A stretch of 64,000 nucleotides of DNA from positions 1 to 64,000 of the forward strand of contig JAJPJE010000070.1 in the NCBI GenBank assembly GCA_021324365.1, given 5' to 3'. Origin of the DNA: Terriglobia bacterium (lineage in GTDB: Bacteria > Acidobacteriota > Terriglobia > Terriglobales > Acidobacteriaceae). Shown piece by piece: positions 1-64,000 of this stretch (positions within the stretch are counted from its first letter, which is position 1; each line of letters starts with the position of its first letter). The position numbers and the translations under genes were made by a program. The notes under the pieces were generated by a model. That model was given only the letters and a program-made list of their open reading frames with translations, did no database searches and was not told the origin of the DNA.

Positions 1-154
1 ATTTGGCGGCGGGAATGGAGTTCCATCCGCAAGAACCAACTTCCCGGGAGCACTCAGCTTTGGATTTGGCGGCGGGAATGGAGTTCCATCCGCAAGAACC
101 AACTTCCTGGGAGCACTCAGCTTTGGATTCGGCGGTGGGAATGGAGTTCCATCT
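1..154. repeat. 63-bp in-frame tandem repeat
   Basis: Units start at 1, 64 and 127. The first two differ at only one or two positions over 63 bp, and the third matches for about 28 bp before diverging. The unit length is a multiple of three and keeps the minus-strand reading frame. The near identity, silent positions included, points to recent duplication. Confidence 0.85.
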
Positions 155-222
155 GCCCACGCCTGCGCACCCGTTACTATCAACATAACTGCAAATACAA
201 ATCCACCAAGAACCTTCTTCAT
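1..222 (-). CDS. Secreted small protein with 21-residue ADGTPFPPP repeats (3' end outside window)
   Basis: The minus-strand frame is open from ATG at 222 to the window edge (74 codons, no stop). It begins MKKVLGGFVFAVMLIVTGAQA, a classic signal peptide with a likely cut after AQA. The mature part repeats ADGTPFPPPNPKLSAP followed by x-KLVL; two full copies and the start of a third are visible. An AGGAGAG ribosome binding site lies 5 nt before the ATG. Acidobacteria often encode short exported proteins with ADGxPxPP motifs, but I know of no function. The proline-rich units suggest an extended, exported peptide. It diverges from the gene at 368. Length and C-terminus are unknown because of truncation. 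Confidence 0.7.
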   Translation of the reverse strand, partial: MKKVLGGFVFAVMLIVTGAQAWADGTPFPPPNPKLSAPRKLVLADGTPFPPPNPKLSAPGKLVLADGTPFPPPN

Positions 223-367
223 AACTTACTCTCCTGATGCCAGTTGGCACGCGAACAGCATCGACGAAAAGCCGCCGAAAAAATCAAAATGCTTGTGGAA
301 TTCCTGAATTTGGAACAAGATTTGACGGTTCGCGCATTTTTGCCAAAATTGGTGTTTACTAAACCAT

Positions 368-808
368 ATGCGGCCTAGCCCAAAAGATGACTTCGAGCGC
401 AACACCCTGAACTCCATCCCTGGAACCCTTGGGAAGCTCGAATACCTCGCCCAGTTAAGGGAGGAAAATGGACGCTATTTCCATTGGGGATTGGCTCGGG
501 CTCACGGCGACGACGCTGCCGCCGGCGCGTTGCGGGAAACTCATCTCTCTCAGTTTCTCGCGGTCTTGCGGGCGCCCCTCACGGAGTTGTGGAACGAAAT
601 CCGGCAGAACGCGGAAACCCACCAGCTTCCGGTCAATGAGTATGTAAGGGAGTTGTTACGATTGGGTCGCGCGTTGATCCCTCCTGTCGTCGACGGAGGA
701 TCCAATCAGCACTTCAATTCAGTCTTGCTGGCGCTTTCTGAGCTGGCTGCGCAACGGGACGCATCGTCGCATCAAGACGCATTGCTATCCCAACCACCTG
801 TCCGATAA
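368..808 (+). CDS. Hypothetical protein, 146 aa
   Basis: A soluble, largely alpha-helical protein of no family I can name. The segment NTLNSIPGTLGKLEYLAQLR, then a Trp-Gly-Leu and a His-Leu-Ser-Gln-Phe-Leu stretch, has the composition of a real protein rather than a shadow frame. There is no signal peptide or membrane segment. The ATG at 368 has no clear Shine-Dalgarno sequence. The last 95 bp overlap the 3' end of the convergent XRE regulator, so either both tails are real or this one is shorter. The function is unknown. Confidence 0.55.
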   Translation: MRPSPKDDFERNTLNSIPGTLGKLEYLAQLREENGRYFHWGLARAHGDDAAAGALRETHLSQFLAVLRAPLTELWNEIRQNAETHQLPVNEYVRELLRLGRALIPPVVDGGSNQHFNSVLLALSELAAQRDASSHQDALLSQPPVR

Positions 809-1526
809 CTTCCGCGTCCTGAGGATGCCGCATGATTCGCGGAGCCACAGGCGAAAGCGGATGCGGTTGCAACACGATCCGTTCATTCTTCTTCAATGTG
901 CACCAGCAGCAGATGTGCTCGTCGCGCGTTTCCACGAAGTAGATGGGACGCTCATACTCTGAACGCCAGACCCCTTCTTGAACTTCGTTCTTCGATTCGT
1001 CAATCTGCAAAAACGTTCCCGGCAGGATCAGCGGATACATCGTGTAGTCGTCGGTCCCGACATAACCGTACGTGAAATCGGCATTCGACAGCGGCTCGAG
1101 ATATGACATCGGAACGATGCCCCACTTCTCCACCATACGGCCCAGGTTCACCGTCTTTGTCAGGTCGAAGCTCGGATCTAGTCGTACCGGCAGCTTCACG
1201 TCACCCTGCAACTCGAGCGCTGCAAAACGCGTTTTCGGCGCCTCAGCCAACGCCAGGTCGGCAGAATAATTCTCCGTGTCGACGCCATACCACGACAGCA
1301 TCGTTTTTATCGGAAGACGATAGATCACCGCTAGCGAATACAGCCGGTGAAGGCTGGGCACGACGCTCTTGGTTTCGAAATCGGAAAGGCGGCTGATCGG
1401 AATGATGTACTCTTCCTCTTTCCGCCGTTGCGCAATTCTTTCACTGGCAACTTCCACATCGCGCAGTTTATAGCCTAGACTTTCGCGTAATGCCTTGAGT
1501 CTGGCCCCTGGCGTCGTCACAACCAT
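714..1526 (-). CDS. XRE-family helix-turn-helix regulator, 270 aa
   Basis: A DNA-binding regulator. The N-terminal 75 residues form a Cro/C1-type HTH (GARLKALRESLGYKLRDVEV, then ISRLSDFETKSVVPSLHRLY). The remainder, with a 'PGTFLQIDESKNEV' and 'YFVETRDEHICCWCTLKKN' region, resembles the beta-rich C-terminal sensor seen in S24-like regulators, but I see no Ser-Lys dyad I would trust. ATG at 1526 follows TGGAG. A TATAAT box and a 9-bp inverted repeat lie just upstream, which would suit autoregulation. Its own 3' end overlaps the convergent gene at 368-808. Confidence 0.8.
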   Translation of the reverse strand: MVVTTPGARLKALRESLGYKLRDVEVASERIAQRRKEEEYIIPISRLSDFETKSVVPSLHRLYSLAVIYRLPIKTMLSWYGVDTENYSADLALAEAPKTRFAALELQGDVKLPVRLDPSFDLTKTVNLGRMVEKWGIVPMSYLEPLSNADFTYGYVGTDDYTMYPLILPGTFLQIDESKNEVQEGVWRSEYERPIYFVETRDEHICCWCTLKKNERIVLQPHPLSPVAPRIMRHPQDAEVIGQVVGIAMRLDATMRPVAQPAQKAPARLN

Positions 1527-1571
1527 ACTCCATCAACGGGTGAGTCAGAAAAACACAGCCTGCTGAGGTTG

Positions 1572-1577
1572 ATTATA
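1572..1577 (-). promoter_or_regulatory. -10 element of the XRE regulator promoter
   Basis: A perfect TATAAT reads on the minus strand about 45 nt before the regulator's ATG. The -35 position (about 1595-1600) is poor, TATGAA, as in promoters that need an activator. The inverted repeat at 1603-1634 sits immediately upstream. Confidence 0.5.
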
Positions 1578-1602
1578 TTCAGAAAAAGCCCCAATTCATA
1601 GC

Positions 1603-1634
1603 GTCGACAATGGTACTCGTCCCCGATTGTCGAC
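1603..1634. promoter_or_regulatory. Inverted repeat GTCGACAAT-N14-ATTGTCGAC, candidate operator
   Basis: Two perfect 9-bp arms (1603-1611 and 1626-1634), 23 bp centre to centre, lie just upstream of the -35 region of the XRE gene. A spacing of about two helical turns suits a dimeric regulator. Which protein binds is inference. Confidence 0.45.
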
Positions 1635-1940
1635 ACCCGACACTTCCCTGAAGACCGAGATAGATGTTGCTGTTGAAGAACTCATCCATACCGCCGGAAC
1701 ATCTTGTTTCGGTAACCAATCTGCCGCGTCCAAGAAAGGAATTTGTTACGTAATTCCGTAGCTTCAACCCGAAAATGTCGGCTTCCGCTGGCACGAATCT
1801 GATTCACGTCACACTACTCACTAGTCGGCCCGCGATGTGTTTTCGATCTCCTTCCGCATTTCGCCCTCAAATTTATTAAGCGATTGACACGATACATTCT
1901 GCCGAGGTGGAGGGCACGACGATTCTGGGGCTCCCAACAC

Positions 1941-2894
1941 TCATCCCTCCCACACGAACGCATCGAAGACTTTCCCCACTCCGAAACCTAACCTCTTATA
2001 CAGATCCACTGCGCGTTCGTTGGCCGCAGTTACGGTCAGCGAGAGCGTTTTGAAATTCCGTTTGCGTAACTCTTCCGCACTGGCTTCAAGCAGTGCCAAT
2101 CCAACTTTGCGGCCTCGATATTCCGGCAGTACACAGACTTGCGTCACATGTCCGATATTTTCCTTTACGCGCGAACACAGGATTAGTCCCATCGGATTGC
2201 GGCTGGCGCGATCGGTTGCAACAAACGACGAACCCGGATCGAAAATGCCGCAACCGGGAAAACGTACGATGTTATTCAGAAACCGCAGTGCGCCCTGCAC
2301 GGTCCGGTATTGATCGTTAATCTGCGAATCGATGTGCCCGCGATAACACGCCGTGATGAGCGCAGCGGCATGCTGATAGTCGCTTTCCTGCCAGCGCCGC
2401 AGTTCAAAGCTGCAGGGCTTCGCTGTGACTTGCGCGACACCGGTTCTCCCTTCCAAAGCCAATTCCATGAACAACCGCGGATAACGCTGAAAGCCCTGAT
2501 GTAGAAACGGACTCGACACTCGCCCGGTCTCATGGAGAAGCAACTGCGCTTCAATCCGATGGACTCCTGGCGACTCCTGTAGTGTCTCCAACACGTGCGT
2601 GACAAGCTTCGTCTCTACCGGACTCTCTTTGCCATTAGGCGCTTGTTGATGAGCAACATACAAATCGCCGATCACGCCTTTGTTACCTTCGTATACGAAG
2701 AAGGCATAGCCATGCAGGCGTCCGCGATCGACTGCTGCGTAACCAGGCAGAATTCGCGCATCCACGTAGCGCAGGATCATATCCGCCGACGAGCTGTAAT
2801 CCCAGGCAAGCTCGTCCGACCACACCTCCGTCTCCTCTTCGAGAAGAGGCCGCAGATCAGCTGAGGTGAAATGCCTGAGATCGATGATTTCCAT
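1941..2894 (-). CDS. Tandem GNAT N-acetyltransferase, 317 aa
   Basis: Two GNAT-like halves. The C-terminal half has the acetyl-CoA loop in VCVLPEYRGRKVGLALLEAS (an R-x-x-V-G variant of R/Q-x-x-G-x-G/A) followed by the usual N-x-x-A-x-x-L-Y-x-x-x-G-F ending (NERAVDLYKRLGF). The N-terminal half (IGDLYVAHQQ onward) has the fold's order but no clear acetyl-CoA loop, so it may be a structural or substrate-binding copy. I chose ATG at 2894 (MEIIDLRHF); the frame also opens at a TTG 36 bp upstream. The acceptor substrate cannot be told from sequence. Confidence 0.8.
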   Translation of the reverse strand: MEIIDLRHFTSADLRPLLEEETEVWSDELAWDYSSSADMILRYVDARILPGYAAVDRGRLHGYAFFVYEGNKGVIGDLYVAHQQAPNGKESPVETKLVTHVLETLQESPGVHRIEAQLLLHETGRVSSPFLHQGFQRYPRLFMELALEGRTGVAQVTAKPCSFELRRWQESDYQHAAALITACYRGHIDSQINDQYRTVQGALRFLNNIVRFPGCGIFDPGSSFVATDRASRNPMGLILCSRVKENIGHVTQVCVLPEYRGRKVGLALLEASAEELRKRNFKTLSLTVTAANERAVDLYKRLGFGVGKVFDAFVWEG

Positions 2895-3118
2895 TAGTCC
2901 TGTTCGTTTGGATGTTCCCGGTGCTCCCAATGGAGCAGTCGCACGCAGACTTGGAGTCTAAGCTGCCGTGCAGGAACAGGGCAACGGGGGAACATGAAAG
3001 AGCAACGTGGAATCACAAGATTCGGTGACGCATAACCGGTCAACAGTGATCACCGGGGCGCACGGACCAGTTCGGCTGGCGCCGACATTCCCCTCTCATG
3101 GCTCTTCACTGCTTGCAG

Positions 3119-3856
3119 TTATTGCCCGCTCACGCGCAAGAGCATGCCGCTGCCGCCCCGCACTTCGATCTTCCCTTGCTCTGACCTTAGCGTGAACTGG
3201 CCCATCGGATCGGTGCGGCCGGCATGCGCAAGCGTCAATCCCTCATAACCATACAATCCGCATGCACCCGAGGAAAACACCCACGTCGCTTGTGGCTCAG
3301 AGTTTCCGGCCACTTCGTCTCGACATTTGCTGCCCGGAACTGCCCTCAGCGACACCAGTACACCACCAAATAAAGCCTCACCAACTGTATGCTCCCGATA
3401 CGTAACGGGACCACCCTGTCCGTAAGCCATTTCGCCTCCGATCAGTTCGTGCTCCGTCCACGCCCACGGCGTGCCGCGATCCGGACCGGTTGGCGGAACG
3501 TACACGTCCTCCACATCCATCATCGAGGCCAGCGCGCGCAGATTGGTGCTGATCGGCAACTCCCGCCTGCCGATCTTGAGTTTGTCGAATCGTAAGGTCA
3601 TCTCTCCGGGTGACCGACCCTTCGCTGCCGAGACACTTACCACTCGACCACTGACCCTTGTGCCAGCGGGAATCTTTCTTCCCTTTGACAGTGGGATATC
3701 CTGCATCACCCGTGCCGTAATCCTCTGGCCGGCTTTGGCTTTCTGCGAATTCAGCGACGAGTTCAACTCCACCGGCAACACCGTTCCGGGCGGAATCGCA
3801 TCCTGCGCAAACACTCCCATTGCGAACAAGAACACTGTAACTGCAACCCACTTCAT
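3119..3856 (-). CDS. Secreted beta-rich hypothetical protein, 245 aa
   Basis: ATG at 3856 follows GGGAGG. The N-terminus MKWVAVTVFLFAMGVFAQ is a signal peptide. Residues about 22-100 (GTVLPVELNSSLNSQKAKAG, then P-x-G-T-R-V-S-G-R-V-V) resemble the small beta-barrel seen in many acidobacterial exported proteins and in the TrbI/VirB10 C-terminus. The C-terminal half is not recognised. A few cysteines (SKCRDEV, SSGACGLYG) could form a disulphide outside the cytoplasm. It stands alone on the minus strand. The function is unknown. Confidence 0.7.
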   Translation of the reverse strand: MKWVAVTVFLFAMGVFAQDAIPPGTVLPVELNSSLNSQKAKAGQRITARVMQDIPLSKGRKIPAGTRVSGRVVSVSAAKGRSPGEMTLRFDKLKIGRRELPISTNLRALASMMDVEDVYVPPTGPDRGTPWAWTEHELIGGEMAYGQGGPVTYREHTVGEALFGGVLVSLRAVPGSKCRDEVAGNSEPQATWVFSSGACGLYGYEGLTLAHAGRTDPMGQFTLRSEQGKIEVRGGSGMLLRVSGQ

Positions 3857-3960
3857 GGTGCCTCCCGATCTCATCCGCCGCCACAGTACTTAAAACGAGT
3901 AAATACCGCGTTTGTTTTCATCTGCAAAGCTGGATGGTATACGCAATCAATGAGCATGAA

Positions 3961-4092
3961 ATGTCAGACGAGGCCACACGAGCCATCGAACCCCGCTCCG
4001 GCAGTCGAGCACAGTTTGCAAAACTATTACAACGCCTGATCAAAATCCCGACAACCACTCCCGAGTACTTCTCTTACCTTGCTGAGCGGTAG
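3961..4092 (+). CDS. Possible small protein, 43 aa
   Basis: A frame MSDEATRAIEPRSGSRAQFA, ending in PEYFSYLAER, has protein-like composition (amphipathic, with an FAKLLQRLI helix) in an otherwise empty gap. No clear ribosome binding site is visible. It is short enough to be chance. Confidence 0.25.
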   Translation: MSDEATRAIEPRSGSRAQFAKLLQRLIKIPTTTPEYFSYLAER

Positions 4093-4178
4093 TCGCCGCG
4101 CATCCTGATCGTATAGCACATATGACCAATCACGCCCACGGCAACGCCGCGAGGGCCGCTCAAACCGGAGAGAGAATC

Positions 4179-5354
4179 ATGCCGCTTCGTACAACAGCTA
4201 TGTTCCGCCGCAACTCACTTCTGCTTTTTGCCGTCTTACTTGCTTTCTGCGTGCCAGGCAGTGCACAGGCATATCAACAAACCAATTTTGTTTCCGACAT
4301 TCAGGGACTCGCTCCCACTCCCGATGCGAATCTGAAAAATCCCTGGGGACTCATTGCAAGTCCAACCAGCCCCTGGTGGGTTTCCGACAACAATGCAGGC
4401 GTCTCTACGCTTTATAACGGCAACACAGGAGCCGTCCTCTCGCTGGTAGTAAACATTCCTCCGGTCGTCACCGATACCACCACCGGAAAGCCAAAAGGCA
4501 CAGGCACTCCCACCGGAGTGGTGTTCACTGCTGGTTCCGGCCCGGGCTCGACGTTCCAATTCGTGAATAATGGAGCGCTCACCACGGCCATCTTCACTTT
4601 CGTCAGCGAAGACGGAATCATTTCCGCGTGGCCTGGCAAAGGCGATGCGCTCCCGGTAATCGACAACTCTGCGACTCCAAACGCCGACAATGGTGCCGTG
4701 TACAAAGGCGCCACCGTTGCACAGATGGTCCCCGGCGGCCCCAGTTTCCTGTACGTTGCGAACTTCCGCTCCGGCCAGATCGAAGTCTATGACAATAATT
4801 TCAAGCTCGTGGATCTGGCTGGCACCGGTGACCGCGATGACCTTCCTTTCCGTGATCGCGAAATTCCTCGCGGCTATGCACCCTTCAACGTGCAGGAGGT
4901 CAATGGAAGTCTCTACGTCACCTATGCCAGGCAGAATGCCACGCGCCACGATGACTTGGACTTCCCCGGTCAGGGCTTTGTGGACAAGTTTTCTCCCAAC
5001 GGCAAGCTGCTGCAACGATTGCAACGCGGACCCTGGTTGAACGCGCCATGGGGCGTTGCATTAGCTCCAGCCAACTTTGGTTTCTTCAGCAATCACCTGC
5101 TGATTGGTAACGCCGGCAGCGGACAGATCGCAGTCTATGACCCAATCACCGGGCGCTTCGACGGCCTGCTGCGCGACGCAAATGGACATGCGCTCGAAAA
5201 CGATCGTCTCTGGGCATTGCGCTTCGGCAACGATCATGCCGCGGGACCGAGCAACTGGCTCTTCTTTACTGCGGGCATCAGCGATGAAGCTCACGGCCTC
5301 TTTGGCTTCTTCGCACCAGCTGATAGCAGTGCTCCGGAGACCGACGACAACTGA
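4179..5354 (+). CDS. TIGR03118 family secreted protein, 391 aa
   Basis: An exported protein of the TIGR03118 family, probably a beta-propeller. The signal peptide runs from MPLRTTAMFRR through LLLFAVLLAFCVPGSAQA. Family features include NPWGLIASPTSPWWVSDNN, the GTPTGVVF segment and repeated 'NG.LYVTYA'-type blades, ending with HGLFGFF. I chose ATG at 4179 because GGAGAG stands at the right distance; another ATG at 4122 has no ribosome binding site and would bury the signal peptide. The family has no proven function. It is monocistronic, with the frameshifted OGFr-like gene opposite downstream. Confidence 0.85.
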   Translation: MPLRTTAMFRRNSLLLFAVLLAFCVPGSAQAYQQTNFVSDIQGLAPTPDANLKNPWGLIASPTSPWWVSDNNAGVSTLYNGNTGAVLSLVVNIPPVVTDTTTGKPKGTGTPTGVVFTAGSGPGSTFQFVNNGALTTAIFTFVSEDGIISAWPGKGDALPVIDNSATPNADNGAVYKGATVAQMVPGGPSFLYVANFRSGQIEVYDNNFKLVDLAGTGDRDDLPFRDREIPRGYAPFNVQEVNGSLYVTYARQNATRHDDLDFPGQGFVDKFSPNGKLLQRLQRGPWLNAPWGVALAPANFGFFSNHLLIGNAGSGQIAVYDPITGRFDGLLRDANGHALENDRLWALRFGNDHAAGPSNWLFFTAGISDEAHGLFGFFAPADSSAPETDDN

Positions 5355-5485
5355 AAGCGCACCACACCACGTTTTTCCGAAAATGACTCCTGCCGGCTCC
5401 GTCCTTGATGCCCGGTTTCATCACCGGCGTCACTTTCTGTTCTATGTTCGCTTATGTGTTCATCGGAGCCGGCAGAGGAGTTCGA

Positions 5486-5858
5486 TCACGTCGAGAGCGC
5501 ATTTATCGCTGCAATATTTCCGAAAGAGAGCCAGTTCGCAGCTTTCATGCAGGATTCCTCGGACTGAACGACCTCAGTGCTCTTGAGTTCCAGATCATAG
5601 AAACGGAGCATGCGAAGGAATGACTGGCGCAGGTTGCCCTGCAAATCTGGCCGGGATTGAAAAGCCTTGATGTCTCCCGGAGCCAAAACCGGGGCACTCA
5701 GGTTGAAGCCGCTCTTTCTCAGGCAACGAAAACAGCCATTGGATGTAGTGGTGAACGAATTCCAGTTGGTCGTCGTTCCGCGCCTGAATATCACGGAGAA
5801 ATCGGCTTGGATGATCTGGTGCTTCATTCGCGTAAAAGCTGAGAACACTGGAATTCAT
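5486..5858 (-). pseudogene. Frameshifted OGFr-like conserved-domain gene
   Basis: From ATG at 5858 the frame reads MNSSVLSFYANEAPDHPSRF, then DDQLEFVHHYIQWLF-LPE, the hallmark of the opioid-growth-factor-receptor conserved region (Pfam OGFr_N), which also occurs in bacteria as a stand-alone protein of unknown role. At the AAA run (5715-5717 on the plus strand) it leaves frame. Homology continues in the next frame as SGFNLSAPVLAPGDIKAF and LRQSFLRMLRFYDLELK. One extra A explains it. The tail after NWLSFGN no longer resembles the family's expected HNHLR-type ending, so further decay is possible. Confidence 0.65.
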
Positions 5859-6070
5859 CTTGAGAAGTGTAATCACTCACAAAACTAACGAGTAGTGGGA
5901 GTCTTCGTTGCATTTCGAATGGAGAACAGGCTTTGAAAAATGGGTTGAGGTCCTTCTGGTCGTAAACCTCTGGCTCCAACTCAACAGCCTTTGCGTCTTT
6001 TACTGTGACGAGCCCTTCACCGGGTTTCAAACCCTGTACAGCCCGTAAGTATTGATTGACCCGAAGCATT

Positions 6071-6157
6071 TGGTGCCGGGAGGGGGAATCGAACCCCCAA
6101 GAGCCGAAGCTCGGCGGATTTTGAGTCCGCTGCGTCTGCCAGTTCCGCCATCCCGGC
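6071..6157 (-). tRNA. tRNA-Leu (anticodon CAA)
   Basis: The 87-nt minus-strand sequence starts GCCGGGATGGCGGAACTGG, has anticodon loop ACTCAAAAT (anticodon CAA), a long variable arm (CGAGCTTCGGCTCTT), T-loop GGTTCGATTCC and ends in encoded CCA. The acceptor stem GCCGGGA/TCCCGGC pairs fully. The long variable arm and CAA anticodon identify leucine. Confidence 0.97.
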
Positions 6158-6262
6158 TTTTATGGAAGGCGTTATGAGCACTCAGTTTACTACACCCACA
6201 GCCTTGCCCTTGCTCTCCACGCTGTCTCCGGTCCCGAAGCCGCAGACACTCAACGATGCTGT

Positions 6263-7354
6263 TTATTTCGTAATGCCGCGCTGCGTCACCAGATACACCG
6301 CAAAGCTTCCCAACCAGTGACCGCCCTCATAGTGCACTCCCGTCACCGCTGCCAGGCCAGCCCGCTTATGTTCCGCTGCGGCGTGTCGGATGGAAGTTAA
6401 CCGGCTGTCGTCCTGGGGCAATCCCGCAGCGATCCCTTCCAGCATCCATGCACGGCTCAGATTCAGCCCATCCAAATGCGCCAGTTTCGGATCACTCGGG
6501 TCGGGCGATACTACCGGCGTCAACCACTCCGCCCCATTTGAAGACGGAATCTGCGGAAGAAAAGCATGCAGCCAGCCGGCGAATTCCTTCGGCGGCAGCA
6601 CACGTCGCATCAGGTCGGCTTCGCCCAGGCATGGCGAAAGAAAATCCTCTCCGGAAGGTTCGTAGTTCAAGGGACAGTTCCTGTCATTCAGATAGAACTG
6701 CCGCGACTTACTCGCGACCAATTGTTGCAGTTCCGCATTCCCGCTGCCGCGCGCATAGTCGAACATCAGCCCAAGCGCGAATGCAGTTTGCGCGTGCTCA
6801 CCGATCCTCACTGGATACGAAAGCTTCGGAAGCCAGCCATTCAACCGTTGCAGTGCAGCGTCTTCCAGCGGACGCAGATTCGCCGCCAACGCTTTCGCCT
6901 GCGGATCGTCCCATTCCCGCAGTTCGGCCGCCAATTGCAGAAGCCATGCCAGCCCATACGGGCGCTCGAAGCTGGCACGACCTTCTCCTCGAACATATGC
7001 CGCCTCCTGTTGAATGTTGGCAGCCGTCAAGCTCTGATTCAGAGCTTCGCGTGCGGGCGGAACGAAATCGGCGTTAGGAAAAGTTCGTATGAGCCGCACC
7101 AGCAGCCAGTGCCCATGCACTGACGAGTGCCAGTCATAGCATCCGTAAAACGCAGGCGTCAGCTTTCGCGGCGAAGCCACATCCGCATCGCTGTTCAACG
7201 TGTGGCTTATCTTGTTTGGATATTCCTTGTGGACGCATGCAAGTGCCAGTGTTGCGAACCGTCCGGCTGCGCTGATATCAAGCTTGAGATTCCCATCATC
7301 TCCCATCAGGTTTGCCGCACCTGCAATGAAAATGAACAGGATTCCGAGTTTCAT
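6263..7354 (-). CDS. DUF2891 family protein, 363 aa
   Basis: Matches the DUF2891 family in length and in landmark segments: the N-terminal A-x-F-A-x-L-A-L-x-C-V-H-x-E-Y-P, the FYGCYDWHSSVHGHWLLVRL block, FERPYGLAWLLQL, a GEHAQTAFALGLMFDYAR block and the final HYEGGHWLGSFAVYL. The fold is expected to be an alpha/alpha barrel. MKLGILFIFIAGAANLMG is a short signal-like N-terminus. No activity has been shown for the family that I know of. It stands between the tRNA and the OsmC gene, all on the minus strand. Confidence 0.88.
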   Translation of the reverse strand: MKLGILFIFIAGAANLMGDDGNLKLDISAAGRFATLALACVHKEYPNKISHTLNSDADVASPRKLTPAFYGCYDWHSSVHGHWLLVRLIRTFPNADFVPPAREALNQSLTAANIQQEAAYVRGEGRASFERPYGLAWLLQLAAELREWDDPQAKALAANLRPLEDAALQRLNGWLPKLSYPVRIGEHAQTAFALGLMFDYARGSGNAELQQLVASKSRQFYLNDRNCPLNYEPSGEDFLSPCLGEADLMRRVLPPKEFAGWLHAFLPQIPSSNGAEWLTPVVSPDPSDPKLAHLDGLNLSRAWMLEGIAAGLPQDDSRLTSIRHAAAEHKRAGLAAVTGVHYEGGHWLGSFAVYLVTQRGITK

Positions 7355-7408
7355 CGGTCCAATACTTTAGACGAACACTGCCCGCGTTGCGATAGTGCTC
7401 CGATGTAG

Positions 7409-7888
7409 CTACCCCAGGCCCTCCGAGGTCACAACTTCCGCTTCCGCCTCGACCGGAAAATTCACCGAGTTCGCGATAAAACACATCCGATGTGCCTCAT
7501 GATGCAGCAACGCCGCCTTTGCGCGATCATCCCCAGCGCGAATCTTCACCGCGGGTCGCAGCACCACGCGCACGAATGCGCCCGAGCCATCCGGGCGTTC
7601 TTCCATCACGCCCTCCGCTGTGTCGTGATATTCCAGCACCGTCACTTGGTTGGTCGCGCACAAATGCAGGTACCACAGCATGTGGCACGACGACAGGCTC
7701 GCCACCAGCAGTTCCTCGGGGTTGTAGCGCGCCGCGTCGCCACGAAATGCCGGATCGCTCGACGCCTCGATGGTGGGCTTTCCCGCGGCTACAATCCTGT
7801 GATCTCGCCGATAAGCCTTATAGCTACTTGTTCCCGTGCCGTCGTTGCCCGTCCACTCGACTGCTATGTGGTATGTATGCTGCTTCAT
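7409..7888 (-). CDS. OsmC family peroxiredoxin-like protein, 159 aa
   Basis: An OsmC/Ohr-fold thiol protein that reduces organic or fatty-acid hydroperoxides in characterised members. Family features: PEELLVASLSSCHMLWYLHLC carries the first reactive cysteine (SSCHM), and the second is in AHRMCFIANSVNFPV. The ATG at 7888 overlaps the TGA of the upstream ACT-like pseudogene by four bases (ATGA), so the two were co-transcribed. It lies about 390 bp from the divergent arsenic genes. A peroxide role is inferred from the family. Confidence 0.9.
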   Translation of the reverse strand: MKQHTYHIAVEWTGNDGTGTSSYKAYRRDHRIVAAGKPTIEASSDPAFRGDAARYNPEELLVASLSSCHMLWYLHLCATNQVTVLEYHDTAEGVMEERPDGSGAFVRVVLRPAVKIRAGDDRAKAALLHHEAHRMCFIANSVNFPVEAEAEVVTSEGLG

Positions 7889-8185
7889 TCGTCCCCTCTG
7901 CTCCCAGGTTCGCGTGTCCGCGCCACAGATACTTTCCGGCCCGCTTCCATATCATCGACCACCAGAATCAACTGATTCCCGTGATCGCTATTGCGTACTT
8001 CTATATTGACGCCGGCCTCCGCCATGCGGTGCGCCATGTTTCCCAGTTGTCGAGGCTTGTCCTGGCGCCGTCGTTGCACCAGCACGTCACGCTCAGCCCA
8101 TACCTTGATTCCCGCTCTTTCAACGCCTCGCGCGCGACAGCACCATCCTCGAAAATAAAATGAGCAATACCACTCGCATTTACAT
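7885..8185 (-). pseudogene. ACT-like small protein, frame broken near both the start and the middle
   Basis: The 3' part reads in frame as IKVWAERDVLVQRRRQDKP, LGNMAHRMAEAGVNIEVRNS and LILVVDDMEAGRKV, typical of small amino-acid-binding (ACT-like) proteins. The expected upstream part, AHFIFEDGAVAREALKER, lies in a different frame and joins it only if one base is restored near 8111-8115. At the 5' end AGGAGAG is followed by ATG and directly by TAA; dropping the two bases TA would give M-N-A-S-G-I-A-H-F. So two separate lesions are seen. It precedes osmC with an ATGA overlap. Confidence 0.6.
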
Positions 8186-8244
8186 GTCACTCTCCTTTCA
8201 ATTTTGGCTGAATTTCCAGTCGAAACGCTTCGATAAATAATTGC

Positions 8245-8274
8245 TTGACTCATGCAAATATTTTGCTCTATCCT
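8245..8274 (+). promoter_or_regulatory. Promoter and operator of the arsenic operon
   Basis: TTGACT (8245-8250), an 18-nt spacer and TATCCT (8269-8274) form a good sigma-70 promoter. The spacer holds GCAAATATTTTGC (8254-8266), an imperfect palindrome with 5-bp arms, well placed to block RNA polymerase. Six to seven bases past the -10 falls at the GTG start of the regulator, so the transcript may be leaderless. Confidence 0.55.
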
Positions 8275-8280
8275 GCTGCC

Positions 8281-8784
8281 GTGAACAGCCCTCACAACGA
8301 CCCGGCCGTAAAGAAATGGTGGGAGGAACTCGAGCGTCTCGCCCGCATCCTCGGACAAGTCGGGCCAGATGAAGTCTGTTGCGGGGACCTCAGCCAGCGG
8401 CAGTGCGCCATTCTCCGCACCCTTGTCGAACAGGAAGGCGCACGACTCACCGACCTCGCCGCAAGTTCCGGCATTACTCCCAGCGCCATGACTCGCGTTC
8501 TCGAGAGACTTGAGCAGCGCGGACTGGTGGAACGCGTCAGGGGTACGCAATCGGACGGTCGCGCCGCCATGGTGCGTATCACCGCCGCCGGACGCCGCAC
8601 CCGCAAGCAACTCGATGAACTCATGCGCCAGCGCACGTATCAGATTATTGAATCCATCCCCCACAAAAAGCGCGCCACAATTCTGGACGCGCTGCAAATT
8701 CTTAACGACGCAATCCAATCGGCCGGGTGCTGTGCCCTCAATACTCCGGTCGCCACGCTCGTGTCTATAAAGGAGACAGAATGA
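8281..8784 (+). CDS. MarR-family regulator of the arsenic operon, cysteine-rich, 167 aa
   Basis: Winged helix-turn-helix of MarR type: LSQRQCAILRTLVEQEGARL, then SGITPSAMTRVLERLEQRGL (recognition helix) and the wing VRGTQSDGRAAMVRITAAGR. It has an unusual vicinal pair Cys33-Cys34 plus Cys42 at the N-terminus and Cys150-Cys151 near the C-terminus. These are likely arsenite-sensing ligands, since this regulator type often stands beside arsM. I start at GTG 8281; the TTG at 8245 is the -35 box. Its TGA overlaps the arsM ATG (ATGA). It probably represses its own operon through the palindrome in the promoter. Confidence 0.85.
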   Translation: MNSPHNDPAVKKWWEELERLARILGQVGPDEVCCGDLSQRQCAILRTLVEQEGARLTDLAASSGITPSAMTRVLERLEQRGLVERVRGTQSDGRAAMVRITAAGRRTRKQLDELMRQRTYQIIESIPHKKRATILDALQILNDAIQSAGCCALNTPVATLVSIKETE

Positions 8785-9608
8785 AGAACGACAGCATTAC
8801 TACCGCCGTGGAAGAACACTATGCCGCTGTGGCCCGGGGCGAAGCCTCCGCTTGCGGAGGTCCGCTGGAAGATGTTGCGCGCGCGATCGGTTACACCGAC
8901 GAAGAACTGACGTTCGCAGGCGATGCCAACCTGGGCCTGGGATGCGGAAATCCAACGGCCCTCACCGAAATCGGACCCGGAATGACGGTGCTCGACCTCG
9001 GCTCTGGCGCCGGATTCGATGCCTTTCTCGCCTGGAATCGCGTCGGCCCAACCGGGAGGGTCATTGGCGTCGACATGACCGACGACATGCTCTCGCTGGC
9101 ACGCCAGAACGCCGACAAGCACGGCGCAACCAATGTTGAATTTCGCAAGGGATTCATCGAAAAGCTTCCGGTCGAAAGCGGCACGGTGGATTACGTCATC
9201 AGTAACTGCGTCATCAATCTTTCCACCGACAAGCCGGCAGTCTTCCGCGAAATCGCTCGTGTCCTGAAGCCCGGGGGCCGCTTCGCTGTCAGCGACATCG
9301 TGCTGCTGAAAGCTCTTCCTGAGGCGCTGGCCCACGACATCAGCGCCTACGTCGGATGCATCTCCGGCGCGAGCCTGCTCACAGACTACCTGAGCATGGC
9401 CATTGCCGCCGGGCTACGTGACTTTTCCATTCCGCGCATCGCGCTCGGCGGAGATCTCGCGAAGGTTCTTGCGCCGGAAGACATCTGCAGCGGGGGATCA
9501 TCCTGCTGCGGTTCCAACGTGCAGATCAAGTCCATCAAGAATCCGGACGAGATGGTGCGCGAGGCGTCGGCGGCACTCGCCTCCATTAAGCTGCACGGCC
9601 GCAAGTAA
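8781..9608 (+). CDS. arsM: Arsenite S-adenosylmethionine methyltransferase ArsM, 275 aa
   Basis: Methylates As(III) with SAM in the cytoplasm, giving methylated and volatile arsenicals. The SAM-binding motif is LDLGSGAG (residues 71-78). The three cysteines that bind As(III) in characterised ArsM enzymes are all present: Cys55 (GLGCGNP), Cys143 (SNCVINL) and Cys193 (VGCISGA). A further C-terminal cluster, Cys236 and Cys242-243 ([10 protein letters not shown]), is common in the family. The start at 8781 is set by AGGAGA. It overlaps the MarR gene by 4 bp and is followed by arsC after 8 bp, so all three form one operon. Confidence 0.95.
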
Positions 9609-9616
9609 GAAACCGT

Positions 9617-10108
9617 ATGCGTGACAAGTACAACGTGCTGTTTCTTTGCACCGGCAACTCGGCCCGTTCCATTATGGCGGAAGCGATTCTCAACCAGCGC
9701 GGACAAGGTCGCTTCACCGCCTACAGCGCGGGAAGCCACCCCAGCGGTAAGGTGCACCCCCAGGCCCTGCAACAACTCGAACGAAGCCATCTGCCGACAG
9801 CCAATCTACGCAGCAAGAGCTGGGATGAATTCGCCTTACCAAACGCACCGAAGATGGATTTTGTCTTTACGGTCTGCGACAACGCCGCCAACGAGATCTG
9901 TCCGGTTTGGCCCGGCCAGCCGCTAACCGCTCACTGGGGAATTCCCGACCCTGCCGCAGCCAGTGGTTCGCTCGATCAGGTGGAGCGTGCTTTTCGGGAA
10001 GCATTCGTCACCCTCGACCGCCGGATCGCCCTTTTTTTGAGTCTGCCGATGAAAACCTTGGACGCGCTCACCCTCAAAAAGGAGATCGACCGCATTGGCA
10101 CACAGTAG
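9617..10108 (+). CDS. arsC: Arsenate reductase ArsC, thioredoxin-coupled LMW-phosphatase type, 163 aa
   Basis: Reduces arsenate to arsenite. The P-loop LCTGNSARS holds nucleophile Cys11 and Arg17. The resolving cysteines of the thioredoxin-dependent class are Cys87 and Cys95 ([13 protein letters not shown]), and the general-acid Asp111 is in WGIPDP. These distinguish it from plain low-molecular-weight tyrosine phosphatases. It lies 8 bp downstream of arsM. In the usual gene order an arsenite permease would follow; here only a permease tail overlaps its 3' end. Confidence 0.93.
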
Positions 10109-10274
10109 CGCTCTTCCAATTTGTCGACCCAGGCAGCTCGGCGGGTGGCTGGTTTCAGGAGCTGCCTTCGCGGCAGTCATGGGACCGCTGATAGAGGTCC
10201 CGGTGATGATCGGGCGAGTGAACGTCGCTACGTTTTTCCAAATAAAGTTCTTCCCGCAAGCGCAGGCAGTCTAG
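10095..10274 (+). pseudogene. Remnant of ACR3-type arsenite permease (C-terminal tail only)
   Basis: A 59-codon open frame overlapping the end of arsC contains [20 protein letters not shown], then [13 protein letters not shown] and a stop. This is the conserved last helix and tail of ACR3/ArsB-type arsenite exporters (family pattern G-P-L-x-E-V-P-V-x-I-x-L-V-N-V-A). Everything N-terminal to it, some 300 residues and nine helices, is missing. The first 24 codons do not look like permease. An internal deletion joining arsC to the end of acr3 would explain it. A translated stub cannot transport. Confidence 0.6.
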
Positions 10275-10783
10275 CCCAGTTCCCCTGGCAATTCCTGCCG
10301 GCTATGGTGAAAAACCTGGACCGTCGTTTCAACTGGAGGCTCCGAACAATGGCAATGACCTCCACTAAAAAAGGCGCAATTCTTCACTAACGCGTAAAGA
10401 TCATGATTGTGTTCCGGTCCGTCGAACTGGTCATTCAATTCCTTGCTTGCCGCTCGAGCGGACCGGATCATTAGCCCCCATAAAGCTGAACGCAGAGCAC
10501 ATTGAGACCCGGAATTCTTCCGAATTTCAGGTCGGGAGACAGTGGCTGCGTCTCCAACGGAAAGGGTGAATTTTGCCGCTGCTTGCATTCCGCATTACCC
10601 CAAGAAGCTTCCCGTCTTGTAAGTCTCTGGTCAGAATTCGTCAATGAACGCGGCATGATTTGTGGCATGAGCGTGCAAACAACTGAAAAGATTGCTGCTA
10701 ACCTCTTCCATGATCTCAGGACTCGCGGTTACAATGGTTGCCCATCAGCCCTCCTCCAATCGGAAACACAAGGCTGAACCAGC
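10275..10783 (+). other. Intergenic, 509 bp
   Basis: I see no gene, repeat or hairpin in it. Frames of 65-91 codons exist on both strands but have no ribosome binding site and no protein-like composition. The last part must carry the promoter of the TPR regulator. Confidence 0.6.
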
Positions 10784-12691
10784 GTGAGCCGCTCCCAGGT
10801 AGTGACGTTCGGTGTTTTTCGCGTAGACCTCGACAGGGGAGAACTGTCGAAGTTCGGCACGCCCGTCCGACTTAAGCCGCAAGCTCTGAAGCTTCTGCTT
10901 CTCCTCCTTGAAGATGCCGGCGAAGTGGTCACTCGCGAGGAAATCCAAAAGCAGCTTTGGGGTGACAATCACACCTTTGTCGATTTCGATCTGGGTTTGA
11001 ACCACTGTGTGCGCCAGATTCGGGCGGCGCTCGGTGACGACGCCACGACGCCTCGCTACGTGGAAACGATTCCTCGTCGCGGCTACCGCTTCATCGCGCC
11101 GGTGTCTGCCGTCGCCGCTTCCAAGTCCGGTGTTGTCGCCATAGCAGACGCGCCGAACCCCGCCGCAATCTCTGCGCAACCGGCGCCGCGACATTCATCC
11201 CGGTTGCGGAATCTGGGGCTCGTGCTGATCGCCTTGCTGATCGCTGCGAGTTTCTTTGTTGTCCTACGAAAAACTACCGGCCAGCGCATCTCTGCCCAAT
11301 CTGCAGCGCCTCGTCGCATCATGCTGGCTGTGCTTCCCTTTGAAAACCTTACGGGAGATCCGCAACAGGAATACCTCAGCGATGGCATCACCGACGAGCT
11401 CATCATGCACTTGAGCCGCTTCAACCCTGGGTATCTCGGCGTAATCGCTCGGACGTCATCCATGCGCTTCAAGGGCTCGGGAAAAGGCGTCGATCAAATC
11501 AGTCGGGAATTAGGCGTCGGCTACGTTCTCGAGGGAAGCGTCAAGCGCAACGGCAACAAGGTTCATATCGCCTCCGAACTGATTCAGGCCAGCGACCAGA
11601 CTCACCTCTGGGCCGAGAGCTACGATACCGACGTTACGGGCGAGCAGTTTTTCGCAGTGGAAGAGGAGGTCGCATCTCGAATTGCCCGCTCGCTTTCCAT
11701 TGTGCTCCCGGAAACCCGAGATCACCGCACTAGCACCAGCGATCCCGCTGCGTACGACGCCTATCTGAAGGGCCGTTATTATTGGAACCGACGCACCGAA
11801 GATGGCTTTCAGCATGCCATCGATTATTTCCAGCAGGCGATTGCGGTCGACCCCAACTATGCGGCACCGTATGCCGGGCTCGCGGACACCTACAACCTCG
11901 CCATTGAATATTTCAATCTTGGTTCAACCATCGACTTAGCCAACCGCGCGCAGGCAGCCGCTGAGAAGGCAATTGAACTCGACGACGATCTGGCCGAAGG
12001 GCACGCCGCGCTCGCCTTTACGCTGTGGCGCTATCAATGGAACCCCACGCGTGCCGACCGCGAGTTCCGCGAGGCTCTGCGTGTCGACCCGAACTACGCC
12101 ACCGCACATCACTGGTATGGCCTGTACCTGGCCTCCCGTGGCGAGTTTGCTCAGGCGCGAACGGAATTATCGCAGGCACACGCGCTCGATCCCCTGTCGC
12201 TGATCATCATGACAAATTCCGGTTGGGTCGATTACTACGCGCGCGACTATGACGCTTCGATTACAAAGTATTCCGACGCAATCACCATCGCGCCGGAGTT
12301 TCCGTCCGCACTCGTGAAGATGGCGTGGGCATACGAACAGAAGAAGATGTGGGCCGAAGCTGCGGACACGCGAGAGCGCTATTATATCGCCACGGGATAT
12401 CCGCCCGTCGCGAGCGCCTTGAAAGAAGCTTACGGCCGCGACGGCTATCCAGGCGTTTTGAATTTCCTCCTCACCGAAGCTGCGAAACCCGACCGCCGGC
12501 GATACTACACTGCTTACGAAACTGCGCGGATGAACGCTCTATTGGGAAACAAACAACAGGCAGTTGCCGATCTGCAACGTGCCTATGCTGACCGCAGCGG
12601 GTGGGTCGTCTTCGTCCAGCAGGAACCTGCTTTCGACTCCCTAAAGTCCGAACCCGCCTTCCAGCAATTGATTGCGAAAATCAACCGCTAA
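10784..12691 (+). CDS. CadC-like winged-helix regulator with TolB-like and TPR domains, 635 aa
   Basis: A membrane-anchored transcription regulator. Residues about 5-105 are an OmpR/CadC-type winged helix (VTREEIQKQLWGDNHTFVDF, then CVRQIRAALGDD and ETIPRRGYRF). A single membrane segment follows near 140-158 (LGLVLIALLIAASFFVVL). Residues about 180-310 carry the FENLTGDPQQEYLSDGITDE block shared with TPR adenylate cyclases and serine kinases. Several TPR units follow, with typical DPNYAxAxxxLA spacing. GTG at 10784 is used, with a weak AAGG before it. Such proteins are numerous in Acidobacteria; the targets are unknown. Confidence 0.88.
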   Translation: MSRSQVVTFGVFRVDLDRGELSKFGTPVRLKPQALKLLLLLLEDAGEVVTREEIQKQLWGDNHTFVDFDLGLNHCVRQIRAALGDDATTPRYVETIPRRGYRFIAPVSAVAASKSGVVAIADAPNPAAISAQPAPRHSSRLRNLGLVLIALLIAASFFVVLRKTTGQRISAQSAAPRRIMLAVLPFENLTGDPQQEYLSDGITDELIMHLSRFNPGYLGVIARTSSMRFKGSGKGVDQISRELGVGYVLEGSVKRNGNKVHIASELIQASDQTHLWAESYDTDVTGEQFFAVEEEVASRIARSLSIVLPETRDHRTSTSDPAAYDAYLKGRYYWNRRTEDGFQHAIDYFQQAIAVDPNYAAPYAGLADTYNLAIEYFNLGSTIDLANRAQAAAEKAIELDDDLAEGHAALAFTLWRYQWNPTRADREFREALRVDPNYATAHHWYGLYLASRGEFAQARTELSQAHALDPLSLIIMTNSGWVDYYARDYDASITKYSDAITIAPEFPSALVKMAWAYEQKKMWAEAADTRERYYIATGYPPVASALKEAYGRDGYPGVLNFLLTEAAKPDRRRYYTAYETARMNALLGNKQQAVADLQRAYADRSGWVVFVQQEPAFDSLKSEPAFQQLIAKINR

Positions 12692-12706
12692 TCTTCTCGC
12701 AGAGAC

Positions 12707-12740
12707 AAAAAAGCCTGACGAGGTTTCATCCCCGCCAGGC
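12707..12740 (-). terminator. Intrinsic terminator between convergent genes
   Basis: Read on the minus strand: GCCTGGCGGGG, loop ATGAAA, CCTCGTCAGGC, then six T. The 11-bp stem has two wobble positions. It ends the minus-strand gene at 12751, and the stem may also help stop the plus-strand regulator. Confidence 0.85.
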
Positions 12741-12750
12741 CCATGTGTGG

Positions 12751-13233
12751 TTACTGGGGATTTGCCATCGAACTAGGCCGATTGGAATTGTTCGCGGGAT
12801 GGGCTTCCACCTCGATCTCTTTTCCGGCCTTCTTCGCCATGGCCGTGCTCGTCAAAAAATCCCACCCTTGCGACTGGCCCCCAAGCCACAGCTTGGAGAG
12901 GTAGTAGTTATCTCCGACCTGCAGAAGCACGAAACGAGTGTGATTGGGAGTGCCGGGATTGACCCGCGTGTCGATTGTCGTCTGAGTCGCCAGCGCCTGT
13001 GTCACCGCCTTGCCGTTGCCCTCTTTATAGATCTCAAACACCGTAGGATTGTTCTGCACTTCCCGAAACAGATAATGCCCCGGTTGAACCGTAGTTTTGT
13101 CGATTATCACCGGATTCGGGAAGTCGACCGCGACCTGCTGCCGTAAAGGCATATCGGTTTGCGCCGCTAGCAACGCTGTCAGGCCTAGCAACAAGCCTGC
13201 CAGAGCGGCCGAAAATGTCCATTTGTTCATCAT
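12751..13233 (-). CDS. Secreted hypothetical protein, 160 aa
   Basis: MMNKWTFSAALAGLLLGLTALLAAQ is a signal peptide. The mature part has PVIIDKTTVQPGHYLFREV and NHTRFVLLQVGDNYYLSKLW, a beta-rich pattern seen in many small exported acidobacterial proteins that describe a stored or material-type value. I recognise no named domain. GGAGGG precedes the first ATG closely; the second ATG, three bases on, has better spacing. It is followed by its own intrinsic terminator. The role is unknown. Confidence 0.75.
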   Translation of the reverse strand: MMNKWTFSAALAGLLLGLTALLAAQTDMPLRQQVAVDFPNPVIIDKTTVQPGHYLFREVQNNPTVFEIYKEGNGKAVTQALATQTTIDTRVNPGTPNHTRFVLLQVGDNYYLSKLWLGGQSQGWDFLTSTAMAKKAGKEIEVEAHPANNSNRPSSMANPQ

Positions 13234-13630
13234 CAGACCCTCCTGGAGTCACGTCGGTTTCGCATCACCGCGGGCGTCGCTCCGTACGGGTCACTAAAGG
13301 TGAATTCAGTCGCAGAAAACCAGCACGTTGTGGTTCTCGTTCGGCGCCACCGAGCAGATCGGCGCTGCGGGAATGCCTGCCAATGACTTAGGAATCCACA
13401 GTAACACCGGAGGTTGCACCGTGAAGCGATCGAAGCATGCCGTGCAACTCCGTGACAATGAAGGTGATCACCTGAACTTCGCAAGCGTAATTCCGCAAAT
13501 TACGCTTTGAGGCAAATTTCTGTTGGCTGTGCGTCAAATCCTTGCATAATCTCTCACAAAGCAGTTAGCTGTTGCCGCTACATCTATCTTGCGCCAAGTG
13601 GTTCCCCCGCCACGGCCAGTTGAGGTCTAA
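13234..13630. other. Intergenic, 397 bp, with hairpin and promoter
   Basis: Upstream region of two divergent genes. It holds a perfect 10-bp inverted repeat (listed separately) and a plausible promoter for the plus-strand DUF3857 gene: TTGGCT (13523-13528), 16 nt, CATAAT (13545-13550). Nothing else is seen. Confidence 0.5.
13483..13507. promoter_or_regulatory. Perfect 10-bp inverted repeat AAGCGTAATT-CCGCA-AATTACGCTT
   Basis: Arms 13483-13492 and 13498-13507, loop of five. No T-run follows, so it is more likely an operator than a terminator. It lies 16 bp upstream of the -35 box proposed for the DUF3857 gene. Confidence 0.45.
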
Positions 13631-15625
13631 ATGTTGAGCTTGCGCCGCAGTGCATTGGCAGTGTGTCTGGCCGTTTGCTTGTTTCCCGCTTTCGGTATCA
13701 GTGCTGAGGAGTTTCCTCCACCGTCTCCCGAGGAATTGAAGATGACCTCCGCGCCTGAGCAGCCTGGAGCGCCCGCAGTAATCCTGTTTCACCAGGAAAT
13801 CTGTGACGATAACCTGCATTACTGCTCGGTTTACATGCGGATTAAGATCCTCACCGACGCCGGCATTTCGAAGTATTCGGATGTTTCGGTGTATTCCTAT
13901 CGTGGCTTTTCAGTGGCCGAGGTCCACGCCCGCACGGTTCATGCCGACGGCAGCATCGTGAATTTCGAAGGCAAGCCGCTCGACAAGGTCGTCTACAAGG
14001 GGCGCCATACCCGCCTCAACGTAAAGAGCTTTTCCCTGCCGGATGTCCGCGTAGGCAGCATCATCGAGTATCGCTACTACTACCGCTATCCGGATCAGTA
14101 CTTCATGACGCCGCCTCGTTGGGTCCTGCAAGAAGACTTATTCCAGAAATACGAGCACTTTACCTACATACCGAATACTCACGCTTTCGGCGGTTCAAGC
14201 ACCTATCTTTACGATGAGCACGGCACCATCGTCGGCATCTCATGGACCGGAATGTTGCCGCCCGGAATGACGCCGAAGCTCACGGAAATGCCGAAGGTTC
14301 AGCTCGATTTGGAAGCGCAGAATGTCGCTGCATTCGTCGAAGAAGACCACACCATCCCCAGTTCCCAATTGAAGTGGAACCTGCAGATCTACTACCGCAG
14401 CAATGAAACCCGCGATGCGTGGTGGAAGACCGAAGGCAAGTTCTGGAACAAGGCGGTCGACAAGTTTACCGGCAAGACCGACGGACTGGCATCCCTCGTG
14501 AACCAGGTAACTTCACCAGCCGATACCCCTGAGCAAAAGGTGAAGAAGCTATATGCCTTCGTCAAAACTCTCGATAATTACACCTACATGCCGGAGAAGA
14601 CTCAGCAGGAGCAGAAGACGCTCGGACTGCGAGAGAATCGTGGAGCCTCCGATGTTCTGAAGCTGAAAGGTGGCGATCGCGACGACATTACTCTCCTCTT
14701 CATCGCGCTGGTGAAAACGGCGGGCATTCCCGCCTATGCAATGCGCGTGAGCGATCGCTCGGAGCGCATATTCGACAAAGGCTATCTCAGCCACAATCAG
14801 TTCGACGCGCAGCTCGCAATCGTGCAACTCGACGGTAAGGATGTTTATCTGGATCCGGGCTCGAAGTTCGCGCCTTACGGCCTCGTGAATTGGCGCTATA
14901 CAAGTTCAGGCGGGATGCGCCAGAGCGCAAACGGTGTTCAATTTGGCGAGAGCCCCGCTCCGAGTTACATGCAGGCGATCACCAAGCGGCTCGTACGCCT
15001 CGCACTAAAAGACGACGGCTCTGCCGAAGGAACCCTCGCGGTGATGTTCGCCGGACAGGAGGCAATTATCCGTCGCGAAGATGGCTCTAGAACTGACGAA
15101 GAGGGCCGAAAGAAAATGCTGGAAGACGAAGCCCGCAGTTGGCTTCCGGGAAATGCGCAGGTTACGCTGACAAAAGCGCCTAAATGGGACGACATTGAGT
15201 CTCCCCTGATCGCAGAATTCAAGATTTCTACGCCTATGGCGGTCAGTGCCGGTCATCGCTGGATGATTCCCGTCGACATCCTCCAGGTCAACGAGACTGC
15301 GATGTTCCCACACGCTGAGCGCGTGAATCACGTCTTCTTGAATTATCCATTCCGTCACATTGACGACATCGGCATCACCATTCCCGCAAATATGTCGGTT
15401 GAAACTCTGCCCAAATCTGAAGATGTCAAGTTAGCCTACGCCGTCTGCCACACGGAGCGCTCCCAGCAAGGGCAGCAAATCATCTCCAAACGCGATCTCG
15501 CAGTGGCGGATATGGCAATTCCTGTAACAGAATACAAACAACTCAAAACCTTCTTTGACAAAGTAAAGTCGGTCGACGACGAACAAGCCGTGCTCAGGGG
15601 AACCCAGAGTGCCCAGATCAACTAG
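13631..15625 (+). CDS. DUF3857/transglutaminase-like exported protein, catalytic residues lost, 664 aa
   Basis: Signal peptide MLSLRRSALAVCLAVCLFPA, then a DUF3857 beta domain (about residues 60-260, with YSYRGFSVAEVHARTVHADG) and a transglutaminase-like core. Where active members have G-D-C-K-D this has GGDRDDITLLFIAL (Arg near residue 349), and the catalytic His is also missing (HNQFDAQLAIVQLDG). Only the Asp in LDPGSKF remains. It therefore looks like a binding or scaffold pseudoenzyme. GAGGT precedes the ATG. The next gene, an apparently active paralogue, starts 17 bp before this one ends, so they are translated together. Confidence 0.88.
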   Translation: MLSLRRSALAVCLAVCLFPAFGISAEEFPPPSPEELKMTSAPEQPGAPAVILFHQEICDDNLHYCSVYMRIKILTDAGISKYSDVSVYSYRGFSVAEVHARTVHADGSIVNFEGKPLDKVVYKGRHTRLNVKSFSLPDVRVGSIIEYRYYYRYPDQYFMTPPRWVLQEDLFQKYEHFTYIPNTHAFGGSSTYLYDEHGTIVGISWTGMLPPGMTPKLTEMPKVQLDLEAQNVAAFVEEDHTIPSSQLKWNLQIYYRSNETRDAWWKTEGKFWNKAVDKFTGKTDGLASLVNQVTSPADTPEQKVKKLYAFVKTLDNYTYMPEKTQQEQKTLGLRENRGASDVLKLKGGDRDDITLLFIALVKTAGIPAYAMRVSDRSERIFDKGYLSHNQFDAQLAIVQLDGKDVYLDPGSKFAPYGLVNWRYTSSGGMRQSANGVQFGESPAPSYMQAITKRLVRLALKDDGSAEGTLAVMFAGQEAIIRREDGSRTDEEGRKKMLEDEARSWLPGNAQVTLTKAPKWDDIESPLIAEFKISTPMAVSAGHRWMIPVDILQVNETAMFPHAERVNHVFLNYPFRHIDDIGITIPANMSVETLPKSEDVKLAYAVCHTERSQQGQQIISKRDLAVADMAIPVTEYKQLKTFFDKVKSVDDEQAVLRGTQSAQIN

Positions 15626-17582
15626 AAAGCCTCTTGTCGCACTCATCCCGATCCTCTGGACCTGCCTTGCCGCAGCATCGACTTCCGTACCCGCTTGGTT
15701 GAAGCAGGCGGCGGTCGAAAAGCTACCTGCGTATCCTCCGGATACCAAGGCGGTCGTCATTTCTGACGAAATCGAAAACGTGGTGGAAGCTCCGGGCCAG
15801 TTCGTAGAACACGAACGGCGCATCGTGAAAATTCTGCGGCCGGGGGGACGCGACTACGACCTTATCTTCGTCCCCCTTCAGCGCCAGGACAAACTTCTCT
15901 CGCTCCATGCCTGGAGCATCGATGCAAGCGGCCACCAATTCGAGCTAAAAGACAAGGACTTTGAAGAAGTCAGCCGTTTCCCGAACGAAATCCTGTATGA
16001 CGATGTTCGTGCCAAGTATGCGCGTGCTCCCGCAGGCGAGCAGGTGGGCACGGTCATCGGGTACGAGTACGAAGTCCGCTACACCAACTGGATCAACCAG
16101 GTGAGTTGGGAATACCAGGAGCGTATTCCCGTACATCACGCCCAGTTCACGCTTCAACTACCGCAGGGATGGGAATACAAGTCAGCTTGGTCAGATTCGA
16201 ATAGCGCCGAACCGCAACGCCTCGCCGATAACCGCTGGCAGTGGATGAAATCTGACGTACCCGCTGTGACCGACGATGAGACGCTTATGCCCGACCCAAC
16301 CGGATTGGAGGCGCGGGCGGAGTTTGCCTACTTCGGTCCAAACAGCGGAACCGCACTCAGCGGCTCGTGGACAGCAATCGCCAACTGGGAATCTAACCTC
16401 GCGCAGGGCCGCCGCGATCCGTCTCCGCAGATTATCGCAAAGGTGCAGGAGCTCATCGCCGGTAAAACGGATTTCGACAGCAAGGTTCGTACGCTTGCCG
16501 ATTACGTCCAGAGCAATATCCGGTACGTCGCCATCGAAATTGGAGTCGGCGGATGGCAGCCTCATGCGGCGGCGGATGTTTTTCACTACGGCTATGGAGA
16601 TTGCAAAGACAAAGCGACGCTGCTCAGCTCCATGCTGCAAGCCGCCGGCATTCGCTCGCACTATGTCATCGTTCAGGTGCATCGGGGTGTCGTGCATCCC
16701 GGCTTGCCCACTCCATTCGCTTTCAACCACGTGATCCTGGCGATCGACTTACCCGCGGACGCCCCAGTCGCCAGCTATCACAGTGTCGTGCGCGCGAAAT
16801 CCGGCAAGCCGTATTTACTTTTCGATCCGACTAGCGAATACACGCCTGTCGGAGAGCTCCCCTCCTACGCTGAAGAGAACTACATGCTGCTGGTTACCGA
16901 TAGCGACGGCGAACTGATTCACCTTCCCACCGTCGATCCCGCAAGCAACACTCTTGTCCGTGCTGGAAAGTTCAAGCTCGCCGATGATGGCACTCTCTCC
17001 GGCCAAGTGGTGGAGGACCGTACAGGATATTACGCATTGCGGGAACGTTATGCCTTCAAAGACGCTAATGAGCAGCAGCGATCCAAGTACCTGGAGACTT
17101 TCTTAAACCGCTCGCTCAAGCAATTTTCCTTGCAGAAGCCGCAAATCCTGGGACTCGATACCCGCGACAAACTCACCGTGAAATACAGCTTCACCACTGC
17201 CGGGTATGCGCAGAATATGGGTCCGCTCATGTTGGTGCGCCCCCGCGTTGTCGGCGAAAAGGCGCTTGAACTCGATTGGGCGAAACCACGCCTGCATGCG
17301 GTTGAATTGCGCGCCAGCAGCCAGGAATCGGACACCTACGAAATCGAGTTACCAGCGGGATACAAAGTCGACGATATTCCCGACCCTGTAAAGATCGATG
17401 CCGGCTTCGCCATTTATCAGAGCAAAACGGAAGTCGATGGGCAAACATTGCGTTATCACCGGGAATATACGGTGCGCTCGGTAGAAATCAGTCCAGACAA
17501 ATTTGCTGAGTTGAAAACTTTCGAAGGCCGCATCGGCGCCGACGAAAGAGCCGCAGTTGTGTTGAAGAAGAGCACGCCCTAG
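15609..17582 (+). CDS. DUF3857/transglutaminase-like exported protein, catalytic triad intact, 657 aa
   Basis: A paralogue of the preceding gene, starting at GTG 15609 inside it. An N-terminal hydrophobic segment (LVALIPILWTCLAAASTSVP) exports it. DUF3857 spans roughly residues 45-260. The transglutaminase core has Cys near 332 in YGDCKDKATLLSSMLQAAGI, His near 374 in FNHVILAIDL and Asp near 406 in LFDPTSEYTPVG. The C-terminal third is a DUF3858-like beta domain. The substrate is unknown. The pairing of an active and an inactive copy in one operon suggests a heteromeric complex, which is inference. Confidence 0.9.
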   Translation: MPRSTRKPLVALIPILWTCLAAASTSVPAWLKQAAVEKLPAYPPDTKAVVISDEIENVVEAPGQFVEHERRIVKILRPGGRDYDLIFVPLQRQDKLLSLHAWSIDASGHQFELKDKDFEEVSRFPNEILYDDVRAKYARAPAGEQVGTVIGYEYEVRYTNWINQVSWEYQERIPVHHAQFTLQLPQGWEYKSAWSDSNSAEPQRLADNRWQWMKSDVPAVTDDETLMPDPTGLEARAEFAYFGPNSGTALSGSWTAIANWESNLAQGRRDPSPQIIAKVQELIAGKTDFDSKVRTLADYVQSNIRYVAIEIGVGGWQPHAAADVFHYGYGDCKDKATLLSSMLQAAGIRSHYVIVQVHRGVVHPGLPTPFAFNHVILAIDLPADAPVASYHSVVRAKSGKPYLLFDPTSEYTPVGELPSYAEENYMLLVTDSDGELIHLPTVDPASNTLVRAGKFKLADDGTLSGQVVEDRTGYYALRERYAFKDANEQQRSKYLETFLNRSLKQFSLQKPQILGLDTRDKLTVKYSFTTAGYAQNMGPLMLVRPRVVGEKALELDWAKPRLHAVELRASSQESDTYEIELPAGYKVDDIPDPVKIDAGFAIYQSKTEVDGQTLRYHREYTVRSVEISPDKFAELKTFEGRIGADERAAVVLKKSTP

Positions 17583-17604
17583 CCATTCGAACTGACTGGC
17601 GCCT

Positions 17605-19329
17605 TCAGAACGCTCCGCCACCGCCGCCGCCGAACCCGCCGCCGGAGAACCCTCCACCGCTGCTGAATCCGCCTCCGCTCCAACCTGATCCCGTCGAACT
17701 TGCTCTCGGAGCAGACACGAACACCTGCTGCATGTCCGACGTCATCGAGTGCATGTTGTTGGTAAAGAATATCGGGTTAAACGTTGAGTACGGCGTAGGT
17801 CCGACGTACCAGGTCGGCGGGTTTTGCACGATACCTGCAAATGCCTGCGCCCAGCGGTGCTCCACTCCAAGCGCCATTGCGAAAGGAAGGTATTTTTCAA
17901 AGGTGTCCGGCGGCATGCGCTTCAAGCGGTCCGCGTCGACACGATTCATGAACTCCTGGAACCCGAGAATCTGCACAGCCGTTCGCCCGCCCAGCACGGT
18001 CTTCGCGGTCATCTGCCGGCCAAAGAGCCAGATGACGATAGCCGCAATCGCAATCCCTACGATGCTCACCACCGGGGCGTCGAAGAGCGAGAACCATCCG
18101 AAATACTGGCCGAGCACGAATGGAATCGCAATTACCGCGGCCGCCACAAACACGTAACTGTGTGCCGAATCGGGATCGACAATATACATTCCCTTGCGCC
18201 GCAGCGCCGCCATGATGTCCTGCTTCAGGATTGGAATCGCGGTGTAGAAACGATTTTTCAAGCTCGACAGACGCGTTGAAGTGCCACCCTGAAAGATGTT
18301 CTCCATCATCACGCGCTCGTGCGGCGTCAGGTCGCTCCACTGATCCATCGGTTTCACCAGCTGGAATTCGTAATCCTTGTGGCTGAACAACAGAACTTTT
18401 TCGTTGATCTCCTGAATCTTCAGGTACCCGCGCACCGCAAGATCGACAATGGTGGAGGTAATGTCGCGCGGATGGACCGCATCATCCACCAGCGATCCAG
18501 CCTCCGCAGGTGTGAATCCCTTCGGCGGCTCATATTGGGGCGCAACCGAAACCCCAGGATCAGGATCTCGTCCCCATGTGTACCAGGTGAACCACATCAC
18601 AATCAGCGCCCAGATAGGAATCAGTAATGCCGGATTTCCTCTGATAAACCACACAAACTTCGTCAGAGCGCTGGGGGGATGAAGAATTCCCTTCGGGATA
18701 TAAATATCAATTGTCAGGCCACCACGCATCGGCAGCGGGTTCGTGGTCGCGAAATTCACGTCGGAACCGTTTACCTCCGACGTTGCTTCCTCATCATGCG
18801 ATCCGTAAACACCAGTAAACGCCTGCGCGCGCAGGCTTCCGGACGCAGCGGGCGGAAATTTTACGTAGGCCGAAGCTTGGTCGATCGGTACTGGCCAATC
18901 GTTCCCTGTAACATTCCAGTAGAATTCATCGTGATCATCAAAGAATCGGGTCGCATTCGGCACCAAATAGGTGATGATGACCGTCTTCTGCGTATCAGTG
19001 GCGCCGGGAATAAAAATCTTCAGCTTGCGGTAGGCTCCTTCGCGGTGCGATTCATATTTCAGTGCCTGCCCGTCGCCATCCACGACGCCGTCGACCTTGA
19101 GAAAGAGCCGGTAGTTAGTGCCATTCGGCCCAGGGTAGTCGACGGGAATCGTGCGATAGATTCCCCGGTAGCTCCCGGAAAAGACCAGTTGAATCCGCTC
19201 CATCACGACGATGCCACCCTGGTCATCAACCGTAATCGTGGAGTTGAAATCGGAGATGCGCCAGTTACGCGCCCAGGCTGGCGTCAGCGCCAGGGCCAGG
19301 AAGAAGATGAAACCGATGATTTTTCTCAT
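17605..19329 (-). CDS. DUF2207 membrane protein with glycine-rich tail, 574 aa
   Basis: Start at ATG 19329 ([20 protein letters not shown], signal peptide). Residues about 20-210 are the extracytoplasmic DUF2207 beta domain ([33 protein letters not shown]). A membrane helix follows near 235 ([15 protein letters not shown]), then a cytoplasmic part and two more helices near 425-460, ending in a serine/glycine repeat ([18 protein letters not shown]). This tail is typical of the family. It stands downstream of lemA on the same strand, the usual partnership, perhaps in envelope maintenance. The longer frame to 19407 adds nothing recognisable. Confidence 0.9.
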
Positions 19330-19431
19330 GCGATTGGCATGTTTCGTGCCGTCGGTCAGTAGGGCTGATTTCACAAATATGCTTGAATGGGCGCGGCTCT
19401 CAGCCACGCCGTTTCGATTCGCCTCTGAACT

Positions 19432-19487
19432 ATCGGCTACTGGCTACCGCCTTATGACTACCGGCTGCTAGCTACTGACTACTGCCT
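19432..19487. repeat. Degenerate CTACTG/CTACCG short-repeat stretch
   Basis: The gap between lemA and the DUF2207 gene consists of repeated GGCTACTG, GGCTACCG, GACTACCG, GCTACTG and GACTACTG words in direct order over about 56 bp. No hairpin is obvious. Confidence 0.6.
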
Positions 19488-20045
19488 TCAAAACTTTACC
19501 TGTACGTTTTCACGCTCTTCCGGCGCCGACAGTTCAAAGAACTGCCGCGGCTGGAAGCCTAAAGAACCCGCCAACATGTTTGCCGGAAACGACTGGATGC
19601 GCGTGTTGTAGTCGCGCACTACAGCATTGTAATAACGGCGCGCGTTCTGCAATGCGTCTTCCACTTCCTTCAACGAATTCTGCAAAGAGGTGAATTGTTC
19701 CGAAGCCTGCAGCTGTGGATAGTTCTCCGCCACCGCAAACAACTGGCGTAGAGCTCCGGTCAACTGATTTTCTGCCTGCGCGCGATCGACGGGAGCTTGT
19801 GCAGTCATCGCAGCAGAGCGCCACTTCGCAATATTCTCGAACGTCCCTTTTTCGTGAGCCGCATATCCTTTCACCGTTTCTACCAGGTTCGGGATCAGAT
19901 CGTGACGGCGCTTTAACTGAACGTCAATGTCCGACCATGCCGAGTCGGCGCGAACTCGCAGTTGCACCAGACTGTTGTAGAGGGCGATCAGCATGAAGAC
20001 CACGATCGCCAGAATTACTAGAAACACAATCAGGCCCAGACTCAT
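19488..20045 (-). CDS. lemA: LemA family protein, 185 aa
   Basis: One N-terminal membrane helix (GLIVFLVILAIVVFMLIALY) followed by a long helical domain with the family signature YNSLVQLRVRADSAWSDIDV, QLKRRHDLIPNLVETVKGYA and the late block ARRYYNAVVRDYNTRIQSFP. Start at ATG 20045 because GGAGGCG stands just before it; an upstream start would put charged residues ahead of the anchor. It lies upstream of the DUF2207 gene, the normal arrangement. LemA has no agreed biochemical function. Confidence 0.95.
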   Translation of the reverse strand: MSLGLIVFLVILAIVVFMLIALYNSLVQLRVRADSAWSDIDVQLKRRHDLIPNLVETVKGYAAHEKGTFENIAKWRSAAMTAQAPVDRAQAENQLTGALRQLFAVAENYPQLQASEQFTSLQNSLKEVEDALQNARRYYNAVVRDYNTRIQSFPANMLAGSLGFQPRQFFELSAPEERENVQVKF

Positions 20046-20595
20046 CTCGCCTCCATATTTGCGGACGTCTCCCGCAAATTGTCGCACATCAGCCACACGA
20101 CTGGCCTATGCATAAGGAGGTACGGAGGTTGGAGACTTCTTGTTCCAAAGCTAACCCTGAGACTCCGGACTTCGTCTTACCCACTGGGCGCTCGCTCCAA
20201 ATAGCGAATACCTGAAGAAGAAACAGCCTTGGCACCGGAGATGCCACTGTGTGGGCTTTTCTGGGCACATTAGCAGCCCAATCCGTACCTGTTCGAGTTC
20301 CTGTTCGCAAGCTGAGTTGAGGTCTACACCTTTGGCATCCGCAATTGCACCTGACGGCGCTTCTCCTTGTATTTTTCGGAAAACTGTGAGCGATTTACTT
20401 CAGACAGGTGGCGGCTGCCGGAGTGATAGCTAAAGCAGATTTGTGTTGATTGATGGGTGCGATGGCTTTCGCCGCTCTTTGGGCTTCTCCGTGCCAGCTC
20501 TTCTCGTAACACGAGCGAAGAACTGTTAACTCAATCGAGAAACTCGGACCTCCGGGGATTAGTACCGGCCATCTAAATCGAACGCGGAGGCTGCA
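20046..20595. other. Intergenic, 550 bp
   Basis: Separates the divergent lemA and HPP-like genes. The short frames on both strands lack ribosome binding sites. I see no repeat, RNA gene or hairpin beyond weak ones. Confidence 0.55.
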
Positions 20596-21132
20596 ATGGC
20601 TTCCAAATCCGATGCACTCATGGCTCCGATCCTGGAAGGGGCCTTGATTCTCGCCGCGGGCGTAATTGGCCTCGCCGCTGGGGGACCATTACTCTTCAGC
20701 AGCCTGGGTCCAACCGTTTTTGAGCAGGTCGAGTTTCCAGAACGCAAAAGCGCCAATGTGTACAACATTCTGGTAGGTCACGGCCTCGCTTTAGGTGCTG
20801 GTTTCGTATCTCTCTATGTTACGGGCGCCTCGGCGGCGCCTGAGGTCGTTGCGTCGGGGCATGTGACTTGGCCTCGCGTGTGGGCCAGTGTTCTTGCGGT
20901 TGCACTCACTGCGCTGGCGACACTAGTCCTCAAAGCCACACAGCCTGCCGCGCTCTCTACGACACTGCTGGTTTCAACCGGAGCATTCGACACCGCATGG
21001 AAAGCTATGATGATCGTGCTCGGCGTGGTTGCGGTGACGGCTATCGGCCAGCCAGCCCGCTATTTGCGACTTCATCAAAAAGAGAAGTCCAAACAATCGG
21101 AGGCCCATCCCCCGGAACGCGAAGCTGCCTGA
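20596..21132 (+). CDS. HPP-like integral membrane protein, 178 aa
   Basis: GAGG precedes ATG 20596. Four hydrophobic segments (about 10-35, 58-80, 93-112 and 120-150) and the segment SSLGPTVFEQVEFPERKSAN, followed by V-G-H-G-L-A-L-G-A-G, resemble the HPP (PF04982) family, where 'P-x-x-N-x-x-x-G-H' is conserved. The His-Pro-Pro motif that names the family is not present, so it is a divergent member or a related four-helix protein. The charged C-terminal tail is probably cytoplasmic. Convergent with the SDR gene, with 3 bp between them. The substrate is unknown. Confidence 0.65.
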   Translation: MASKSDALMAPILEGALILAAGVIGLAAGGPLLFSSLGPTVFEQVEFPERKSANVYNILVGHGLALGAGFVSLYVTGASAAPEVVASGHVTWPRVWASVLAVALTALATLVLKATQPAALSTTLLVSTGAFDTAWKAMMIVLGVVAVTAIGQPARYLRLHQKEKSKQSEAHPPEREAA

Positions 21133-21135
21133 GTC

Positions 21136-22182
21136 TCACGCCGCTTCTTCTTGCCACTCACTTCTTTCCTGCATCTTCCGTCGGCCCCGGATTAAGCCGA
21201 ACGCCGCCCCCGCGAGTCCCAATCCAGCCGCTATGGCCAGCAACTTCGGATGTGTTTCCAGGAGCAACTCTACGCTGACGTCGCGGGAGCGGTCGTCGAA
21301 CATCCCGTGCGCCCCGTGATCGCCCGGCAGAGGTTCCCACAAGTTATTCGGCCGATTCGGATCCTCCGGACCGTCATGCTGCTGCGCCTCGTACCCGTTC
21401 TTTGCCAGGTATCGGTCCGCAAACGACGGCGCAATCTTGTTTCCCTCGATGGCATACACCGCCGACCAGGCAGCGTAGTATTCGCGCTTCTCCGGATGAT
21501 GAGCCGCGTAATAGATGGCACGAGCCGCAACTTCCGGCTGATAAATTGGTGGGACCGGCTGCGCTTTATGCGGTAAGCGGCTTTTCACCCAGCCGAACTG
21601 TGGCGTGTTCAAGGCGGGCATCTGCACCATCGTTGTATGCACGTTGCTCTTGTCGTGCAGCAACTCGGTCCGCAGCGAGGCTTGAAAACCCAGGATGGCG
21701 TGCTTGGAAGCACAGTAGGCGGCCTGCAGCGGAATACTGCGATAGGCCAGTGCCGAGCCGACGTGCACGATGGTTCCGCGATCGCGCGGGAGCATTCGCT
21801 TCAGCGCCGACAGCGTTCCATACACATATCCCAGATAAGTGACTTCTGTTACTCGCTTGAACTCTTTGGCCGTCATCTCTTTGATCGGCGAAAATACAGA
21901 GGTCATCGCGTCGTTCACCCAAATGTCGATAGGCCCAAGTTTCTTCTCAACCTGTGCTGCTGCATCTTCAACCTGCTCGGCATCAGCGACATCGGTCGGA
22001 AGCACCAAGGCTTTCCCTCCGGCTGCCTCGACCTCCCTTTTGGCTGCTTTCAGGCCATCTACTCCCCGAGCTACCAGTCCGATCCAGGCTCCGTGACGCG
22101 CAAACTCCCGAACTGCTGCTCGTCCCGCCCCCGCAGAGGCGCCGGTGATTACCACAATCTCATTCTTCTTTGTTTTTGCCAT
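21136..22182 (-). CDS. Short-chain dehydrogenase/reductase with C-terminal membrane anchor, 348 aa
   Basis: A classical SDR: cofactor loop TGASAGAG (residues 13-20), N-D-A near 90, Ser143, Tyr156 and Lys160 (YCASK). Asp/Arg choice after beta-2 (VARG) suggests NADP(H). About 100 residues follow the core, including YEAQQHDGPEDPNRPNNLWE, a pattern common in SDRs of soil bacteria, and a C-terminal hydrophobic helix (LLAIAAGLGLAGAAFGLI) with a basic tail, so it is probably a tail-anchored form. Divergent from the FAD oxidoreductase. Confidence 0.9.
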   Translation of the reverse strand: MAKTKKNEIVVITGASAGAGRAAVREFARHGAWIGLVARGVDGLKAAKREVEAAGGKALVLPTDVADAEQVEDAAAQVEKKLGPIDIWVNDAMTSVFSPIKEMTAKEFKRVTEVTYLGYVYGTLSALKRMLPRDRGTIVHVGSALAYRSIPLQAAYCASKHAILGFQASLRTELLHDKSNVHTTMVQMPALNTPQFGWVKSRLPHKAQPVPPIYQPEVAARAIYYAAHHPEKREYYAAWSAVYAIEGNKIAPSFADRYLAKNGYEAQQHDGPEDPNRPNNLWEPLPGDHGAHGMFDDRSRDVSVELLLETHPKLLAIAAGLGLAGAAFGLIRGRRKMQERSEWQEEAA

Positions 22183-22348
22183 GAGTGTAGTGATGCATTC
22201 CGCTCCTTCTTTGTTCGCCGGTCCGAGACGTATTTGCAGACACCCGCATTCGTCAGACGGACATCGAAATAATAGAAAAGACGGCTCATATATCTTTTGA
22301 CGATACTTATAAACAAGCGCTCTTCATCAGAAACGAGATTTTCCCCTG

Positions 22349-22364
22349 AGATCGGCGCCGATCT
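22349..22364. promoter_or_regulatory. Perfect 16-bp palindrome AGATCGGCGCCGATCT
   Basis: Lies in the 250-bp divergent region between the SDR and FAD-oxidoreductase genes, 68 bp before the latter's ATG. Perfect symmetry over 16 bp in a control region suits a dimeric repressor. The binding protein is not known. Confidence 0.45.
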
Positions 22365-22432
22365 TGGATAGATCAACCAGAGCGTCACAACCATCAAAGC
22401 AGCCTTTCCAATATGCCGCCAAGGAGTAATAG

Positions 22433-25400
22433 ATGTCTGTCAGCAGAATCCTTTCCGTCGAAGAACTAACCGCCCGCACGCGTAAGATTGAAGACACCCA
22501 GAAGCCAAACCTCCTACCGCAGGCCGAACGCGATCTGCAGGCAGAACTGCAGAAGAGAGTGGAAGGAGAGGTCCGCTTCGATGCTGGCACAAAAGCCATG
22601 TATGCCGTCGACGGTTCCAACTATCGCCAGGTGCCGATTGGCGTTATCATTCCCCGCTCCAAGGAAGACGTCATTAACACGGTTGCGGTGTGTCGCGAGT
22701 TCGGCGTTCCACTTCTCTCACGCGGCGGAGGAACTAGCCTCGCCGGAGAATGTTGCAACACCGCCATCGTGATTGACTGGTCGAAATACATGCGTGGCGT
22801 GCTGGAGGTAAACGTACAAGAGCGCTACGGTCGGGTTCTGCCGGGCACCGTCTGTGATGAGTTTCGGGACGCTGCGTTGAAAAAAAGCAACAACCTGCTG
22901 GTGTGGGGCCCGGATCCCGCTACACACAACCATTGCTGCTTTGGAGGCATGATCGGCAATAACTCCTGCGGGGCACACGCGCAGATGTCGGGGAAAACAG
23001 ACAACAACATTGAAGAGCTGGAGATCCTGCTTTATGACGGCACTCACATGACGGTTGGCTGGATGACCGACGAGGAACTGACATCTGCGATCGACAAGGG
23101 TGGACGCATTGGTCAGATCTACTCGTCTCTAAAAGCGCTTCGCGACCGCTACACCGATCAGATCCGGAAGAAATATCCTCCAATTCCCCGCCGCGTGTCC
23201 GGCTACAACCTTGATCAACTCATCCCAGGACCCGACGGCCGCTTCAACGTCGCGCGCTCGCTTGTAGGCAGCGAAGGCACACTGGTCACGGTTCTGGAAG
23301 CAAAATGTCGCCTCATCGATGCCCGTGCGCAGCGCGTCATCGTAGTCCTCGGCTATCCCAGCGTTTATGAGGCTGCCGACCACGTTCCGGAGCTGGATCG
23401 GTTCAATCCTACCGCCCTCGAAGGTATGGATGATCGCTTGTACGACAACATGGAAAAGAAGGGAGGCGCCGATCGCAACTACCTGCGCATGCTCCCCGAA
23501 GGCAAGGGATGGCTGATGGTCGAACTTGGTGCCGACGAACACGAAGCCGCGCTCAGCACTGCGCACGAATTGATGGACTCGCTAAAAGGCAAGCCGAACG
23601 CTCCCAGCATAAAGCTCTTTACCGACAAGACAGAAATGCAGAATCTCTGGAACATGCGCGAGTCCGGTCTGGGAGCCACTGCTTTCGTTCCGGGTGAGCC
23701 TAATACGTGGCCTGGCTGGGAGGATTCCGCAGTCCCTCCGGAGAAGCTCGGCGGTTATCTGCGCGAACTTCGTGGCCTGTATAACAAGTACCAGTACAAT
23801 CCTGCGCTCTACGGCCATTTCGGACAGGCCTGCGTACATTGCCGTGTCGACTTCGATCTCACCTCCGAATCCGGCATTCGCAAGTTCCGATCTTTTATGG
23901 AGGAAGCCACCGATCTCTGCGTGAAGTACGGAGGCAGTCTGAGCGGTGAGCATGGCGACGGCCAGGCGCGCGGCGAATTCCTCTACAAGATGTTCGGCGA
24001 GGAACTAATTCAGGCATTTCGCGATTTCAAATCCATCTGGGACCCCGATTGGAAGATGAATCCGGGCAAGGTGATTGACCCATATCGAATCGATCAGAAT
24101 CTCCGACTTGGTGCCGATTACAACCCGTGGAAACCAAAAACGCATTTCCAGTTCCCCGACGATCACGGCAGCTTTGCCCACGCGGCTTTACGTTGCGTAG
24201 GAGTCGGCAAGTGCCGGCGTGAACACGGCAAGAGTCCTGACGATGACGTGATGTGTCCCAGCTATATGGTCACACGCGAAGAGCGCCACACCACTCGCGG
24301 GCGTGCTCACCACCTTTGGGAAATGTTGAACGGCGATGTCATTGACGGTGGCTGGCGCGACGAGCACGTCAAAGAAGCACTCGACTTGTGTCTCGCATGT
24401 AAAGGCTGCAAAGGTGATTGCCCTGTCAACGTCGACATGGCGACCTACAAGGCCGAATTCCTCTCCCATTATTGGGAAGGCAGGCTGCGCCCCCGTTATG
24501 CCTACGCTTTCGGGCTCATCGACCAGTGGTCGCGCGCCGCTACCCTCTGGCCCGGACTGGTAAACCTGACAACTCAAACGCCCGTGCTGAGCCATATTGC
24601 CAAGTTGATCTCGGGCATGCCGATGGAGCGCAAGATTCCGCAATTCGCACCGGAAAACTTCCAGAGCAAGTTTCGCAAGCGCGACTGGCGCGGACGGCAA
24701 CCGAAGGGCAAAGTCCTGCTCTGGCCCGATACATTCAACAACTATTTCTTCCCGGAAACCAGCATGGCTGCTGCTGAAGTGCTCGAAGATGCCGGCTTCA
24801 ACGTGGAAGTGCCCGGTCAACACGTCTGTTGCGGACGTCCGCTTTACGACTACGGCATGCTTGATTTAGCGAAAAAGTACCTCCAGCGCACCATGCGGCA
24901 ATTCCGTCGGCAGATCGAGAGTGGCGTTCCCTTCGTTGTACTCGAACCGAGTTGTGCATCCGTGTTCCGCGATGAACTGCATAATCTTTTCCCCAATGAT
25001 CCCGTAGCCGAGAAACTCCGCAACCAGACACTGCTTCTCAGCGAGTTCCTCGAGAAGAAGGCTCCCGATTATCAGGTTCCTCAGCTAAACGCCCGCGCGG
25101 TTGTGCAAGGGCACTGCCATCACAAATCCTTGCTGAAGTTCGACGACGAAAAGTCGGTTCTCAAGAAAATGGGCATGGACGCTGACATTCTCACCTCAGG
25201 TTGCTGCGGAATGGCGGGCTCCTTCGGCTTCGAAAGCGACAAGTATGAGGTCTCCGTAGCAATCGGAGAGCGTGCGTTGCTCCCGAAAGTCCGAGAAGCA
25301 GAACGGTCCACTGTCATCATCGCCGACGGGTTCAGTTGCCGCGAGCAGATCGCGCAAGACACCGACCGGCACGCCTTGCATCTGGCTGAAGTTCTTCAGC

Positions 25401-25558
25401 TCGCGCGCCGTGGCGATCACAGTTTCGGCAACACCGCTGAAGAGCCCATCGTCGCCCGCAGAAAGGCTGCCCTGCGGAAATCGCGTTACAAGACGTTGGG
25501 CATTCTGGCGGGTATCAGCGTGGCTGCGGGCTTGCTGATCAAACTCGCAATTGACTGA
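22433..25558 (+). CDS. FAD-linked oxidase / Fe-S / CCG-domain oxidoreductase (YdiJ-like), 1041 aa
   Basis: A D-2-hydroxyacid dehydrogenase-type fusion about as long as E. coli YdiJ. Domains in order: FAD-binding PCMH (about 70-290, with LLSRGGGTSLAGE and GGMIGNNSCG), FAD-linked oxidase C-terminal domain (about 300-560, SGEHGDGQARGEFLYKMFG), a region with CVGVGKCR and MCPSYM, a ferredoxin cluster CLACKGCKGDCPVN (about residue 650) and two CCG segments (HVCCGRPLYDYG, SGCCGMAGSFGFE). It probably oxidises D-lactate or D-2-hydroxyglutarate and passes electrons to the respiratory chain. A C-terminal helix (LGILAGISVAAGLLIKLAI) is an extra anchor. AAGGAG sets the start. Confidence 0.9.
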   Translation: MSVSRILSVEELTARTRKIEDTQKPNLLPQAERDLQAELQKRVEGEVRFDAGTKAMYAVDGSNYRQVPIGVIIPRSKEDVINTVAVCREFGVPLLSRGGGTSLAGECCNTAIVIDWSKYMRGVLEVNVQERYGRVLPGTVCDEFRDAALKKSNNLLVWGPDPATHNHCCFGGMIGNNSCGAHAQMSGKTDNNIEELEILLYDGTHMTVGWMTDEELTSAIDKGGRIGQIYSSLKALRDRYTDQIRKKYPPIPRRVSGYNLDQLIPGPDGRFNVARSLVGSEGTLVTVLEAKCRLIDARAQRVIVVLGYPSVYEAADHVPELDRFNPTALEGMDDRLYDNMEKKGGADRNYLRMLPEGKGWLMVELGADEHEAALSTAHELMDSLKGKPNAPSIKLFTDKTEMQNLWNMRESGLGATAFVPGEPNTWPGWEDSAVPPEKLGGYLRELRGLYNKYQYNPALYGHFGQACVHCRVDFDLTSESGIRKFRSFMEEATDLCVKYGGSLSGEHGDGQARGEFLYKMFGEELIQAFRDFKSIWDPDWKMNPGKVIDPYRIDQNLRLGADYNPWKPKTHFQFPDDHGSFAHAALRCVGVGKCRREHGKSPDDDVMCPSYMVTREERHTTRGRAHHLWEMLNGDVIDGGWRDEHVKEALDLCLACKGCKGDCPVNVDMATYKAEFLSHYWEGRLRPRYAYAFGLIDQWSRAATLWPGLVNLTTQTPVLSHIAKLISGMPMERKIPQFAPENFQSKFRKRDWRGRQPKGKVLLWPDTFNNYFFPETSMAAAEVLEDAGFNVEVPGQHVCCGRPLYDYGMLDLAKKYLQRTMRQFRRQIESGVPFVVLEPSCASVFRDELHNLFPNDPVAEKLRNQTLLLSEFLEKKAPDYQVPQLNARAVVQGHCHHKSLLKFDDEKSVLKKMGMDADILTSGCCGMAGSFGFESDKYEVSVAIGERALLPKVREAERSTVIIADGFSCREQIAQDTDRHALHLAEVLQLARRGDHSFGNTAEEPIVARRKAALRKSRYKTLGILAGISVAAGLLIKLAID

Positions 25559-25568
25559 AGTTAGGCGT

Positions 25569-26045
25569 TCACTTCAGGTGATAAAAAATGCCGAGAATAG
25601 CGCCGAATACCGCGTGTGACAGGAAGATTGCGAATGGCGTGCGCGCGCCATAGTTCAGCGCCAGGAAACCAGGCGGTTCCAGCAGGTTCGCCGATTCGGG
25701 CCCGTGCTGCTCGCTGGCCATTCGAGGATGCAGTCCGGGTAGAAGATTAACCACCGCAACCAGCAGGAATACCGCCTGGACCAGGCCGATAATGACTCCG
25801 CGCCACCATCCCGTTTCATGCAATGCTTCGAAGATTAGAACGTAGACTAAGGAGAAACCCCAGCCCCAGAATACATGGATAAAAAAACCGTACAGCTTCG
25901 CCCTGTCGCGGTCGGGAGTGATCATCGTTCCCAGCAGGTACGGCATGTTCATGCGCGTCAATCCGAGTCCCTGTGTCACCTCGCTGATCGTGGTCAGCAC
26001 CAGCGTTGCCAGAAAACCCCATAGCAGCCAACTCGACCAGTTCAT
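25569..26045 (-). CDS. Four-helix membrane protein, 158 aa
   Basis: Hydrophobic segments near 5-22, 50-70, 82-105 and 135-155 with little between. The segments LLWGFLATLVLTTISEVTQG and LNYGARTPFAIFLSHAVFGA belong to an uncharacterised family seen in Acidobacteria. Its ATG overlaps the TGA of the GH15 gene by four bases, so it is translationally coupled and may be functionally tied to it. The function is unknown. Confidence 0.75.
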   Translation of the reverse strand: MNWSSWLLWGFLATLVLTTISEVTQGLGLTRMNMPYLLGTMITPDRDRAKLYGFFIHVFWGWGFSLVYVLIFEALHETGWWRGVIIGLVQAVFLLVAVVNLLPGLHPRMASEQHGPESANLLEPPGFLALNYGARTPFAIFLSHAVFGAILGIFYHLK

Positions 26046-27946
26046 GCGCTCATTTTCCCCAAAGCTTTGCGATCAGTATTTGTCGCCATCTGATTTCTCT
26101 TCTCTGCCGGATGTGCTTCTCCGCGCGCACGCTCTTTGAGCGACAGCGCCGCGCTGATCAAGCCTACATGCGTAAATGCCTGAGGGAAGTTACCCAACGC
26201 GCTGCCGGTTCTCGGATCAATCTCTTCGGCAAAAAGTCCCAGATCGTTCTGGTAACTCACGAGCTGCTCAAACGCACGATGCGCTTCATCCAGCGTTCCC
26301 CCGCCAATACTTAGAAACTCCGAGCCCCAGAATCCGCAGATGCCAAACGCGCCCTCCGGGGGATTACGCTTATATCGGTATAAAAGATGATCTCCGGCGC
26401 CAAGTTCGCGTCGCACGGCTTTGTACGTGCTCTGCATACGCGAAGAATTAGCCCTTTCGAACCCATACCATGGAATCCGCAGCAGGGTAGAATCAACATC
26501 TTTCCCATCTAACACGCTGACATAACTTCGCATGTCTTCATTCCATGCCCGCTGCTCGATCTCATCGCGAATCCGCTGCCGTTCCCGCTCGAACAACGCC
26601 TGCGGCAGCGATTTGATGCACTTTTTCGAATGCAACTCGAGCAAGCGGTCCAGTGCCGTCCAGCACATGAGACGTGAATGCGTGTGATCTTTTTGTCCCG
26701 AACGTGGCTCCCAAATACCCTCGTCCGGACGATTCCAGTTGTCGGCCACATATTTGCCGAATCCAACCAGTACCTTCTGCATCGTGCGATCAAAACCGCC
26801 CCCGGCACGCGCAAACTGCGCGGCAGCATCGATGACTTCGCCATATGTATCCAACTGCAGTTGGCTGCGTGCTCCGTTACCGATTCGCACCGGCCTGGAA
26901 TCGCAATACCCGCTAAGAAAGGAGAGTTCCCGCTCGTGAGGTACGTTTTCGCCGAAAACGTCGTACATGACGCGCAGTTCAGGTTGCGTAAGGCGAGTTG
27001 CGATCAGAAGCCACGTAAGGAAGCTCTCCGCTTCCGCCGTGTACCCCAACCCGAGCAGAGCGCGAATCGTAAGTGACGCGTCTCGCAACCAGCAATAACG
27101 ATAGTCCCAGTTCAAAGAGCTCCCGATGATCTCTGGCAACGACGTCGTCGCTGCCGCCATGATCGCCCCCGAGGGCGAATAGGCCAGCAGCTTCAACGCC
27201 AGTGCGCTTCGCATTACAGACTCACGGTACGGTCCATCGTACGACGACTTATCCACCCACTGCTGCCACCATTGCACAGAACGCTCGATCCACTCGGAAA
27301 GATGCTTGCCTAACGCAGGAAGCACGCTGGGCGCTCCTTCCGTATACGTAAAAACGAACTCCAGCCTCTCTCCAGCCTTCAAACGAAACTTGCCGAAGGC
27401 TCGATCCCGCTCAAAAGATAACGGAAGGCTGCTGCGCAACCAGTAGGCGCCTCGGCCTACTTCCATGCGTAATCCCAGCTTGCCGCTGTCGCGGATTCGC
27501 ACAGCGTCTCTGCCGTACCAGGCACGGGGCCGAAAATCGACCTCTATTTCCACCTCTCCACTGACGCATCGCATCTCGCGAATTACTTCGTGATCAGGAA
27601 TCAGAATGGTTCGTCTGAACGCCTCGGACGCGGCGGGCATTAGATCGGTTAGCGATGCTTTTCCGGAATTACAGTAAAAGTGGGTCTGTAGAACGTTTGA
27701 ATCACGAATATAACTGCGCTTTACTTCAAATGGCTCGGCGGGAGCAATGGACCAGTGGCCGCCGCGCTCCGGGTCCAGTAGGGCGGCGAAAATAGAGGGG
27801 CTGTCAAATCGCGGCCAGCATAGCCAGTCAATGGATCCGGTTTTGGACACCAGAGCAGCCGATCGGCAGTCCCCGATAATCCCATAATCCTGAATTTTAT
27901 GGGCAGATGGTGTGCGTTTATCCACTTGCGGTAAGTAGTCGTCCAC
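26042..27946 (-). CDS. Glycoside hydrolase family 15 (glucoamylase/trehalase-like), about 634 aa
   Basis: A cytoplasmic alpha-glucan or trehalose hydrolase. IQDYGIIGDCRSAALVSKTG, SIDWLCWPRFDSPSIFAALL opens the N-terminal beta domain. The (alpha/alpha)6 barrel has SLNWDYRYCWLRDASLTIRA, the catalytic Glu in GIWEPR and the second acid in FAEEIDP. I start at GTG 27946 (VDDYLPQ), which matches the usual length. The frame remains open to 28030 through an 18-bp repeat that would add an odd MLWVRL sequence twice, so the true start is uncertain. Partner of the membrane gene downstream. Confidence 0.88.
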   Translation of the reverse strand: MDDYLPQVDKRTPSAHKIQDYGIIGDCRSAALVSKTGSIDWLCWPRFDSPSIFAALLDPERGGHWSIAPAEPFEVKRSYIRDSNVLQTHFYCNSGKASLTDLMPAASEAFRRTILIPDHEVIREMRCVSGEVEIEVDFRPRAWYGRDAVRIRDSGKLGLRMEVGRGAYWLRSSLPLSFERDRAFGKFRLKAGERLEFVFTYTEGAPSVLPALGKHLSEWIERSVQWWQQWVDKSSYDGPYRESVMRSALALKLLAYSPSGAIMAAATTSLPEIIGSSLNWDYRYCWLRDASLTIRALLGLGYTAEAESFLTWLLIATRLTQPELRVMYDVFGENVPHERELSFLSGYCDSRPVRIGNGARSQLQLDTYGEVIDAAAQFARAGGGFDRTMQKVLVGFGKYVADNWNRPDEGIWEPRSGQKDHTHSRLMCWTALDRLLELHSKKCIKSLPQALFERERQRIRDEIEQRAWNEDMRSYVSVLDGKDVDSTLLRIPWYGFERANSSRMQSTYKAVRRELGAGDHLLYRYKRNPPEGAFGICGFWGSEFLSIGGGTLDEAHRAFEQLVSYQNDLGLFAEEIDPRTGSALGNFPQAFTHVGLISAALSLKERARGEAHPAEKRNQMATNTDRKALGKMSA

Positions 27947-27989
27947 TCCTACTAGATGAGCCGGGCAGACGAAGATGATGCCAACCGGC

Positions 27990-28031
27990 AGTCGTACCCA
28001 CAACATCGTGCTTAGTCGTACCCACAACATC
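27990..28031. repeat. 18-bp direct repeat, period 24
   Basis: AGTCGTACCCACAACATC occurs at 27990-28007 and 28014-28031. It lies in the short gap between GT39 and GH15 on the minus strand, and each copy carries an in-frame ATG for the GH15 frame. Confidence 0.85.
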
Positions 28032-28036
28032 CGCGC

Positions 28037-29668
28037 TTAAGGTTGCGAACCCGGTTCGGCCTTCTGCATCCAGTACAAGTCCAGCTTCTGCGGCACATCT
28101 TCGCCCAGCTTCAGCGCGCTCCAACCCGGGGCCATCTTCTGGGCTTCGTCTATTTTTCCTTGCGGAACAACAAGGATGTGAGGCAATTGCGGAATCTCGC
28201 CATTCTGATAATTCAGAATTTGCTCATTGCGGTAAAAGTTGAGCCCATACTGGATTTCACGTTTTACGCCGTACACCGCTACCGGAGCCCGTGCGGGTTC
28301 CATGCTATGAATTTCTGCTGCCAGCAACCGTGTTGACAAGTGAAGATCCATAACCGGCGCACCCATCTTGATTAGAAAAGCCATCCCCAGTACCACCGGC
28401 ACTAGTGTCATAAGCCGTAACGCGGCCACCCCGCGCAGCATCATCACGACAATCATGACTAGTGCAATGGCGGCTCCCACGATCCCTGCTGCCACAATGG
28501 CCCCCGAGATCGGTTTCACTCGCGAGATCCAAAACCACACCAGCAGCGCCCCGGAAAGCATGGTGCCACTCAACAGCGAATGCAGGATCACAAGCACTAC
28601 CGGAGCCCGGCGCGACTGCTCCCGCTTCTGGAGAAGGTAGTCGGCCAGAAGAATTCCGAAAGCGGGGATCGCCGGGAGTATGTAACCAGGCAGCTTCGAT
28701 TCCGAAATCGAGAAGAAAACAATGGGCAGCACTCCCCAGAGCAGCAGAAACAGTTCGAAGGTCGCTGCACCTCCCAACCGAACCTGCACGACCCGGCGCA
28801 CGCTCCGGAATAGCGCGATCAGAACAACGATGGTCCAGGGGAGCACGGAAATCAGCAGCACAGGAATGAAATACCACCAGGGTTGCTGATGCTGGAACAT
28901 GTTCGTCCCGAACCGTGCCAGATTGTGCTCCAACAAGAAGACGCGCAGGAACTGCGGATTTCGCACTTGCACCAACACGTACCAGGGCAGCATCACGGCA
29001 AAGTACAAGGCCAGTCCGGGAGCCCACAACATTCGCCCGAGCACTTTAAAGTCACGCAACAGCGCGCAGAACACCACAACGATCAGAAGTGCCAGGAACG
29101 GTGCCACCGGACCTTTGGCCAATGTCGCCAGTGCCAGGAAGATGTATGCTGTAGCGAGCCAGCGCTTCTGGTCAGTTTCCAGCCAGACATACCATGCCAA
29201 TAGGGAGATGCCGAACATGGACGCAAGCGGCATGTCGGTCGAAGCGGCGCGAGCAAACCCGATGATGCTGACGGAAGTTGCGACAATCAGCGCGCCATCC
29301 ACCTGCGATCCTGGACGAAACCGCCGTAAAAACAAGTACACCGCGAGCACCAACCCACTGGCCATCACTGCCGATGGCATTCGCGCTGCCCAGTCGCTGA
29401 CCCCAAACGCCATGTACGACAACATGGCGCCCCAATAATAGAAAATTGGCTTCTCCAGCCACGCGGAGCCGTTCAGGACAGGCGTCACCCAATCATGACG
29501 GGCAAGCATCTCGCGGGCGATCTGTGCATAACGAGGCTCGTCAGCCCCAACCAGCCCGAAGCTCCCGAGTCCGTAAAAGAAGAGGAACGCACAGAATCCC
29601 ACCACCGTAACCGACTCCACAATCATCGCTGAAATCGGCTGCTTTGATGCGGCTTTTGATTCACTCAT
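28037..29668 (-). CDS. GT39/ArnT-like dolichyl-phosphate-type glycosyltransferase, 543 aa
   Basis: A multi-pass membrane transferase that moves a sugar from a polyprenyl-phosphate donor. The first periplasmic loop has the catalytic acid pair region LVGADEPRYAQIAREMLARH followed by WVTPVLNGSAWLEKPIFYYW, a hallmark of the ArnT/PMT superfamily. About 11-12 hydrophobic helices follow, then a soluble C-terminal domain (about 430-543). The usual substrate (lipid A arabinose, mannose, other) cannot be told. Its Shine-Dalgarno sequence lies in the hairpin at 29674-29700. Confidence 0.88.
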   Translation of the reverse strand: MSESKAASKQPISAMIVESVTVVGFCAFLFFYGLGSFGLVGADEPRYAQIAREMLARHDWVTPVLNGSAWLEKPIFYYWGAMLSYMAFGVSDWAARMPSAVMASGLVLAVYLFLRRFRPGSQVDGALIVATSVSIIGFARAASTDMPLASMFGISLLAWYVWLETDQKRWLATAYIFLALATLAKGPVAPFLALLIVVVFCALLRDFKVLGRMLWAPGLALYFAVMLPWYVLVQVRNPQFLRVFLLEHNLARFGTNMFQHQQPWWYFIPVLLISVLPWTIVVLIALFRSVRRVVQVRLGGAATFELFLLLWGVLPIVFFSISESKLPGYILPAIPAFGILLADYLLQKREQSRRAPVVLVILHSLLSGTMLSGALLVWFWISRVKPISGAIVAAGIVGAAIALVMIVVMMLRGVAALRLMTLVPVVLGMAFLIKMGAPVMDLHLSTRLLAAEIHSMEPARAPVAVYGVKREIQYGLNFYRNEQILNYQNGEIPQLPHILVVPQGKIDEAQKMAPGWSALKLGEDVPQKLDLYWMQKAEPGSQP

Positions 29669-29673
29669 GCGCC

Positions 29674-29700
29674 GGCGCCCTTTAAAGAAAACAGGGCGCC
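29674..29700 (-). promoter_or_regulatory. Hairpin covering the GT39 ribosome binding site
   Basis: On the minus-strand RNA: GGCGCCCU, 11-nt loop ending UUUAA, AGGGCGCC, five bases, AUG. The 8-bp GC-rich stem includes the only purine-rich sequence (AAAGGG) that could serve as ribosome binding site, so translation would be low unless the stem is opened. Confidence 0.5.
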
Positions 29701-29844
29701 TGGAGCCGTTCGACTTTTAGAGACGTTCAAGTTTCCTCATTCTGGGGTTGGCGGTCGGAAACATACGCTATTGTACTGTTCTGCTCTGGCCGTCCCGACA
29801 TAGTGGGCAGCCCGTGTCGTCGGCTGGTACAATTTTGGGCACGA

Positions 29845-30117
29845 ATGCACCCTGCCATGGAATCCGCAACCCAATTCAAACCTGGTGATCGCTGGGTAGC
29901 CGAACTTACCGCAAGGTCACTAGTGCTGGTGGCTTCGCATAACATCTATCGACGTTGGACCGTCACCATTTACAACCAGAAAAGCCAGTCATATCTGTTC
30001 GAAGTGCATGACGAAGAGACGCTCGAAGGCGCCATGAAATACGCCGAAGGCTACGTTTGCGGAGCCTTGCACGAAGAGCTTGGACCGTTTCACTGGAAAT
30101 TGCAGTCCGACCAGTAA
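29845..30117 (+). CDS. Small hypothetical protein, 90 aa
   Basis: Composition is that of a real protein: ATQFKPGDRWVAELTARSLV, RRWTVTIYNQKSQSYLFEVH, and an EETLEGAMKYAEGYVCGALH helix. No signal or membrane segment. The start is ATG 29845 or the ATG at 29857; neither has a strong ribosome binding site, and a TACAAT box lies only about 12 bp before the first, so its mRNA may have almost no leader. It sits alone on the plus strand inside the minus-strand translation operon region, three bases from the end of nrnA. No family recognised. Confidence 0.65.
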   Translation: MHPAMESATQFKPGDRWVAELTARSLVLVASHNIYRRWTVTIYNQKSQSYLFEVHDEETLEGAMKYAEGYVCGALHEELGPFHWKLQSDQ

Positions 30118-30120
30118 ACC

Positions 30121-31101
30121 TCAGCGCGGCCACTGGCTGCGTTTCTGCACGCCGGTGTTCGTCTCACCCATAATGCGAAACTGGGCCAGCACTCTCTCGA
30201 CGGCCACGGAAAGCGGGCCATCGAGCGAGAGCCCACTGGCGCAATTGTGACCTCCACCGCCAAAACGTTCCGCCACCTCAGATACATCGATGGACCCTTT
30301 ACTGCGCAAACTTACCCGGAAGCGACCATCGCCCAGCTCGCGGAAGAATACGGCCACCTCCACTCCCTGGATGGCCAGCGCGTAGTTCACCAGCCCTTCA
30401 CAGTCTTCGTCGACAGCATCGACGCGCTCCATCTGTTCCCGCGTCACGTACATCCACGTTAACCGGCCCTCGCGATGCATGTTTGATAGCGCCGTCCCCA
30501 GTAGCCGCATTTTGGAAGCTGAATGGGAGAAGTAAACGCCTTGCGCAATGCGTGCGGGATCGGCTCCGTATTCGACCAACTGCTTGGCGAGCTCGAAAGT
30601 GTTCTGGTTCGTGCCCACGAAGCAGAACGATCCGGTATCCGTAAGAATAGCGGTGTAAAGGCACGTCGCGATTTCCGGCGTAATCCGCACGTTGGCCTGG
30701 TTGGCCAGCCAGAAAATCATCTCAGCTGTTGCGCAAGCGCTCGGCTCAATCCAGTTCACGTGGCCGAACGGTTTCCCGGTTGCGTGATGATCGATATTAA
30801 TCAGGAACTGCCGATCGAGCCCTTGCAGTCGCGTCCGCTGAACGCTGTCGCATTCAAACAGAATGGCGGCCTGGTATTGGCCATTCAGCGAAGATGCCTG
30901 CACCACCCTGTCGGCAAATGGAAGATGGCTATAGATGCGAGGAATAGGATCGTACAAAACAACTTCGGCCCGCTTACCGAGATGGTTAAGAATTCCGCAG
31001 CAAGCCAATGCTGATCCCACCGCATCGCCATCCGGACGGGCATGCGACGTGAGGACGAAGCAGTCTCGCTTTTCGATCGCCTGCAGAACTTCGTGCAGCA
31101 T
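30121..31101 (-). CDS. nrnA: DHH/DHHA1 phosphoesterase NrnA, 326 aa
   Basis: Degrades short RNAs (nanoRNAs) and in many bacteria dephosphorylates pAp. Manganese-binding motifs: SHARPDGDAVGSALA (motif I), ECDS (motif II, the family often has D-x-D), NIDHHATG (DHH, motif III) and LTDTGSFCF (motif IV). The DHHA1 domain ends in the GGGGHNCASG signature. The last gene of the rimP-nusA-infB-DUF503-rbfA-nrnA order common in bacteria. About 57 bp separate it from rbfA. Confidence 0.92.
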   Translation of the reverse strand: MLHEVLQAIEKRDCFVLTSHARPDGDAVGSALACCGILNHLGKRAEVVLYDPIPRIYSHLPFADRVVQASSLNGQYQAAILFECDSVQRTRLQGLDRQFLINIDHHATGKPFGHVNWIEPSACATAEMIFWLANQANVRITPEIATCLYTAILTDTGSFCFVGTNQNTFELAKQLVEYGADPARIAQGVYFSHSASKMRLLGTALSNMHREGRLTWMYVTREQMERVDAVDEDCEGLVNYALAIQGVEVAVFFRELGDGRFRVSLRSKGSIDVSEVAERFGGGGHNCASGLSLDGPLSVAVERVLAQFRIMGETNTGVQKRSQWPR

Positions 31102-31158
31102 TCCTGGAACCTTGGCTCGTAATCGACCCTTGCAAGCTCCGCTACCACAACTTAGATG

Positions 31159-31521
31159 CTATCGACCGCGCTTCTTCGAGCGCTTCAAAAGTTCCTCAAT
31201 TCTAGACTCAATTTGATCCGATCTGTCCAGACGGAAAAACAGTTCCGGCGCATGCCTTAAACGAAGCCGATCCACGATTTCATGTCGGATGTAGCCCACG
31301 GCGGATTCAAGGCCTTTGAGGCTCTCCTTGGCTTCTTCTTCTGTACCAGTAACTGCAACCAGCACATGCGCCGACTTACCGTCGGGTGCCAGTTGCACAT
31401 CGTTCACCGTTACCAGTCCTATGCGCGGATCACCGAGCTCGCCTTCGACAATGGTTGCGATCTCTTCTTTCAGTGCTTCGCTCAAACGTTCCCGATGATG
31501 TTGTTGTGCTCTGTTTTCCAT
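31159..31521 (-). CDS. rbfA: Ribosome-binding factor A
   Basis: A KH-like 30S maturation factor that binds near the 5' end of 16S rRNA. Family features: RERLSEALKEEIATIVEGEL, DPRIGLVTVNDVQLAPDGKS, and the final RHAPELFFRLDRSDQIESRI followed by a basic tail. 120 residues is normal length. Downstream of the DUF503 gene in the translation operon. Confidence 0.95.
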   Translation of the reverse strand: MENRAQQHHRERLSEALKEEIATIVEGELGDPRIGLVTVNDVQLAPDGKSAHVLVAVTGTEEEAKESLKGLESAVGYIRHEIVDRLRLRHAPELFFRLDRSDQIESRIEELLKRSKKRGR

Positions 31522-31654
31522 CTCGTCGTAGCGCCGGCAGCCTGCCCTGAACAGTCGAAGGGTCCCGCCGGCTGTTGCGCGAGCATCCTCGCCCGCATTC
31601 TGAATTTCAGATTACTCCTGTGGTCGACGCGAACTTTCGATTGAAACTCGACAG

Positions 31655-31963
31655 CTACTCGCCTCCAGCCACCCCATCGAGAATCTCGAGATACGAATCC
31701 ACTACCTCGCCGCCCGCATTATTCGCGATGCGCGTCGCCGCCCGCTCTACTTTATCCATTAAACCTTGCAGATAGTCGCGAGACTCGGAAACGCTCACTA
31801 CGCCAATCGTCGCGCGCTGCCATAGATTAGTTTGATCGAGTTCTGCAACCGCGACATTAAATCCCGCTCTCAGCTTGTCCTTCACGCTTCGCACCACCTG
31901 CCGCTTGTCTTTCAGCGAAGCCGCAGTTTCAATACGAATTTCTAAAGTCAAATGCGCAATCAT
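31655..31963 (-). CDS. DUF503 domain protein, 102 aa
   Basis: MIAHLTLEIRIETAASLKDK followed by RQVVRSVKDKLRAGFNVAVAE and a W-Q-R-A-T-I-G segment is the DUF503 (YlxP-like) family, about 90-100 residues, regularly found between infB and rbfA. I start at ATG 31963; the frame runs on to 32077 but the added 38 residues are not family-like. YlxP has been implicated in ribosome assembly in Gram-positive bacteria, and a related role is inferred from context. Confidence 0.88.
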   Translation of the reverse strand: MIAHLTLEIRIETAASLKDKRQVVRSVKDKLRAGFNVAVAELDQTNLWQRATIGVVSVSESRDYLQGLMDKVERAATRIANNAGGEVVDSYLEILDGVAGGE

Positions 31964-32114
31964 TTGTGGCGCGGAAGCCCCCGCCCGCGTTGGTGCATCT
32001 GGTGCCCGACATCTTGCCTCATTTGGCAGATGTCGGAAACTCACCACCGACCATGACGCAAAGATAAAGGCCAGCATCAGCCGCTTTCGCTGCTCAACAC
32101 TGGCCTGAACTTAT

Positions 32115-35102
32115 TTAAGCGATTGCCTCGGCGGCAACCTTCTCTGTCACGAATGCCTCGATGACATCACCAACCTTCACGTCACCGTACCCGGCAATCG
32201 CGATACCGCATTCCATGCCGTTGCGGACTTCCGCGGCATCTTCCTTGAAGCGCCGCAGCGAGCCGACCTTGCCTTTGAAGACCTGCACGTTGTCGCGTAG
32301 CAGGCGAACTTCGGAGTCGCGCTTGATAATCCCATCGAGCACATAACAGCCGGCTACCGTTCCCACCTTCGGGATGCGGAACGTATCGCGAACTTCCGCG
32401 CGTCCCTGGTAGGTTTCCTTGATCACTGGTTCGAGCAGGCCTGTCATCGCCTTCTTGATCTCGTCCTGCAGTTCGTAAATGATCGAGTGCAGCCGGATAT
32501 CGACCTTCTCCTGCTCGGCCAGTTCCTGCGCCATGCGTTCCGGACGCACATTGAAGCCGATGATGATCGCATCCGAAGCCGACGCCAGCAGCACGTCACC
32601 TTCATTGATCGCGCCCACGCCGCTGCGCAGGATCTTGATCTTCACCCGCTCGTTCGAAAGCTTCGTGAGCAGGTCGTTGAGCACTTCCACCGAGCCCTGC
32701 ACATCGCCCTTGAGGATGATCGAGAGCTCTTTTACGCCTTCGTTCTTGATCTGCTCGGCCAGGCCTTCCAGCGAAACGCGCGAACTCTTCGCCAGTGTCG
32801 CTTCACGAGCTTTCTGTTGGCGATACTCGGCGACACCTACGGCCTTATCGCGATCGCCAACCTGAATGAAGTTATCCCCGGCTTGCGGCAAACCTTCGAG
32901 TCCGAGGATTTCGACCGGAGTTGATGGTCCGGCCTCGTCGAGCGCGTTGCTCCATTCGTCGAACATGGCGCGCACGCGGCCGAAAACGTTGCCAACCACG
33001 AAGTATTCGCCGGTCTTGAGCGTACCGTTCTGCACCAGCACGGTCGCAACCGGTCCGCGTCCCCGATCGAGCTTCGCTTCCAGCACAACGCCAGACGCAG
33101 GACGATCCGGATTGGCCTTCAGATCCTGCAGATCGGCAACGAGACAAATCATTTCCATCAGCAGATTGAGATTGGTCTTCTTCTTCGCCGAGACCTCGAC
33201 GAATACCGTCTGACCGCCCCAGTCTTCCGGCATAAGGCCGCGATCGGCGAGTTGCTTCTTCACGCGTTCGGGCAGTGCTTCCGGCTTATCGATCTTGTTC
33301 ACCGCAACGATGATCGGCACGTTTGCCGCGCGCGCGTGATCAATAGCTTCCAATGTCTGCGGCATCACGCCGTCATCCGCTGCTACAACCAGCACGACGA
33401 TGTCGGTGACCTTCGCTCCGCGCGAACGCATGCGGGTAAACGCTTCGTGGCCCGGCGTGTCGAGAAACACAATCTGGCGTCCGTATGCCGGCGAATCCGG
33501 ATCATTGATCGTGACCTTGTACGCGCCAATGTGCTGCGTAATACCACCCGCTTCCCCCTCTGCAACCGAAGCGTGTCGGATCGCGTCGAGCAGGCTGGTT
33601 TTGCCGTGATCGACGTGGCCCATGATGGTGACCACTGGCGAGCGTGGAATTAGGGCCTGCGCGGCTTCTTCCGGAGTGCCTTCTGAAGCCATGTCCTTCT
33701 CGGCCTGCTGCTCGAAAGTGATGACACTGGTATCGGCACCGAACTGCCGCGACATATCCGACGCCAACTCTGCGTCGAGCGTCTGGTTGATGGTGGCGAA
33801 TACGCCCCGAGCCAATAAGCGGGCAATCAGGTCCTTCGCGCGAATGCCCAGCTTCTCGGCAAGGTCTTTTACGCTGATACCTTCAGCGATTGTGATAGTC
33901 CGCGTGATTGGAAGCGGCTCGTTCGAAATCACCATGCGTGGTGGTGGAACGAAACCCTTCATTGGGCCTTCCTTCACACCACGGGGGATATATCGCTGTC
34001 CCGGTCGCCGCGATGGTGCTGGTCTTCCCGCGGGACGCCCTGTCGGCGGTGGCGGAACAGCACCAATGCCGCCGCCCATCGGACGTGCGCCGGTTGGAGC
34101 TGAACGCGTCGGATGCATCGGGCGGCGTTCACCCGGACGCAGTGGCGGGCGATTGCCCATCGGAGCACCCTGTCCACCTTGCGGACGCGGGCGTTGGAAA
34201 ATCGGCTGACCGGGGACTGGACGTCCACCTTGCGGGCGCGCACCCGGCGTGCTGCTGGCTGCCGGATTCACCGGACGCACCGGCGCGGAATACACCGGCC
34301 GTGGTCCAGTCTGCGGAACAATCAGCCGCCGAATTGGCTGGCCCGGGACCGGGCGCACCGGCTGCCCGGGTCCACCTTGTGGAGGACGCTGCGCCGGAGC
34401 GCTGGGGGTAGCCGCTGGTGGCTTTGCAGCGGCTGCAGGAGCTGCGGGTTCTGCGGCTGGCTTTGCCGGCTCCACTGGCGCTGTCGGCTCTGGCGCTTTC
34501 GCAGCTGGAGGCGGAGACGGCACAACAATACGGGGCGCTTGCCGTGGCTGTGGCGTAATCAGTCGCGGAGCCGGTGCCTGCTGGGCGGGAATAGTCTCCG
34601 TACTCTCGGGCTCCGGCGCCGGTTTGCTTGCAACTGGCTCTTCGACCGCGGGGGCACTCGCGGGAGCTGCGGCCTCGACTTGCGGCTTCGGTGGAGCAGG
34701 CGGCATGACCGGCTTCTGCACGGTGGGAACCGCCGGCGTAGTCACAACCGCAGGACGCGGCGGCTCCGGCGGCTTCACTGCCGGACGCGCCGGTACTGCT
34801 GGAGCTTCTGTCTTCTGATGAATTGCCTTCAGGACGTCGCCAGGGCGCGAGATGTGCGACAGGTCGAACTTCGGCTTCAGTTCGTCTTCGCCATTCGACC
34901 GCGACGTGTGGGCTCTGGGCTGCCCGCCATTTCCATCAGAGTGCCCTTTTAGACGGGCTTTGACCCTCTCCGCCTCTTCGACCGTAATCGAGCTCGAGTG
35001 GGTCTTCTTTTCAGTTACGCCTACCTCTGGCAGGACATCGAGAATAGCTTTGCTTTTAACTTCGAGATCCCTCGCCAGATCGTTGATTCGAATCTTATCC
35101 AT
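32115..35102 (-). CDS. infB: Translation initiation factor IF-2, 995 aa
   Basis: Brings fMet-tRNA to the 30S subunit with [23 protein letters not shown] is the N-terminal IF2 domain. Residues about 60-390 are a long Pro/Ala/Gln/Gly-rich linker, common in acidobacterial IF-2. A second IF2_N-like region ([20 protein letters not shown]) precedes the G domain: [12 protein letters not shown] (about 492-503), [23 protein letters not shown]. Domains II, III and the C-terminal fMet-tRNA-binding domain follow. The linker accounts for the large shadow frames on the other strand. 105 bp after nusA. Confidence 0.97.
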
Positions 35103-35207
35103 TCCGCCTTTAAATCCCTCTCCGTGAATGTTCCCGCTAAGTCTTCATATCAACCTCACGGTCAAGTTTGTCTTGCTGCGCACGCCTTTCGGCCAGCGCC
35201 CTTCCGA

Positions 35208-36806
35208 TCACTGCTTTTCCCGGGGAATATTGTCCTCGCCGGGATGTTTGTCGTGCGCTGTCACTTCACTCTCGTCTGCACTCGGAGCATCTTCTACGCT
35301 GCTCATCGTGATGCCTTCTGTCGTCTGCTCGCGTTCGAGCAGGTCTTCGGTATCGGGATGCGGAACTGCCTCCACTCCCGTCGCATCATCCGCCTGCGGA
35401 TCACCCGTGGGCTGTCCTTCTACCGGATTTTCTCCGGCATCGAGCGGCGCCACGTTCAATTCCTCACCACCTGGTTCGCCGGCTGGCTGATCTTCAGGCC
35501 CTTGGAAATCGGGACCGCCACCTTCTCCGGCTTCAAGGCTGGAAAAGTAATTATTGACCGCAATACTGATTTTTTCCACCGTCTTCGGGCCAATGCCCGG
35601 AATTGCTTCCAATTGCTCCGGCGTCATGTCCGCCAGCGCCTCCACCGAGGTCACACCGGCTTCGTTCAGCTTCTCGATTACACCCTCGCCCAGGTCCGGA
35701 ACACTCTCCAGAGGAGTCGTCACATTCGTGACCAGTTGCGACATTGCCTGTTCCACTTCCTGCCGCTTTTCCTCTTCACTCTTGATGTCAATCTTCCAGC
35801 CCAGCAGCTTCGCCGCAAGGCGAACGTTTTGACCCTTCTTCCCGATGGCCAGCGATAGCTGGCTGTCATCAACGATCACTTCCAAATGCTTAAGCGCCGG
35901 ATCAATGATCGTCACCCGGCTCACCTTCGCAGGCTGCAAAGCTTTTTCCGCGAACGTCTGTGGATCTTCGTGGTACTCGATAATGTCGATCTTCTCGCCA
36001 CGCAACTCGCGAATGATCGACTGCACGCGCATGCCTTTCATGCCGACGCAAGCGCCCACTGGATCGACATCCTTGTCTTTCGACATGACTGCGATCTTCG
36101 TACGCTCACCGGCTTCTCGGGCCGTCGCACGAATCTGCACCGTGCCGTCATAGATCTCCGGCACTTCCGTTTGAAACAGGTTCTGTACCAATTCCGGAGC
36201 CGCACGCGAGACGACCACCTGCGGACCTTTGGAAGCCTTTTCTACGCGCACGATCACCACACGAACACGCTCGCCGGGCGCAAACGACTCCAGCCGCGAC
36301 TGCTCCTTCTTCGGCATGCGCGACTCGGCTTTGCCCAGATCGAAAATGTAATCCTGGCCTTCCACTCGCTTCACCGTGGCGTTGACGATCTCCCCGACGC
36401 GGTTGATGTACTCACCATAGACTGTGTCACGCTCGGCCTCGCGCACTTTCTGGAAGATCACCTGCTTCGCCAATTGCGCCGCAATTCGCCCCAGAACGTC
36501 CGTGGCTTTGGGGATGTGAACCTCGCCGCCAATCTCAGCACCTTTATCAATCTTTTGTGCGTCAACCAGAGAGATCTGCGTCAACGGATCCTGCACTGCC
36601 TCCGGACCATCGACGATGGTCTTCACTGCGAATGCGCGGATTTGCCCTGTGTCTTTGTCGAGCACCGCACGTAGATTCTCCTGCGTCTTGTAGTACTTGC
36701 GCGTAGCGACAACAATCGCGTCTTCCACCGCGCTGACCACAATCTGCGGATCGATTCCCTTTTCCCGGCTGATCGCGTCTATCGTGTTATAAAGCTCACT
36801 TGCCAT
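35208..36806 (-). CDS. nusA: Transcription factor NusA with long acidic tail, 532 aa
   Basis: Binds RNA polymerase and affects pausing, termination and antitermination. N-terminal domain about 1-130 (ASELYNTIDAISREKGIDPQ), S1 domain about 135-200, two KH domains about 230-350 (GACVGMKGMRVQSIIRELRG, LAIGKKGQNVRLAAKLLGWK), then a helix-hairpin-helix region about 365-420 (MTPEQLEAIPGIGPKTVEKI). The last 110 residues are an acidic, Glu/Asp/Pro/Gly-rich tail with no known fold, an extension beyond the usual bacterial protein. As an RNA-binding factor it is a candidate to control the terminator in its own operon leader. Confidence 0.96.
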   Translation of the reverse strand: MASELYNTIDAISREKGIDPQIVVSAVEDAIVVATRKYYKTQENLRAVLDKDTGQIRAFAVKTIVDGPEAVQDPLTQISLVDAQKIDKGAEIGGEVHIPKATDVLGRIAAQLAKQVIFQKVREAERDTVYGEYINRVGEIVNATVKRVEGQDYIFDLGKAESRMPKKEQSRLESFAPGERVRVVIVRVEKASKGPQVVVSRAAPELVQNLFQTEVPEIYDGTVQIRATAREAGERTKIAVMSKDKDVDPVGACVGMKGMRVQSIIRELRGEKIDIIEYHEDPQTFAEKALQPAKVSRVTIIDPALKHLEVIVDDSQLSLAIGKKGQNVRLAAKLLGWKIDIKSEEEKRQEVEQAMSQLVTNVTTPLESVPDLGEGVIEKLNEAGVTSVEALADMTPEQLEAIPGIGPKTVEKISIAVNNYFSSLEAGEGGGPDFQGPEDQPAGEPGGEELNVAPLDAGENPVEGQPTGDPQADDATGVEAVPHPDTEDLLEREQTTEGITMSSVEDAPSADESEVTAHDKHPGEDNIPREKQ

Positions 36807-36884
36807 GATCTTCCTTGCCGTCCCGCGTCCAAACTTGCATTGCTTCCGGTTGTGTCTTTGTGAAACGAGAAACTCGAAACGAAT

Positions 36885-37391
36885 TTAAATTTCCGGCACC
36901 AAATTCGCTTTGGCCACATTCTTCAGCTCAATCGTGACCTTCGTGCCGGCAACCTGTTCCTTCTGTTTCTTTTTTGCCTTCTTGCTCCCGGCTGTTTCCA
37001 ATTCCAGCGTCACCCTGCCGTCAGCGAACTCGTTCAGTCTTCCGCGGAAGTTGCGGTTACCCTCAACCGGCTCATACGTCGTAACCTTAATCAAGCTTCC
37101 CTTGAACCGCTCATAATCTGCGGGCTTGCTCAGCTTCCGATCCAGTCCCGGTGACGATACTTCCAGCAGGTACGAATCGCCTGGAATCAAATCTTCCATA
37201 TCCAGGATGGTGCCCACTTCGCGGCTCACGCTCTCGCAATCCTGGTGTGTCACCCCGCCCGGTTTGTCGATGAAGAGCCTGAGCATACGAGCCTTGCCTC
37301 CGCCCAGAAACTCCAAGTCCACCAACTCCAGGCCGCTGGACGCGGTGACCCTCTCCGCAACTCGCCTGACTTGCTCCAGATCTAAGGCCAT
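36885..37391 (-). CDS. rimP: Ribosome maturation factor RimP, 168 aa
   Basis: A 30S assembly factor. Family blocks: LEQVRRVAERVTASSGLELV, MLRLFIDKPGGVTHQDCESV, YLLEVSSPGLDRKLSKPADY, and the F-x-G-R-L segment of the C-terminal SH3-like domain. A Lys-rich insertion (GSKKAKKKQKEQ) lies in the C-terminal domain. I use ATG 37391; a longer TTG start at 37445 adds 18 non-conserved residues. No clear ribosome binding site is seen. First gene of the operon, behind a roughly 300-nt leader with an intrinsic terminator. Confidence 0.94.
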   Translation of the reverse strand: MALDLEQVRRVAERVTASSGLELVDLEFLGGGKARMLRLFIDKPGGVTHQDCESVSREVGTILDMEDLIPGDSYLLEVSSPGLDRKLSKPADYERFKGSLIKVTTYEPVEGNRNFRGRLNEFADGRVTLELETAGSKKAKKKQKEQVAGTKVTIELKNVAKANLVPEI

Positions 37392-37460
37392 ATCGTACTT
37401 GTAAAATGATGACCCGCCACCCGCGGCGGAAGGACCGAAAGACAATCGACTTTCAGCTCA

Positions 37461-37484
37461 AATAAAAAGTGGGCTCGCGCCCAC
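37461..37484 (-). terminator. Intrinsic terminator in the leader of rimP-nusA-infB
   Basis: Minus strand: GTGGGC, loop GCGA, GCCCAC, then TTTTTATT. A perfect 6-bp GC-rich stem with U-tract. No minus-strand gene lies between it and the promoter at 37714, so it can only act on the operon's own leader transcript. This suggests attenuation. Confidence 0.75.
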
Positions 37485-37686
37485 TGGGTTGCTTCGCCGA
37501 AGCTGACCTGGGGATACCGGACCAGCCCGCTATCCGGATGGCAAAGAGCCTCGCGACTGCTCTCTTCGCCGCTGCTCACATGCAGCTATACCTGTTAGAT
37601 GATACCGCCGAAAAGGGGAAAACACAAACCGCAACACCTGCCCAATCAATTGGATGCAGGGCCGGCCGATTGGGTTCAAGTATATG

Positions 37687-37714
37687 ATTTTATTGGTCCC
37701 AGTTTACGACTCAA
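37687..37714 (-). promoter_or_regulatory. Promoter of the rimP-nusA-infB operon
   Basis: Minus strand: TTGAGT (37714-37709), 16-nt spacer, TAAAAT (37692-37687). Transcription would start near 37680, giving a leader of about 290 nt. Confidence 0.5.
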
Positions 37715-37765
37715 AAAGCTTGTCGGCCTGGAACTTACCCGTCCAACTCTGCGTATTTGAAGTTT

Positions 37766-38929
37766 ATGGAACTCACCGTGACCCGCCCCCGCCTGCCCGC
37801 GATCACCTCGATTCGATTCTTCGCCGCTCTCCACGTCGTGATCTTTCACTTGCACGCAATTCGTGTGGCTGCGGGTCCGCAGTGGTACCAGAATTTCGCT
37901 TCGATCGGCTATGTCGGCGTGAGTCTCTTCTTCGTACTTTCCGGCTTCATTCTCGTGTATACCTATGCCGGCCGGGATACCTCGCCACGTGCGTTCTGGC
38001 GGGCACGCTTTGCGCGTGTCTATCCCGCCTACATCTTTTCTCTGATCGTCACATTGCCCTTCTTCATCTTTGTGCTCTTCTTCATGCCCATGCAGTCCGG
38101 CGGAAACATGGAGATGTTTGCCTGGCCCAAGCACCATCCTCTCGCGGCTTTCCTGCTGGTTCCCGCTTTGTTGCAGTCATGGATTCCCGGCGCCGCTCTT
38201 GCATGGAACTCTGTAGCCTGGAGCTTATCCGTTGAGGCTTTCTTTTATCTGATCTTCCCCGCCCTGATTGTCCTTTTGCTGCGCAGGCACAATTCGACCC
38301 TGATGCAGCTCATTCTTGCCTGCTGGGCCGTTAGCCTTGCAATCACGATGGGTTACTCGATGCTAAACCCTGATCATGCCGCGCTAATCGACGACAACTC
38401 TCTCGGACTATTCTGGCTCAACGTCGTGAAGTTCAATCCGCTGGCTCGGCTGCCGGAGTTCCTCATGGGCGCCTGCTGCGGATTCCTTTTCCTGCGCCAG
38501 TCCATCGATAGAAAGTGGGCTACTCCGCTGGCGGCTTCAGGTCTGGTTAGCTTTATCGCGGTGGTCAGCTTCAGATCGCATATTCCCTACGCTGTCATTC
38601 ATAGCGGCCTGCTCGCTCCAGCCTTCGCGGCGATGATCTATGGCATTGCGCTGCGGCCCTCCTGGGCACGCGTACTCGAGTTCAAGCCCCTGGTGCTTCT
38701 CGGCGACGCCAGCTACAGCCTCTACCTGCTGCACTCGGTCGTCCTCCCCATGTTCTTCCAACCCGATTTTGAGCACCCCAAACACTACTTCATCTGGCAG
38801 ATCCTGATGGGTGTGTTCATCGCAGTAGCCGTTTCCGTCGCCGTCTTTCTCGGAATCGAAGAACCATTGCGTCGCAAGCTGCGTCCCAAGAAATCTTCTG
38901 AACCGCAACTGGCAGTCGCAGTCGCCTAG
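37766..38929 (+). CDS. Acyltransferase family 3 membrane protein, 387 aa
   Basis: An OafA/NodX-type membrane acyltransferase that esterifies sugars on cell-surface polymers. RLPAITSIRFFAALHVVIFH has the catalytic His in its first helix (here H at the end of the motif). SIGYVGVSLFFVLSGFILVY is the second family block, and R-A-R-F-A-R-V-Y-P follows. About ten hydrophobic helices are present. I use ATG 37766 rather than a TTG nine bases upstream. The acceptor is unknown, and it has no neighbouring polysaccharide genes to suggest one. Confidence 0.9.
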   Translation: MELTVTRPRLPAITSIRFFAALHVVIFHLHAIRVAAGPQWYQNFASIGYVGVSLFFVLSGFILVYTYAGRDTSPRAFWRARFARVYPAYIFSLIVTLPFFIFVLFFMPMQSGGNMEMFAWPKHHPLAAFLLVPALLQSWIPGAALAWNSVAWSLSVEAFFYLIFPALIVLLLRRHNSTLMQLILACWAVSLAITMGYSMLNPDHAALIDDNSLGLFWLNVVKFNPLARLPEFLMGACCGFLFLRQSIDRKWATPLAASGLVSFIAVVSFRSHIPYAVIHSGLLAPAFAAMIYGIALRPSWARVLEFKPLVLLGDASYSLYLLHSVVLPMFFQPDFEHPKHYFIWQILMGVFIAVAVSVAVFLGIEEPLRRKLRPKKSSEPQLAVAVA

Positions 38930-38975
38930 ACCCTGTGCTCCCGGACAACCGCAACGTTTTCGTTATGTTTGTGTG

Positions 38976-38997
38976 GCGCGGACATTCTTGTCCGCGC
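38976..38997. repeat. Palindromic element GCGCGGACA-TTCT-TGTCCGCGC
   Basis: Perfect 9-bp arms with a four-base TTCT loop, no T-run. Similar short hairpins with a TTCA/TTCT loop occur again at 41724, so it looks like a member of a dispersed intergenic palindrome type. Confidence 0.6.
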
Positions 38998-39337
38998 GAA
39001 TCTCGCGTGAAAGCCAACCTATCCTTTCTGTCGAGCGGAGCGAGACAGCCCTACTGGATCGGGAAACGCTGCCTGCATCACGCTCCCCAGTTCACCACGT
39101 CACACCACCGTCCACCGCCTCGCGATTGTCAATGTCCCCGCAGCCTTGAAAACACCGCAATCGATTGATTCCAATTGGAATATAAATCCGGCGAAAGTGT
39201 CAGGTGAATCCCTCTCCATTTGTCACAATAGAAGTAGTAGCTCAAAGAATTCTGTGAAGCCGATTCGCCGCCCAGCGCTGCCGACATGAATTTATTCCGA
39301 GCATACGCTCTGACGACTGACTCCTAATTCATAACTG

Positions 39338-39426
39338 CTTTGTTTTGCGGGACACCGGACTAACTCCTTTGTTGTGCGGGACAGCCCTCTCGTCCCAGCG
39401 ATAAGTCGTTTGTTTTGCGGGACACC
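39338..39426 (+). repeat. Three copies of a 19-bp TTTGTTTTGCGGGACA-type repeat
   Basis: Copies at 39338-39356, 39367-39385 (with two changes) and 39408-39426, at uneven spacing (29 and 41 bp). Between the second and third lies CCCTCTCGTCCC, which pairs with the GGGAC of the repeat. Confidence 0.75.
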
Positions 39427-39563
39427 CTAAAAAATTCTCCGGACCGTCCGGCACAGTCCGGGGAATATCTCTCGTCTGTTGGCGGCGTCCCCTGTACTAT
39501 TTCCAAGCTGTTTACGTCTGAGCAGCTATCCCGGACCTTCATCCGGGGGGGAGGATGTGCGCG

Positions 39564-41666
39564 ATGACCCATACCTTTCGATCGAAGTCGATTCGAGCTT
39601 TCACAAGAGCGACACTGACCTTTGCGATCATGCTGTTCGCTCTTGCTCTTCCTCTGTTCGCGCAGGTGCCGGCTGATCAACTCGCGAAACCTCCAGCCGA
39701 CGCGCAGCACTTCACAATTCTTTCCACCTCCGGCACGAACGGGAAAGCGGCGCTTTGGACCACGGCCGATGGCACGCGCATGTCGCGCGAAAGCATTCTC
39801 CTCCGCGGACAGGTCTGGGAACTCGATCAAGCCGTAAAGCTCGGCAACGATGGAATGCCGACCTCGCTACTGGTTCGCGGCAGGACACCGGAGGGCGATG
39901 CTGCCGAAAGCTTCGCAATCCGCGATGGGCTCGCATCCTGGAAAAGCCCGGTCGATGCGGGTAAGCATGGCTACGGCTCGGCTGCCTTCTACATGCCACA
40001 AGGCGGTACGACGTCAGGCATGCTTGAACTCTTTCTTCAGGCCCTGATGGCATCTCCCGACAAATCGGTCGCGCTCCTGCCCGGTGGACGCGCTCGCGCT
40101 GAAAGACTCACCGATGTTGTCGTTGGCCAAGGCGCGATGAGAAAGACCGTCACAGCGTGGGCGATCACCGGGATTGGGCCTTCTCCGATGCCCGTATGGA
40201 CGACGGCGGATGGAAAGTTTTTTGGTTTCGTGGAGGCTCTCTCAATCCTTCCGGTGGGATACGAAAGCTCGCTGACGACTTTGGATAAGGCCCAGGACGA
40301 CGCCCTGGCTGCACGCAGTCCCGCGCTCGCAAAAAGGCTGCTGAAGACACCAGCCGGTCCCGTAGCTTTCACGCATGTCCGCGCGTTCCTGGACGGAACG
40401 CACTTTGCCGATGATCAGACCGTCATCGTAAACAACGGCGTAATCACGCAAGTCGGACCCGCCACTTCGACTCCGGCTCCCCACGGAGCAACCATTTTCG
40501 ATGGCGCCGGTAAAACCCTTGTCCCCGGACTTTGGGATTCGCACCAGCACATTTCCGATGACTTCGCTGGTCCTTTCCTGCTGTCGCTGGGCATCACTTC
40601 CGCTCGCGATCCCGGCAACAACAACTCCCTGACTCTGGCACGAGCCGCACGCAGAGCGAAAGGTGACCTGCTCTCCCCGAAGGTCTATCCCTCCATGCTC
40701 ATCGATGGCAAGGGACCAAACACCGCACAACTGGGAACGGTAGTCACTTCCGAACAGGGAGCTATCGCAGCCGTGCGCCGCGCCAAGGCCGAAGGATTTT
40801 GTGCGATCAAGTTTTACGGTACCTACAACCCGGCATGGGTTGCGCCGGCAGCCGCGGAAGCGCATCGGCTCGGCCTTCATGTTCACGGACACGTGCCTGC
40901 AGGTATGCGTCCCTCGCAGGCGATCGCTGCCGGATACGACGAATTGACACACATCTACTTTGTGATGATGGAGGCGATGCCCGACTCCGTCGTCGCAACC
41001 TCCAACGGCATCAACCGCTTTGAGGGCACTGGCCGCTATGCAAAGGATGTCGATCTCAATAAGCCGCCCATGAGTTCGCTGATCGCCACCATGGCCGCTC
41101 GCAAGATCGCCAGCGACCCAACGCTGGTGGTCGCCGAAAGCCTCTTCGTGCCGGAAAACGGTGATCTCTCGCCCGCCTACGCACCTTATGTTGGAACCCT
41201 TCCGCCAGCCACCGAACGCGGTTTTCGTCAGGGCGGCTTTGCCGTCCCAAAAGATTTGACCCGTGAAGATTACCGCAAGAGCTTCGCCAAGCTCTCGCAA
41301 CTCGTGACTATGATGCACAAAGAAGGCATACCAATTGTTGCCGGTACCGACGGTTCCGGCCTGGAGCTTGTGCGCGAACTTGAACTCTATGTCAATGCCG
41401 GCTTCACCACCTCCGAAGCGCTCGCAACCGCAACCATTGCGCCGGCGCATATGCTCGGCGTCGACAAAACAACTGGCTCAATCACTGTCGGAAAAGCTGC
41501 CGATCTCCTGCTGGTCGAGGGAGACCCTTCACAACGTATCGGTGATCTGAGGAACACGCGAATCGTGATGATGGGCGGGAAGCTGATGGACGCCGACGCA
41601 TTGCGCGAAGCCAGTGGCTTTTCCGGCCGACCGAAAATGACTTCCGAACGGCCGAACGGAAACTGA
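39564..41666 (+). CDS. Secreted amidohydrolase, 700 aa
   Basis: A metal-dependent hydrolase of the amidohydrolase superfamily with an N-terminal extension. Signal peptide MTHTFRSKSIRAFTRATLTF, ending LPLFAQ. The catalytic barrel starts after residue 270: VPGLWDSHQHISDDF (metal-binding H-x-H), AIKFYGTYNPAW (the K that can carry the bridging carbamate), HVHGHVPAG (two His), TDGSG (final Asp), then the LATATIAPAHMLG and GKAADLLLVEGDP ending. Residues 30-250 form an unrecognised beta-rich domain. I choose the second ATG (39564), 9 bp past GGAGG. The substrate is unknown; imidazolonepropionase-like enzymes and prolidases share this form. Confidence 0.9.
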   Translation: MTHTFRSKSIRAFTRATLTFAIMLFALALPLFAQVPADQLAKPPADAQHFTILSTSGTNGKAALWTTADGTRMSRESILLRGQVWELDQAVKLGNDGMPTSLLVRGRTPEGDAAESFAIRDGLASWKSPVDAGKHGYGSAAFYMPQGGTTSGMLELFLQALMASPDKSVALLPGGRARAERLTDVVVGQGAMRKTVTAWAITGIGPSPMPVWTTADGKFFGFVEALSILPVGYESSLTTLDKAQDDALAARSPALAKRLLKTPAGPVAFTHVRAFLDGTHFADDQTVIVNNGVITQVGPATSTPAPHGATIFDGAGKTLVPGLWDSHQHISDDFAGPFLLSLGITSARDPGNNNSLTLARAARRAKGDLLSPKVYPSMLIDGKGPNTAQLGTVVTSEQGAIAAVRRAKAEGFCAIKFYGTYNPAWVAPAAAEAHRLGLHVHGHVPAGMRPSQAIAAGYDELTHIYFVMMEAMPDSVVATSNGINRFEGTGRYAKDVDLNKPPMSSLIATMAARKIASDPTLVVAESLFVPENGDLSPAYAPYVGTLPPATERGFRQGGFAVPKDLTREDYRKSFAKLSQLVTMMHKEGIPIVAGTDGSGLELVRELELYVNAGFTTSEALATATIAPAHMLGVDKTTGSITVGKAADLLLVEGDPSQRIGDLRNTRIVMMGGKLMDADALREASGFSGRPKMTSERPNGN

Positions 41667-42036
41667 GGAAGTGGGCTATCCGAATCTGCGGCGCGCAGGT
41701 TAGTGCAAAGTCCTGCTTTGAAGGGACGCACCTTCAGGTACGCCGAAAATGTCCAGGTCGCCGATTAATGTCCTTTCTTACACCCTTAATCCCGAGGCGA
41801 CGTTAGTCTTCCGAGGATCTCTATCGGAACCACGCATCTGATTTCCGAGTTTTTCAGCAACCTGAAAGCCTCCTTCCTTTATCATCACCAGCGCGTTGGA
41901 GCGCGAGGGATCTGCAGTTCTGCCGACTCCAGGCGAATTAAGAGCCGCCTAATGCAGCTCTTTCACCTCCTACTCGAACCCACTGTTGTTTTGCCGACTC
42001 CTGCCGATAGATCAACTGGCCTCCTGCGCAACTGCC
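41667..42036. other. Intergenic, 370 bp, with a palindromic element
   Basis: No gene seen. At 41724-41744 GGACGCACC-TTCA-GGTACGCC forms an imperfect hairpin resembling the element at 38976. The rest is featureless. Confidence 0.5.
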
Positions 42037-42765
42037 ATGAAAGTTCTCGTAGCTGAACACGACTCAGCTTGTCAGGGTTTTATCTGTAATGCGGTGTTGT
42101 CTCGTGGAGGTTATCCGGTCGTGGTCGTGAATGGCGAACGCGCATGGTCCGTTCTGCAGGAGCGTGATGCGCCGCGACTTGCGATCATCGATCAGCGTCT
42201 ACCCGGATTGAACGGAATCGAAATCTGCAAAAGACTGCGCGCCCGGCGCGATCCGTTCTACACATTTTTGTTGCTGCTGATGCCGAATACTTATCGCGTC
42301 GAACACTTGCTGGCGCTCGAATCGGGTGCCGACGACTGTATTGCTAAGCCATTCAATCAGGAAGAACTCTGCGCGCGTGTTGAAATCGGCCGCCGAGTGC
42401 TTGGTATCGATCAGCACCTTACGGAAATAAACAGCCGCTGGCGTGCGATGCTCGACGCTCTCCCTTTCGGGGTGGCCACCGTCGACGAGCGCGGGATCCT
42501 TAAACGCGTGAACTGCACCTTTGCCCGGCAGATGGGTTATACGCACCCTCAACAGTTGCTCGGACAATCTCTCGACCGCCTGCTTCGCGAGCGAATCGAC
42601 CTTCACGGTGTCCTCGATCAGATCGCATGGCGCGAACCCTTCGACAACGTTGAGGTCACCCGTCGCGCACTGCGTGCGCGAAGCACGACGATTCGACTCT
42701 GGGGACGAGCCATCACAGGAAATCCTGAAGCCGTGTACGAATTGGTCGTCCAGGAGCCACAGTGA
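42037..42765 (+). CDS. Receiver-PAS response regulator, 242 aa
   Basis: MKVLVAEHDS starts a receiver domain: phospho-acceptor Asp52 in AIIDQRLPG, Lys104 in CIAKPF. Residues about 125-240 are a PAS domain (MLDALPFGVATVDERGILKR, then F-A-R-Q-M-G-Y, family-like). There is no kinase, DNA-binding or cyclase domain, so it passes the signal to another protein. I use ATG 42037, as earlier residues do not belong to the fold. No cognate histidine kinase lies nearby. It precedes the phosphofructokinase by 156 bp. Confidence 0.85.
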   Translation: MKVLVAEHDSACQGFICNAVLSRGGYPVVVVNGERAWSVLQERDAPRLAIIDQRLPGLNGIEICKRLRARRDPFYTFLLLLMPNTYRVEHLLALESGADDCIAKPFNQEELCARVEIGRRVLGIDQHLTEINSRWRAMLDALPFGVATVDERGILKRVNCTFARQMGYTHPQQLLGQSLDRLLRERIDLHGVLDQIAWREPFDNVEVTRRALRARSTTIRLWGRAITGNPEAVYELVVQEPQ

Positions 42766-42921
42766 CGCTCAACTTCCCTCAGAATTCGCAATGGTATTGG
42801 AGCGAACGCCCCCGACAGTTAAAATGTAAGTTCCTGCTGTGACGAGGGCCAAGTTTAGCGGCTGGCAACCAGCTCCTGAATTCCACCTCAAAATTACTTC
42901 CTCATACATAAGGAGTCATAC

Positions 42922-44106
42922 ATGGCAAAGAAGCGCATAGGCATACTCACCGGAGGCGGGGATGTCCCGGGCTTGAATTCTGTTATCAAATCGGTGGTCT
43001 ACCGCGGCGCGGAACTTGGTTGTGAAGTTATCGGGATCCGTCGCGGCTGGGAAGGCTTGACCCACGTCGATCTTAAAGATCAAGCCAGCAAGACGCGATA
43101 CATCCTGCCTCTGAATCGCGAAAACACCCGTACCATCGATCGCACCGGCGGCACCTTCCTCCACAGTTCGCGAACCAATCCCACCAAGATGAAGAAGCTC
43201 CCGCCCGTTTTGCAGGGGCAGAAGTTCGAACCTAAGCAGTCGACCAAAAAGGGCGTGACCAGCACCGTTTACGACGTTACCCCGGCAGTTCTGAAGAACA
43301 TTGAAACCCTCGGTCTCGACTACCTTATCGCCATTGGCGGCGATGACACTCTCAGCTATGCCGCGGAACTCGATCGCCAGGGCATGAAAGTCATCGCCGT
43401 GCCCAAGACGATGGACAATGATGTCCGCAACACCGAGTACTGCATCGGGTTCTCCACCGCGATCACGCGCGCGATGGACGCCATTGACCGCCAGCGCACT
43501 ACCGTCGGCTCGCACGAGCGCATCGGCATCTTCCGCGTCTTCGGACGGGATGCCGGCTACACCGCCCTCTATACGGCATACGTAACTGCGGTGCGTTGCT
43601 GCATTCCGGAATACAAAGTCGATCTGAAGAAGTTGATCGAGTTACTCATCAGCGACAAGAGGAACAATCCCAGCAACTACTCGCTCGTCATTCTTTCCGA
43701 AGGCGCCGAGTGGCAGGGATACACCGTCAAGGAATATGGAGAGCCCGATGCATTTGGTCATCGCAAAAAGATGAGCGTCGCCGAAGATCTGAGCGACCAG
43801 ATCAAGCAGAGCACCGGCGAAGAAACCGTCGTCAGCGACCTGACTTACGATTTGCGTTCGGGCAGCCCGGACTTTGTCGATCGCCTGGTGGCATTCACTT
43901 TCGCAGGCATGGCGATGGACGCGCTCGAAGAAGGAAAGTCAGGCTTGATGACGGCGATCAACGAAGGCCGATACACAATGGTGCCGATCCCCGATCCGAA
44001 GCTGGGGCCACGCAAGGTCGACATTGAGTCGATGTACAACACCGAGCGTTACCGTCCGAAGTACGACCACAAGCTTGGCCTGCCGATCTTCCTCACCAAA
44101 CCGTAA
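42922..44106 (+). CDS. 6-phosphofructokinase, PPi-dependent type by motif, 394 aa
   Basis: Phosphorylates fructose-6-phosphate in glycolysis. KKRIGILTGGGDVPGLNSVI is the N-terminal loop. Residues 139-142 read GGDD and 161-167 read PKTMDND. The Asp142 and Lys162 replace the Gly residues that ATP-using enzymes have, which marks pyrophosphate as the donor, so the enzyme would be reversible. AAGGAG before the ATG is a good ribosome binding site. It stands alone. A hairpin at 44160-44195 follows its 3' end. Confidence 0.92.
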   Translation: MAKKRIGILTGGGDVPGLNSVIKSVVYRGAELGCEVIGIRRGWEGLTHVDLKDQASKTRYILPLNRENTRTIDRTGGTFLHSSRTNPTKMKKLPPVLQGQKFEPKQSTKKGVTSTVYDVTPAVLKNIETLGLDYLIAIGGDDTLSYAAELDRQGMKVIAVPKTMDNDVRNTEYCIGFSTAITRAMDAIDRQRTTVGSHERIGIFRVFGRDAGYTALYTAYVTAVRCCIPEYKVDLKKLIELLISDKRNNPSNYSLVILSEGAEWQGYTVKEYGEPDAFGHRKKMSVAEDLSDQIKQSTGEETVVSDLTYDLRSGSPDFVDRLVAFTFAGMAMDALEEGKSGLMTAINEGRYTMVPIPDPKLGPRKVDIESMYNTERYRPKYDHKLGLPIFLTKP

Positions 44107-44159
44107 GAAATGTAACGTGGTGCCCACCACGCAGTGGTAGCCCACATCAGCAGCGGTGC

Positions 44160-44195
44160 CCCAGGTTCGCGTCCTGTTGTTCGACGCAACCTGGG
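44160..44195. repeat. Hairpin CCCAGGTTCGCG ... CGCAACCTGGG
   Basis: Nearly perfect 11-bp arms around a 13-nt loop, between the phosphofructokinase and the convergent SnoaL-like gene. No T-run on either side, so it is a weak terminator at best and may be another dispersed intergenic palindrome. Confidence 0.5.
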
Positions 44196-44212
44196 ATTAC
44201 CCTTTCACCAGT

Positions 44213-44752
44213 TCATGCGGCACGTCTCACAAAAATACTTCTAACCAGCGCCCTTCCCACTGATATCGGGTGCGTGATCAGCGTTGTCACTTTTCCGACG
44301 ACGGTATCTGGCTCGTGAAATACCCCGAGTTGCCGAAGTACCGTTCCGCGATCGTAGTATATCTTCTCGCCTGCCAGCCGGTTATCGGCGTCGAACGTAT
44401 AAATGCCGCAAAGCGGCAACTCCACTCGCCTCCCGGTTGGGGCAAGGCCTTTCCATTCGCCCAAATGCGTGCCGCGGATCATTACCTCGAGCACAATCGT
44501 CTCTTCGGACACGTGCCGGCGCAAGATTTCGATTTGCAAGTCAGGAAGCGCTTTCATCAACTGCGTGTAAAAGTGCCCCACGCCGTCTCGGCCGTCGTAG
44601 CGCAGCGCCCACGGGCAGTCCTGATATTCGGCCACGCGGCCGAAGGTTTCCAGTACGCGTTCCAGATCATGCTGATTCTCAAAACGCACATGCTGCTCGA
44701 CGAGAGCCATGCGTGCTGCCAGATTGCTTTCCGGTACAGGAGCAGTCGCCAT
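44213..44752 (-). CDS. SnoaL-like ester cyclase/nuclear-transport-factor-2 fold protein, 179 aa
   Basis: EQHVRFENQHDLERVLETFG, the FYTQLMKALPDLQIEILRRH block and WKGLAPTGRRVELPLCGIYT, ending in AGEKIYYDRGTVLRQLG, are the marks of the SnoaL polyketide-cyclase-like family. The family covers many small-molecule isomerases and proteins of unknown role. No signal peptide. Its 5' end is 90 bp from the end of the aldo/keto reductase gene, on the same strand, so the two may be co-transcribed. Confidence 0.85.
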   Translation of the reverse strand: MATAPVPESNLAARMALVEQHVRFENQHDLERVLETFGRVAEYQDCPWALRYDGRDGVGHFYTQLMKALPDLQIEILRRHVSEETIVLEVMIRGTHLGEWKGLAPTGRRVELPLCGIYTFDADNRLAGEKIYYDRGTVLRQLGVFHEPDTVVGKVTTLITHPISVGRALVRSIFVRRAA

Positions 44753-44841
44753 CTGTCACCATCCTCAACGAAAATTCCCCATTTCGCGACATTATGCGCT
44801 CGCAGCCAACGAATGTCACCGTGCCAGACCGCAGCTCGGCG

Positions 44842-45825
44842 TCACCAGCGCTGATGAACACTCTCTCGAATGTAGCGATCGTAGATAGAGCGAACCGCTT
44901 GCATCTGTTCTTCACTGAGCGGCGGCAGTTCGCTGGCTCCGCAGTTATCCTCGACTTGCTTTGTGCTCTTGCCGCCTGGAATTACCGTTGACACTCCGTC
45001 GAACATCAGAATCCACCGCAGCGCGAGTTGCGCCAGGCGTGCCCCTTTTGGAACAAGGCCTTTCAGCTCCTCAACCGCTCTCAGTCCCATTTCATACGGT
45101 ACGCCAGAAAACGTCTCACCGACATCGAAGGCTTCCCCGTGGCGATTGAAGTTGCGATGATCGTCGGAGGCGAACGTCGATGTCGCACTCAATTTCCCGG
45201 TGAGCATTCCTGAGGCGAGCGGTACGCGAATGATCGTCGCCACACCGCGCCGCTTGGCTTCTTTCAGGAAATGCTCGGCAGGACGCTGGCGGAACATGTT
45301 GAAGATAATCTGCACGGACTCAACGTTGGGAAACGCCATCGCCTTAAGCCCTTCCTCCACCTTCTCCACGCTTACTCCGTAGTGCTGCACTTTGCCGGCC
45401 TTCACTAGATCATCCATGCCACTGAAGACTTCAGGCTGGTAATAAACCTCCGTCGGAGGACAATGCAGTTGAACAAGATCAAGCGAGTCCACTCCAAGGT
45501 TTTGCAGCGAGCGGTCGATAAAATCGGACAAATTCTGCTTGTTATACCCGGACGCGACATGAGGATTCAGGCGCCGCCCAGCTTTCGTAGCGACGTAGAA
45601 CGGCGTTCTTGTCTCTTGGCGTAGCCTCTGAATAAGGCGTTCGGACCGGCCGTCGCCATAAACGTCCGCGGTGTCGAAGAAATTGACACCAAGATCGAGT
45701 GCCCTTTTCATTGCGGCGATGGACTGCTCATCATCAACCTCACCCCACGAACCGCCCACTGCCCACGCCCCAAAGCTCACCTCCGAAACGCTCCATCCGA
45801 TCCGACCAAATTGCCGATATTTCAC
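44842..45825 (-). CDS. Aldo/keto reductase, 327 aa
   Basis: An NADPH-dependent oxidoreductase with a TIM barrel. Catalytic tetrad: Asp51 and Tyr56 (FFDTADVYG), Lys81 (VATKAGRR) and His121 (LVQLHCPP). NADP-binding residues lie in the VIPGGKSTKQVEDN segment. It belongs to the oxidoreductase-like AKR groups rather than the potassium-channel subunits. The substrate is not predictable. Upstream of the SnoaL-like gene on the minus strand; divergent from the methyltransferase at 46028. Confidence 0.93.
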   Translation of the reverse strand: MKYRQFGRIGWSVSEVSFGAWAVGGSWGEVDDEQSIAAMKRALDLGVNFFDTADVYGDGRSERLIQRLRQETRTPFYVATKAGRRLNPHVASGYNKQNLSDFIDRSLQNLGVDSLDLVQLHCPPTEVYYQPEVFSGMDDLVKAGKVQHYGVSVEKVEEGLKAMAFPNVESVQIIFNMFRQRPAEHFLKEAKRRGVATIIRVPLASGMLTGKLSATSTFASDDHRNFNRHGEAFDVGETFSGVPYEMGLRAVEELKGLVPKGARLAQLALRWILMFDGVSTVIPGGKSTKQVEDNCGASELPPLSEEQMQAVRSIYDRYIRESVHQRW

Positions 45826-46027
45826 CGTTCTCTCCTTGCAAAAATGTTCGGGTATGCCTATCGCGCCCGTTTACTCCACCGGGGGAACTCATGTTCCGCC
45901 GCATAACTCGCAACAATTGAGAATACTTGAATAAATGCAGCTGACGATCCCTACAATTTGCCGTTCTGTACAGCCGGCAGTTTTCCACGACACACGTCAC
46001 CCCTGTCGTAAACTCAATGCAACGACC

Positions 46028-46888
46028 ATGGGGGAAGGAATGGCTTCAACTGGCGGAGAAATCAATCATGTAAGCGACACAGCGCTCATGGTGGCTGCGT
46101 GCCGCGCACACGAAAACGAACTCGAGGACGCTTTCGCGCGCGATCCATTCGCTGAACGGCTCGCCGGTGAGCGCGGATTGGCGATTCTTAATTCGCTACC
46201 GCATGCAGGCATGATGCGCCTGGGGCTCGCCATTCGCACCCGCTTTATCGATGAGCTGTTACTCGAGGCCCTGGCGAGCGACCCGATTTCAACTGTTTTG
46301 AGCGTCGGTTGTGGTCTTGATACGCGACCTTGGCGGCTTGATCTCTCTTCGAACCTCCGCTGGATTGAAATTGACTTCGCCGACATGCTCGATTACAAAG
46401 ACCGGCTTATGTCCGGTGAGACGCCGCGCTGCCGCCGCGAGCGCCTCGCCCTCGACCTGAACGATCCTGCGCAGCGCATGCAGATATACGATGCTGCGAG
46501 CCGCAAAGCCGCCCTGATGATCACAGAAGGCGTGCTCCTGTACCTGCCAGCCGCAACTGTGGACGATCTTGCCGCTGAGAACTGGAAACACAGCGGGATC
46601 ACTCACTGGATCAGCGATATCACTACTACCAGCTTCTACAGGGCGCTGGGAGATCCTGGCGCAATGCAGTTCATCCGTCATGTGCGAGCCACAGACGCGT
46701 TGACAGGCGAGCAGATCCTCGACGTTTTACGGCGCCAGGGCTGGACGACAGCCGTATGCAGAAGTTACATCACTGACACCGGTTTTGCGCGTGACCGCGT
46801 GCTCCGCATGATGGGCGATGACACACCAACTCCACCGTCTTTCGCCCCGGACGATCCGACCGGCGTGCACCTTTTTTCACACCAATGA
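46028..46888 (+). CDS. PPM1/TIGR00027-like SAM methyltransferase, about 286 aa
   Basis: The leucine-carboxyl-methyltransferase-like family (TIGR00027) found in actinobacteria and soil bacteria: VSDTALMVAACRAHENELED with R-D-P-F-A, then the SAM loop SVGCGLDTRPWRL, IEIDFADMLDYKDRL and the MITEGVLLYLP block. The substrate is unknown. ATG 46028 and 46040 are both possible; only the second has purines (GGGGGAAGGA) ahead of it, and these are too close. The frame before 46028 is not family-like. Confidence 0.85.
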   Translation: MGEGMASTGGEINHVSDTALMVAACRAHENELEDAFARDPFAERLAGERGLAILNSLPHAGMMRLGLAIRTRFIDELLLEALASDPISTVLSVGCGLDTRPWRLDLSSNLRWIEIDFADMLDYKDRLMSGETPRCRRERLALDLNDPAQRMQIYDAASRKAALMITEGVLLYLPAATVDDLAAENWKHSGITHWISDITTTSFYRALGDPGAMQFIRHVRATDALTGEQILDVLRRQGWTTAVCRSYITDTGFARDRVLRMMGDDTPTPPSFAPDDPTGVHLFSHQ

Positions 46889-46925
46889 CCGCTGGCTTCG
46901 GCGCTAGATCATACCTGGAGCCCCG

Positions 46926-47774
46926 CTAGCGGCCTTTGATTCTGCTCCGATATCGCCCTGGAGTGTAACCGACAATAGAGCGGAAATCATTGATGAGATG
47001 TGCCTGGTCGAAATAGCCGAGATCGAGTGCGACCTGGGCCCAATCCAACGACTTGCCCGAGTTCGCCATCTCCACCAGTTCATGCAGGCGTGATCGCCGG
47101 ATCACCCACTTCGGCGTAGCCCCGACATATTCCCGGAAGATCCGCTGAAGCATTCGCTTGGTCATGCCCGCGCTCGCCGAAAGATCGTCGACGGTCCGAA
47201 TCCGCGCGTTGTCGAGAATCATCGACACCAGTTTGCCGGCAAGGTTGGCGTCGGGATCGAGTTGTGGCACCCCGTCCAGGAAGAACTTATTGGCAAGGTC
47301 GATCTTCGACTCAGCGGAACTGGCAGAGAGCGCTTCCTCTTCGAGCCGGTGCAATTCATTGCCGAACACCTGTGTGGCGGGAATAGTCCGGTTCGCTAGC
47401 TTCGACACCGCATACCCCAAGAAGGGACGGAATGTTCCAGCGCGAAACTTGACTCCAAATACCTGCGATGCGCCTGCGAGCCCTCGCGAAAACTTGCGCG
47501 TGTGCACGCCGCTGATGCGCGACCCGCTTTCCTCAATCACGAGCTGAACGTTCGGATGCGGCAGAGTTTCGATCGGATAAGGCTCAGAACCGCGCAGATC
47601 CCAGCTCACTATCCAGTAGTGATCGATCCAGCATGCAAGATCGGTCGCCGGCGCACGCCGCAGATGCTTAAACTTGCCGGAGGTTGGCGGGAGAAGAAGT
47701 ACGCCACGGGCACGGCCGACGGATGGATCCCACGACACTTCTAGCTCAGGAGGTTGTCGCGTTTTTCCAATCAT
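46926..47774 (-). CDS. AraC-family regulator, 282 aa
   Basis: A DUF6597-type sensor domain (about residues 1-150, DLACWIDHYWIVSWDLRGSE, ETLPHPNVQLVIEESGSRIS, GVKFRAGTFRPFLG) followed by an AraC double helix-turn-helix (about 165-282, VDDLSASAGMTKRMLQRIFR and DLGYFDQAHLINDFRSIVGY). In the classical signature, Y-F-D-Q-A-H and F-R-x-x-x-G-x-T-P-x-x-Y are present. The ligand and target are unknown. Convergent with the methyltransferase, divergent from the DUF3224 gene at 47843, which is a likely target. Confidence 0.92.
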   Translation of the reverse strand: MIGKTRQPPELEVSWDPSVGRARGVLLLPPTSGKFKHLRRAPATDLACWIDHYWIVSWDLRGSEPYPIETLPHPNVQLVIEESGSRISGVHTRKFSRGLAGASQVFGVKFRAGTFRPFLGYAVSKLANRTIPATQVFGNELHRLEEEALSASSAESKIDLANKFFLDGVPQLDPDANLAGKLVSMILDNARIRTVDDLSASAGMTKRMLQRIFREYVGATPKWVIRRSRLHELVEMANSGKSLDWAQVALDLGYFDQAHLINDFRSIVGYTPGRYRSRIKGR

Positions 47775-47842
47775 TGCGGCTACGTTGCCTCTAACGTATC
47801 TCCAAAAGTGAGCGTGACATGATTCTAAACTGCAGGGTCAGC

Positions 47843-48334
47843 ATGAAGTCTGGGATCGCGATTGGAACGTTGTGCGCTGTGGCAGGACTCGCCGCTGCGC
47901 AGATAAACCGCAAATCAAATTCGGAGGACAAAAGAGTGCAGCAGGCAAAAGGAACCTTTGAAGTCCGGGTAGTGGCCGCAAATGCAGATAGCCAGGCGCG
48001 AAATCTGTTCTCGCGCATGTATCTGGACAAGCAATTCCAAGGAGGTCTGGAAGGAACCAGTCAGGTCGAGATGTTGAGCTTTCGTTCGGAAGACAAGGCC
48101 TCCGGCGGATACGTCGCGATGGAAGAAGTGACCGGAACCCTGCAGGGCAAGACCGGATCGTTCATCTTGCAACAGATCGGCACGATGAGAAATGGCGTCC
48201 CCGAATTGAAAGTCACGGTCGTCCCCGCATCGGGCAGCGGCCAGTTAGTGGGCATCGACGGAACGATGACGATTCGCATCGAGAATGGAACACATTTCTA
48301 CCAATTCGACTACACGCTGCCCGGTGACAAATAG
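47843..48334 (+). CDS. DUF3224 exported protein, 163 aa
   Basis: MKSGIAIGTLCAVAGLAAAQ is a signal peptide. The remainder has the DUF3224 pattern: AKGTFEVRV, then K-x-F-x-G-x-L-x-G-x-S (KQFQGGLEGTSQVEMLS), YVAMEEVTGTLQGKTGSFIL (family: Y-V-A-x-E-x-x-x-G-x-L-x-G-R-x-G-S-F) and SGQLVGIDGTMTI. It is an allene-oxide-cyclase-like beta-barrel of unknown role. AGGG before ATG 47843 favours this start over the ATG at 47819. Confidence 0.88.
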   Translation: MKSGIAIGTLCAVAGLAAAQINRKSNSEDKRVQQAKGTFEVRVVAANADSQARNLFSRMYLDKQFQGGLEGTSQVEMLSFRSEDKASGGYVAMEEVTGTLQGKTGSFILQQIGTMRNGVPELKVTVVPASGSGQLVGIDGTMTIRIENGTHFYQFDYTLPGDK

Positions 48335-48478
48335 AGAGTCGCGTCTCCGACCCGCAAACGGCACCGTAGGCGAGGTGCCGTCCTGTTCTTCCTTCTGACT
48401 TCGAACTTCTGCTTTCTGCCGCTAATTTGCCGCGCCTCGCCACTCACCTTTAGAATGAAACATCATCCCTTCGTGTAG

Positions 48479-50005
<1,527 letters not shown>

Positions 50006-50081
50006 GTAAGCGATATACGCGACTTGAAAGGGAGCGGAGTCAGCCCGCCGTTCCGACCATCTGAGATTTGGACGACTCGCC

Positions 50082-50657
50082 TTGAACACCGGACGTGGCA
50101 ATTCAACCCGACTTTTTCTTGCCTGGCTCCCCGTCGCCTTCTGGATCGGCATCATCATCCTGGAATCCACGCCGACCTTTGGCGCCGATCACACGGTTAA
50201 ATGGATCCGGCCCATCGTTGCCGGCCTGTTCGGCCCCTCCATGTTGAAGTATCTTGACTTCATCAACGAGGCGATGCGAAAGACAGGCCACTTCACTGGT
50301 TACGGAATTCTAAGCCTTCTCTGTTACCGTGGCTGGCGTGAACTCATTCTTCTCACGGTAGAAAGTGGTCTGAAACCGGTGCTGAAAACCGCGGATTTCC
50401 TGAAATCCTTGCGGGGACTATGGTGGGCCCGCGCCAGCCTTCTTGCCATCCTGAGTACGGCATTCGTGGCTTCATGCGATGAGTTCCACCAGAGTTTTCT
50501 ACCCAATCGCACGGGAGTGTTTCGCGATGTGGTACTCGATACCACTGGAGCACTGTTCTTTCAGGCACTCATTCTCACATTCAGTTCCTTCCAACCCAAG
50601 CGAACAGGTAGTCCGAGCATGCATGAATCCTCCCCTATCGGTTCCATGCCTCTCTAA
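50082..50657 (+). CDS. VanZ-like membrane protein, 191 aa
   Basis: Family features: a first helix (LFLAWLPVAFWIGIIILEST), RKTGHFTGYGILSLLCYRGW, ASLLAILSTAFVASCDEFHQ and the block SFLPNRTGVFRDVVLDTTGA with the conserved D-E-x-H-Q...R...D. Four hydrophobic helices in all. Members give teicoplanin resistance or have unknown roles. A TTG start at 50082 is used because no ATG/GTG lies between the last stop and the first helix. It stands 76 bp downstream of guaB. Confidence 0.88.
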   Translation: MNTGRGNSTRLFLAWLPVAFWIGIIILESTPTFGADHTVKWIRPIVAGLFGPSMLKYLDFINEAMRKTGHFTGYGILSLLCYRGWRELILLTVESGLKPVLKTADFLKSLRGLWWARASLLAILSTAFVASCDEFHQSFLPNRTGVFRDVVLDTTGALFFQALILTFSSFQPKRTGSPSMHESSPIGSMPL

Positions 50658-50971
50658 TGGCTTTCTCCTCGTCGAGGGCTTGCGGGGGCCGTTCAAAGAT
50701 CACAGCCGACGCACAATTTCGTCACAGCAATCGACATCAGCATCGCCTAAATTGGCTCTGAACAGAGTCTTACCGCGGAGCTGCAGATGGCCGCCGTTAT
50801 TCCTTTTCATGTTCCGCGAACTTTCCGTGAACCCAGAGGAGACCTTCGCCGACCAGGCAGGGTTTTGCTATTTCCGGCGAAGAGCCGAATAGAAGGTCTG
50901 TGGGCTACTCTGGAAAAGATATTGCCCGAATTTCGACCGCAGACGCAGCCATCCAAAAGCTGATTAATGAT
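50658..50971. other. Intergenic, 314 bp
   Basis: Between the convergent VanZ and receiver genes. I see no gene, repeat or convincing terminator. Confidence 0.55.
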
Positions 50972-51337
50972 CTAGGACGCCGCCTGTAGCAGGCGTTCGA
51001 CTTCTTTGCTGAATTCCGGCATCCCCAGTGGTTTTTCGAGCAGCAGATTCGCGCCCGCCTCCAGCGCCACCCGCAATGTCTCGGAACTGACGTTTCCGGT
51101 GAAAAGAATCACCGGCGCCTTCGGATTCTTCTCACGAAACTTGAGGATCACGTCCCGGCTGGCGAGGTTGGGAAGTGAATCGACCACAAGCAGATCGAAA
51201 AGGTTCTCACGGATGAGTGCGATCGCGGACATTGCGTCCTGCGAACTACGGGTGTCGTAGCCGACCGAACTCAAATAGCGACACAAGAGTTCTGTCACTC
51301 GCGCGTCGTCATCCACGATTAGCAATCGTCGGCCCAT
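50972..51337 (-). CDS. Single-domain response regulator (CheY-like), 121 aa
   Basis: One receiver domain only: acidic pair DDD at 9-11, phospho-acceptor Asp53 (LLVVDSLPN), Thr80 (LFTGN) and Lys102 (LEKPLG). No output domain, so it acts by protein contact or as a phosphate sink. The four-residue SLPN after Asp53 is unusual, since most have x-M-P-x. No histidine kinase lies nearby. Divergent from the treS gene. Confidence 0.92.
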   Translation of the reverse strand: MGRRLLIVDDDARVTELLCRYLSSVGYDTRSSQDAMSAIALIRENLFDLLVVDSLPNLASRDVILKFREKNPKAPVILFTGNVSSETLRVALEAGANLLLEKPLGMPEFSKEVERLLQAAS

Positions 51338-51532
51338 CGCTCCCCGCTTGTACTCTGCACTTTAGCCCTATTCGACGCCGCCGCGTCAGGAACGTTTCGT
51401 TTCGGAAGGTTACTCTTCAGGGTCGGGGGAGCAAGATCGAACAGCGCAAAAAGTTGAGGATATAAGTTTACAAGCAACTGAGAATTTGCATCGCTATACT
51501 GGCGAGTTCATCCTTTTCTTAAGTTCGCATTC

Positions 51533-54500
51533 ATGACATTGCCTGCTAACTCCACCTGGTACAAAGATGCCGTAATTTATGAAGTTCACGTTCGCGCTTT
51601 CTATGACAGCGTTACGGACGGAATCGGCGATTTTGGCGGCCTGACACAAAAGCTCCCTTATCTTGAAGACCTCGGCGTCACCGCCATCTGGTTGCTGCCG
51701 TTTTGTCCTTCGCCTCTCAGAGATGACGGGTACGACATCTCCGATTACACCAACGTCCACCCCTCTTACGGCACACTCAAGGACTTCCAGAAATTCTTAC
51801 GCGAAGCGCACGCGCGCGGCATAAGAGTGATCACGGAACTGGTGCTGAATCACAGTTCCGATCAGCATGCCTGGTTTCAGCGTGCACGGCGTGCGCCGAC
51901 CGGAAGCGAATGGCGGAATTATTACGTCTGGAGCGACACGCCGGATAAATATCGCGACGCTCGCATCATCTTCAAGGATTTCGAAACGTCCAACTGGGCT
52001 TGGGATCCCATCGCAAAAGCCTACTACTGGCATCGCTTCTACTCTCATCAGCCGGACCTCAATTGGGATAGCCCCGACGTTCGCAAGGCTATGTTCGCTG
52101 CTCTCGACTTCTGGTTCGACATGGGCGTTGATGGCCTGCGGCTTGATGCCGTGCCTTATCTGATCGAACGAGAAGGCACGAACTGCGAGAACCTGCCCGA
52201 AACGCATGCCATCCTGAAGGACCTCCGGAAACACGTCGACGAGAAATATGGCGACCGGATGTTGCTGGCGGAGGCCAATCAGTGGCCCGACGACGCCGTC
52301 GCTTATTTCGGCAACGGCGATGAATGCCATATGGCGTTTCACTTCCCCGTCATGCCCAGGCTGTTCATGGCGCTCCGCATGGAAGATCGCCATCCCATCA
52401 CCGAGATTCTTCGTCTCACCCCTCCCATACCTGACAATTGTCAATGGGCATTGTTTTTGCGTAATCATGACGAACTCACGCTGGAGATGGTGACCGACGA
52501 AGAACGCGACTACATGTACCGCTCTTATGCGCATGATCGCGAGATGCGCATCAACCTCGGCATTCGCCGCCGTCTTGCGCCACTGCTCGAAAACGATCGT
52601 CGCCGTATTGAGCTGATGAACGCTCTGCTTCTGTCATTGCCGGGCACGCCTGTCATTTACTACGGCGACGAGATCGGCATGGGTGACAACATCTATTTGG
52701 GCGACCGAAACGGCGTTCGCACGCCGATGCAATGGAGCGCGGATCGCAATGCCGGCTTCTCCAGGGCTAATCCCCAAAAGCTCTACCTGCCGGTGAACAT
52801 CGATCCCGAGTATCACTACGAAGCGATTAACGTCGAAACGCAGCAGAACAATTCCCATTCGCTGCTCTGGTACACGAAGCGCATGATCGCGCAACGCAAG
52901 CAGCACCCAGCATTCGGGCGCGGAAGCTTTGAGCTCATATTTCCTACCAATCGAAAAATCCTGGCATTTATTCGCCAGTTTGAAGACGAGACCATTCTCG
53001 TCATGGCAAATCTCTCTCGCTTCACGCAATTCTTTCAGCTCGATTTAAGCAAGCACGCGGGGTTTGTCCCGATTGAAGTTTTCGGCCGGAATCGTTTTCC
53101 GGCAATTACCGATCAGCCTTACGCTATGTCATTGGGTCCGCACGCCTTCCAGTGGTTCCATCTGCAACCGCAAGCGCCCGCGGAAGAGATGCTGTCCGTG
53201 AGTGGCCCGGACAGCCTGCCCGTCATCAATGCCGACATCGAAACACTCTTCTCGTCCAACTCGCGCCGCGCGCTCACCCGCATGCTTGCGCGTGCGTTGC
53301 GCACGCGTGCGTGGTTTCCAAAAGAACGTACCATCCGCCAGGTAATCATCGACGACGTTGTCTCCTTCCCCAACACCACCGCGAGCATTCTGCTGATCCA
53401 TGTGGAATTCAGTGACGGCGATCCGGAAAGCTACCTCGCTCCGCTGTCGCTCGGTACCGGCGAGACAGCCGAAGGCATCCTCCGTGACCGTCCACAGGTT
53501 GTTCTGTGTCGTATTGAAGGGATCTCGCCCGCGCCCGCCATTCTGTACGGAGCTGTCTGGGACAAGAGTCTCAGCGACGCACTGTTGAAAGCGATCGTTC
53601 GCCGGCGCCGCATCAAGGGCGAGCATGGCGATTTACTTGGCAGCCACACCCGTGCCTTCCGAAAGGCATGGGGCGAAGTGCGCTCCAGCCTGGAGCCCCG
53701 CGTACATACCATTGATCGCAATACATTCATTCACCTGGGCGAAGATTTCACCCTCAAGCTCTACCGCCGTGTCGAGCCAGGCATCAATCCCGACCGCGAA
53801 ATCGGGGAATTCCTCGTGAACTATACCGAGTTCCGGAATGCGCTGCAGACACTGGGAGCAGTCGAGTATCGAAGACCGCTTAGCGAGGAATCCCAGGAAG
53901 TCACAACACTGGCAATTCTCAACAACTACGTTCCCAACGCCACGAATGCGTGGACGTATACGCTCGATCATCTCGGACTCTACTTCGAGCGTGCGCTTGC
54001 GATTCCCGAGCAGGACCCTCGCTTGAAAGATCCAAGCACCGGCACGCCTCTTACCCTGCTCACGCGACCCGTCCCGCAAGTCATGGCGGAGCTGCTTGCA
54101 GCTCACGGGGAGAGTCCCGAGTTGCTCGGGAAACGCACGGCCGAGATGCATCTCGCCCTCGCCAGCCGTCCTGACTTGCCTGATTTTGCCCCCGAGCCGT
54201 TTACGGAGTTCTACCGTCTCAGCATTTTTCATGGCATGGTCGGCGAAATGAATCGCTCTCTTGACGCTCTGCGCACACGATTGGCGTCAGTCCCCGAAGC
54301 AGCTCAAGCCGACGCTCGTGCCGTGTTGGATCGTGAGTCTGTCATCCGCAGCCGTCTGCTCCAGCTTCGAGATACGCGCGTCAATTGCGCGCGCATTCGT
54401 CATCATGGCGATTATCACCTGGGAAATGTGCTGTATACCGGGCGCGACTTTCTGGTCATGAATTTTGAAGGCGATACCAATCGACCGCTCAGCGAACGCC

Positions 54501-54850
54501 GCATCAAACGCTCGGCATTCCGCGATATTGCCTGCATGATTCGCTCATTCCACTACGTCGCTCACGCCGTGCTCTTCAACCACGTCCCGGGAATCGTCTC
54601 CGGCGGGTCCCACCCGCAACTCGAGCGATGGGCCGAAGCATGGTACCAATGGGTCAGCGCACTCTTTCTTCGTGGATATCTGCAAGCTGCGCAGCAAGCC
54701 AGTTTCATTCCGCAAACACATAAAGAGATCGCTGTTCTGCTGCAGGCTTACACGCTCGAAAAAGCGCTCATCGAAGTGGAATATGAGTTAGAGAACCGGC
54801 CGGACTGGATTCGCATACCGTTGAACGGCATTCTTCAAGAGTTGCAGTAG
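51533..54850 (+). CDS. treS: Trehalose synthase - maltokinase fusion, 1105 aa
   Basis: Residues 1-550 are trehalose synthase (GH13): nucleophile Asp205 ([11 protein letters not shown]), acid/base Glu247 ([11 protein letters not shown]), Asp313 (FLRNHDELT). It interconverts maltose and trehalose. After a linker, about 680-1105 is a maltokinase-like domain that would make maltose-1-phosphate for glycogen synthesis (GlgE route): HHGDYHLGN at 957-965. The metal-binding Asp of the usual I-D-F-E-G is Asn977 here (VMNFEGD), so kinase activity is doubtful. No glgE or glgB lies in the window. Monocistronic. Confidence 0.95.
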
Positions 54851-54905
54851 GCAGGCGCACTCCTTCTTTCAAATGCTTTTATCGTGCCGACTGACTCGTA
54901 AACGC

Positions 54906-56051
54906 TTATCCCAGTGGAAACGATGCTTCCGCTGACAGCTCTTCGCCCGCGAAATCTCCGACAAGAAATTTCGGGTACGCTGCGGCGGCAATCATCGCGG
55001 CGTTATCGGTGGAGAGCCGCAGCGATGGAAAATACACCGGCAAGCCTTCACGCGCTGCCTGTTCGGCAAAGCGTTCCCGCAAGCGGCTGTTCGCAGCCAC
55101 GCCCCCGGACACCAGCAACGTCCGCACTGAGTATTCCCTAGCGGCCGCCAGGGTTTTTCCAACAAGATCTTCGACAACTGCGCTCTGAAACGATGCCACC
55201 AGGTCCAGAGTCTTTCGGTCGGTCACGCGCAAGAAATCCTCGACACTCGGTTTAGTGGCTGAAGCCAGTGCTTTACGCCTTGATTCCACCTGTGGCTGCA
55301 TGTCGTTTGCTTCTACGTGGCGCAGCACCGCCGTCTTAATGCCGCTATAGGAGAAATCGAACCGTGGTGAGTCCGGCTCGGGCTTTCCGTGATCTTTCCG
55401 GTCCCGATGCTTGATCTGCGGCGCGCCAAACTTCACTGCGTCTGGATCGCCATGCTTCGCCAGTCTGTCAATAACCGGGCCGCCGGGATATCCGAGTCCG
55501 AGTACCTTCGCTACTTTATCGAAAGCTTCTCCGGCAGCGTCGTCGCGCGTGTGGCCGATATTCTTGTATGTCCAGCTCGTGCCTTTCACTTCGGCCAGAT
55601 ACAAATGCGTGTGTCCGCCGGACACCACCAGCGCGAGCACCGGAAACCGCAGCTCATGATTTCCCTTCTGGCGCTCTTCCAAAAGTACTGCGTGAATATG
55701 ACCCTCGAGATGATTAACCGCCACCAGCGGTTTCTCCAGCGCCCACGCCAGGGTTTTCGCGTACGAAATACCCACCAGCAGCGCGCCCGCCAAACCCGGA
55801 CCTTGCGTCACAGCCAGCGCATCCACCGCTTCAAAACTGACACCAGAATCGGCCAGCGCCTTACGCACTACCGGGACGATGTTGCGCAAATGCTCGCGCG
55901 AGGCCAGCTCTGGCACAACTCCGCCGTACGGCTGATGCGTGGTGATCTGCGAGAGCACTACATTCGAAATGACCTGCTCACCCGAACGCACGACCGCCGC
56001 CGAAGTCTCGTCACACGAGCTTTCAATTCCGAGAATATAGGTATCTGCCAT
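54906..56051 (-). CDS. tsaD: tRNA N6-threonylcarbamoyladenosine transferase TsaD, 381 aa
   Basis: Adds threonylcarbamoyl to A37 of ANN-decoding tRNAs with TsaB and TsaE. MADTYILGIESSCDETSAAV is the ASKHA phosphate loop; NHLEGHIHA carries the two metal-binding His, SGGHTHLYL the next conserved glycines, and the ending has STDNAAMIA with the conserved Asp. A Lys/Asp-rich insertion near 225-235 (HRDRKDHGKPEPD) is an acidobacterial oddity. ATG 56051 is used rather than the GTG just before it. Confidence 0.96.
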   Translation of the reverse strand: MADTYILGIESSCDETSAAVVRSGEQVISNVVLSQITTHQPYGGVVPELASREHLRNIVPVVRKALADSGVSFEAVDALAVTQGPGLAGALLVGISYAKTLAWALEKPLVAVNHLEGHIHAVLLEERQKGNHELRFPVLALVVSGGHTHLYLAEVKGTSWTYKNIGHTRDDAAGEAFDKVAKVLGLGYPGGPVIDRLAKHGDPDAVKFGAPQIKHRDRKDHGKPEPDSPRFDFSYSGIKTAVLRHVEANDMQPQVESRRKALASATKPSVEDFLRVTDRKTLDLVASFQSAVVEDLVGKTLAAAREYSVRTLLVSGGVAANSRLRERFAEQAAREGLPVYFPSLRLSTDNAAMIAAAAYPKFLVGDFAGEELSAEASFPLG

Positions 56052-56169
56052 CACTCCGATTCTATTCGCTTATACGTTCCGTGGCGCGCCACGAACTCCA
56101 TAAGCAATTCTTTGCTTTCAATGCAACATCATAACTGATAGTTTGGCTTGCGAGAACAAGGAGAACTGT

Positions 56170-56823
56170 ATGGCGACCGATTCCTTCGACGTTAACCTGT
56201 GGACCTCATCGGCGCACGCGTTGGATTATCTCTCCCGTGCAGACCAGATTCCCCATCGTACCGAAGGCGAGCGCACACTGCTTGAATTCGTGCCCGTCAA
56301 TGCGCGACGAATTCTCGATCTCGGCAGCGGTGATGGACGTCTGCTCGCACTCGTGCTCACCGACCATCCTGACGCGGAAGCCGTTGCTCTGGATTTTTCC
56401 GCCACCATGCTCGACCGCCTTCGGGAGCGCTTCGCGTCCAATTCACGCGTCCGGATCGTCGAGCACGACCTGGCTTCTTCGCTGCCGGAACTGGACACGT
56501 TCGACGCAATCGTTTCCAGTTTTGCCATCCATCACCTCACTCATGAACGCAAACGCGAACTGTACGGCGAGATCTTCGCACGTCTTAGCCCCGGCGGCGT
56601 GTTCTGCAACCTGGAGCATGTTGCTTCGCCGACAATCGAATTGCACCATGCCTTTCTGCATGCAATCAACTACACGCCGGAAACCGAGGACCCATCAAAC
56701 AAGTTGCTGGATATGGAAGTCCAGTTGCGTTGGTTGCGCGAGATCGGCTTCCACCACGTGGACTGTCACTGGAAATGGCGGGAGTTGGCTCTGCTCTCAG
56801 GTGTGCGCGCACTCAAAAGTTAA
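56170..56823 (+). CDS. Class I SAM methyltransferase, 217 aa
   Basis: ILDLGSGDGRLLALVL is the SAM loop (about residues 47-62), EAVALDFSATMLDRL the adenosine-contact strand, and IVSSFAIHHLTHERKRELYG the post-II motif typical of the methyltransferase 25 group. The substrate is unknown. AAGGAG lies 5-10 bp before ATG 56170 and sets the start; the frame to 56143 adds nothing useful. It diverges from tsaD with a 118-bp gap and is otherwise alone. Confidence 0.9.
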   Translation: MATDSFDVNLWTSSAHALDYLSRADQIPHRTEGERTLLEFVPVNARRILDLGSGDGRLLALVLTDHPDAEAVALDFSATMLDRLRERFASNSRVRIVEHDLASSLPELDTFDAIVSSFAIHHLTHERKRELYGEIFARLSPGGVFCNLEHVASPTIELHHAFLHAINYTPETEDPSNKLLDMEVQLRWLREIGFHHVDCHWKWRELALLSGVRALKS

Positions 56824-56947
56824 CTACCAAGGACACGAAGGTTTACGAAAACTAAGCACCGCACCGGCACAGAAAGACCACTGCATTCAAGAGCTGAAAT
56901 AAGCCTACACGCACCTTCGTGCCTTTTTGGGTTAACGCTTTTCGCAG

Positions 56948-57865
56948 TTACTCTTCCTCCGGCATCTGCCCGGTCAGCAACTCCTTCGCCTTCTTTAGAT
57001 CGTCCATCTTTGCCTTGTCCATTCTCGGATATGCGGGATCGATTTCCTTTAACGTCTGGACGACAATCGCGCCCACCGCCAGACGCGTGAACCACTTGTT
57101 GTCCGCGGGAACCACATACCACGGCGCACAATCTGTCGCAGTGTTCTGAATCATTTCTTCATAAGCATTCTGATAGTCCTTCCAAAAGCCGCGCTCTTTA
57201 ATATCCGAGGTAGAGAACTTCCAATTCTTGTCCGCATCATCCAGCCGCGACAGAAAGCGCCGCTTCTGCTCTCTCTTCGACAAATTCAAAAAGAACTTCC
57301 GAACGACCATTCCATTGTTCGACAGGTACTTTTCGAAATTGTTGATGTCTTCGTAACGCTGCTCCCATATCTTCTTGCCTACGAGTCGCTCGGGCAGCTT
57401 CTCCGCGTTCAGCAGCTCATGATGCACCCTGACGACGAGCACCTCCTCGTAATACGATCGATTGAAGATGCCGATTCTGCCACGCTCAGGCAAGCATTTA
57501 CTGGTGCGCCATAGGTAATCGTGATCCAACTCTTCCGCTGACGGGCTCTTGAAGGAATACACCTGTACTCCCTGCGGATTCAGGCCTGACATGACGTGCT
57601 TGATCGTGCCGTCCTTGCCGGCGGCATCCATAGCCTGGAAGATCAGCAGCACGCCCCAGCGGTTTTCGGCATAGAGTTTGTCCTGCAGCCTGGCCATCAT
57701 CTCGACGTTGTGCTGCAGCAATTCGGGAGCGTCTGCCTTTTCCGATTTGAAGCCGGCCGTGTCGCCTGGATCGTAGTCTTTGAGCCGGAAGTTCTTTCCT
57801 TTCTCTACGCGATACCGCTTCGCCAGATCCTTCACCTGCGGGTGCGTTTTAGAGTACTTTCCCAT
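56948..57865 (-). CDS. ppk2: Polyphosphate kinase 2, class III-like, 305 aa
   Basis: Transfers phosphate between polyphosphate and nucleotides. Walker A AMDAAGKDGT (78-87), lid and Walker B region in GRIGIFNRSYYEEVLVVRVH, and the final WYVVPADNKWFTRLAVGAIV. The N-terminal extension (KRYRVEKGKNFRLKDYDPGD) is typical of the class III group, which can phosphorylate both AMP and ADP. Class is judged by eye. Minus strand, alone; its 3' side faces the methyltransferase. Confidence 0.92.
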   Translation of the reverse strand: MGKYSKTHPQVKDLAKRYRVEKGKNFRLKDYDPGDTAGFKSEKADAPELLQHNVEMMARLQDKLYAENRWGVLLIFQAMDAAGKDGTIKHVMSGLNPQGVQVYSFKSPSAEELDHDYLWRTSKCLPERGRIGIFNRSYYEEVLVVRVHHELLNAEKLPERLVGKKIWEQRYEDINNFEKYLSNNGMVVRKFFLNLSKREQKRRFLSRLDDADKNWKFSTSDIKERGFWKDYQNAYEEMIQNTATDCAPWYVVPADNKWFTRLAVGAIVVQTLKEIDPAYPRMDKAKMDDLKKAKELLTGQMPEEE

Positions 57866-58028
57866 TTGCTCTCCCCCCCGGACGCAGTTGATTCTACCCG
57901 AGTCCTTGATCCCTCTCAGTCGCTTAGTCGCTAAGTCTTCCTGTCTCTCAGCGACTCGGTTCCTGGATTACGGATGCCCCGTTCCAATTACCAATTCGTT
58001 GAGCCTGCAATTACCATCTACAGAAGGA

Positions 58029-59413
58029 ATGCTGCGAACTGCTGCCATCGAGGTGATCCGCACCCTGCGCTCGCGGGGCCACCAGGCGTACCTGGTCGGC
58101 GGATGCGTGCGCGATCTGCTTCTCGGTCGCGAGCCTGCTGACTACGACGTCGCCACGGATGCCCTTCCCCAACAGGTGATGCACATCTTTCCGGAAACCT
58201 ATGCGGTCGGTGCGCAATTTGGCGTGGTATTAGTTCCGATAGATTCCCTTACGTGCGGAGATCTCGCCGAGGTTGCCAAGCAGCATCCTGAGGAGACGCC
58301 GGCCGAAGCCGTAAAGAATAAGGCCGTTGAGGTCGCCACGTTTCGGAATGACGGTATCTACACCGATGGGCGCCATCCCAACCAGGTCACCTATAGCACC
58401 GACCCGCGTGAAGACGTGCAGCGCCGTGATTTCACGATAAACGGCCTTCTCATGGATCCTCTCGCCAGCAATCGCGTGCTCGACTTTGTGGGCGGTTGCG
58501 GGGACCTTGAACGCCAGGTGGTTCGCGCTATTGGCGAACCCGAGCGGCGCTTTCGCGAAGACAAGCTTCGCATGTTCGTGCAGTCCGCTTCGCGGCGCGC
58601 TTCGGTTTCACCGTCGACTCAGCGACATTTGCTGCTATAAAACGCCTGGCGCCCGAAATCCACCAGGTAAGCCATGAGCGGATTCGCGAAGAACTGACGA
58701 AGATGCTCACTGAAGGGCATGCGAAGCGCGCGTTTGAGTTGCTGGACGAATCAGGCCTGCTGCACGAGATCCTCCCCGAAGTCGAAAAAATGAAGGGGGT
58801 AGCGCAACCGCCGCAATATCACCCCGAGGGCGACGTCTTCGTGCACACTCTCTTGCTACTCGATCAGTTGCCACCCGGCGCTTCGCGCACTCTGGCTTGG
58901 GGAATGCTGCTGCACGATGTCGGCAAACCGCCTACATTTCGGGTTGCGCCCGATCGCATTCGCTTCGACGGTCATGTCGAAGTCGGTGTCCGGATGGCAG
59001 CAGCGATCTGCCGGCGGCTGCGCATGTCCAACGAGGATACGGAGCAGATTCTTGCCCTTGTCGACAATCACATGCGCTTTGCCGACGTACAGAAGATGAA
59101 GGAATCCACCCTCAAGCGCTTCCTGCGACTGCCCCGTTTTGATGAGCATCTTACGTTACACCATGCTGACGTCATGGCCAGCCACGGCAAGCTCGATCTC
59201 TACGACTTCACGCGGCGGAAGCTGAATGAGACCCCCCCGGAGGAGATCCGACCCGAACCGCTGATCACCGGGCGCGATCTGATCGCCGCCGGATACCAGC
59301 CGGGGCCTTTATTCAAGGAAATTCTGACTGCGGTGGAGGACCGCCAGCTCGAGGGAGGTTTGCGCACGAAAGAAGATGCTTTGAGATTTATACGCGAAGA
59401 ATTCCAGCGCTAG
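58029..59413 (+). pseudogene. cca: CCA tRNA nucleotidyltransferase with a -1 frameshift
   Basis: The nucleotidyltransferase domain starts at ATG 58029 and has GGCVRDLLLGREPADYDVAT with the two metal-binding Asp (38, 40), then R-R-D-F-T-I-N-G-L and the E-D-x-x-R-x-x-R site. At 58575-58577 it leaves frame after LRMF and ends at 58640. The expected AVRFAARFGFTVDSATFAAI and later HD domain (HDVGKPPTF) continue in the next frame to 59413. One base restored near 58576 (M-L/F-R-A-V-R) repairs it. The enzyme is normally essential, except where all tRNAs encode CCA (the tRNA-Leu here does), so a sequence error is likely. Confidence 0.85.
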
Positions 59414-59452
59414 AAGCGAGAGAAGTGACGCAGTCATCTTCAGATTACCCGA

Positions 59453-60415
59453 TCACTTTACGCGCGCCAGATGCACCGCAAACCAGTTCCGGCGATCCGT
59501 CCATGTGCGCTCCAGTTCAAATCCGCCCATACTCAGGATCGATCGCACCATATGCTCATTAAACTTGTAACTGTTCTCGGTGTGGATGCGTTCGCCTTGC
59601 TCGAAATGAACTCGCATTGCCAGCGAGTCTACGCTGACCGTCTGCTCGCGCAGGCTCTCCAGATAGATCTCCATCCGCGAACACTTAGGATTCCATTCAG
59701 CAACATGCTTGAACTGCTTGAGGTCAAAATGTCCGCCCAATTCTCGGTTGATGCGTGCCAGCACGTTCTTATTAAACCGCTCCGTCACGCCCTGCGCATC
59801 GTCATAGGCAGGTACGAGTACGCGCTCACTTTTCACCAAGTCTGTTCCGAGGAGCAGTGCTTCTCCCTTTCGCAACGAACCTCGCACGCTGTGCAGCACC
59901 GCCCCAGCCCGCATTGGTTCGAAGTTGCCGATGCTCGATCCCAGATATAGCACCAGTTTCTCTCCGCTGGTATTCGCAATCCCGTCCAGGCCTTCGCAGT
60001 AATCCGCCACAACCGGGCGCACTTCCAGCCCTGCATAATCCCCATTCAGATTGCGAACTGCATCTTCAAGAGCCGTGTGCGATACGTCGATGGGATAGAA
60101 GGTCACCCGCGACTGGCGGCTCAACAACTCGCGGATTACGATCCGCGTTTTCGTCGCCGTCCCAGCCCCCAGCTCTACGAGGGTGAGTCCGTCGCCCGCA
60201 GCCTCCACCATCTGGCCTGCGTAGCGCTCCAGGATTCGCGCTTCGGTTCGTGTCAGGTAGTACTCGGGCAACTCGGTGATCCGTTCGAACAACTGTGATC
60301 CTTCCGCATCGTAGAAAAGCTTCGGCGGAAGCGATTTTCGCCTCTGCATCAGGCCGGCGAGGACGACTTCTGCAATGGGAGATACTGCACGTTCCGCTCG
60401 TTCGTATGCGCTCAT
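59453..60415 (-). CDS. egtD: L-histidine Na-methyltransferase EgtD, 320 aa
   Basis: Makes hercynine from histidine by three SAM-dependent methylations, the first step of ergothioneine synthesis. LFYDAEGSQLFERITELPEY, EARILER, LVELGAGTATKTRIVIREL (SAM loop), the F-Y-P-I-D-V-S strand, and the Y-L-G-S-S-I-G-N-F segment with RAGAVLHS are standard. The start is ATG 60415 by overlap (ATGA) with the end of egtB; upstream sequence belongs to egtB. Translationally coupled to it. Confidence 0.95.
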   Translation of the reverse strand: MSAYERAERAVSPIAEVVLAGLMQRRKSLPPKLFYDAEGSQLFERITELPEYYLTRTEARILERYAGQMVEAAGDGLTLVELGAGTATKTRIVIRELLSRQSRVTFYPIDVSHTALEDAVRNLNGDYAGLEVRPVVADYCEGLDGIANTSGEKLVLYLGSSIGNFEPMRAGAVLHSVRGSLRKGEALLLGTDLVKSERVLVPAYDDAQGVTERFNKNVLARINRELGGHFDLKQFKHVAEWNPKCSRMEIYLESLREQTVSVDSLAMRVHFEQGERIHTENSYKFNEHMVRSILSMGGFELERTWTDRRNWFAVHLARVK

Positions 60416-61689
60416 TTTGCCAATCGTATTCCCGAGAATTGCCACCGGGCATGCGGTGGGAAGAAGTTGCGATAGCTCGCGCGGATGTGCGATCGCGGAG
60501 TTACGCACGATCCTCCACGCAGCACCATCCGGTTGCTCATGAATTTCCCGTTGTATTCGCCGAGTGCACCGGAGTTCGGGCGAAACCCCGGATAGCCTAC
60601 ATACGGACTCGCTGTCCACTCCCATGCATCGCCAAACATTTGCCGCGGAGCGCCTTCGCACTCCGGTTCAGGAATGGCATGCAGATAGCCATCCTCGAGA
60701 AAATTGCCGTCAGCCGGAACGTTGCTTGCGACCACCTCCCACTCTCCTTCAGTCGCCAGCCGCGCGTTTGCCCAGCGCGCGTAAGCATCCGCCTCATAGA
60801 AGCTGACGTGGCAGACCGGTTCATGAGGATTCACGGCCTGCATGCCTGACATCGTGAAAACGATCCAATCTTCACCTTGATGCTCCCAATACAGCGGCGC
60901 ACGCCAGCCCTGCGCCTTCACAGCGTCCCAGCCATCGGACAGCCACAACTCGGGCCTCAAATAGCCGTCGTCGTGGATAAACTGCAGATACTCGCCATTG
61001 GTTACCAGTCGTGATGCGATGCGAAATTCCTTGAGGTATGCCTGGTGACGAGGCCCTTCATTATCGAATGCGAACCCCGTGCCCTCGTAGCCAATGCTGT
61101 ATAAGCCCGCATCAAATTCGAACCAGCTCATTTCATGGTGTCTGGTGTCGGGAGATGGAGTCACAGGAGCATACGACGGCCGTAAAGGCTGGCTCCAGAA
61201 CGCATGCTTGATGTCGGTAAGGATCAATTCCTGATGTTGCTGCTCATGGTTTAAACCGACTTCTACCAGATCCTGGATGTCGTGCACTTTGTCTGACGCG
61301 AGCAGATCGAGCATGTTCCGATCCACATGCTCGCGATACGCGCGCACCTGCTCGCAGGATGGCCGGGAGAACAGTCCACGAAACGCTCGATCCGGATGCG
61401 CCCCAAGTCCCTTGTAATAAGAATTGAAAAGGTATTGAAACTCGGGATGAAATGGCTGGTAATCGTGGAGGTTGGGAATAAGTAGAAACGTTTCGAAGAA
61501 CCAGGTCGTGTGTGCCCGATGCCATTTAGCGGGACTGGCATCCGGCATCGATTGCACCATCTGGTCTTCGGCCGTTAACGGATGACAGATGGATTCGGTC
61601 GTATTGCGAACTTCCGCATAGCGTCGGGCTAATTCCTTGCTTGCATCCGATATTTCCGCCCCTGGCACCCACTGCCGAATGGCATTCAT
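60412..61689 (-). CDS. egtB: Sulfoxide synthase EgtB, 425 aa
   Basis: A non-haem iron enzyme that joins hercynine to cysteine or gamma-glutamyl-cysteine. N-terminal DinB-like helices hold the iron ligands: a His in the WHRAH region (57 or 60), His148 and His152 (NHEQQHQE). The C-terminal formylglycine-generating-enzyme-like domain runs from about 190 to the end (PVCHVSFYEADAYARWANAR, ATEGEWE, FGDAWEWTASPYVGYPGF, VLRGGSCVTPRSHIRASYRN). GAGG precedes the ATG. First of the two-gene egtBD operon. Confidence 0.95.
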   Translation of the reverse strand: MNAIRQWVPGAEISDASKELARRYAEVRNTTESICHPLTAEDQMVQSMPDASPAKWHRAHTTWFFETFLLIPNLHDYQPFHPEFQYLFNSYYKGLGAHPDRAFRGLFSRPSCEQVRAYREHVDRNMLDLLASDKVHDIQDLVEVGLNHEQQHQELILTDIKHAFWSQPLRPSYAPVTPSPDTRHHEMSWFEFDAGLYSIGYEGTGFAFDNEGPRHQAYLKEFRIASRLVTNGEYLQFIHDDGYLRPELWLSDGWDAVKAQGWRAPLYWEHQGEDWIVFTMSGMQAVNPHEPVCHVSFYEADAYARWANARLATEGEWEVVASNVPADGNFLEDGYLHAIPEPECEGAPRQMFGDAWEWTASPYVGYPGFRPNSGALGEYNGKFMSNRMVLRGGSCVTPRSHIRASYRNFFPPHARWQFSGIRLAK

Positions 61690-61820
61690 CCTCAGCCTCT
61701 CCGGACATAAGTTCGTAAGCCCTCGGCAAGGTAGGGCTTATATCGACATGAACAAGTTGGATGTTTTTCCAGGTAAGGGCGTTACATTTATTCGCGCGAA
61801 CGGCGAAGTTTACTCATGGA

Positions 61821-62372
61821 TCACAGAATCGCGCGGACTGCTCTGCGCGCTAGTTCCACGCTAAACCCATAAACGAGGTGCGATGCGAGCGCATTTACAT
61901 GAACTGAAAGGGGATAGCTCGTGGGCGACTCCGATAGATGCATCATGGGTACGCCCACCTCATCTCCACCGACAAATAGTGCGGTCCCATACGCCATCCC
62001 CACCGCTTTTCTGATCTCGGGCATGAACTCAGCAGCAGCACCATACGCGCCACCAGCCAGCGTACCGTATGCGTAGTGAATAATCGGCCCGGCTTTCTTT
62101 TTCTGAGCGTGGCTCAACTGCCGATTGAGTACCTTCTCCGCCAAGAATTGAGCCATCTTCATGGTCGCGTCTTCGTCTTCGGATTGCGACTGCTTCGGCG
62201 TACGATTTTTTCCAGACCGAGCCGTGCGCGGATCACTCTTGTTCCAGGCTTTCGCAGCTTTTTGAAATCCTGCCTGGTACTGATTCATCATCCATGAACC
62301 GAAGGCGCCGCCAATCATGCCCGCCACCAGGCCTTTCCAAAGTTCGTGATCCGCGTGCCGTCGGTTTGTCAT
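61821..62372 (-). CDS. DUF1440 (YagU-like) membrane protein, 183 aa
   Basis: KGLVAGMIGGAFGSWMMNQY is a glycine-rich membrane helix. A basic/acidic middle stretch (about 45-75) follows, then HYAYGTLAGGAYGAAAEFMP, a GMAYGTALFVGGDEVGVPMM helix and a final ASHLVYGFSVELARRAVRAIL. This pattern is the YagU/DUF1440 family, inner-membrane proteins of unknown role (YagU is linked to acid resistance). Between egtB and the large protein at the right edge, all on the minus strand but not tightly spaced. Confidence 0.8.
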   Translation of the reverse strand: MTNRRHADHELWKGLVAGMIGGAFGSWMMNQYQAGFQKAAKAWNKSDPRTARSGKNRTPKQSQSEDEDATMKMAQFLAEKVLNRQLSHAQKKKAGPIIHYAYGTLAGGAYGAAAEFMPEIRKAVGMAYGTALFVGGDEVGVPMMHLSESPTSYPLSVHVNALASHLVYGFSVELARRAVRAIL

Positions 62373-62424
62373 GATGACCTCAGCAGGTTAGAAGCTGTAA
62401 GGAAGCATGCTGTCGCCCGCCGTC

Positions 62425-64000
62425 TTAATTCCCTACGCCAAGCTTTGCGGACTGCCTAGCTACAATCCTCCGATTGAACCGAAGCGCCTGCGCTGCATCG
62501 AGCAGCAGTTCGGCGCGCACATAAGGGAGAGAAAAGCTGTTGATATAAGAAAGCGTTAGATCGGGCTCGCTCTTGATTCCAGTCTGCACCAGCGATCCAA
62601 GCATGTACCACGAGACCTGCGTCTGGTTATCGTCCTGTTCCTGGCGCAGCAACTGATCTCCAACTTCGAAGCCTTGTCGCAGCGCATCCCGCAGCATAGC
62701 GCTATTGTTCGTGGATTGCGCGACGTCGGCTCTCGAAGCAGCAAGTTGCAACTGTGTCTTCAGGTCCTGAGAATCACCGGCGGTCTTCTGCGCCTGATCG
62801 AGCAACTGCATGGCCTTGCCGGGCTGGTCCGCTGCGACTTGCTCGGCCACGCTTCCCATTGTCACAGCGCGCATATTCGGGTCGGTAATGCCCTGCGTGA
62901 GTGCCAACGCATTGTCCGGATTCCAACTGGCCATTCCCTGCGCCCGCAGGCGAGTTATCTGATTCGCGTCAGTCGGGCTGCCGATAGAACTGTCACCATA
63001 AGTCCAGCGCACATTCGCCAACCCCGCGAGTCCTTGGGCCACCTGAGGATGCGATTCGGCGATCTGGTTCAAAAGCTCGGGATCGAATTGCCGTAACAGC
63101 GACACATAATGAAAGAGCGCAATTTCCAGCGGATCGGTGATCTGTGTAGAGCCAGTTCCGGTATTGACCGTCATCGACACCCCGGAAGGCGGCGCGACGT
63201 TCTGCGCATTGGTGACAAACAATTCCAGCGCATGCCTCACCTTGTCTTTTGGGACGTGATACGCCATTCTCTGCACCATTCGGGCGAAGTCTGAATTCGT
63301 TGTCCAAGTCGCCGTCGAGCGCTCATAATTACCTACAGCTTCGTCGAAGATCGCTTCCAGCACGCTCGGTCCATCCGGCGATTGGATATTGCCAGGACGT
63401 CGCTCTCGCACAGTTTCCAACGCAACTCCCGCCATCGCGCTATAGGGGTATTGGCTTTCGGCAGCAAGACGCAATGCTTCCATTCGAAGCCTTGGAATCT
63501 GCGACTCACCCTTTGTGCGGGCCAAGCTCTGGAAAACCTCCGTCGCCGCTGCACTCAATGGATCCGAAGCCATCAGAGCGGCAGGATCAGAACCAGCGCT
63601 CACCGGCTTCATCTGATGTAGGAGCTTCAGGCCGAACTCAGGATCGCCCGGCGCGACCATCTGTATGGCAAGCATCTGCATGCGCGCGCGCTTTTGATCG
63701 TCTGCCTGGTCCTCGGCGAGTTGAAACAGCTCCTCGGCCCATTTTTCACCCGTCTCGGGCTGCAGCCGAGTGATCATGTTGATCTGCCGCGCCAGTAAGC
63801 TCACGCGCTGATCGGGCAAGACCTCATCATTCGCGGCATGGCTGCGTTCCAGCAGGTCTAGGATTTGCTGCTTCAGGGCTGCCTGTGGATCGTCTTTTGG
63901 GTCTTTGGGAGGACTTTTAACAAGCGCAGCTTTGGATGGATTCGTCGTTTCTGCGGTTTTGTTACGGGAAGGACTGGAGCTGGCACTGGGGCCTTGATCC
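62425..64000 (-). CDS. Large helical hypothetical protein, 5' end outside window (more than 525 aa)
   Basis: The frame is open from the stop at 62425 to the right edge; the TTG at 63819 is internal because about 60 more codons read on without a stop. The visible N-terminal part is Ser/Pro/Lys-rich with low complexity, followed by helix-rich sequence with repeated A-x-x-L-A/D-x-A-x-x pattern (ETGEKWAEELFQLAEDQADD, AEQVAADQPGKAMQLLDQAQ), suggesting TPR-like or HEAT-like repeats. No domain recognised. An exported location is possible but cannot be judged without the start. Confidence 0.7.
   Translation of the reverse strand, partial: DQGPSASSSPSRNKTAETTNPSKAALVKSPPKDPKDDPQAALKQQILDLLERSHAANDEVLPDQRVSLLARQINMITRLQPETGEKWAEELFQLAEDQADDQKRARMQMLAIQMVAPGDPEFGLKLLHQMKPVSAGSDPAALMASDPLSAAATEVFQSLARTKGESQIPRLRMEALRLAAESQYPYSAMAGVALETVRERRPGNIQSPDGPSVLEAIFDEAVGNYERSTATWTTNSDFARMVQRMAYHVPKDKVRHALELFVTNAQNVAPPSGVSMTVNTGTGSTQITDPLEIALFHYVSLLRQFDPELLNQIAESHPQVAQGLAGLANVRWTYGDSSIGSPTDANQITRLRAQGMASWNPDNALALTQGITDPNMRAVTMGSVAEQVAADQPGKAMQLLDQAQKTAGDSQDLKTQLQLAASRADVAQSTNNSAMLRDALRQGFEVGDQLLRQEQDDNQTQVSWYMLGSLVQTGIKSEPDLTLSYINSFSLPYVRAELLLDAAQALRFNRRIVARQSAKLGVGN

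Follow-up and report, generated by a model that had tools for sequence, protein, structure and literature searches.

A conserved intrinsic terminator in the rimP-nusA-infB leader of Acidobacteriota, a member of the rimP-leader set that probably acts in NusA feedback

The leader of the rimP-nusA-infB operon of a Terriglobia bacterium contains an intrinsic terminator that, as judged by comparison of sequences, is real and deeply conserved. It is part of the operon's own leader, and its conservation supports it as a candidate attenuator. The element is by its sequence a member of the known rimP-leader set and not a new kind, and we consider it rather likely to be an acidobacterial rimP-leader through which NusA feeds back on its own genes, i.e., a promoter-proximal intrinsic terminator of rimP-nusA-infB-rbfA. 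In the window (the whole stretch of 64,000 nucleotides that was analysed), the operon is read from the minus strand in the order rimP (ATG at 37391), nusA, infB, a small ORF, and rbfA (Table 1). A sequence-only reading of this DNA had proposed a complete intrinsic terminator, GTGGGC-GCGA-GCCCAC with a T-run, about 70 nt before rimP; it is present as written, hairpin and T-run together occupying 37485-37460 of the minus strand, with 68 nt between the end of the T-run at 37460 and the start codon. The accompanying statement that there is no other gene for it to serve is borne out. The intergenic stretch ahead of rimP also serves a divergent plus-strand ORF starting at about 37757, which had no match in the NCBIfam search and which we take to be an acyltransferase, and because this neighbour is divergent, no upstream minus-strand gene requires a terminator. 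The best promoter also lies mostly close before the stem in relatives, and a terminator of an upstream gene is thus ruled out. A second GC-rich hairpin (TCCGCCG-CGGG-TGGCGGG, 37430-37413), with a poor T-run, lies between the terminator and rimP.

Table 1. Features of the operon and its leader, in window coordinates.
Feature	Position	Strand	Basis
rimP, 168 aa, first gene of the operon	36885..37391	-	RimP_N and DUF150_C above cut-off; NCBIfam RimP models below cut-offs
nusA, 532 aa, proposed regulator	35208..36806	-	TIGR01953, NusA_N, KH domains
infB, 995 aa	32115..35102	-	TIGR00487
rbfA, 120 aa	31159..31521	-	TIGR00082
-35 box TTGTGT, promoter common to relatives	37622..37627	-	17-nt spacer; score 10.4, second best in window
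-10 box TATCAT, promoter common to relatives	37599..37604	-	same context in relatives
TTGAGT-N16-TAAAAT, promoter of the sequence-only reading	37687..37714	-	top score in window, 13.2 against 10.4 for the shared site
Secondary box GGCGAA before the stem	37493..37498	-	box enriched in relatives against shuffles
Terminator hairpin AGTGGGC-GCGA-GCCCACT	37468..37485	-	sequence; conservation; covariance-model match
Interrupted T-run TTTTATTT after the stem	37460..37467	-	sequence

Taken alone, the sequence proves nothing, because promoter and terminator patterns are no commoner here than in shuffles: between 28000 and 42000 there are 16 terminator-like sites where 14.7 are expected, and four promoter-like sites where 5.0 are expected. 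The terminator is significant because it is conserved, upstream of 133 of 135 acidobacterial rimP genes and in 76 of 98 nusA regions of Dehalococcoidia, against 0 of 1960 shuffles (which preserve single-base composition only). So as not to select by the hairpin, we took the rimP genes by Pfam PF02576, which gave 135 genes in 133 of 150 acidobacterial genomes, with upstream regions of up to ~800 nt; over the RimP searches of these genomes and of the phylum taken together, two cases with RimP_N below cut-off (G112:C485 and G286:C17) were left out, and split RimP matches of one gene were counted as one. The sequence-only reading had staked its proposal on conservation of the stem before rimP in relatives, and the stem, GTGGGC-loop-GCCC with a T-run, is kept in all but two regions: L108 has a paired variant, GTCGGC-GCGA-GCCGGC, with a T-rich tail, and the region upstream of rimP in L092 has no such hairpin. 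Among the 128 regions scored in detail, for which GGGC-GCCC was the selection rule, the bases preceding GGGC are GT in every case, the loop is 4-6 nt long and of the GNRA type in 107, and the tail after the stem is AC-T5-6, then one variable base and TT. With TTT included, the exact pattern is present at 127 sites in 120 of the 150 genomes, against 15 for the reversed pattern; 120 of these sites are at rimP, usually as the genome's sole exact copy. Of the remaining seven, two repeat rimP sites as palindromes, three are found elsewhere, and two are in genomes lacking a RimP match. When the 341-nt leader was compared with the 150 genomes (its own included) by BLASTN, 83 had matches, and the alignments were restricted to the terminator stretch (query 213-275) save for the window itself and about five rows. 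That stretch lies on the same strand, before rimP, in all 29 relatives fetched (L002-L030), which were picked by their BLASTN match to the leader and are all among the 135 rimP genes. Two genomes, G018 and G083, have two rimP genes each, on separate contigs and each with its own hairpin, a pairing that may be read as duplication or contamination.

A covariance search in Acidobacteria, proposed in the sequence-only reading, agreed with it in most genomes but not in all. The model, built from 71 hairpins, was run on 119 Acidobacteriota genomes alongside a RimP search of the same genomes, and in 74 of the 102 that bear rimP a match preceded the RimP domain by 22-300 nt. The match at rimP is the genome's best in 72 of the 78 genomes having any match, the 46 strongest matches are all at rimP, and those away from it (52 of 126) are mostly weak. 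In the window's genome the sole match at E<=0.1 is the one at 37457-37487 (E 6.2e-5). The remaining 28 rimP-bearing genomes had no match at rimP at E 0.1 or better, in a phylum-wide search whose stricter filters lose weak matches; the element is therefore common, though either not universal or at times not recognisable. In one genome of family f22 (G352, Acidobacteriota), the model has 13 matches in 2.3 Mb and none at rimP, and these hairpins are perhaps a general terminator or repeat.

Naville & Gautheret 2010 (PMC2965389) present the rimP-leader terminator as the most ubiquitous attenuator, found in the majority of species, and describe it as a GGGc...gCCC stem with a U-stretch 4-130 nt before rimP-nusA-infB, with no larger conserved element. 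Because the motif is that widespread, the window element belongs to this set and is not a separate counterpart. The likeness is fourfold: 1) an intrinsic terminator in the rimP-nusA-infB leader, recognised by sequence only; 2) a GGGC-GCCC stem followed by a U-stretch (AGTGGGC-GCGA-GCCCACT-TTTTATTT); 3) a position within the same range of distances from rimP; and 4) the absence of a larger conserved element, since BLASTN against the 150 genomes aligns chiefly the terminator, though a short upstream box is enriched. It differs from the published description in that the conserved acidobacterial stretch extends further ([A/G]GTGGGC...GCCCAC-T5-6, then one variable base and TT, mostly with GNRA loops) and in that the hairpin also stands before nusA without rimP, in Dehalococcoidia. 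The known Rfam leader is ruled out for the window: RF01770, a 102-position model titled gammaproteobacterial rimP leader, has the same gene position but among 16 sources matched E. coli only, and in the window it had no match at the gathering score and none at E<=10. The earlier attribution of the rimP-leader attenuator to alphaproteobacteria was thus too narrow, the Rfam family being gammaproteobacterial and the motif present in the majority of species; the proposed acidobacterial counterpart holds as a conserved terminator in the operon's own leader, but as a member of the known set and not as something separate.

Regulated leaders of this kind are known elsewhere. In B. subtilis, according to a 2025 review (PMC12288461) citing Mondal et al. 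2016, NusA stimulates termination in its own leader and is autoregulated in this way; both cases have intrinsic termination in the 5' leader of NusA's genes, which was established by experiment there and is inferred here. PMC4448216 reports, from RNA-seq, termination 31 nt after the start site in S. agalactiae gbs0413-0418, before rimP-nusA-IF2-rbfA. This leader resembles the promoter-proximal acidobacterial forms, by description and not by sequence, and that of the window is longer. In E. coli, two terminators precede rimP in the corresponding operon, and NusA controls its own expression (PMC6511841); the sequence-only reading had likewise named E. coli NusA as a regulator of its own operon.

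The same stem is found in other phyla. We scanned one genome per species for the exact stem, a search that selects by stem letters and shows the positions of sites, not their frequency among genomes, and obtained at least 130 exact sites in at least 119 stretches. Among the matches listed (130 sites), 80 lie 4-175 nt before rimP, four before nusA without rimP between (L193, L219, L231, and L241, all Chloroflexi or Dehalococcoidia records), and 46 before neither; eight of these listed 46 are within 220 nt of the end of their stretch, and both strands of 10 palindromic places enter the count. The first 80 loci of the scan gave 54 rimP, one nusA, and 30 neither cases, and the rimP cases belong by record title to Acidobacteriota, alpha-, beta-, gamma-, and deltaproteobacteria, Nitrospira, and Marinimicrobia. 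The terminator that adjoins rimP in E. coli K-12 reads GGGC-TTTAG-GCCC-T7. In the Oscillospiraceae MAG SIG642 (L142, L195), GTGGGC-GTT-GCCCAC with a T-run occurs three times with no rimP found after it, two copies being in similar context; a further locus of this genome, L217, is among the matches listed.

We aligned 71 hairpins, hand-picked for spread; the Dehalococcoidia and other-phylum rows had been found by their stem letters, so the invariant columns are partly so by construction. Letters vary with pairing kept at the two ends of the stem, in the outermost pair (A-U, G-U, C-G, G-C) and in the pair that closes the loop (C-G, U-G, A-U, U-A). Both partners have changed in eight cells, where shuffles give 1.3. 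Pairs with two-sided changes number two, against 1.0 in shuffles, which is not above them (114 of 500 shuffles reach two). Four G-C pairs are fixed and the U-A pair is nearly so, such that GTGGG and CCCAC hardly vary in this alignment, and the same letters recur where genes were selected by their protein (133 of 135 for rimP and 76 of 98 for nusA). The spacing of the arms does vary, GTGGG and CCCAC being 4-8 nt apart among the matches listed in the species scan, and together with the T-run on the transcript side this would fit an RNA terminator whose stem something also reads. NusA-stimulated termination is not known to require a stem of fixed letters, which weighs against NusA feedback. A terminator of fixed strength, unregulated and merely setting the basal ratio of leader to operon transcript, is unlikely though it deserves some weight: no antiterminator is visible, and the MFE and centroid folds of the leader both retain the terminator stem. 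Its letters should then drift with the pairs kept, whereas the central five pairs hardly vary from Acidobacteriota to Dehalococcoidia and proteobacteria (in a set partly chosen by letters), and the counterparts in B. subtilis and E. coli are reported as regulated (PMC12288461, PMC6511841).

Genomes without RimP separate the two proteins that might act on the hairpin. Control of the operon through the hairpin by RimP itself, or by a 30S-assembly signal that RimP conveys, is improbable, even though rimP is the first gene and Naville & Gautheret (PMC2965389), while favouring NusA as the regulator, mention RimP feedback as a hypothesis. Profile searches of 98 Dehalococcoidia genomes found RimP_N in none, DUF150_C in none, and NusA_N in all 98 (each domain was found in 10 of 14 control genomes). 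The strict form of the hairpin, GTGGG-N3-9-CCCAC with a T-run, stands nonetheless upstream of nusA in 76 of the 98; hence the element does not need RimP. In L193, for instance, the order is an upstream ORF (presumably prolyl-tRNA synthetase), the hairpin, and nusA, with no rimP between. The exact hairpin occurs in 11 of the 98 genomes, in nine of them directly before nusA, and the Dehalococcoidia tail, TTTTTT[G/A/T]-TT, is similar to the acidobacterial one. Judged by eye, about 13 further genomes deviate by a wobble, by one changed pair, or by the weakness of the T-run. The nine nusA regions that do not fit include one with a paired GTCGGC form and a clade of seven. Seven related nusA leaders (L347-L352 and L355) lack the hairpin and have another conserved stretch of ~45 nt soon after a TATAGT -10 box, with GGATGTCGGGTGGGGGTCGGGCTGCCCTGTCTGATCCTGCG inside it in five of the seven; this stretch is possibly a replacement control element. 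Among Acidobacteriota, 17 of the 119 genomes have no RimP match, and 14 of these have a nusA locus; one locus with 17 nt of upstream sequence and two masked ones (L375 among them) are not assessable. No hairpin with T-run was found before nusA in any of the 11 assessable cases, which shows that the hairpin does not always follow nusA and also counts in favour of control by RimP. The presence of the hairpin before nusA where RimP was not detected suggests, on the other hand, that NusA throttles its own genes. We found no statement of the element before nusA in RimP-less bacteria in a literature search mostly outside subscription journals, which is weak evidence of absence.

The promoter TTGAGT-N16-TAAAAT (37714-37687) of the sequence-only reading is present and has the top score, but relatives favour another site as the promoter of the operon. 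Our scoring matrix holds approximate E. coli-type sigma-70 frequencies. In the long leaders of 13 relatives, compared by eye, TTGTNTTTT stands at the -35 position in eight (L003, L005, L017, L039, L052, L058, L099, and L113) and GTATCAT at the -10 position in eight (L003, L005, L007, L039, L048, L052, L099, and L113). The counterpart of TTGTNTTTT...GTATCAT in the window is 37627-37599, and the common form in the window's family is TTGTCT-N17-TATNNT. This shared site, TTGTGT-N17-TATCAT, is therefore taken as the probable main promoter, with a predicted start near 37592, and the other one is possibly a second promoter. From the main promoter the leader before the hairpin would measure ~108 nt, and the ~290 nt proposed earlier are not borne out. 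By the matrix scan, 95 of the 128 regions (the window being one of the 128) have their best promoter 11-59 nt ahead of the stem, while in shuffles it spread evenly. The best -10 box is at most 35 nt (11-35) before the stem in 53 of them, and in 12 it is merely 11-14 nt before GTGGGC; in these the transcript should start almost at the hairpin, which leaves a sensing leader no room.

A signal-sensing leader upstream of the stem (riboswitch-like, ribosome-mediated, or an antiterminator) that decides read-through is about as improbable as control by RimP. The window's group does have ~108 nt before the stem with helices predicted in it, a GGCGAA box that recurs before the stem, and a further short stretch common to relatives of the same family. 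Of the 128 regions, 99 have a box GGCG[AGC], GTCG[CGA]A, or TCGAA in the 28 nt ahead of the stem, a count inflated by kinship, against a mean of 22.6 (sd 4.2, maximum 35) in shuffles preserving single-base composition only. Yet BLASTN of the whole leader aligns the terminator stretch only, with about five exceptions, and the short distances between -10 box and stem speak against such a leader. Several possible helices, as claimed earlier, are indeed predicted, but the folding energies are nothing unusual, with z -0.86 over 311 nt and z -1.32 over the 138-nt leader, and given this and the BLASTN result a large folded aptamer was rejected. A leader peptide read through the hairpin was also rejected: ATG-AGT-GGG can be read at the stem in some relatives, but as loops have either 4 or 5 nt, any frame is shifted between relatives and none is common to them. 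Finally, a role of the inverted repeat as a DNA operator, or in translation rather than termination, is very improbable. It is a near-perfect palindrome near the promoter in many relatives, but 123 of 128 regions have the T-run on the transcript side and none has an A-run on the opposite side, the spacing of the arms varies in loops and species scan alike, and G-U and compensatory variants preserve RNA pairing.

NusA feedback thus appears to be the likeliest mechanism for the hairpin. RNA polymerase would start near 37592 and make ~108 nt before the hairpin, AGUGGGC-GCGA-GCCCACU, and its imperfect U-run form. With free NusA plentiful, pausing and hairpin folding would be stimulated and most transcripts would end before rimP; with NusA short, polymerase would read through and the operon would be expressed. 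We infer both termination in this organism and NusA as its driver, and the conserved GUGGG/CCCAC letters would be read by NusA-bound polymerase. This account is supported by the conservation at rimP in Acidobacteriota, the retention before nusA in RimP-less Dehalococcoidia, the stem letters that hardly vary while the end pairs do, and the reports on B. subtilis, S. agalactiae, and E. coli. Several observations are counted against it. First, all 11 assessable RimP-less Acidobacteriota are without the hairpin. Second, 28 of 102 rimP-bearing genomes have no model match there, and 52 of 126 model matches are elsewhere. Third, 46 of the 130 exact sites among the matches listed precede neither gene. 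Fourth, seven Dehalococcoidia nusA leaders have another conserved stretch, and a further upstream signal is possible in the window's long-leader group. The earlier proposal that NusA or a ribosomal signal decides read-through stands in so far as NusA is the most plausible partner; the long sensing leader that went with it is not supported, because of the 53 regions in which the best -10 box is so close to the stem.

A bolder reading, which we offer tentatively and with the balance against it, is that GUGGG...CCCAC-U6 might be an ancient, sequence-specific 'nusA box' of Acidobacteriota, Dehalococcoidia, Nitrospira, and proteobacteria, read by NusA-bound polymerase in the first ~30-130 nt of its own transcript. 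The name rimP-leader would then be a misnomer, since the element is retained ahead of nusA in the absence of RimP. The RimP-less class provides a natural experiment that parts NusA from RimP as the controller, a question left open by the 2010 description. A general elongation and termination factor may have controlled its own supply via the same few RNA bases across phyla.
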